21,386 bases of DNA, from positions 1 to 21,386 of the forward strand of contig VGYW01000099.1 of the NCBI GenBank assembly GCA_016872875.1, written 5' to 3'. The stretch is from Planctomycetota bacterium. Its GTDB lineage: Bacteria; Planctomycetota; PUPC01; DSUN01. The notes under the pieces were generated by a model. The model saw only the letters and a program-made list of their open reading frames with translations, made no database searches and was not told the origin of the DNA. The position numbers and the translations under genes were made by a program. Every line of letters begins with the position of its first letter. The first letter of the stretch is position 1. Positions 1-21,386 of this stretch are shown here, one piece after another.

Positions 1-36
1 ACTACGTGGTGTTGCCCGCGACCCTGGGGGCTTGCT

Positions 37-123
37 TTGGTCATTGAGCATTCCGGGCTTGGAGATTGTTTGGTGCTTGGCGTTTGGCTCTTGGGATTTC
101 CCGCATTTCGTGAGAAATGCGGG
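37..123. repeat. Dispersed repeat with perfect 10-bp palindrome (copy 1)
   Basis: Bases 37-99 are degenerate TTTGG/CTTGG units (TTTGGT, GCTTGG, GTTTGGTGCTTGG). They end in GGGATTTC and run into a perfect hairpin: CCCGCATTTC at 100-109, a GTGA loop at 110-113 and GAAATGCGGG at 114-123. A related structure lies at 10641-10832 in the opposite orientation, where the hairpin leads into GGGAAATCC and CCGAAATCC units. In one frame both copies encode the same peptide (GFPAFREK), which reflects the shared DNA and not a gene. No coding gene is seen in 1-240. Confidence 0.7.
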
Positions 124-169
124 CTAGCAGCCGCAACCACCCATGGCCAGCCAGACGAGGGAAGCTGGG

Positions 170-198
170 TTGCAGCCGGCGCGCCGGTGCGCTATACT
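170..198 (+). promoter_or_regulatory. Sigma-70-type promoter for the antitoxin/PIN pair
   Basis: TTGCAG (170-175) and TATACT (193-198) are separated by exactly 17 bp. A transcript would begin near 205, 36 bp before the antitoxin ATG at 241. The same TTGNNN-N17-TATACT layout occurs upstream of genes at 3319 and 20977, which supports it as this genome's vegetative promoter. Confidence 0.6.
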
Positions 199-240
199 CA
201 TGTGGTCTGGGCAACGGCAGCAGCGCTTTGAGGATCAGGC

Positions 241-471
241 ATGAGCGACACAGGCAGCTTGGCGAGGCTTGAACGAGAGGTCGTTGCTCTTCCGGCCCAA
301 GAGCAGTTGCGGCTAGTCAAGCACATCATGGACCAGTTGCGAAAGTCAGGTGCGGGCGAGAAGCGCGACTTGGACTGGGATGAGCTGTACGGCGCCGGCA
401 AGAGCCTCTGGGAAGGGGAGGACGCCCAGGATTACGTGAACCGCGTGCGGGAGGACCGCGAGTGTCCCTAG
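241..471 (+). CDS. Small antitoxin-like protein upstream of PIN toxin
   Basis: A 76-residue acidic helical protein that starts at ATG 241, with GAGG (230-233) as ribosome binding site. Its opening (LEREVVALPAQEQLRLVKHI) has the amphipathic helix typical of small addiction-module components. The C-terminus is rich in Asp, Glu and Trp (LDWDELYGAGKSLWEGED), as expected for a tail that docks onto a toxin. Its stop overlaps the GTG start (462) of a PIN-domain gene, the usual antitoxin-before-toxin order with translational coupling. I infer that it neutralises the PIN RNase and autorepresses the promoter at 170-198. No classic DNA-binding fold (AbrB, RHH, HTH) is obvious, so the family is uncertain. 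Confidence 0.7.
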   Translation: MSDTGSLARLEREVVALPAQEQLRLVKHIMDQLRKSGAGEKRDLDWDELYGAGKSLWEGEDAQDYVNRVREDRECP

Positions 472-909
472 CAGATGATCTGAGTCAGTGCCGCTCGCTC
501 TTCATTGACACCGCCGTCGTCATCTACCACATCGAAAGCCCACCCGAAGTTTGGCCCACTCGCTCGCCAGGTCGTCCACAGGTTCTCCCCCGGGGAGGCT
601 CGGGCCTTCACGTCGGTCGTCACCCTTACCGAGGTCCTGCCCAAACCCGTCGCCGCGGGGAACGAGGCGCTTGCCGGCAAGTTCCTTGACTTCCTCTCGC
701 ACACGCGGAACCTGGACCTCATCGAGATCACCACGGGCATTGCAGAGCAAGCCGGACGTCTTCGTGCGAAGTACCGCGCCCTGCGCGCCGCGGACGCCAT
801 CCAGGTTGCTGCCGCCATCCGAGCCGGCTCCGACACCTTCATCTCCAACGACCAACGCCTCAAGCAGGTCAACGAACTCCGCGTCCTCCTCCTCGCGGAC
901 TACGTCTAG
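462..909 (+). pseudogene. PIN-domain (VapC-like) toxin, interrupted by a +1 frameshift
   Basis: The N-terminal part is read from GTG 462 (SLFIDTAVVIYHIES) and the rest in the next frame from about 541 (HPKFGPLARQVVHRF to LLLADYV, stop 907-909). Removing one C from the CCC at 539-541 joins the two into a protein of about 148 residues that reads IES-HPKFGPLA, the normal PIN sequence at this place. All four acidic residues expected in a PIN ribonuclease are present: Asp in LFIDT, Glu in VTLTEVL, Asp in RAADAIQ and Asp in FISND. VapC-type PIN proteins cut RNA, often tRNA. Apart from the shift nothing is decayed, so it is a very recent mutation, a sequencing or assembly error, or less likely programmed shifting. 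The partner antitoxin overlaps its start. Confidence 0.85.
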
Positions 910-916
910 CTCCCTC

Positions 917-1081
917 TCACGCCTTCGGCGCGTCGAATTGCGGGATTCTCAGGGACTCGCCGTCCTTGAGGGCGGATTGGTGGGCGATGATGCCGGGGAC
1001 GGTCATGGCAAGGGCTTCGTAGACGTTGACCATCGGCTCGCGGTCCTCGAGGATGGCCGCGACGGACTCCTGCAACAGGTC
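917..1081 (-). pseudogene. 3'-terminal remnant of a Gfo/Idh/MocA oxidoreductase gene
   Basis: The minus strand encodes only the last 54 or so residues of an oxidoreductase, ending at TGA 917-919. The stretch AILEDREPMVNVYEALAMT and the following VPGIIAHQSALKDGES nearly match the C-terminus of the full-length gene at 2144-3319 (AILEDRQPMIDVYEALAMT, VPGIIAHQSALKDGET). Recognisable similarity ends near 1081, around LLQES versus LMHEF. There is no Rossmann domain and no start codon. The DNA copies differ at scattered, largely synonymous positions, so this is an old paralogue or an allelic 3' end and not a fresh duplication. It lies 31 bp beyond the gene at 1113-1367 on the same strand. Confidence 0.85.
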
Positions 1082-1112
1082 TGTTGCTCGCTTGGCAGCG
1101 AGTTGGCCCGCC

Positions 1113-1367
1113 TCAGCCCTTCTGTGGCCGGGGAGTCGCCCTGGCGTTCGTCTTGGGAGCGGCGCGGCGCGCCTTGGCCAGCTTTGCGTACTTGCGCACC
1201 TGGGGCGCGTAGCGGCGGTTCGCCCGCTGAAGCAACTCCACCAGCCGCGCGGGGTCGTGGCCGCACTCCGCCGACATCTGGCGTCGGGCGCCTCGAATTT
1301 CCTCGATCGCCCAATCGGCTTCTCTCAAGACTGTCATCTCAATGTGCTCGAGTTTGTTCATGCCCAT
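1113..1367 (-). CDS. Small helical protein, possibly TA-associated
   Basis: An 84-residue basic protein from ATG 1367; an alternative ATG two codons in would give MNKLEH. The pattern EIRGARRQMSAECGHDPARL, then LVELLQRANRRY, resembles small orphan proteins of the form EIRxxRExxAxxxxxDxxxLxxYLxxxExxY. These are scattered in cyanobacterial and planctomycete genomes and are often found near toxin-antitoxin genes. That link is from memory of the pattern and is weak. The last 20 residues are Lys/Arg/Ala/Pro rich. It lies 24 bp downstream of the exported protein gene (1392-2132) on the same strand, so it is probably co-transcribed. No strong ribosome binding site is visible. Confidence 0.45.
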   Translation of the reverse strand: MGMNKLEHIEMTVLREADWAIEEIRGARRQMSAECGHDPARLVELLQRANRRYAPQVRKYAKLAKARRAAPKTNARATPRPQKG

Positions 1368-1391
1368 AGCATTGCACCGCGGTGGACGCGA

Positions 1392-2132
1392 CTAAGGCGC
1401 GCACTTTGTCTGCCGCGCGACAACCAACTCGTCGAGCGCCAGTCCATAGCAGAACGGGGCCGCCCACACAATGTCGAGGTGGTGCTCGCCGGCGCGCAGC
1501 TCGATGGGCGTGGGGACACCCACTGGCGTACCCTGCTTCCTGATCCCGGAGTCGCGTACCGCCAGGGGCTGCCACTTCCAGCCGCGATACCGACCCCAGC
1601 CTTCCCAGAGAGGCCACGACAGCTCGCGGTCTGGGCCGTCGTCGAGCCGCCAGACGAAGCTCTGGCACCCGCAGCACCATGAATCACCCCTCATGAACAG
1701 GTAGTAGCGGCCATCTTCGGGCACGCGGAAAACGAACTGCGCACATGGCGTGGCCCCCTTCGGTGGACGGTCCTGACCGGGCCGGGTATTGCCCGTCAGC
1801 ATGAGTACCTTGCCGGCGCTGGCCGAGCGCTGCCATGCGATCTCGTACTCGGACGGTGGCCAGCGGGGGAACACCCCCGTGCCAAGCCACGGCCGTAGCT
1901 CGCTCGACTGCACGACCTTTGCCAAGACTGGCCCGGGGCCGCCGTCGGCCAACCTCTGAGGAATGAGCTTCGCCGCCTCCACCTCCACGCGGCATACCAC
2001 GTCCGCAAACGGCTCGAAGGCCGGCCAAGCGCTCCGGCGAGCACGGGGGCATCTCACGGCTGTGGCGCAAGAGGCGCACAGCGCCAGGAGGCCCAGCACG
2101 GTGAGCCGAGAGAATGACACGCCAGACGTCAC
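1392..2132 (-). CDS. Exported jelly-roll-like carbohydrate-binding protein
   Basis: A 246-residue protein from GTG 2132, preceded by GGGGGAG with a short spacer; GTG 2120 is an alternative. The N-terminus is a signal peptide (LTVLGLLALCASCATAV). Cys occurs near the cleavage point, but the lipobox is poor (Cys at -3), so lipidation is uncertain. The second half looks like a beta-sandwich ligand-binding module: FRVPEDGRYYLFMRGDSW, then a Trp-rich strand region (GWGRYRGWKWQPL), then LRAGEHHLDIVWAAPF and LALDELVV. This is the layout seen in exported CBM-like modules of PVC bacteria. Four closely spaced Cys (SWCCGC and others) are unusual and could form disulfides. It begins 12 bp after the oxidoreductase stop, so the two form an operon. 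The ligand is unknown. Confidence 0.7.
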   Translation of the reverse strand: MTSGVSFSRLTVLGLLALCASCATAVRCPRARRSAWPAFEPFADVVCRVEVEAAKLIPQRLADGGPGPVLAKVVQSSELRPWLGTGVFPRWPPSEYEIAWQRSASAGKVLMLTGNTRPGQDRPPKGATPCAQFVFRVPEDGRYYLFMRGDSWCCGCQSFVWRLDDGPDRELSWPLWEGWGRYRGWKWQPLAVRDSGIRKQGTPVGVPTPIELRAGEHHLDIVWAAPFCYGLALDELVVARQTKCAP

Positions 2133-2143
2133 TATGGCTCCCC

Positions 2144-3319
2144 CTATCTCCCCTCTGCCTTCGGCCGGTCGAATTGCGGGATTTTCAGAGTTTCGCCGTC
2201 CTTCAGGGCGGACTGGTGGGCGATGATGCCAGGGACGGTCATGGCCAGGGCTTCGTAGACGTCAATCATCGGCTGGCGGTCTTCGAGGATGGCGCTGACG
2301 AATTCGTGCATCAGTTGGCCGTGGGAGCCGCCGTGGCCGCCTGCGGGGACGCCAGGGGGCAACGGCGGACGCTTGAGGTCGGGCAGGGGACGCAGCGAGC
2401 CGCGGTAGTTCATGGCGTCCATCCAGCCCTTTTCGCCGAAGACGCGCCCGGTCTCGGTGATGCGGCTGAAGACTGAGAGCCACATGCCCATGCGCGAGGC
2501 CCCGCCCTCGCTGGTCTGGAAGAGGGCGATCTCGTCGGTGAAGGGGTTGTCGTACTTGTTTGCGCCAGGCTTGAAGGCGGGGAAGTCGGCCTTGAAGCCG
2601 AGGCAGGAGACGCTGGTGTAGCGCTTGCCGGTGACGCCGATGTAGTAGGCGGTGGAGTGGGTGGGATACCAGAGGGGCGGGGGGCCGACGCGCCAGCCCT
2701 TGAACGAGCCGATCGGCGTGGGGCAGTAGTGGTAGTATTCGCCCTCGGAGTAGACCAGGCGCCCGAACCCGCCCGCCTTGTATATCTGCCGCATCGCGTA
2801 GCAGTCGTCGTGGAAGCAGCTCGTCTCGGCCATCATATACTTCAGGCCGGTCTTCTGCACCGTCTCGGCCAGCTTCGCGGCGTCCTCGACCGAGCCCCAG
2901 ACGGCAGGGACGGCGGTCATCGAGTGCTTGCCGCTGTTGAGGACGAGCATCGAGTGGCGGGCGTGGCTGGGGGCGTCCGTGGCCGTGAATACCGCCTCGA
3001 TCTTGGGGTCCTTGACGAGGAGCTCGAGGGATTCGTAGGACTTCTCGCATCGGCAGGCCTTCATGAGCCCGGCGCGGCGCTCGGGCACCAGGTCGCTGAC
3101 GGCCACGATCTCGACGTTCGGGTGGTCCTGGAAGCCGAACTGGGCGCCGAAGGAGCACACGCCGTAGCCGACGATGCCCACGCGGAGCTTGCGGTCGGTC
3201 GTCGGCTTCCACTCCTTCTTCGGCGCCTCGGCTGCGAGCGCCCCTGCGGCCATTGCCGCGAGAGAGCCAACGCCCAGCTTCCCCACGAAGTCCCGCCGGC
3301 CAAACTCCTCGTCCGCCAT
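2144..3319 (-). CDS. Tat-signal Gfo/Idh/MocA-family oxidoreductase
   Basis: A 391-residue protein from ATG 3319, with AGGAGG seven bases upstream. Residues 8-14 (RRDFVGK) and the following Ala/Gly-rich hydrophobic stretch form a twin-arginine signal. The Rossmann fold starts at LRVGIVGYGVCSFGAQ (45-60), and EIVAVSDLVPE ends strand 2. The C-terminal half has the usual beta-sheet domain with a late Gly/His-rich loop (GGHGGSHGQLMHEF). Family members are NAD(P)-dependent sugar or inositol dehydrogenases; exported planctomycete versions often act on modified sugars. The EKP motif, whose Lys is normally catalytic, is replaced by AVPAV at 136-140, so classical dehydrogenase chemistry is doubtful. 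A promoter lies at 3364-3392. The substrate cannot be told from sequence. Confidence 0.92.
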   Translation of the reverse strand: MADEEFGRRDFVGKLGVGSLAAMAAGALAAEAPKKEWKPTTDRKLRVGIVGYGVCSFGAQFGFQDHPNVEIVAVSDLVPERRAGLMKACRCEKSYESLELLVKDPKIEAVFTATDAPSHARHSMLVLNSGKHSMTAVPAVWGSVEDAAKLAETVQKTGLKYMMAETSCFHDDCYAMRQIYKAGGFGRLVYSEGEYYHYCPTPIGSFKGWRVGPPPLWYPTHSTAYYIGVTGKRYTSVSCLGFKADFPAFKPGANKYDNPFTDEIALFQTSEGGASRMGMWLSVFSRITETGRVFGEKGWMDAMNYRGSLRPLPDLKRPPLPPGVPAGGHGGSHGQLMHEFVSAILEDRQPMIDVYEALAMTVPGIIAHQSALKDGETLKIPQFDRPKAEGR

Positions 3320-3363
3320 CGCACTGCCTCCTGTTCCCTCCCTCGCTCTCCCTCCGGACGAGG

Positions 3364-3392
3364 AGTATAGCGCCTTGCGGCAAGCGCATCAA
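3364..3392 (-). promoter_or_regulatory. Sigma-70-type promoter for the oxidoreductase operon
   Basis: On the minus strand TTGATG (3392-3387) and TATACT (3369-3364) are separated by 17 bp. Transcription would start near 3357, about 38 bp before ATG 3319. It should drive 3319-2144, 2132-1392 and probably 1367-1113. Confidence 0.65.
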
Positions 3393-3420
3393 CCAGCGCG
3401 GAGGCGTTCCCACTCTTCAA

Positions 3421-3505
3421 TCGTCGTTGTCGTCGTTGTCGTCGTCGTCCTCGTCGTCGGATCTCCGGGCCAGGGGAAGCAAAGAGTCTCGACGACGACG
3501 AGGAG
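3421..3505. repeat. TCG/GTC triplet tract with fold-back arm
   Basis: Bases 3421-3459 are almost pure TCG triplets with occasional TTG or TCC. After a 29-bp gap, 3489-3505 (TCGACGACGACGAGGAG) is complementary to the end of the tract, so the pair can fold into an imperfect hairpin. It lies between the divergent promoters of the oxidoreductase and the kinase. Similar tracts occur at 14277-14359 and 20311-20345. The remainder of 3320-3638 holds only the two promoters. Confidence 0.7.
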
Positions 3506-3557
3506 GGAATGCAGGGCGTGCCCAAAGCTGGGGCAGGAGTCGCAACCCATAGTACAG

Positions 3558-3586
3558 TTGACAGCCTGCCTCAGCTTCGCTATGCT
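3558..3586 (+). promoter_or_regulatory. Sigma-70 promoter for the kinase/activator operon
   Basis: A perfect -35 TTGACA (3558-3563) is followed after exactly 17 bp by TATGCT (3581-3586; four of six consensus bases). The predicted start of transcription is near 3593. The in-frame ATG at 3582 lies inside the -10 box and so could not be on this transcript. That argues for the GTG at 3639 as the kinase start. Confidence 0.65.
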
Positions 3587-3638
3587 GTCGGCTGTCAGTG
3601 GCAGGCTACGTTCCGGGCCGCAAGAGGGCAGTCCTGCC

Positions 3639-5708
3639 GTGTCCCCGCTCCGCAACCAGGCCCTGGAGTTCTGCCTCATCGCGCTCGAGCGCGGCCTCGT
3701 GCCGCCCGAGCGGCGCGAGCAGGCCCGCGCCCTCGTCGAATCAGCTTCCCTCGACGCCTCAGACCCCCAGGTGCTCGTCGAGCAGGGCATCCTCACCCAG
3801 GACCAGCTCGACAAACTCCTGGAGGAAACTAAGGTCGGTGGCCCTGGTGAAGTCGTTCCCCCTGGCGCCGCAACGGCGGCACCGGTGTTCCCCCGCCCAT
3901 TCGGAGAGGACTTCGAGCTTCAGGCCCTCATCGGCGAGGGGGGCATGGGACAGGTCTTCAAAGCCTGGCAGAAAAGCCTCCGCCGCCACGTAGCCCTCAA
4001 GGTCATGCGGCCAACCGCCGTCGTGAGCGAGGAACTCCTCAAGCGCTTCCAGCTCGAGGCCCAGGCCGCCGCAAGGCTCCACCATCCCAACATCGTCCCC
4101 GTCTACCAGGCCGACACCCACGACGGCCAGTTCTTCTTCACGATGGAGCTTGTGGACGGCTTGCCCCTGAGCAAGCTCATCAAGGAGGGCAAGCTCACCC
4201 TCAAGCAATCCCTCGAACTCATCGAGAAGGTCGCCCGAGCCGTCCACCACGCCCACACCCAGGGCATCATCCACCGCGACATCAAGCCTGGCAACATCCT
4301 CGTTGACGCCGCCGGCGAGCCCCACGTCACCGACTTCGGCCTCGCCAAGGACCTCCAGACCGACTTCGGCCTCTCGATGTCCCACGCCGCGATGGGCACC
4401 CCCTCCTACATGTCCCCCGAGCAGGCCCAGGGCCGCTCGGCCGAAGCCGACGCCCGGAGCGACGTCTACTCCCTCGGAGCAACCATCTACGAGCTCCTCG
4501 TGGGTCGGCCACCCTTCCAAGCCGATAGTAGCGTCAAGTTGTTGCGCATGGTGGTAGAGGACGATCCGACGCCGCCGCGGCGCATAAGCAAAGGCCTGCC
4601 GCGCGACGTCGAGACGATCTGCCTCAAGTGCTTGCGGAAGGAACAGGAGCGCCGCTATAGCACCGCGGAGGAACTGGCCGACGACCTTCGCCGCTACGCG
4701 AATGGGGAGCCGATCACCGCGCGTCCAGCCTCCGCGGCCTATCTTGTGGGGAAACGGCTGGAGCGGCACAAAGGCATCCTGAGTATTGCGGCTGTGGCGC
4801 TGCTCGTGATCATCGCCCTCGTATGGTTCCTGGTGGGCTCACTTGGAGGTCCGCTTTCCGCGGTCCAGATCAGTGGTGGGACAGCCATACAAGCTTTGGA
4901 CGCAAAGGGGCGAAAGCTCTGGATTCGGGATATGGGAACAGAGATCGGCCCTGTGAAGCTCATGACAGCCAGGGATGGGCATGCCAGGGTGGTGGCCGGC
5001 CTGAAAGGGACGGCTCCCGTTGCTGGCGATGTCGTGATGTTCGATGAAGGCGGGAGAGAACTGTGGCGGTTCCGTTCGGGCACCACGTCTCCGTACACCG
5101 CAAACCGCCCGTTAACCATGGTGGTCAGCGACATGCTGATTGCGGACCTGCTTCCCGAGCCGGGACAGGAGATTGTGGTCACGGCGCTGGCGGAGTGGTT
5201 TCCCGCCCGTGCTTGCATCCTGGGCGAGGAGGGCAAGCTCCTCCGCAATCTCTGGCACCCGGGCGGGCTGGGCAACGTGCTTCGCCTAGGGGACTCGGAC
5301 CGCCTCGTGTTCTGGGGCTCCAACAATAACCTGGACGGGACGAGTCTGGGTGGTCGCTCCGGTAAGCTGTTTTACGCGCTCTTCTGCGTGACAGCAGACA
5401 ACGTGGCGGGGCAGTGCCCTCCGCACAACGCGAAGGCATTGGCACATACCAAGGCCCTGTGGTACAAGGCATGTATGCCGCAGGGAACGGGGTACGAGAA
5501 GGTGTCCTACAGGAATGGGCAGATCGAGGTTTGGACCACGCGCGGGTATGTGCTATATCTCGATGCAGACGGGAACATCCTCAGCGAGGGCCGCAGCGAA
5601 GGCTTCAAGCCGCCGGCCCCAACCCTCGTAGACGTCCTTGCGGCACTCAAGCAAGAAGGCTCTCAGGATGGACCACCGCGCGCGGGGGCCGCAAAGGAGG
5701 GAAGATGA
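3639..5708 (+). CDS. Membrane serine/threonine protein kinase (Hanks type)
   Basis: 689 residues from GTG 3639 (GAGGG at 3624-3628); ATG 3582 was rejected because it overlaps the -10 box. Residues 1-90 are a helical leader. The kinase domain spans about 92-355: glycine loop GEGGMGQVF (99-107), ATP-binding Lys121 (VALKVM), catalytic IHRDIKPGN (211-219), metal-binding DFGLA (232-236), and activation/P+1 region MGTPSYMSPEQ. The Arg before the catalytic Asp marks it as an RD kinase. One transmembrane helix lies at about 380-402. The remaining 290 or so residues would be outside the cytoplasm; repeated beta-strand patterns (IQALDAKGRKLWIRD, VMFDEGGRELWRF) suggest a PQQ/beta-propeller-like sensor. 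Its TGA overlaps the ATG of the sigma-54 activator (ATGA), so the kinase probably controls that regulator. Confidence 0.93.
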   Translation: MSPLRNQALEFCLIALERGLVPPERREQARALVESASLDASDPQVLVEQGILTQDQLDKLLEETKVGGPGEVVPPGAATAAPVFPRPFGEDFELQALIGEGGMGQVFKAWQKSLRRHVALKVMRPTAVVSEELLKRFQLEAQAAARLHHPNIVPVYQADTHDGQFFFTMELVDGLPLSKLIKEGKLTLKQSLELIEKVARAVHHAHTQGIIHRDIKPGNILVDAAGEPHVTDFGLAKDLQTDFGLSMSHAAMGTPSYMSPEQAQGRSAEADARSDVYSLGATIYELLVGRPPFQADSSVKLLRMVVEDDPTPPRRISKGLPRDVETICLKCLRKEQERRYSTAEELADDLRRYANGEPITARPASAAYLVGKRLERHKGILSIAAVALLVIIALVWFLVGSLGGPLSAVQISGGTAIQALDAKGRKLWIRDMGTEIGPVKLMTARDGHARVVAGLKGTAPVAGDVVMFDEGGRELWRFRSGTTSPYTANRPLTMVVSDMLIADLLPEPGQEIVVTALAEWFPARACILGEEGKLLRNLWHPGGLGNVLRLGDSDRLVFWGSNNNLDGTSLGGRSGKLFYALFCVTADNVAGQCPPHNAKALAHTKALWYKACMPQGTGYEKVSYRNGQIEVWTTRGYVLYLDADGNILSEGRSEGFKPPAPTLVDVLAALKQEGSQDGPPRAGAAKEGR

Positions 5709-6712
5709 CGAGGCGCGCGGACATCGACGCCCTCACTCCGTCCGTCCTCTACTGCGAGGGGCGGATCGTTTTTGATGATCTATGGAGCACGAACCGGGCC
5801 GTGAAGAAGTGCCTTGACAAAGCCAGGCTAGTGGCGGGGCATGAGATTGATGTGCTGGTGTTGGGGGAGTCGGGGACGGGGAAGAATCTGCTGGCGCAGG
5901 CGATTCATAATGGGAGCCCGAGGGCGGGGAAGGCGTTCGTGGCGGTGAATGTGGCGGCGATCCCGGAATCGCTGCTTGAGGCGGAGCTTTTCGGTTGCGT
6001 GAAGGGGGCGTTCACGGGGGCAGAGGACCGGAAGGGCTACTTCGAGCAAGCTCACGGCGGGACGCTGTTCCTGGATGAGATCGGGAATCTGAGCCTGAGC
6101 TGTCAGGCTAAGATACTGACGGCGGTGGAGGCGAAGCGGATACGCCGGCTGGGGGCGCAGAAGGATACGGCGTGCGACATTCGGCTGATCGCGGCGACGA
6201 ATGCCGACTTCAAGGCCGCCGTGGCCGAGGGGCGCTTCCGCGAAGACCTGCTTCACCGGCTCAATCGCCTGCCAATCACCCTCCCGCCGCTGAGGGCGCG
6301 TGCCGAGGACATTCAGCCCCTGGCCGAGCGCTTCGTGGAGCAGGCGAACGCGAAGTACGGACGCAATGTGAAGGGGATAGCGCAGGACTGCCTTGCACGG
6401 ATGCTCGACTATCCGTGGCCCGGCAATCTGCGGGAGCTGCGGTCGAGGGTTGACGCCGCGGTCGCCCTCTGCCTGGGCGAGGAGCTTGGCATTGGCGACG
6501 TGTTCCCCGAACTCGCGGACGAGCCTACGCACGTGACCCAACCGGGCATGGAGCTTGCCCTTGAGACGATGGAGCGTCGGCATATTCTGAAGGTGTTGAG
6601 GACGACGGGTTGGAACATCACGCGTGCGGCGGAGCTTCTTCACATCTCCCGCCCCACCCTCTATGAGAAGATCAGCAGATATGGCCTGGAACGACCCTCT
6701 CAGACGCACTGA
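5705..6712 (+). CDS. Sigma-54-dependent transcriptional activator (AAA+ and Fis HTH)
   Basis: 335 residues from ATG 5705, with an excellent AAAGGAGGG ribosome site and ATGA overlap with the kinase. The AAA+ domain has Walker A GESGTGKN (54-61), the sigma-54-contacting GAFTGA loop intact (101-106), Walker B GGTLFLDE (118-125), the sensor-I region AATN, Arg fingers in FREDLLHRLN, and WPGNLREL (238-245). A Fis-type helix-turn-helix is at 306-327 (AAELLHISRPTLYEKISRYG). Only about 45 residues precede the AAA+ core, so there is no receiver, GAF or PAS domain. Input must come from another protein, most simply the coupled kinase. Known activators of this class remodel sigma-54 polymerase by ATP hydrolysis from upstream sites. 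Candidate sites and a -24/-12 promoter lie immediately downstream. Confidence 0.95.
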   Translation: MTRRADIDALTPSVLYCEGRIVFDDLWSTNRAVKKCLDKARLVAGHEIDVLVLGESGTGKNLLAQAIHNGSPRAGKAFVAVNVAAIPESLLEAELFGCVKGAFTGAEDRKGYFEQAHGGTLFLDEIGNLSLSCQAKILTAVEAKRIRRLGAQKDTACDIRLIAATNADFKAAVAEGRFREDLLHRLNRLPITLPPLRARAEDIQPLAERFVEQANAKYGRNVKGIAQDCLARMLDYPWPGNLRELRSRVDAAVALCLGEELGIGDVFPELADEPTHVTQPGMELALETMERRHILKVLRTTGWNITRAAELLHISRPTLYEKISRYGLERPSQTH

Positions 6713-6734
6713 GGGTACGGGCGCGCCCCGGGGC

Positions 6735-6788
6735 GTAAGTTTCCCTAACGGTCCCCGAGGACGCCAGTAAGCTCTCCTAACGGCCCCC
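6735..6788 (+). promoter_or_regulatory. Two direct repeats, candidate activator-binding (UAS) sites
   Basis: Copy 1 (6735-6756) and copy 2 (6767-6788) match at 18 of 22 positions and are 32 bp apart, close to three helical turns. The shared core is GTAAGYTYYCCTAACGG followed by a C-rich end. They lie about 142-195 bp upstream of the predicted sigma-54 start site and directly after the activator gene, the usual distance for enhancer sites. Binding by the 5705-6712 protein is inferred. Confidence 0.6.
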
Positions 6789-6902
6789 TAAGCCTTCTTC
6801 TGGGCCACCGAGCGCTCCGCGCGCATTCGGCCTGTCCATAACTCATCATTGCGTATTGACTTATGAGGTGCTGCCTGACCGCACAACCGGTAGCGGCAGC
6901 GG

Positions 6903-6919
6903 TTGGCATGGCCGTTGCT
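6903..6919 (+). promoter_or_regulatory. Sigma-54 (-24/-12) promoter
   Basis: TTGGCATGGCCGTTGCT matches the sigma-54 consensus TTGGCAYG-N4-TTGCW. The invariant GG (6905-6906) and GC (6917-6918) are exactly 12 bp apart. Transcription would start near 6930, giving a leader of about 130 nt before ATG 7060. The next gene upstream is itself a sigma-54 activator. Confidence 0.85.
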
Positions 6920-6970
6920 CTAAGTGACCCGTGAAAGGACGAGGAAGCTCATCCAGCACCCCGGCTCACG

Positions 6971-6991
6971 AAAGGAGGCCCACAGATGTGA
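6971..6991 (+). promoter_or_regulatory. Strong Shine-Dalgarno with ATG-TGA start-stop in the leader
   Basis: AAAGGAGG (6971-6978) is followed seven bases later by ATG (6986-6988) and at once by TGA (6989-6991). The overlapping GTG at 6988 is in frame with the exported protein and could be an alternative start adding 24 residues before the signal peptide. The leader may thus hold a start-stop regulatory element or the true initiation site; sequence alone does not decide. Confidence 0.45.
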
Positions 6992-7059
6992 ACGGATCCC
7001 TCTCCACGTGTCATCCGTACTTCTCGTCTGGGCTTCGGTTCTCAGGAAAGGGTAGAGTG

Positions 7060-8994
7060 ATGAACGCCAGCAGGTCGTGCGTGTTGCGTCTTGCCATCGC
7101 CGCGCTGATGGCGGCAGTTCTCTTCGGTCAGGTCGCCCTCGGCAATACCGCGCTGACCAGCGGCCGGTCGGTCTTGGGCTCCGTGCCGGCCGGCAGCTTC
7201 GTCTACTACTACATCACTGTCCCAGCGAACAGCCCCCGCCTCGACATCACCCTGACCGCAAACAGCGGCGACCCGGACCTGTATGCGCGGCTCGGGGGTC
7301 GCCCGACCACGTCTCTGTACGGCTATCGGTCCTGGGCGACTGGGTCCGATAGCCTCTCGATCTCCGGCCCGGCGAGCGGCACCTGGTACATCGGAGTGCG
7401 TGGTTACTCCGCGGCCTCGTACCAGTTGCGGGTGACGGTGGTCACGCCACCGCCTGTCCCTCCAACGCCGCCGCCCCCGCCGAACGACATCCCGCTCACC
7501 AGCGGCCAGGTGGTCTCCGGTTCGGTGGCACGGCAAGCCTTCGCCTACTACACCATCAGTGTTCCGAGCGGGGCGAGCCGGCTCGACGTGGTCCTGACCG
7601 CGACCAGCGGTGACCCCGACCTGTACATCCGCCGCGGAAGCCGGCCCACCACCTCGTCCTATGATCGGTCTGCCACCGCCGGAGGCTCGGACAGCGTATC
7701 CATCACCAACCCTCTCTCTGGCACCTGGTACATCGGCGTGTACGGCTATTCTGCGGCGTCGTACCAGTTGCGGGCGACCATTGTCACGGCAACGCCTGTT
7801 CCCCCAACGCCGCCGCCCCCACCGAGCGACATCCCCCTGACAAGCGGCCAGGCTGTGTCTGGATCGGTGGCCCGGCAGGCATTCACCTACTACACCATAC
7901 CTGTTCCGAGCGGGGCCAGCCGGCTCGACGTGGTCCTGACTGCGAACAGCGGTGACCCCGACCTGTACATCCGTCGCGGAAGCCGGCCCACCACCTCGTC
8001 CTATGATCGGTCTGCCACCGCTGGCGGCTCGGACACCCTTTCGATCACGGGCCCGGCCGCCGGCACCTGGTACATCGGGGTGTACGGCTACTCGACAGCC
8101 TCTTACAGGCTCTCCGCAATGGTGATCCTCGCCGGGACAGCGACTTCGCGTGAGGGCAGCGTGACCCGTTACGATGGCGTTCCCCTCTCGGATGTCATCG
8201 TCAGCTTCACCGACGGGTCCTGGGACCTCAGCGAGGGCGGCTCGTTCCTCATTCCGCCGCGGGCTTCGGTGGCTCGTCTGGCGGCCAACCATTGGGGGTT
8301 CAAGCGCGCCGACAGCACCGGGACACGCTTCCAGGGTGCTTACGCAAAGAACGTCCTGTTCCAGCAGGCATCGTTCGACCTGGTCTCGCTTGTCCGGCTC
8401 ATCCCATTCATCGGCCAGACCGTCGGGACCGCTATTGATGCTGTCGTGAACGTTGATGTCGGTGCCAGGTTCTACGAGGACCTCGACGACCTTGCCCTCC
8501 AGACACAAGACGGGAGAGAGCCCGGAGGGCCTTGGATGACCTTCTGGGCAGTGGGCTACGTGGAGGCCAGCGCGGGGCTAGGGTTCAGGCCCGACAGCTT
8601 CCTGCCCGTCGGCACACAGGTAGGCGCAGCGGTGATGCTCGCCAAGGAGGCCAATCACGACCCGAACATGCAGTTCGACGCCTCCTGGTCAGCTTTCCAG
8701 TCCTCGGTCCTCGGTCTCACGATTGCTGAGATCGGCCCTGAGGTCCAGTTCCGCTCTGGCGAGATTCTCTGCTCCGCTGCGTTGGGTGCAGAGCTTCTGA
8801 GGGCGAACCTGATCACCGGCACTCTCCAGACCCCATCGCTGAAGAGGGAAGTGCGCCTGCCGGCGGGTCTCTCGCAGAGCAGCGCAAACTCGCGCCTGGC
8901 CTGGATCGCCCTCCGCAGCCTGCTCCCGCCTCCCCTTTCTTGGGTCGCGGGTGATCTCCCTGTCCGCGCAGCCACGAACCCCGTGCCAGACTGA
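7060..8994 (+). CDS. Secreted protein with three PPC domains and a novel C-terminus
   Basis: 644 residues from ATG 7060 (AGGAAAGGG at 7044-7052); GTG 6988 is possible. A signal peptide (LAIAALMAAVLFGQVALG) is followed by three tandem pre-peptidase C-terminal (PPC) domains of 114 residues each, at about 29-142, 143-256 and 257-357. Each has LTSG..V.GSV, YYxIxVP, LTAxSGDPDLYxR, and SGTWYIGVxGYS. Pro-rich linkers (PPTPPPPP) separate them. PPC domains usually hang on secreted proteases, but no protease domain is visible here. Residues 358-644 are unrecognised; they contain a hydrophobic stretch (LVRLIPFIGQTVGTAIDAVV) and a beta-rich segment (VEASAGLGFRPDSF) that could be membrane-active or barrel-like. 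It follows the sigma-54 promoter, so it is the likely target of the upstream activator. A 14-bp-stem hairpin follows the gene. Confidence 0.88.
   Translation: MNASRSCVLRLAIAALMAAVLFGQVALGNTALTSGRSVLGSVPAGSFVYYYITVPANSPRLDITLTANSGDPDLYARLGGRPTTSLYGYRSWATGSDSLSISGPASGTWYIGVRGYSAASYQLRVTVVTPPPVPPTPPPPPNDIPLTSGQVVSGSVARQAFAYYTISVPSGASRLDVVLTATSGDPDLYIRRGSRPTTSSYDRSATAGGSDSVSITNPLSGTWYIGVYGYSAASYQLRATIVTATPVPPTPPPPPSDIPLTSGQAVSGSVARQAFTYYTIPVPSGASRLDVVLTANSGDPDLYIRRGSRPTTSSYDRSATAGGSDTLSITGPAAGTWYIGVYGYSTASYRLSAMVILAGTATSREGSVTRYDGVPLSDVIVSFTDGSWDLSEGGSFLIPPRASVARLAANHWGFKRADSTGTRFQGAYAKNVLFQQASFDLVSLVRLIPFIGQTVGTAIDAVVNVDVGARFYEDLDDLALQTQDGREPGGPWMTFWAVGYVEASAGLGFRPDSFLPVGTQVGAAVMLAKEANHDPNMQFDASWSAFQSSVLGLTIAEIGPEVQFRSGEILCSAALGAELLRANLITGTLQTPSLKREVRLPAGLSQSSANSRLAWIALRSLLPPPLSWVAGDLPVRAATNPVPD
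7144..8130 (+). repeat. Three tandem 342-bp coding repeats (PPC units)
   Basis: Units begin at 7144, 7486 and 7828, an exact 342-bp (114-codon) period; the third lacks the linker. Units 2 and 3 are nearly identical over long stretches at the DNA level (for example CGGCTCGACGTGGTCCTGAC and the following GACCTGTACATCCG regions), while unit 1 is clearly diverged. This implies that units 2 and 3 arose by a later duplication or are kept alike by gene conversion. Confidence 0.9.
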
Positions 8995-9035
8995 GCCCGC
9001 GCGCCGGCCAAGGTTTCGCTCTCCGCCTGGTGATG

Positions 9036-9069
9036 CCCGCCCAATCCGCTGCTCGGCGGATTGGGCGGG
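9036..9069. terminator. Hairpin with perfect 14-bp stem after the PPC gene
   Basis: CCCGCCCAATCCGC (9036-9049), loop TGCTCG, and GCGGATTGGGCGGG (9056-9069) form an uninterrupted stem 42 bp after the stop at 8994. No T-run follows, so it is a terminator without U-tract, an mRNA 3'-end stabiliser or a dispersed palindrome. Confidence 0.6.
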
Positions 9070-9112
9070 TGCATGAGCCGATCGGGGCGAGGCATGGGGT
9101 TCCCCGTTTGCC

Positions 9113-9360
9113 CTCATTGTTCCGCCTCGGTCGTGCGTGGCGGGCCGCACCAATGGGGGGGAGCGGGCGTCAAGCGCGGGTGGGGCGCTTCGTAAGGCAT
9201 TGAAACCACGAGACATGCGTGGCGCCAGGCCCCATCCGGACCGGCCACCCGCGGTGGCGTGGTGTATGTGTGTGTGGGGCGCAACAATGAAGGAATGGCG
9301 TACGAAGCCGTCATGAGCCAATCCGTCATTGTTGCGCCCCTTTTCAGGCCCGCAACAATG
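9113..9360. repeat. Intergenic region with repeated CGCAACAATG motif and long hairpin
   Basis: The gene-free stretch 9070-9395 carries five related sites: CTCATTGTTCCGCC (9113-9126), a weak CCGCACCAATG copy (9144-9156), GGGGCGCAACAATGA (9276-9290), its perfect 15-bp inverse TCATTGTTGCGCCCC (9326-9340) and CCCGCAACAATG (9349-9360). The 9276/9326 pair continues inward (GGAATGGC with GCCAATCC, one mismatch) and is followed by TTTT (9341-9344), so it could act as a plus-strand terminator. No convincing gene is seen here. Confidence 0.6.
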
Positions 9361-9395
9361 GAGGGGACCAGGGCGGTTGGGGAAGCGGTGATCAT

Positions 9396-9423
9396 TTGCT
9401 TTCCGGCCCGCGGCGAATATAAT
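9396..9423 (+). promoter_or_regulatory. Promoter for acylphosphatase, perfect TATAAT
   Basis: TATAAT (9418-9423) is preceded after 16 bp by TTGCTT (9396-9401). The start of transcription would be near 9430, so the ATG at 9429 is unlikely to be used; this supports the ATG at 9462. Confidence 0.5.
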
Positions 9424-9461
9424 CAGACATGTCAAGGTGCGGGAGGGCGAGAGGCCGCAGC

Positions 9462-9752
9462 ATGGGCGAGGCAGGGCCGGTGCGGGCGCGGGTGGTCTTC
9501 CGCGGCCACGTGCAAGGGGTGGGCTTCCGCTACACGGCGCGCCACGTCGCCGCCGCGCATCCCGTGAGCGGCTACGTGGAGAACCTGCCCGACGGCTCGG
9601 TGGAGCTCGTGGCCGAGGGCGCCCGCGAGGACGTGGCGGCGTTCCTGGCTGCCGTGAGCCAGGAGATGGCCCCCTACATCCGCGAGCGCGAGCTCCACTG
9701 GGAACCGGCGACGGGCGAGTTCGACGGCTTCGGCGTGCGCCACGCCTGGTGA
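9462..9752 (+). CDS. acyP: Acylphosphatase
   Basis: 96 residues from ATG 9462, the usual length of the family; the ATG at 9429 sits at the predicted transcription start and was rejected. The signature RGHVQGVGFRYTAR carries catalytic Arg23, and SGYVENLPDGSVELVAEG carries catalytic Asn41, at the same numbers as in well-studied acylphosphatases. The enzyme hydrolyses carboxyl-phosphate bonds of acyl phosphates such as acetyl phosphate or 1,3-bisphosphoglycerate in the cytoplasm. The C-terminal FGVRHAW is slightly longer than the typical FxIRY end. It has its own promoter. The next gene, a metallophosphoesterase, lies 154 bp away beyond a repeat, so a shared transcript is possible but not shown. 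Confidence 0.93.
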   Translation: MGEAGPVRARVVFRGHVQGVGFRYTARHVAAAHPVSGYVENLPDGSVELVAEGAREDVAAFLAAVSQEMAPYIRERELHWEPATGEFDGFGVRHAW

Positions 9753-9763
9753 TGACCATTGAC

Positions 9764-9857
9764 GCGGCCTAGGCCGCAACCGACGGGGATGACTGGATGG
9801 GTGGATGAATGGATGATTGTCTGACACCCATCCACACATCCATTCATCCATTCATCC
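9764..9857. repeat. Dispersed CATCCATT minisatellite element, copy A (2 units)
   Basis: It begins with a perfect 14-bp palindrome GCGGCCTAGGCCGC (9764-9777) and AACC. GGATG-type units follow, then a conserved core GGATGATTGTCTGACA, CCATCCAC, and two ATCCATTC units plus ATCC (9838-9857). GGATG and CATCC halves are complementary, so the element can fold back. Copy B at 17890-18016 has the same order with six ATCCATTC units. It fills the acylphosphatase-phosphoesterase gap. Confidence 0.85.
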
Positions 9858-9906
9858 TCTACCCGTGCGCGCAAAGCGCGCAGGGGCACGACGGAAGGTC
9901 TCAGCG

Positions 9907-10638
9907 TTGCGCTATTGTGTGCTCGGCGACGTTCACGCGAACCTCGAGGCCCTGGAGGCCGTCCTGGCCGACGCCAAGCGGCAGGGGGTGGACCGCTACG
10001 TGTGCGTGGGCGACGTCGTGGGCTACGGGGCCAACCCCTGCGAGTGCGTGGACCGCGTGCAGGGCCTCACCACCCAGATCGTCGCGGGAAACCACGACTA
10101 CGCGGTCGCGGGCAGGACCGAGCTGGAGTACTTCAACGTCTTCGCCCGCGACGCGGTGGTGTGGACTCGCACGCAGCTCCCACCGTCCGACAGGACCTTC
10201 CTGCGCGACCTGCCGCTCACGCTGGCGCTCGACGGCCTGCTGCTGGTCCACGCCACGGTCCACCAGCCCGAGCAGTTCGGCTACATAGACGGCGAGCTGT
10301 CGGCACGCCTCTCCTTCGACGCCCTCCAGGCCGACCTGGCCTTCGTCGGCCACTCCCACGTCCCAGTCGCCTTCTTCTGCCAGAAGGACACCCAGCAGCT
10401 CCTCTACACGAAGGACCTCGAGCTCGAGCTCAGCGACAACGCGAAGACGATCGTCAACGTGGGCAGCGTGGGGCAGCCGCGTGACGACGACCCGCGCGCC
10501 TGCTACGCGGTCTACGACAGCGACCGCCGCACGGTGGTCCTCCGCCGCATCGAGTACGACGTCGAGGCCGCGCGGCAGAAGATCCTCTCCGCCGGCCTCC
10601 CGGAGGTCCTCGGCCTGCGGCTCCTCTTCGGGCGCTAG
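9907..10638 (+). CDS. Calcineurin-like metallophosphoesterase
   Basis: 243 residues from TTG 9907, chosen because GGAAGG lies about ten bases upstream and conserved sequence begins there (RYCVLGDVHANLEAL). Upstream in-frame codons come from the minisatellite. Metal-binding motifs are all present: GDVH (7-10), GDVVGYGANP (35-44), GNHD (61-64), His115 (LLLVHATV) and GHSH (148-151), followed by NVGSVGQPRD, the latter typical of the YfcE/MJ0936-like group. Members hydrolyse phosphodiesters or phosphomonoesters using two metal ions in the cytoplasm; the substrate cannot be told. No signal peptide is present. Acylphosphatase precedes it and LarA follows on the same strand, each across a repeat. Confidence 0.92.
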   Translation: MRYCVLGDVHANLEALEAVLADAKRQGVDRYVCVGDVVGYGANPCECVDRVQGLTTQIVAGNHDYAVAGRTELEYFNVFARDAVVWTRTQLPPSDRTFLRDLPLTLALDGLLLVHATVHQPEQFGYIDGELSARLSFDALQADLAFVGHSHVPVAFFCQKDTQQLLYTKDLELELSDNAKTIVNVGSVGQPRDDDPRACYAVYDSDRRTVVLRRIEYDVEAARQKILSAGLPEVLGLRLLFGR

Positions 10639-10640
10639 CA

Positions 10641-10832
10641 CGCGTTTCTCCCGAAACGCGGGAAATCCGAAATGCCAAATCCGAAATCCGAAGGAATCTG
10701 GAAGCCCAAAACACGAATTCTCCAAACTCCAGAACGAAGAACCCTCTGGAGGTCTCCCTCCTGGTTGTTTTGGGTTTTGGGCTTGGGAGTTCGGATTTCT
10801 TTCGGATTTCGGGTTTCGGATTTCGGGCTTGG
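10641..10832. repeat. Dispersed CCGAAATCC fold-back repeat with palindrome (copy 2)
   Basis: It starts three bases after the phosphoesterase stop with CGCGTTTC-TCCC-GAAACGCG (10641-10660), then GGGAAATCC and several CCGAAATCC/CCAAATCC units. The right end (10782-10832) carries the inverse units (TTCGGATTTC, GGGTTTCGGATTTCGGGC), so the whole element can fold back on itself around a central CCCTCTGGAGG region. It relates to the repeat at 37-123. It probably supplies no promoter itself, and LarA begins 33 bp after it. Confidence 0.75.
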
Positions 10833-10864
10833 TTACGGCCCGTCGCGGCCATGAGGTGCAGCGG

Positions 10865-12175
10865 ATGACCAGCGCCATCGCCTATGGCCGCGGCCGCCTC
10901 GGGCTGGATATGCCCGAAGGCTCTGTCGAGTTGCGCTCGCGTCCCGTGGCGCCGCTGTCCAGGCCAGAAGAGGCCATCGCGGAGGCCCTCCGCCACCCGC
11001 TCGGCACCCCGCCCCTGCGCGAGCTTGCCGCGGGGCGCCGCCACGCCTGCGTGGCCGTGGCCGACATCACCCGCCCCGTGCCCTATCGCCTTCTGCTCCC
11101 GCCGCTCCTGGCCGAGCTGGAAGGCGCGGTCGGGCGCATTACCATCCTCATCGCCACAGGCACCCACCGCGCCAGCACGCCTGAGGAAAAGCAGGAGATG
11201 TTCGGCCCCGAGCTCGCAGACCGCCTCACAATCGAGGACCACGACTCTCGCGACCCCTCGCAGCTTGTGGCGCTGGGGAAGCGCACGTCGAGCGGCACCC
11301 AGGCCTGGCTGAACCGCACCTACATGGAGGCCGACCTGCGGATTCTGACCGGGCTTGTGGAGCCGCACTTCATGGCCGGCTACTCGGGCGGCCGCAAGAC
11401 CCTCTGCCCGGGCCTGGCCGACCTGCGGACGATCCAACGCTTCCACGGGCCGCGCTTCCTCGAGCACCCGGGCGCCGCCAGCGGCATCCTCGCGGGCAAC
11501 CCCTGCCACCGCGAGGCCCGCGAGGTCGCCCACATCGCGGGCGCCGAGTTCACGCTCAACGTGGCCCTCGACCTTGAGCGGCGCCTCGTCGGCGTCTTCG
11601 CCGGTGGCCTCGACGAAGCGTTCGAGGCGGCGGTGGCCAAGGTGGAGGGCTTCTGCCGCGCCGAGGCCGCGGCGCCCGCCGACATCGTGGTGACCTCCGG
11701 CGGCGGCTACCCGCTCGACAAGACCTTCTACCAGACGGTGAAGGGCATGGTGGGCGCCTTGCCCGTCGTGAGGCCGGGCGGCGCCATCCTCATCGCCTCC
11801 GAGTGCAGCGAAGGGATCGGCAACCCCGAGTACGCCGAGCTGATGCTCCGCTACGACGGACGCCACGAGCAGTTCATCCGCGACATCGCCGCGCGGGACG
11901 ATGTCCAGCAGGACCAGTGGGAGTTCGAGGAGCAGTGCAAGGTGCTGGCCAGGGTGGGCGTGGGCGGCCTCATCGCGTGCGCGGGCGGGATTCCGCGCGA
12001 GACCCTTCGCCGCCTCTCCGTCACCCCCGCCGCCGACCTCTGCGGCGAGGCCGGCCCCGAGCGGCAGCTCCAGGGCGCGCTCGACTCCCTGTTGCGCCGC
12101 GGCGCCGGCCGACGCGTGCTCGCCATCCCCGAAGGCCCCTACACCCTGGCTTGCCTCCACAACTGCGCGCCGTAG
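10865..12175 (+). CDS. larA: LarA-family nickel-dependent lactate/2-hydroxyacid racemase
   Basis: 436 residues from ATG 10865 (GAGGTG upstream). Residues known to bind the nickel-pincer cofactor or act in catalysis in LarA are all present with right spacing: Asp67 and Arg70 in DITRPVPY, His101 in ATGTHR, His168 in VEPHFMAGYSGG, and Lys178 in GGRKTLCPG. These match D72, R75, H108, H174 and K184 of the Lactobacillus enzyme. HDSRDPSQLVALG and the C-terminal domain also fit. LarA-type enzymes racemise or epimerise alpha-hydroxyacids, including sugar acids. The cofactor makers LarB, LarC and LarE are not in the window and must be encoded elsewhere if the enzyme is active. The exact substrate is unknown because LarA paralogues are diverse. 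Confidence 0.92.
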   Translation: MTSAIAYGRGRLGLDMPEGSVELRSRPVAPLSRPEEAIAEALRHPLGTPPLRELAAGRRHACVAVADITRPVPYRLLLPPLLAELEGAVGRITILIATGTHRASTPEEKQEMFGPELADRLTIEDHDSRDPSQLVALGKRTSSGTQAWLNRTYMEADLRILTGLVEPHFMAGYSGGRKTLCPGLADLRTIQRFHGPRFLEHPGAASGILAGNPCHREAREVAHIAGAEFTLNVALDLERRLVGVFAGGLDEAFEAAVAKVEGFCRAEAAAPADIVVTSGGGYPLDKTFYQTVKGMVGALPVVRPGGAILIASECSEGIGNPEYAELMLRYDGRHEQFIRDIAARDDVQQDQWEFEEQCKVLARVGVGGLIACAGGIPRETLRRLSVTPAADLCGEAGPERQLQGALDSLLRRGAGRRVLAIPEGPYTLACLHNCAP

Positions 12176-12177
12176 CT

Positions 12178-12455
12178 TCACGCCAGCAGGGGCCGCAGGT
12201 GTTTGATGCTGCGCTCGCCCTCGGCTTCGGTGGCGCACTCGACGCTGAGGATGCCCTGGTAGTTGACGGTGCGCAGGATGGCGATCACTTTCTTCCAGTC
12301 AATCACGCCGTCGCCGCAGGCGCAGCCGACGGGGGTGCCGTGGACCTTGCCGCGTTCGGCCTCGGCCTGCTTGATCGCGATGTCCTTGCCGTGGACGTGC
12401 ACGACCTCGCTCTTGACGGCCTCAAGCAGCCAGACGTTGCCGCCGCCGTCGCCAG
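12178..12455 (-). pseudogene. 3'-terminal remnant of a sugar isomerase/epimerase gene
   Basis: The minus strand encodes about the last 90 residues of a TIM-barrel epimerase (WLLEAVKSEVVHVHGKDIAI, GTPVGCACGDGVIDWKKV to SIKHLRPLLA, stop at 12178). Over the last 75 residues it almost matches the full-length gene at 14378-15355, with close DNA identity. Similarity fades upstream of about 12440 and ends by 12455, two bases before the promoter of the nucleotidyltransferase gene. There is no N-terminal two thirds, no Tat signal and no upstream promoter on this strand. An initiator ATG at 12402 could give 74 residues, but this would lack most of the barrel. Confidence 0.88.
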
Positions 12456-12456
12456 A

Positions 12457-12485
12457 TTGACATCAGGGGCGCGCAGGCGTATCAT
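12457..12485 (+). promoter_or_regulatory. Sigma-70 promoter of the MNT/AlbA_2 cassette
   Basis: Perfect TTGACA (12457-12462), 17-bp spacer and TATCAT (12480-12485). The start of transcription near 12492 is 20 bp before ATG 12512. It begins exactly where the epimerase remnant ends, so the cassette brought its own promoter. Confidence 0.75.
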
Positions 12486-12511
12486 ACAGGTGAAATGAAG
12501 GAGCCGCGGTG

Positions 12512-12835
12512 ATGAGGGAATGCTCAGAAGAGCTTCTTGGCGAGATCGCGCGGAGGCTGACCGCTGCCCTGCACCCGAGCCGCGTCTATCTGTTTGGCTC
12601 CCAGGCGCGCGGCGACGCCGACGGCGACAGCGACCTGGACCTCCTTGTCGTCGTGCCCGACACCGACACCCCACCTCGCGAGCTTGCCCGCCTCGGCCGC
12701 AAGAGCCTCTGGGGCATGTGCATTCCCGTGGATATCGTGGTCTGCACCGACTCCGAGTTGGCCAAGTGGTCCCAGGTGCGCTGCAACGTCATTCACACGG
12801 CAGTGGAGAAGGGGAGGCTTCTCTTTGCATCCTGA
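12512..12835 (+). CDS. MNT-type minimal nucleotidyltransferase
   Basis: 107 residues from ATG 12512, with AAGGAG eight bases upstream; GTG 12509 is an in-frame alternative. The polymerase-beta-like signature YLFGSQARGDADGDSDLDLL has the two metal-binding Asp (DLDLL) and the GS..RG nucleotide loop. A third acidic residue is likely Asp in VDIVV. Minimal nucleotidyltransferases of this size commonly pair with HEPN toxins and inactivate them by adding AMP. No HEPN gene is present; instead an AlbA_2-domain gene begins 24 bp downstream. Whether it acts as an antitoxin or modifies another target is unknown. Confidence 0.88.
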   Translation: MRECSEELLGEIARRLTAALHPSRVYLFGSQARGDADGDSDLDLLVVVPDTDTPPRELARLGRKSLWGMCIPVDIVVCTDSELAKWSQVRCNVIHTAVEKGRLLFAS

Positions 12836-12859
12836 TCGGGAGATGTTGCTGGAGTCGCT

Positions 12860-14152
12860 ATGGATTGGGAGAAGATAATTCGGAGCGGCTTCGAATCCAA
12901 GGAACTTGACTATAAGCAAGCATGTTCTTGGGACGAGAATAACAGGAAAGCCTGTTGTGCTCTGGTAAAAGACATCCTTGCCATGGCAAACACCAAGGGT
13001 GGCCGGCTGGTTGTCGGCGTTAGCGAAGGGCCAAAGGGATTCAGTTACGATGGTTTGACACATGAGCAGGCTGCGACTTTCGAGACATCCAGGGTGAACC
13101 GCTTCCTTAACCGGTACGCCGATCCACCCATCAACACTGTGGTTCACAGACCGGAACTGGACGGGAAGACGTTTGTGGTCATCGAAGTGCCGGTGTTTCA
13201 CGACACCCCGCACATCTGCCAGAAGGACTACACGGAGACACTGGAAGCTCCATGCATCTACGTGAGGACAGACAACAACGAGTCAGCGCCGCTGAAGACC
13301 AGCGCCGACTTCCGCGGCATCGTGGAGCATGCCATACGAAACAGGGGGGACCAACTGCTGACCTCGTTCAGGGCCATCCTCATGCACGGGGACCGGCCGC
13401 GAGAGGAGACGGGTACGGAGCTATTCCAGGCGCAGATAAAGGCGGGCTCAAAGCGCTGCGCCGAACTGTGGCCCCTCGCGAAGCGTCGATACCCATATCG
13501 CGAGACGGCCACGTTCCCTGCGCATTTTGAGCCTGCAAGGTTCCCGCTGAACATGCTGTACGAGATGGCGCGCCGCGCGAGCGTCAATTTCCGTGGGTGG
13601 CCATTCCTGTATATTAATGAACGCAACAGGGAAATGACCTACAACATTGATGACGGCGTCGAGACGTATGTCCCTAATGTGCTGCACTTCTGGCAACTGC
13701 GACAGTCAGGCATCTTGTACACGCAGCAGGAGTACCGCGAAAAAAGCGGAGACGGCACAGAGCCGATACTGGACCTGGATAGCTTCCCCCAGCTTGCGTG
13801 CGAGGCTGTCTACACCCTCACGCGGCTGTATGAGGGAGTCATGGACGGTTCGGACGGTGTTTGCCTCAGGTTCTGCCTGCATCAAGTGCAAGACGTCCCT
13901 TTTGGGTCGTCCAACCCGTACCGAGCCCTTGGAAGAGGGTATCCACCCAACCCGCCGGCATGCCGAATCCCTTCGATACGGTATGAAGTCTCGCGCGCCC
14001 TCGCGGAATGGCGAGCCGGCATCATCGACCACGCACTTGATCTCTGCGGTCATGTGTTCGATCGTTTCAACATTTCGGATACTGGAGAATGGAGCGGGGC
14101 ATTGCCAGAGGCCCGCAAGCTCATAGAAGAGATGCTAGCGAAGAGACGATAG
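12860..14152 (+). CDS. Schlafen/AlbA_2-domain protein with unrecognised C-terminus
   Basis: 430 residues from ATG 12860 (GGAG six to seven bases upstream). Residues about 10-150 look like the Schlafen AlbA_2 fold: ESKELDYKQACSW, then LVKDILAMANTKGGRLVVGV, then FVVIEVPVFHDTPHICQKD and IYVRTDNNESAP. This domain is found in transcription regulators and in many defence-associated proteins. Residues about 160-430 have no family I recognise; they are rich in Arg, aromatic and acidic residues, without a Walker motif or a transmembrane helix. Base composition looks lower in GC than the neighbours, especially near the start (AAGATAATTCGG), hinting at transfer. It forms an operon with the nucleotidyltransferase. 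A role in anti-phage defence is inference from context. Confidence 0.78.
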   Translation: MDWEKIIRSGFESKELDYKQACSWDENNRKACCALVKDILAMANTKGGRLVVGVSEGPKGFSYDGLTHEQAATFETSRVNRFLNRYADPPINTVVHRPELDGKTFVVIEVPVFHDTPHICQKDYTETLEAPCIYVRTDNNESAPLKTSADFRGIVEHAIRNRGDQLLTSFRAILMHGDRPREETGTELFQAQIKAGSKRCAELWPLAKRRYPYRETATFPAHFEPARFPLNMLYEMARRASVNFRGWPFLYINERNREMTYNIDDGVETYVPNVLHFWQLRQSGILYTQQEYREKSGDGTEPILDLDSFPQLACEAVYTLTRLYEGVMDGSDGVCLRFCLHQVQDVPFGSSNPYRALGRGYPPNPPACRIPSIRYEVSRALAEWRAGIIDHALDLCGHVFDRFNISDTGEWSGALPEARKLIEEMLAKRR

Positions 14153-14276
14153 CCGGGCTACGGTCAGATTGAAGCGCCAGCGGCGCGTCTCCTCAACCGC
14201 GCGGGTCAGGACCTAGTGCAAGGAGTGCTCCGCCACGCGCATAGCCCACCACTGCGCTAACCGGGCGGCTTCTCTA

Positions 14277-14359
14277 TCGTCCTCGTCCCTCGTGCTCGTC
14301 CATCGTCCTCGATTCTCTTCGCTTGGGGGAGAGGAGTCGAGGACGAGGACGAGGACGAC
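14277..14359. terminator. TCGTCC/GGACGA fold-back between convergent genes
   Basis: CGTCCTCGA (14304-14312) pairs perfectly with TCGAGGACG (14337-14345). Flanking TCGTCC repeats on the left and GGACGAGGACGAC on the right extend the stem imperfectly. It lies between the ends of the AlbA_2 gene (14152) and the epimerase (14378), so a bidirectional terminator role is plausible. It belongs with the triplet tracts at 3421 and 20311. A smaller GCGCC-AGC-GGCGC hairpin is at 14174-14186. Nothing else is seen in 14153-14377. Confidence 0.55.
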
Positions 14360-14377
14360 TGGGCCGGAGTGAGAGCG

Positions 14378-15355
14378 TCACGCGAGCAAGGGCCGCAGGT
14401 GTTTGATGCTCCGCTCGGCCTGCTCCTCGGTGCCGCACTCGACGGAGAGGAGGCCCTGGTAGTTGACGGTGCGCAGGATGGCGATCACTTTCTTCCAGTC
14501 AATCACACCGTCGCCGCAGGCGCAGCCGACGGGGGTGCCGTGGACCTTGCCGCGCTCGGCCTCGGCCTGCTTGACCGCGATGTCCTTCATGTGCATGTGA
14601 ACGACTTTGGCCTTCACCGCCTCGAGGAAGGCGTAGGGGTCCTCGCCGGCGAGGAAGGAGTTGCCGGTGTCGAAGTTCACCCTCAGCCACGGGCTGTCGT
14701 GGAGCTCGAGGATGCGGAGCATGGAGGGCTTCTTGGCGGTGTAGGGGCCGTGGGGCTCGACGCCGAGGTAGACCCCGTTGGCGTCGCAGCACTCGAGCAT
14801 GGGCCGCAGGTTCATCTTCATGATGGCGAAGGCGTCGTCGGGCGTCATCCACTTGGGCGGGTACATCGTCTCGCAGATCATGACGACGGGCGGGGTGTCG
14901 AAGAGGCCGAGGTTGGCCAGGGCGCGGGCGTAGATGATCCCCTTGCGGGCGTACTCGACGCCGTAGCAGGTGTCGAGGAGGTCGGAGTGGGAGCTGAGGC
15001 CGGACATCTTGAGCTTCAGGCCGCCGCAGAGGTCCTTGAAGTAGTTGGGGTCGAGGTCGAACGACTGCACGTGGCAGTAGCCGGCGTTGCTCAGGAGGCA
15101 GCGGCCCATGAGGAAGCAGGGCTCGATATAGCGGTAGCCCAGCTCGGCGGCTTTCTTCGCGCCATACTCGAACGACTTGTCGGCGTGGCGGACGAACTCC
15201 AGGTTGATGCTGAGGTCCATCTTGCGGTCGGCCTTGGCGGCGGGTTTCGTCTCAGCCGCTGCGGCAACTCCGCCCGCGGCGAGCGCCCCCATCGCGGTGG
15301 CCGCCGCGAGGAACTCGCGGCGCCCGAAGCCATCCTGCTCGTGCTTCTCGGACAT
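14378..15355 (-). CDS. Tat-signal sugar phosphate isomerase/epimerase (TIM barrel)
   Basis: 325 residues from ATG 15355; an in-frame ATG at 15385 is less likely because MSEKHEQ is followed directly by the Tat signal. GRREFLAAATAMGALAAGG is a twin-arginine signal, so the folded enzyme is exported. The barrel follows the xylose-isomerase-like/AP-endonuclease-2 pattern: ELGYRYIEPCF, LKMSGLSSHSDLLDT, ANGVYLGVEPHG, LRVNFDTGN, VVHMHMKDIAV, and GDGVIDWKKVIAIL. Conserved Glu (VEPH), Asp (FDTGN), His (VHMHMKD) and Glu (LSVECG) would bind a divalent metal. The substrate is unknown. It lies 32 bp downstream of the addiction-module gene and likely shares its promoter (15652-15681). A partial second copy of its 3' end is at 12178-12455. 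Confidence 0.9.
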   Translation of the reverse strand: MSEKHEQDGFGRREFLAAATAMGALAAGGVAAAAETKPAAKADRKMDLSINLEFVRHADKSFEYGAKKAAELGYRYIEPCFLMGRCLLSNAGYCHVQSFDLDPNYFKDLCGGLKLKMSGLSSHSDLLDTCYGVEYARKGIIYARALANLGLFDTPPVVMICETMYPPKWMTPDDAFAIMKMNLRPMLECCDANGVYLGVEPHGPYTAKKPSMLRILELHDSPWLRVNFDTGNSFLAGEDPYAFLEAVKAKVVHMHMKDIAVKQAEAERGKVHGTPVGCACGDGVIDWKKVIAILRTVNYQGLLSVECGTEEQAERSIKHLRPLLA

Positions 15356-15387
15356 GGCGTTTTCCCTTTCGTTGTCGAAGGACAAGT

Positions 15388-15621
15388 TCAGCTTCCGCGT
15401 CGCGCACGCAAGCGCGCCAAGACTTGTTCGCCAGGGATAAGTTCCACTTCGCCCCTGTCAATCTCGGCCACCCGGCGCTCCGCCTCCTCCGCCCAGGCAT
15501 CGTCGATCTCCCTCTGGGTCGGGCCGTTCAGGCTCGACAGCAGCTTCTCTACAATGGCGAGGCGGGCCTCCACGGGCAGAGAAAGGGCCTCGTCCACCAC
15601 CTTCTGTTCCGCCTTGGTCAT
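15388..15621 (-). CDS. Addiction-module component (TIGR02574-like), no toxin beside it
   Basis: 77 residues from ATG 15621, with AGGAAG about ten bases upstream. The sequence MTKAEQKVVDEALSLPVEAR, then LAIVEKLLSSL, then DDAWAEEAERRVAEIDRGEV and IPGEQVLARLRAR is typical of the small putative addiction-module proteins usually placed before a RelE/ParE-like toxin. Here the next gene on the strand is an exported epimerase, starting 32 bp later, and no RelE-like frame is present. The protein therefore looks orphaned, or its toxin is encoded elsewhere. It has a near-consensus promoter of its own at 15652-15681. Confidence 0.85.
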   Translation of the reverse strand: MTKAEQKVVDEALSLPVEARLAIVEKLLSSLNGPTQREIDDAWAEEAERRVAEIDRGEVELIPGEQVLARLRARRGS

Positions 15622-15651
15622 GGCTCCGACTTCCTTGCCACGCCCGCTGGT

Positions 15652-15681
15652 ATTGTAAGCATGCAGGATATGAAATGTCAA
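15652..15681 (-). promoter_or_regulatory. Sigma-70 promoter for addiction-module/epimerase operon
   Basis: On the minus strand a perfect TTGACA (15681-15676) and TACAAT (15657-15652) are 18 bp apart. Transcription would begin near 15645, 24 bp before the ATG at 15621. Confidence 0.75.
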
Positions 15682-15685
15682 GCAT

Positions 15686-15865
15686 CGAACCCGCGTGGGC
15701 TGCAATCACGGATTTGCGCGCTGCCCATCTTGGTTCGTAGTTCGGCGTTTACGCGGTTCTTCTGTCCGCCTCGGCAACGCCCAAGACCGCCTGAAGGCCG
15801 ACCTACGAACAGGAACGCCCCCTCCCGCGCACAAATCCGGTATTGCACCCGCCCGCGCGGGTGCG
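15686..15865. repeat. 180-bp imperfect inverted repeat (fold-back element)
   Basis: The left arm (15686 on: CGAACCCGCGTGGGC, TGCAATCACGGATTTGCGC) and right arm (to 15865: GCGCACAAATCCGGTATTGCA, CCCGCGCGGGTGCG) are complementary with few mismatches and a three-base insertion. Further in, TTCGTAGTTCGGCGTT pairs with the inverse of GGCCGACCTACGAA. No transposase or open frame of its own. It starts five bases beyond the -35 box of the adjacent operon, so that element may have set the upstream boundary of the promoter. Confidence 0.75.
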
Positions 15866-15946
15866 AGTGATTTCGTTCGGCCGCCAGTGGCCCCTCTCGC
15901 ACACGGGCACGCCATCTCCTCCCGTTAGCAGGGTTCCGCGGAGCTG

Positions 15947-15972
15947 ATTGCACACGTGTACACGTCTGCAAT
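15947..15972. other. 26-bp near-perfect palindrome
   Basis: The halves ATTGCA-C-ACGTGT and ACACGT-C-TGCAAT (15947-15959 and 15960-15972) are exact inverses except for one C:C mismatch, with no loop. A loop-free palindrome suits binding by a dimeric regulator or a recombinase better than an RNA hairpin. The nearest genes start at 15621 (minus) and end at 16458 (minus), so there is no obvious promoter for it to control. Confidence 0.7.
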
Positions 15973-15995
15973 AGGTTTCTACACCGCGGCGGAGA

Positions 15996-16136
15996 GCTGT
16001 GTAACGCGGCTTCTCCTTCCTTGTCGGCGGGCCCTGCGACCCCGGAATAGCCTTCAAGCACGCACCCATAACCCGAAGGAGATTACACAGCCCCACCCGC
16101 GGTCCGGGGCGGGAGGAATCCGCCTGGGAGAGGCGG
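15996..16136. repeat. Further inverted repeats in the gene-free region
   Basis: GCTGTGTAA (15996-16004) and TTACACAGC (16083-16091) are perfect inverses. Adjoining TCTCCTTC and GAAGGAGA extend the pairing after a seven-base bulge. A small hairpin CCGCCT-GGGAG-AGGCGG lies at 16120-16136. Nothing else is recognised in 15866-16185. Confidence 0.5.
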
Positions 16137-16185
16137 GCCACGTCCGCATGATGTTCACTCGCCTCTTTCAGCAACAGAAACGAAT

Positions 16186-16451
16186 CGGGCGTGGCCCTTT
16201 TCGGACACCCGACGATGACGGGCCAGTAGGGGCAGCCCCTGTGGCTGCCCATATCCTGGGGTAGCCCGCACTTGGGCCGGGCAGCCACAAGGGCCGCCCC
16301 TACCATGCAGCAGTTCAGACGTAAGCACCCCCGCCGGGTGTCCCGCCCCCACCGACCTTGCGTCGGTGGGGGCAGGGATGCCGGGTGCGAACACTTACGT
16401 CTGAATCGCAGCCTACCATGGAGATGCGGTGTGCGAAAAGGGCCACGCCCG
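16186..16451. repeat. 266-bp MITE-like element with 24-bp terminal inverted repeats
   Basis: The outer ends, 16186-16209 and 16428-16451, are inverses at 23 of 24 positions (outer part CGGGCGTGGCCCTTTTCG). Inside lie two more fold-backs. In the first, 16226-16250 (GTAGGGGCAGCCCC and on) pairs with 16279-16303. In the second, TTCAGACGTAAG (16314) pairs with CTTACGTCTGAA (ending 16405) and encloses a perfect GCCCCCACCGAC-CTTGC-GTCGGTGGGGGC hairpin. It ends six bases before the stop of the minus-strand gene at 16458, so it can also serve as its 3' end. No coding capacity is evident. Confidence 0.75.
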
Positions 16452-16457
16452 AACGAT

Positions 16458-17873
16458 TCAGTCGTAGCGGTAGTAGACCTGGAGTGACATGATGGCGAGT
16501 GCGGTGAAGTAGATGCGGCCGGCGTAGTCGCCCCAGGGGTCGCCGGCGAGGCGCCAACTGCCCTTGAGGTCGCCCTGCCTGTCCTGGAGGGCGAGGAGGA
16601 TTTCCTTGACGCGCGCGTTCCAGACGGCCCATTCGGGTCCTCCGAGCCGGCTGAGGGCGAGGGAGCCGTGGTACCAGAAGTAGATGTCGGCCCTGGGGTT
16701 CCAGGCGTTGCCGTGCCAGCGCGGGGCTCTGGGCAGTGCCGCGAGCATGATGGCGAGGGCCTTCTGCACCCGCGCGTCGGCCGGCCCGACCTCCATGAAG
16801 AGGAGCGCGTTGGCGCCCGCCGCGGTGAGTGCTGGGGTGGTGCGCCAGTTGGCCCCGGTGTCGTAGCCCACGGCGCCATCCTCGTGCGTGACCTGGCGCA
16901 GGAAGGCGAGGGCCTTGTCGTAGACCTCGTTGGGGAACTGGATGCCGGCTCGCTTGGCGCTCTTGAGGGCCATGATCTGCCAGCCGGTTACGGAGGTGTC
17001 GCCGCGCGCGCCGCCGGGCTGGTAGTCCCAGCCCCCGCTCGCGCCCTGGGCGCGGACGATGAAGTCCACGCCCTTCTGCGCGGGGAGGAGGAACTCGGTC
17101 TCGTCCGTGAGGCCATAGGCTTCCACGAGCGCCATCGTGCAGATGCCCTGGGCGTAGAGCGAACCGGGGAAGCGCCCGTCGGGGTCCTGGGCCGCCAGAA
17201 GGAACTTGATGGCCTTGGCGACCGTGTCGCGGAAGGGGCCGGGGTCGCGCGGGTTGTGGCCCGCGCCGAGGAAGGCGAGGAGCGCGAGGCCCGCGACGCC
17301 GACGCGGTGGGCCTGCTCCTCGCGGTGGGCCTCTGCGACGCCGTACTTCGCGTAGTCCCACGAGCCGTCGTCGTCCTGCGTGCGCTTGAGCCAGTCGAGT
17401 CCGAGCGCCACGGCCGCCTCGGTGTTCGCGTCGCCGCCGTTGCGTTCGAGGAAGAGCTTGCGGACGCGCGGGTCGCGCGAGCCGAAGGCGGCGTGCGCGC
17501 GTGGGAGGGGCGCCGCCTCGGGCAGCGCGACGGCCTCGGGCTCGAGGAGCTTGGGCGCAGGCGGGGCCGGCGGCAGCGCCGGGCGCGGAAACGCCACCTG
17601 TGCCTCTGGCACGCTCATCTGCGGCTCCTCGGCCGGCACCCTGGCCTCGGGCAGCGGGGCCAGCGAGCGGCCCCACCACCAGAGCGCGCCGGCCGCGAGC
17701 GCGAGCAGGGCCGCGTAGCGCAGCAGCCGCAGGCCCCACTCGGTCTCCACCGGCCCATCGCGGCGCGCGGGGGGCTCGCCGCCCGCGCCGGCCGTGAACG
17801 TGAGGCTCAGGCCGCAGTGGACGCACCTGCTCGCGGACAGCGGCGTCTCCTTGTTGCACTGCGGACACTTCAT
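16458..17873 (-). CDS. Zinc-ribbon membrane protein with squalene-cyclase-like toroid
   Basis: 471 residues from ATG 17873. The N-terminus is a zinc ribbon (MKCPQCNKETPLSASRCVHC; Cys 3, 6, 17, 20), followed by one transmembrane helix (about 50-68) and a Pro/Ala-rich linker (to about 135). The rest, from about 140, is an alpha/alpha-toroid of the prenyltransferase/squalene-oxidase repeat type: LDWLKRTQDDDGSWDY, FLLAAQDPDGRFPGSL, DFIVRAQGASGGWDYQ and ILLALQDRQGDLKGSW are successive QxxxGxW-like repeats. The DxDD motif of true squalene-hopene cyclases is not evident, so enzyme activity is doubtful and a binding role is more likely. Such proteins are common in Planctomycetota. No clear ribosome site; copy B of the minisatellite lies just upstream. 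Confidence 0.85.
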   Translation of the reverse strand: MKCPQCNKETPLSASRCVHCGLSLTFTAGAGGEPPARRDGPVETEWGLRLLRYAALLALAAGALWWWGRSLAPLPEARVPAEEPQMSVPEAQVAFPRPALPPAPPAPKLLEPEAVALPEAAPLPRAHAAFGSRDPRVRKLFLERNGGDANTEAAVALGLDWLKRTQDDDGSWDYAKYGVAEAHREEQAHRVGVAGLALLAFLGAGHNPRDPGPFRDTVAKAIKFLLAAQDPDGRFPGSLYAQGICTMALVEAYGLTDETEFLLPAQKGVDFIVRAQGASGGWDYQPGGARGDTSVTGWQIMALKSAKRAGIQFPNEVYDKALAFLRQVTHEDGAVGYDTGANWRTTPALTAAGANALLFMEVGPADARVQKALAIMLAALPRAPRWHGNAWNPRADIYFWYHGSLALSRLGGPEWAVWNARVKEILLALQDRQGDLKGSWRLAGDPWGDYAGRIYFTALAIMSLQVYYRYD

Positions 17874-17889
17874 GGCTTGGTCTCACAAG

Positions 17890-18016
17890 GCGGCCAGTGG
17901 CCGCAACCAAAGGGGATGATTGGATGGTTGGATGGATGGATGATTGTCTGACAGCCATCCACCCATCCATTCATCCATTCATCCATTCATCCATTCATCC
18001 ATTCATCCATTCATCC
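17890..18016. repeat. Dispersed CATCCATT minisatellite element, copy B (6 units)
   Basis: GCGGCC-AGT-GGCCGC (17890-17904) and AACC open the element. GGATG-type units follow, then the core GGATGATTGTCTGACA shared with copy A, CCATCCACC, and six perfect ATCCATTC units plus ATCC (17965-18016). Copy A (9764-9857) has two units. It occupies most of the space between the helical-repeat protein (ends 18055) and the toroid protein (starts 17873). Confidence 0.88.
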
Positions 18017-18054
18017 TCGCCAACACACACACGAGTCATGACCGAAGGGTCCAA

Positions 18055-19980
18055 TCAGGGGGCGCACTGGAAGGCCCATTCCTTCGAGCAGCGGTTGCCC
18101 CGCACGTCGTCCACGGTGACCTTGACTCGGCAGGTTCCGGCGGGCAGCCCCTGTGCCGGCTGGAAGGCCACGATGCCGAACTCCACGCGGGTGCCCTTGG
18201 GGATCTTGACGTGGGTGCCCTTGATGTCCACCTGGTAGACGCCCTGGCTGACGATGACGGCCTCGCGGCGCTTGCCCCCCTCGCCCTCGGAGCTGAAGGC
18301 GACGTTGAGCGACCCGGGCGCGATGCCCGACGGGTCGGCGCACCGAAAGCTCACGACGGCGGACTGGTCGGCCGTCTTACCGTCGGGTTCGGGGCTGATG
18401 CCGAGGATGGCCGGCGGCTCCGCGTCGTCCTCGATGGTGAACGCCAGGGTGCGCTCGGCCTTCAGCCCCTGGGAGTCGGCCAATGCCACGTCCAGCTTGT
18501 GCTCGCCCGTGGCGAGGGCTTTCTCGGGGCGGTAGAACAGCTCGCCCCGGGTGAGGATCGGCTGGATGGGCACGCCATCGAGGCGCGCCGCGACGTTCTC
18601 CAACTGGAGCGAGCTGCCGATGGCTCGCGCGGCGAACTGGACGATGAGGATGGGGCGTGGGTCGTAGCGATGAAGGGCGTTGACGCGGAGGCCGAGGACC
18701 TCTGGCGGCGCTGTGAACGGCTTGAGGAGCTCGGCCAGCTTGGGCGAAGGGCCTTCGAGCTCTTCGAGGCGGCGGAGGTGCTTCACGGCCGCCGCGGGGT
18801 CCTGGCGCTCGACGGCCGCGCCTGCGGCCATGCGCTCGACGGCCACGCCGTCGGTGATGCCAAAGGCGCTCAGGAGCTGCCGGGCCTCGTCCCGGCGGCC
18901 CTCGTTCCACGCGCGGCTGGCGAGCGCGAGGCAGACCTGCCGCTGCTCCTGCGGCGGCACCTTGGCCTCGGCCAGGAAGTCCCGCCAGGCCGCGAGGCCC
19001 TCCTCGCGCAGGGCCTTTGGCATGCCAGACTTCGCAGCAGCGGCCAGGCACGCGCCGGCGAGCACCCGCAGCGCCGTCGGGTCCTTCGGCGCAAGGTCGC
19101 GCGCCTCCCTGGCCGCCTTGACCGCGGCCCCCTCGTCGCCCAGGATGCTCCAGCCGGCGGCGGCGCTGAGGCGGAGCCGCAGGCCGTGGGTCTTCTGAGC
19201 GGCCTCAGCGGCCTGCGCCTGCGCGTCGAGGCAGACGCGTCGGACCTCCTCGGGCAGTGCCGGGGCGCCCGCGTGGAGGCCGAGCGCGAGTGCGATGGGG
19301 GCGCGAGCGGCGGCGAAGGCGGGCTCGTCGCGCCCCTTGAGGAGCGCCCAGGCCGCCGCCAGATTCGCTGCGCCCCCCTGGCTCACCTTGGCGGCGGCCT
19401 GGCGCAGCGTGGCCGCTCGCTCGGCGGCGTCCCGCAGCGCCCGGGCTGGGAGCGCGGCGAGCCGGCCGAGGCAGGCCCCTGCATTCGCCCCATCCCCCTG
19501 GCGGCGATAGGCATCCGACAGGACCAGGAGCACGTCCGCCAGCCGCCCCTGCTCCCCCGCCTCCGCGAGGCCCGCGCAGGCGGCCTCGAGATGGCCGATG
19601 GCCGCGGCCAGGCCGTCGGAGCCCTTCCCGCCCTCCAGCGCCACGAGCGCCAGGCGGAGCTCCGCGTTGGCACGCTCCGGCCCGCTCGCCGCGTCGCGGA
19701 GCCGCAGGCAGTGGGCGCGGGCCTCATCGTGCCGCTTCAGCTTCAGGCAGACCGTGGCGGCGAAGTGGACCAGGTCCATGCGGTCGGGCGCGGCGGCCAT
19801 AGCCACTTGGAGCGGCGCGAGGGCCTGCTCAAGTTCCCCCTGGCCATAGAGCTCCAAGGCGCGGGGCAGGGCTCTGCGGCGTTCGCGCAGCTTCAGCGCG
19901 CGGAGCAGGAGCGCGGCGCACAGGACCACCAGCGCGCCGCACGCGAGCCCCATCACGACTGCGAAGCCCCTCGACCGCAT
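18055..19980 (-). CDS. Membrane-anchored TPR-like protein with C-terminal beta domain
   Basis: 641 residues from ATG 19980 (GAGGTGAG upstream). A single transmembrane helix near the N-terminus (VVMGLACGALVVLCAALLL, about 8-26) anchors it. Residues about 35-420 are Ala-rich helical repeats of TPR type (ALELYGQGELEQALAPLQVA, AEQGRLADVLLVLSDAYRRQ, ARDLAPKDPTALRVLAGACL). The last 210 or so residues are beta-rich and contain Ig-like strands (LATGEHKLDVALADSQGL, AVVSFRCADPSGIAPGSL, RVKVTVDDVRGNRCSKEW). This suits an envelope scaffold or protein-binding factor; no catalytic motif is seen. It lies upstream of the toroid membrane protein on the same strand, across the minisatellite, so the two may work together, but this is inference. 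Its function is unknown. Confidence 0.8.
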   Translation of the reverse strand: MRSRGFAVVMGLACGALVVLCAALLLRALKLRERRRALPRALELYGQGELEQALAPLQVAMAAAPDRMDLVHFAATVCLKLKRHDEARAHCLRLRDAASGPERANAELRLALVALEGGKGSDGLAAAIGHLEAACAGLAEAGEQGRLADVLLVLSDAYRRQGDGANAGACLGRLAALPARALRDAAERAATLRQAAAKVSQGGAANLAAAWALLKGRDEPAFAAARAPIALALGLHAGAPALPEEVRRVCLDAQAQAAEAAQKTHGLRLRLSAAAGWSILGDEGAAVKAAREARDLAPKDPTALRVLAGACLAAAAKSGMPKALREEGLAAWRDFLAEAKVPPQEQRQVCLALASRAWNEGRRDEARQLLSAFGITDGVAVERMAAGAAVERQDPAAAVKHLRRLEELEGPSPKLAELLKPFTAPPEVLGLRVNALHRYDPRPILIVQFAARAIGSSLQLENVAARLDGVPIQPILTRGELFYRPEKALATGEHKLDVALADSQGLKAERTLAFTIEDDAEPPAILGISPEPDGKTADQSAVVSFRCADPSGIAPGSLNVAFSSEGEGGKRREAVIVSQGVYQVDIKGTHVKIPKGTRVEFGIVAFQPAQGLPAGTCRVKVTVDDVRGNRCSKEWAFQCAP

Positions 19981-20025
19981 GGTGTTCTCACCTCAATGTC
20001 GCCGTGGCGGCTACGCCGCAAGGCC

Positions 20026-20274
20026 CTACGGTATCCTCACGTCCTCCAGGCGCACCCCTTTGCCCTCGCGAAGGCTCTGCCGAGCTCGCGCGACCCGCCG
20101 GAGGAAACGCGGGTCGTGCTCCAGCCGGTAGTCGAACCACTCATCCTCCGAGCCGAAGCCGATCAGAATCCCCGCCGGCTTGCCGTGGCGGGTGATGACG
20201 ATCTCCTCCTTCTCTGCGAGGTGCAGATACTTGGAGAGGGCGTCCTTTACCTCATTCAATGCTGCTGTCTTCAT
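20026..20274 (-). CDS. Phd/YefM-family antitoxin, no toxin beside it
   Basis: 82 residues from ATG 20274 (GGAGAG upstream). The N-terminal MKTAALNEVKDALSKYLHLA, then EEIVITRHGKPAGILIGFGS, is the classic Phd/YefM fold: helix, then a strand pair with the ITRHGKPxAxL motif, which dimerises and binds DNA. The C-terminal part (RLEHDPRFLRRVARARQSLR) would hold the toxin-binding region. Downstream on the strand is the helical-repeat protein at 19980 and upstream is DUF1080, so no RelE, Doc or PIN partner adjoins it. It may autorepress or act as a solitary regulator. A triplet tract at 20311-20345 lies just upstream. Confidence 0.88.
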   Translation of the reverse strand: MKTAALNEVKDALSKYLHLAEKEEIVITRHGKPAGILIGFGSEDEWFDYRLEHDPRFLRRVARARQSLREGKGVRLEDVRIP

Positions 20275-20310
20275 TGAGCTCTCCGGTCGCTGTAGCCTGC
20301 CTTAGAGGGT

Positions 20311-20345
20311 TCGACGACGAGGACGACGACGACAACGACGACGAT
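20311..20345. repeat. GAC/CGA triplet tract
   Basis: An almost pure run of CGA/GAC triplets with single GGA and CAA variants, lying between the end of the DUF1080 gene (20354) and the antitoxin start (20274). It is the one-armed counterpart of the tracts at 3421-3505 and 14277-14359. Confidence 0.65.
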
Positions 20346-20353
20346 GGAGGAGG

Positions 20354-20977
20354 CTACGGCAGTTCCTTGAGCTCGATGTCCTTGAACCAGACCTTCATCT
20401 TTGCGCCGACGTGGAGCTGAAGGGCGATGATGCCCTCCTTCGCCCCCTTGTCGCTCTTCTCCGTGTAGTCCACGGTGGTCACGCCGTTGAGCTCGAGCTT
20501 GATCTTCGGGCCGTCGCACGTGATCACGTACTGGTTCCAGTCGCCCTTCTTGACGGCCTCGGCGACCTTCTTGGGGTCAACGTCGGCCAGGATTCCGCGG
20601 CCGCCCTCCTCGTAGAGGATGCCGGTGTAGCGCGACTCCGCGATGTCGGGCTGGTAGCCCCTCACCACGTAGTCGTCGGATTGCTTGCTGCGCACCTGGA
20701 CGCCGGAGTTGCCGTTGCGGAGCTTGAACTTCGCCCTGAGGATGAAGTTCTTGTAGCTCTTCGCCGTGGAGAGGAAGCTGTTGCGCTTGATCTGCTTCTC
20801 GTCGGTGGAGCCGGCGATGGCGCCGTCCTCCACCTTCCAGAGCTCGGGGTCGCCGTTCCAGCCCTCGAGGGTCTTGCCATCGAAGAGCGGCTTGAAGCCC
20901 TCCTCGCCCTCCCCCGCCGCCGCCAGGCCGCAAAGGGCCAACGCCACACACACCGCGAGGTTCAGCTTGCGCACCAT
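20354..20977 (-). CDS. Exported DUF1080 (3-keto-disaccharide hydrolase-like) protein
   Basis: 207 residues from ATG 20977, with GGAGG four bases upstream (short spacing; GTG 20974 would give seven). A signal peptide (LNLAVCVALALCGLAAAGEG) precedes the DUF1080 core: EGFKPLFDGKTLEGWNGD, LWKVEDGAIAGSTDE, SYKNFILRAKFKLRNGNSGV, GWx-like DYVVRGYQPDIAE, GDWNQYVITCDGPKIKLELN and IALQLHVGAKMKVWFKDIEL. It is a concanavalin-like beta sandwich. Family members include 3-ketoglucoside hydrolases that work with Gfo/Idh/MocA sugar dehydrogenases; here such an oxidoreductase lies 17 kb away, so partnership is speculative. It has its own promoter at 21020-21048. Confidence 0.93.
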   Translation of the reverse strand: MVRKLNLAVCVALALCGLAAAGEGEEGFKPLFDGKTLEGWNGDPELWKVEDGAIAGSTDEKQIKRNSFLSTAKSYKNFILRAKFKLRNGNSGVQVRSKQSDDYVVRGYQPDIAESRYTGILYEEGGRGILADVDPKKVAEAVKKGDWNQYVITCDGPKIKLELNGVTTVDYTEKSDKGAKEGIIALQLHVGAKMKVWFKDIELKELP

Positions 20978-21019
20978 CGAGCCTCCAAACAAGGGGACTG
21001 CCTCTGCCCACTGCGGGCG

Positions 21020-21048
21020 AGTATAGCCGAAACGAGCCGTGCGCGCAA
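21020..21048 (-). promoter_or_regulatory. Sigma-70-type promoter for the DUF1080 gene
   Basis: On the minus strand TTGCGC (21048-21043) and TATACT (21025-21020) are 17 bp apart, with predicted start near 21012, some 35 bp before ATG 20977. The layout is the same as the promoters at 170-198 and 3364-3392. Confidence 0.6.
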
Positions 21049-21099
21049 CGAGAGTCGGGTTCGTGAGTATTGCCCCCAGTTCTGGTGAACCGTTCCGGA

Positions 21100-21386
21100 G
21101 CCCCGCCAGGGGCGTACTATAGCAGCCCAGGGCGAAGCCCTGGGAAAGGGGCGATAGGTAGGTCAGCCCTGAAAGGGCGTACTATCTGGTCTGGGCGCCA
21201 CAAGCTGCCTGGGGGGGGCTAGTACGCCCCTACAGGGCTGAATCGGGGCGGCCACGAGTCCCAGGGCTTCGCCCTGATCTTTGCCCACATCTTCTGGGGG
21301 CTGGGGTTTAGCCCCCGAATGGGGGCGTTTGAGCCGTAGCCCAGGGCGACCGAAGGGAGCCCTGGGAAAAGGCCCCGCCAGCGTAG
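21100..21386. repeat. REP-like hairpin cluster at the window end
   Basis: A run of related palindromes: GCCCC-GCCA-GGGGC (21100-21113) with GTACTAT; CCCAGGGC-GAA-GCCCTGGG (21126-21144); GCCCT-GAA-AGGGC (21166-21178) with GTACTAT; an inverted copy AGTACGCCCCTACAGGGCTG (21221-21240); CCCAGGGC-TTC-GCCCTG (inverted, about 21260-21276); GGGGGCT with AGCCCCC (21296-21316); and CCCAGGGC with GCCCTGGG (about 21340-21366). Both orientations occur, as in REP/BIME clusters. The array continues past the window, and no gene is seen in 21060-21386. Confidence 0.8.

Follow-up and report, generated by a model that had tools for sequence, protein, structure and literature searches.

A candidate sigma-54 switch with a propeller-sensor Ser/Thr kinase, an activator lacking an input domain and a three-PPC exoprotein gene in a planctomycete

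The window is a stretch of 21,386 nucleotides from a Planctomycetota bacterium (GCA_016872875.1, contig VGYW01000099.1). Its plus strand carries, in order, a sigma-70-like promoter, a kinase gene (3639-5708), an activator gene (5705-6712), a gap of 347 bp and the gene of a predicted secreted protein (about 7060-8994). The features are as follows.

3558..3586, plus strand: sigma-70-like promoter with TTGACA-N17-TATGCT, upstream of the kinase gene (pattern match only)
3639..5708, plus strand: membrane Ser/Thr kinase coding sequence, 689 aa, GTG start, TGA end at 5708 (Pfam Pkinase, 2.8e-50)
3915..4676, plus strand: kinase domain (Pfam, residues 112-365 of the open reading frame 3582-5705)
4773..4844, plus strand: presumed transmembrane stretch (hydrophobic run, by reading)
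4848..5648, plus strand: presumed extracytoplasmic beta-propeller sensor (AF2 model, pLDDT 88; Foldseek and VIA propeller matches)
5705..5708, plus strand: ATGA start/stop overlap of kinase and activator genes (read directly)
5705..6712, plus strand: sigma-54 activator of the GKN clade, 335 aa, lacking an input domain (Pfam, relatives, tree)
5735..5752, plus strand: candidate phosphorylation site TPSVLY in the N-terminal tail, matching [ST]x[ST]xx[YF] (comparison of clade with controls)
5864..5887, plus strand: Walker A motif GESGTGKN, with GKN in place of GKE (alignment reading)
6005..6022, plus strand: GAFTGA loop (read directly)
6560..6682, plus strand: Fis-type helix-turn-helix, HTH (Pfam HTH_8, 2.6e-14)
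6735..6756, plus strand: first copy of the direct repeat, a candidate site for the activator at about -195 to -174 relative to the predicted start
6767..6788, plus strand: second copy of the direct repeat, a candidate site for the activator at about -163 to -142 relative to the predicted start
6904..6919, plus strand: -24/-12 sigma-54 promoter core TGGCATGGCCGTTGCT, exact match to TGGCAYG-N4-TTGCW, predicted start site near 6930
7060..8994, plus strand: predicted secreted protein whose N-terminus, by reading, resembles a signal peptide, with three PPC domains and a C-terminal part of 300 aa; start at about 7060

These parts and their order are read directly from the DNA, and each of those named in the initial annotation is present: the kinase, the ATGA overlap, the activator, the repeats, the -24/-12 core and the three-PPC gene. 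Its placing of the locus start at 3558 has to be corrected, as this base belongs to the -35 box of the sigma-70-like promoter and the kinase gene starts at the GTG at 3639. The possible propeller sensor is now backed by an AF2 model together with Foldseek and VIA matches, Pfam and motif reading agree on an activator with an intact GAFTGA loop and no input domain, and the direct repeats and exact core reported 3' of the activator both lie in the 347-bp gap.

The kinase has a matching database entry which is also 689 aa long. Its kinase domain and outer domain, along with catalytic motifs and a membrane stretch recognised by reading only, place it among the Hanks-type Ser/Thr receptor kinases, and an outer domain modelled as a beta-propeller would make it a propeller-sensor kinase of the PknD-like kind. 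Two named families were tried and fell below their NCBIfam cutoffs, with essentially the kinase domain alone matched in each case: PASTA kinase (NF033483, 312.4 bits against 450) and AfsK (NF053615, 112.3 bits against 1300). Relatives of the sensor are P0123, P0124, L143 and L144; the protein database search with the sensor returned two relatives, both without a kinase. Across 392 genomes of the phylum, the sensor search gave two loci only, L141/L143, at which there is no kinase match, and L142/L144, at which kinase and sensor occur together and the 4.5-kb contig holds no activator match. In L143 (G162:C103, 1114-4600) the propeller sensor domain of the window stands without a kinase, behind what reads as an ECF-like sigma factor gene. 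By this reading, the sensor domain appears to be common to different output systems.

The activator combines a sigma-54 AAA+ domain bearing GAFTGA with an HTH and no input domain, the arrangement of the type Ic, or domain-less, activators. Pfam finds within its 335 aa neither the receiver domain of the two-component NtrC class nor the FHA domain of FHA-type kinase-linked activators. The PspF structure 2vii matches it at 6e-47; identity with PspF itself was rejected, the TIGR02974 score being 236.8 bits against a cutoff of 443.55. A protein search returned seven relatives at 54-82% identity, followed mostly by receiver-type activators at 50% or less (best 120 matches listed). The closest, P0002-P0005, are 60-82% identical, and some near relatives have altered loops: EAFTEA in P0008, GAYTDA in P0004 and GAFTDA in P0005.

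A profile, A3, built from 15 members and cut at 420 bits recovered at least 34 such sequences in at least 31 of 392 Planctomycetota genomes, with five candidates scored per genome; the first sequence below this set scored 405 bits among the matches listed. In a quick tree of 41 sequences, 34 clade members split from seven outgroup activators with an SH-aLRT value of 95, the window activator grouping with P0002, then with P0003-P0005, then with L119/P0008, P0006 and P0007. By profile and tree, the activator is a member of a Planctomycetota clade of domain-less activators, most of which have GKN in Walker A. For the comparison of neighbourhoods 36 clade loci were used, namely 31 of the 34 profile matches together with L120, L184 and L186-L188; the short-flank matches G239, G267 and G049 were left out, as were, from all counts, the GKE-type short activators L183, L185, L189 and L190, whose loci have no kinase match. 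Walker A reads GKN in 31/36 of the loci, GKT in L177 and L182, GKE in L137 and L178, and GKD in L179. The GTGKN codon pattern gave 23 matches in 15 genomes. Seven new ones were examined and rejected as clade members: five have no activator match, and the other two are activators made longer by an extension at the N-terminus, so that no further clade member was gained. Surveys at order and class level likewise gave no GKN member beyond those already found.

The N-terminal tail of these activators carries [ST]x[ST]xx[YF] exactly 43 residues before Walker A in 33/41 clade sequences and in 0/39 controls. To the 36 loci the clade set adds five database relatives, the window being counted in; P0002 and P0006 were too short for it. 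Among the controls L259 was dropped as too short, and L270, whose Walker match is doubtful, was kept. With the 12 TITSAY sequences removed, the count is 21/29. All four members with a 4-bp kinase/activator overlap, the window included, have the tail (TPS, TLS, SIS, SVS), and the full motif is absent from the kinase-adjacent L182 and L187. It is a putative phosphorylation site through which a kinase might control the activator. The 12 TITSAY members retain the motif without an adjacent kinase, and since members without a kinase neighbour carry the tail too, it may be structural instead.

Overlaps of 4 bp between kinase and activator genes occur in three other genomes, as ATGA in L139 and, if GTG is the start, as GTGA in L136 and L138. 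Together with L187, whose kinase lies about 160 bp upstream of the activator, and L182, whose kinase lies downstream of a GKT-type activator, they make up the 5/36 clade loci with a same-strand kinase within 200 bp of the activator. A partial kinase is found about 700 bp upstream of the activator in L119. Among control activators of the same survey an adjacent kinase was found in 3/40 (Fisher p = 0.47), and a kinase within 5 kb in 8/40, compared with 7/36 clade loci (p = 1.0). All three kinase-adjacent controls (L240, L246 and L253) are FHA-GAF activators, FHA being present in 16/40 controls according to a profile built on four pieces of this domain. Non-FHA controls have an adjacent kinase in 0/24 cases, giving p = 0.077 against the 5/36 clade loci and p = 0.022 against 5/23 after the post hoc removal of 13 loci of one clade. 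The other 31/36 clade loci are without an adjacent kinase, some, such as L174 and L188, being cut upstream by contig ends. Kinase adjacency was thus dropped as a hallmark of the clade, the enrichment (5/36 against 3/40) not being significant. The pairing of kinase and activator nevertheless recurs, and similar pairs in other planctomycetes make a kinase-activator link at this locus plausible.

Propellers recur as well: the L139 and L187 kinases bear propellers of FG-GAP type, and a PQQ-type propeller protein is encoded directly after the activator in L180. A single open reading frame of about 1610 aa in L061 (Planctomycetota isolate UWMA-0329, 4041-8870) joins a Ser/Thr kinase to a sigma-54 activator domain. 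It belongs to a set of 80 loci in which L064 has a distant kinase on the opposite strand and the rest have no kinase match in their flanks. By reading, clade activators also lie directly downstream of a PTS enzyme I (ptsI)-like gene in two genomes (L181, L182), near kinase, FHA and PEGA genes in L119 (G147), and near SUMF1-like and DnaK genes in L120 (G147).

The three PPC domains of the exoprotein give rise to a 342-bp repeat with 85% matches (7377-8093); a database search with its C-terminal 300 aa returned only the protein itself, and the AF2 model of this part has a pLDDT of 31. Elsewhere in the window, an Acido-Lenti-1 RNA (RF01687; 21099-21144, minus strand; 37.7 bits, gathering threshold 37) lies upstream of a DUF1080 gene for a 3-keto-disaccharide hydrolase (20357-20992), a nucleotidyltransferase gene adjoins a Schlafen AlbA_2 gene (12509-14152), and short tandem repeats are formed by 7.6 copies of CATCCATT (17956-18016) and two copies of TTTCGGATTTCGGG (10800-10827).

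The initial annotation had set out beforehand, as grounds for rejecting its regulatory reading, homologous loci in which the PPC gene and the -24/-12 box are not kept beside the activator, and this is the situation in the relatives compared, which are distant (at most 54% identical). Matches to the PPC domains and to the sensor were found in 0/36 clade loci, and the exact kinase, activator and PPC trio is thus absent from these loci. Genes after the activator vary between clade loci. Scanning of 24 of the 36 loci (265 kb) gave six -24/-12 cores with at most one mismatch, and a co-directional core within 500 bp after the activator in 2/24, L131 and L188; the three 4-bp-overlap loci have no such close core. 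A box after the activator was accordingly dropped as a general trait of the clade. By reading, the next long open reading frame in L188 encodes a signalling protein of GAF type and no exoprotein. In L131 the gene of an FHA protein with a HATPase domain precedes that of a GKN activator; about 85 bp beyond the latter stands a -24/-12 core with one mismatch, followed by what read as prepilin-type genes, all in one direction. What stands of the regulatory reading is therefore the propeller kinase, the recurring 4-bp overlaps and the parallel in L131; trio conservation and kinase enrichment do not.

The reading we prefer, at a probability of roughly 0.45, is that the locus forms a one-locus switch from outside the cell to a gene. 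A propeller outside the membrane would sense a signal and control how active the Ser/Thr kinase is in the cytoplasm, a kinase which the ATGA overlap in the sequence may allow to be made in step with the activator. The kinase would then alter the activator, most likely by phosphorylating the N-terminal Ser/Thr tail, or by holding the activator; such kinase control we infer. Bound to the pair of 22-nt repeats, which lie some 140-195 bp ahead of the predicted start, the type Ic activator would drive RNA polymerase-sigma54 from the -24/-12 promoter, leading to a three-PPC protein that is presumably secreted. Counting for this switch are the domains, the propeller, the core with its repeats, the 4-bp overlaps, the FG-GAP and PQQ propellers, the gene order of L131 and the distribution of the tail. 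Counting against it are the lack of enrichment of kinase adjacency, the tails without a kinase, the absence of PPC and sensor matches from clade loci, the scarcity of boxes, the altered GAFTGA loops of relatives, and an exoprotein C-terminus without relatives.

PspF/HrpR-type activators are controlled by partner proteins or by dose. Input-domain-less activators such as PspF and HrpR form type Ic, according to the classification given in part of PMC3162934, and with a sigma-70-like promoter at 3558-3586 the sigma-54 unit might work without the kinase, through the dose of activator made from the operon's promoter, the kinase acting on other targets such as FHA proteins elsewhere. Kinase adjacency that is not significantly enriched, and missing from most clade loci, agrees with this account; the 4-bp overlaps in the window and three other genomes, and a Ser/Thr tail missing from controls, argue against it, and we consider it somewhat unlikely. 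It is quite improbable that box and repeats are real and that the exoprotein is one member of a regulon, or a recently acquired target, with the conserved function of the clade lying elsewhere. The exoprotein's C-terminal domain without relatives, the 0/36 PPC count and the differing genes after the activator point that way, against which stand the closeness of repeats, box and gene and the parallel order in L131.

The promoter core is of the form GG-N10-GC and near consensus, and exact cores are expected 0.017 times per simulated window. The two copies of the 22-nt repeat unit match at 18/22 positions, a level matched in 0/300 simulations of the 188-bp region, and their distance from the predicted start site is usual for such activator sites. 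A looser 24-nt consensus score was reached in 150/300 whole simulated windows, and four other sites in the window score 13-14 against 14 for the promoter, one of them tying with it; the evidence for the candidate promoter therefore lies in the exact core and its position, not in the window-wide score. Despite these window-wide figures, a chance match, with the exoprotein transcribed otherwise, is very improbable, as the exact core is rightly placed, the looser score was reached in only 13/5000 simulated intergenic plus strands and a sigma-54 activator gene lies directly upstream.

Sigma-54 activators are often understood as acting downstream of a histidine kinase or of an input domain for small molecules. 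A clade without input domain but with a conserved Ser/Thr tail, its genes sometimes overlapped by that of a propeller-sensor kinase, would offer a compact test of direct Ser/Thr-kinase switching of sigma-54 transcription, in a phylum, the Planctomycetota, with few genetic models. Among the papers listed by literature searches, no title or abstract opening describes a planctomycete Ser/Thr kinase that targets a domain-less sigma-54 activator. Domain-less type Ic activators, as treated in part of PMC3162934, and propeller kinases are already known; as far as our searches reach, the novelty lies in finding kinase overlap, GKN clade and conserved tail together. A general planctomycete 'one-kinase, one-activator' sigma-54 pathway, in which propeller Ser/Thr kinases would directly switch this input-domain-free clade by tail phosphorylation, a peptide of 40 residues replacing a receiver, GAF or FHA module, is an unlikely extension.

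The AfsK C-terminus is propeller-like and afsS adjoins afsR. In the AfsK-AfsR-AfsS system of Streptomyces, as outlined in part of PMC10936776, AfsK phosphorylates AfsR, which drives afsS. As here, a Ser/Thr kinase gene is clustered with the gene of an activator with an ATPase domain, although AfsR belongs to the SARP activators rather than to the sigma-54 class, and two genes separate the kinase and activator genes. The same part of that source gives AfsR phosphorylation little effect on activation, which is a warning for the present model. In Mycobacterium tuberculosis, according to part of PMC4601284, PknD phosphorylates Thr2 in the N-terminal tail of Rv0516c; there too a Ser/Thr kinase with a beta-propeller sensor alters sigma-factor-dependent transcription through the N-terminal tail of a regulator, albeit a predicted anti-anti-sigma factor of the SigF pathway with no sigma-54 activator involved. 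The FHA-GAF sigma-54 activators L240, L246 and L253 of the surveyed planctomycete genomes likewise have a kinase gene beside the activator gene, but possess FHA and GAF input domains, neither of which occurs in the window activator. With PspF, HrpR and LafK, the type Ic examples in part of PMC3162934, the window activator shares an activator domain without a signal-recognition domain, and it differs from them in its GKN Walker A motif, its conserved N-terminal tail and the kinase gene next door.
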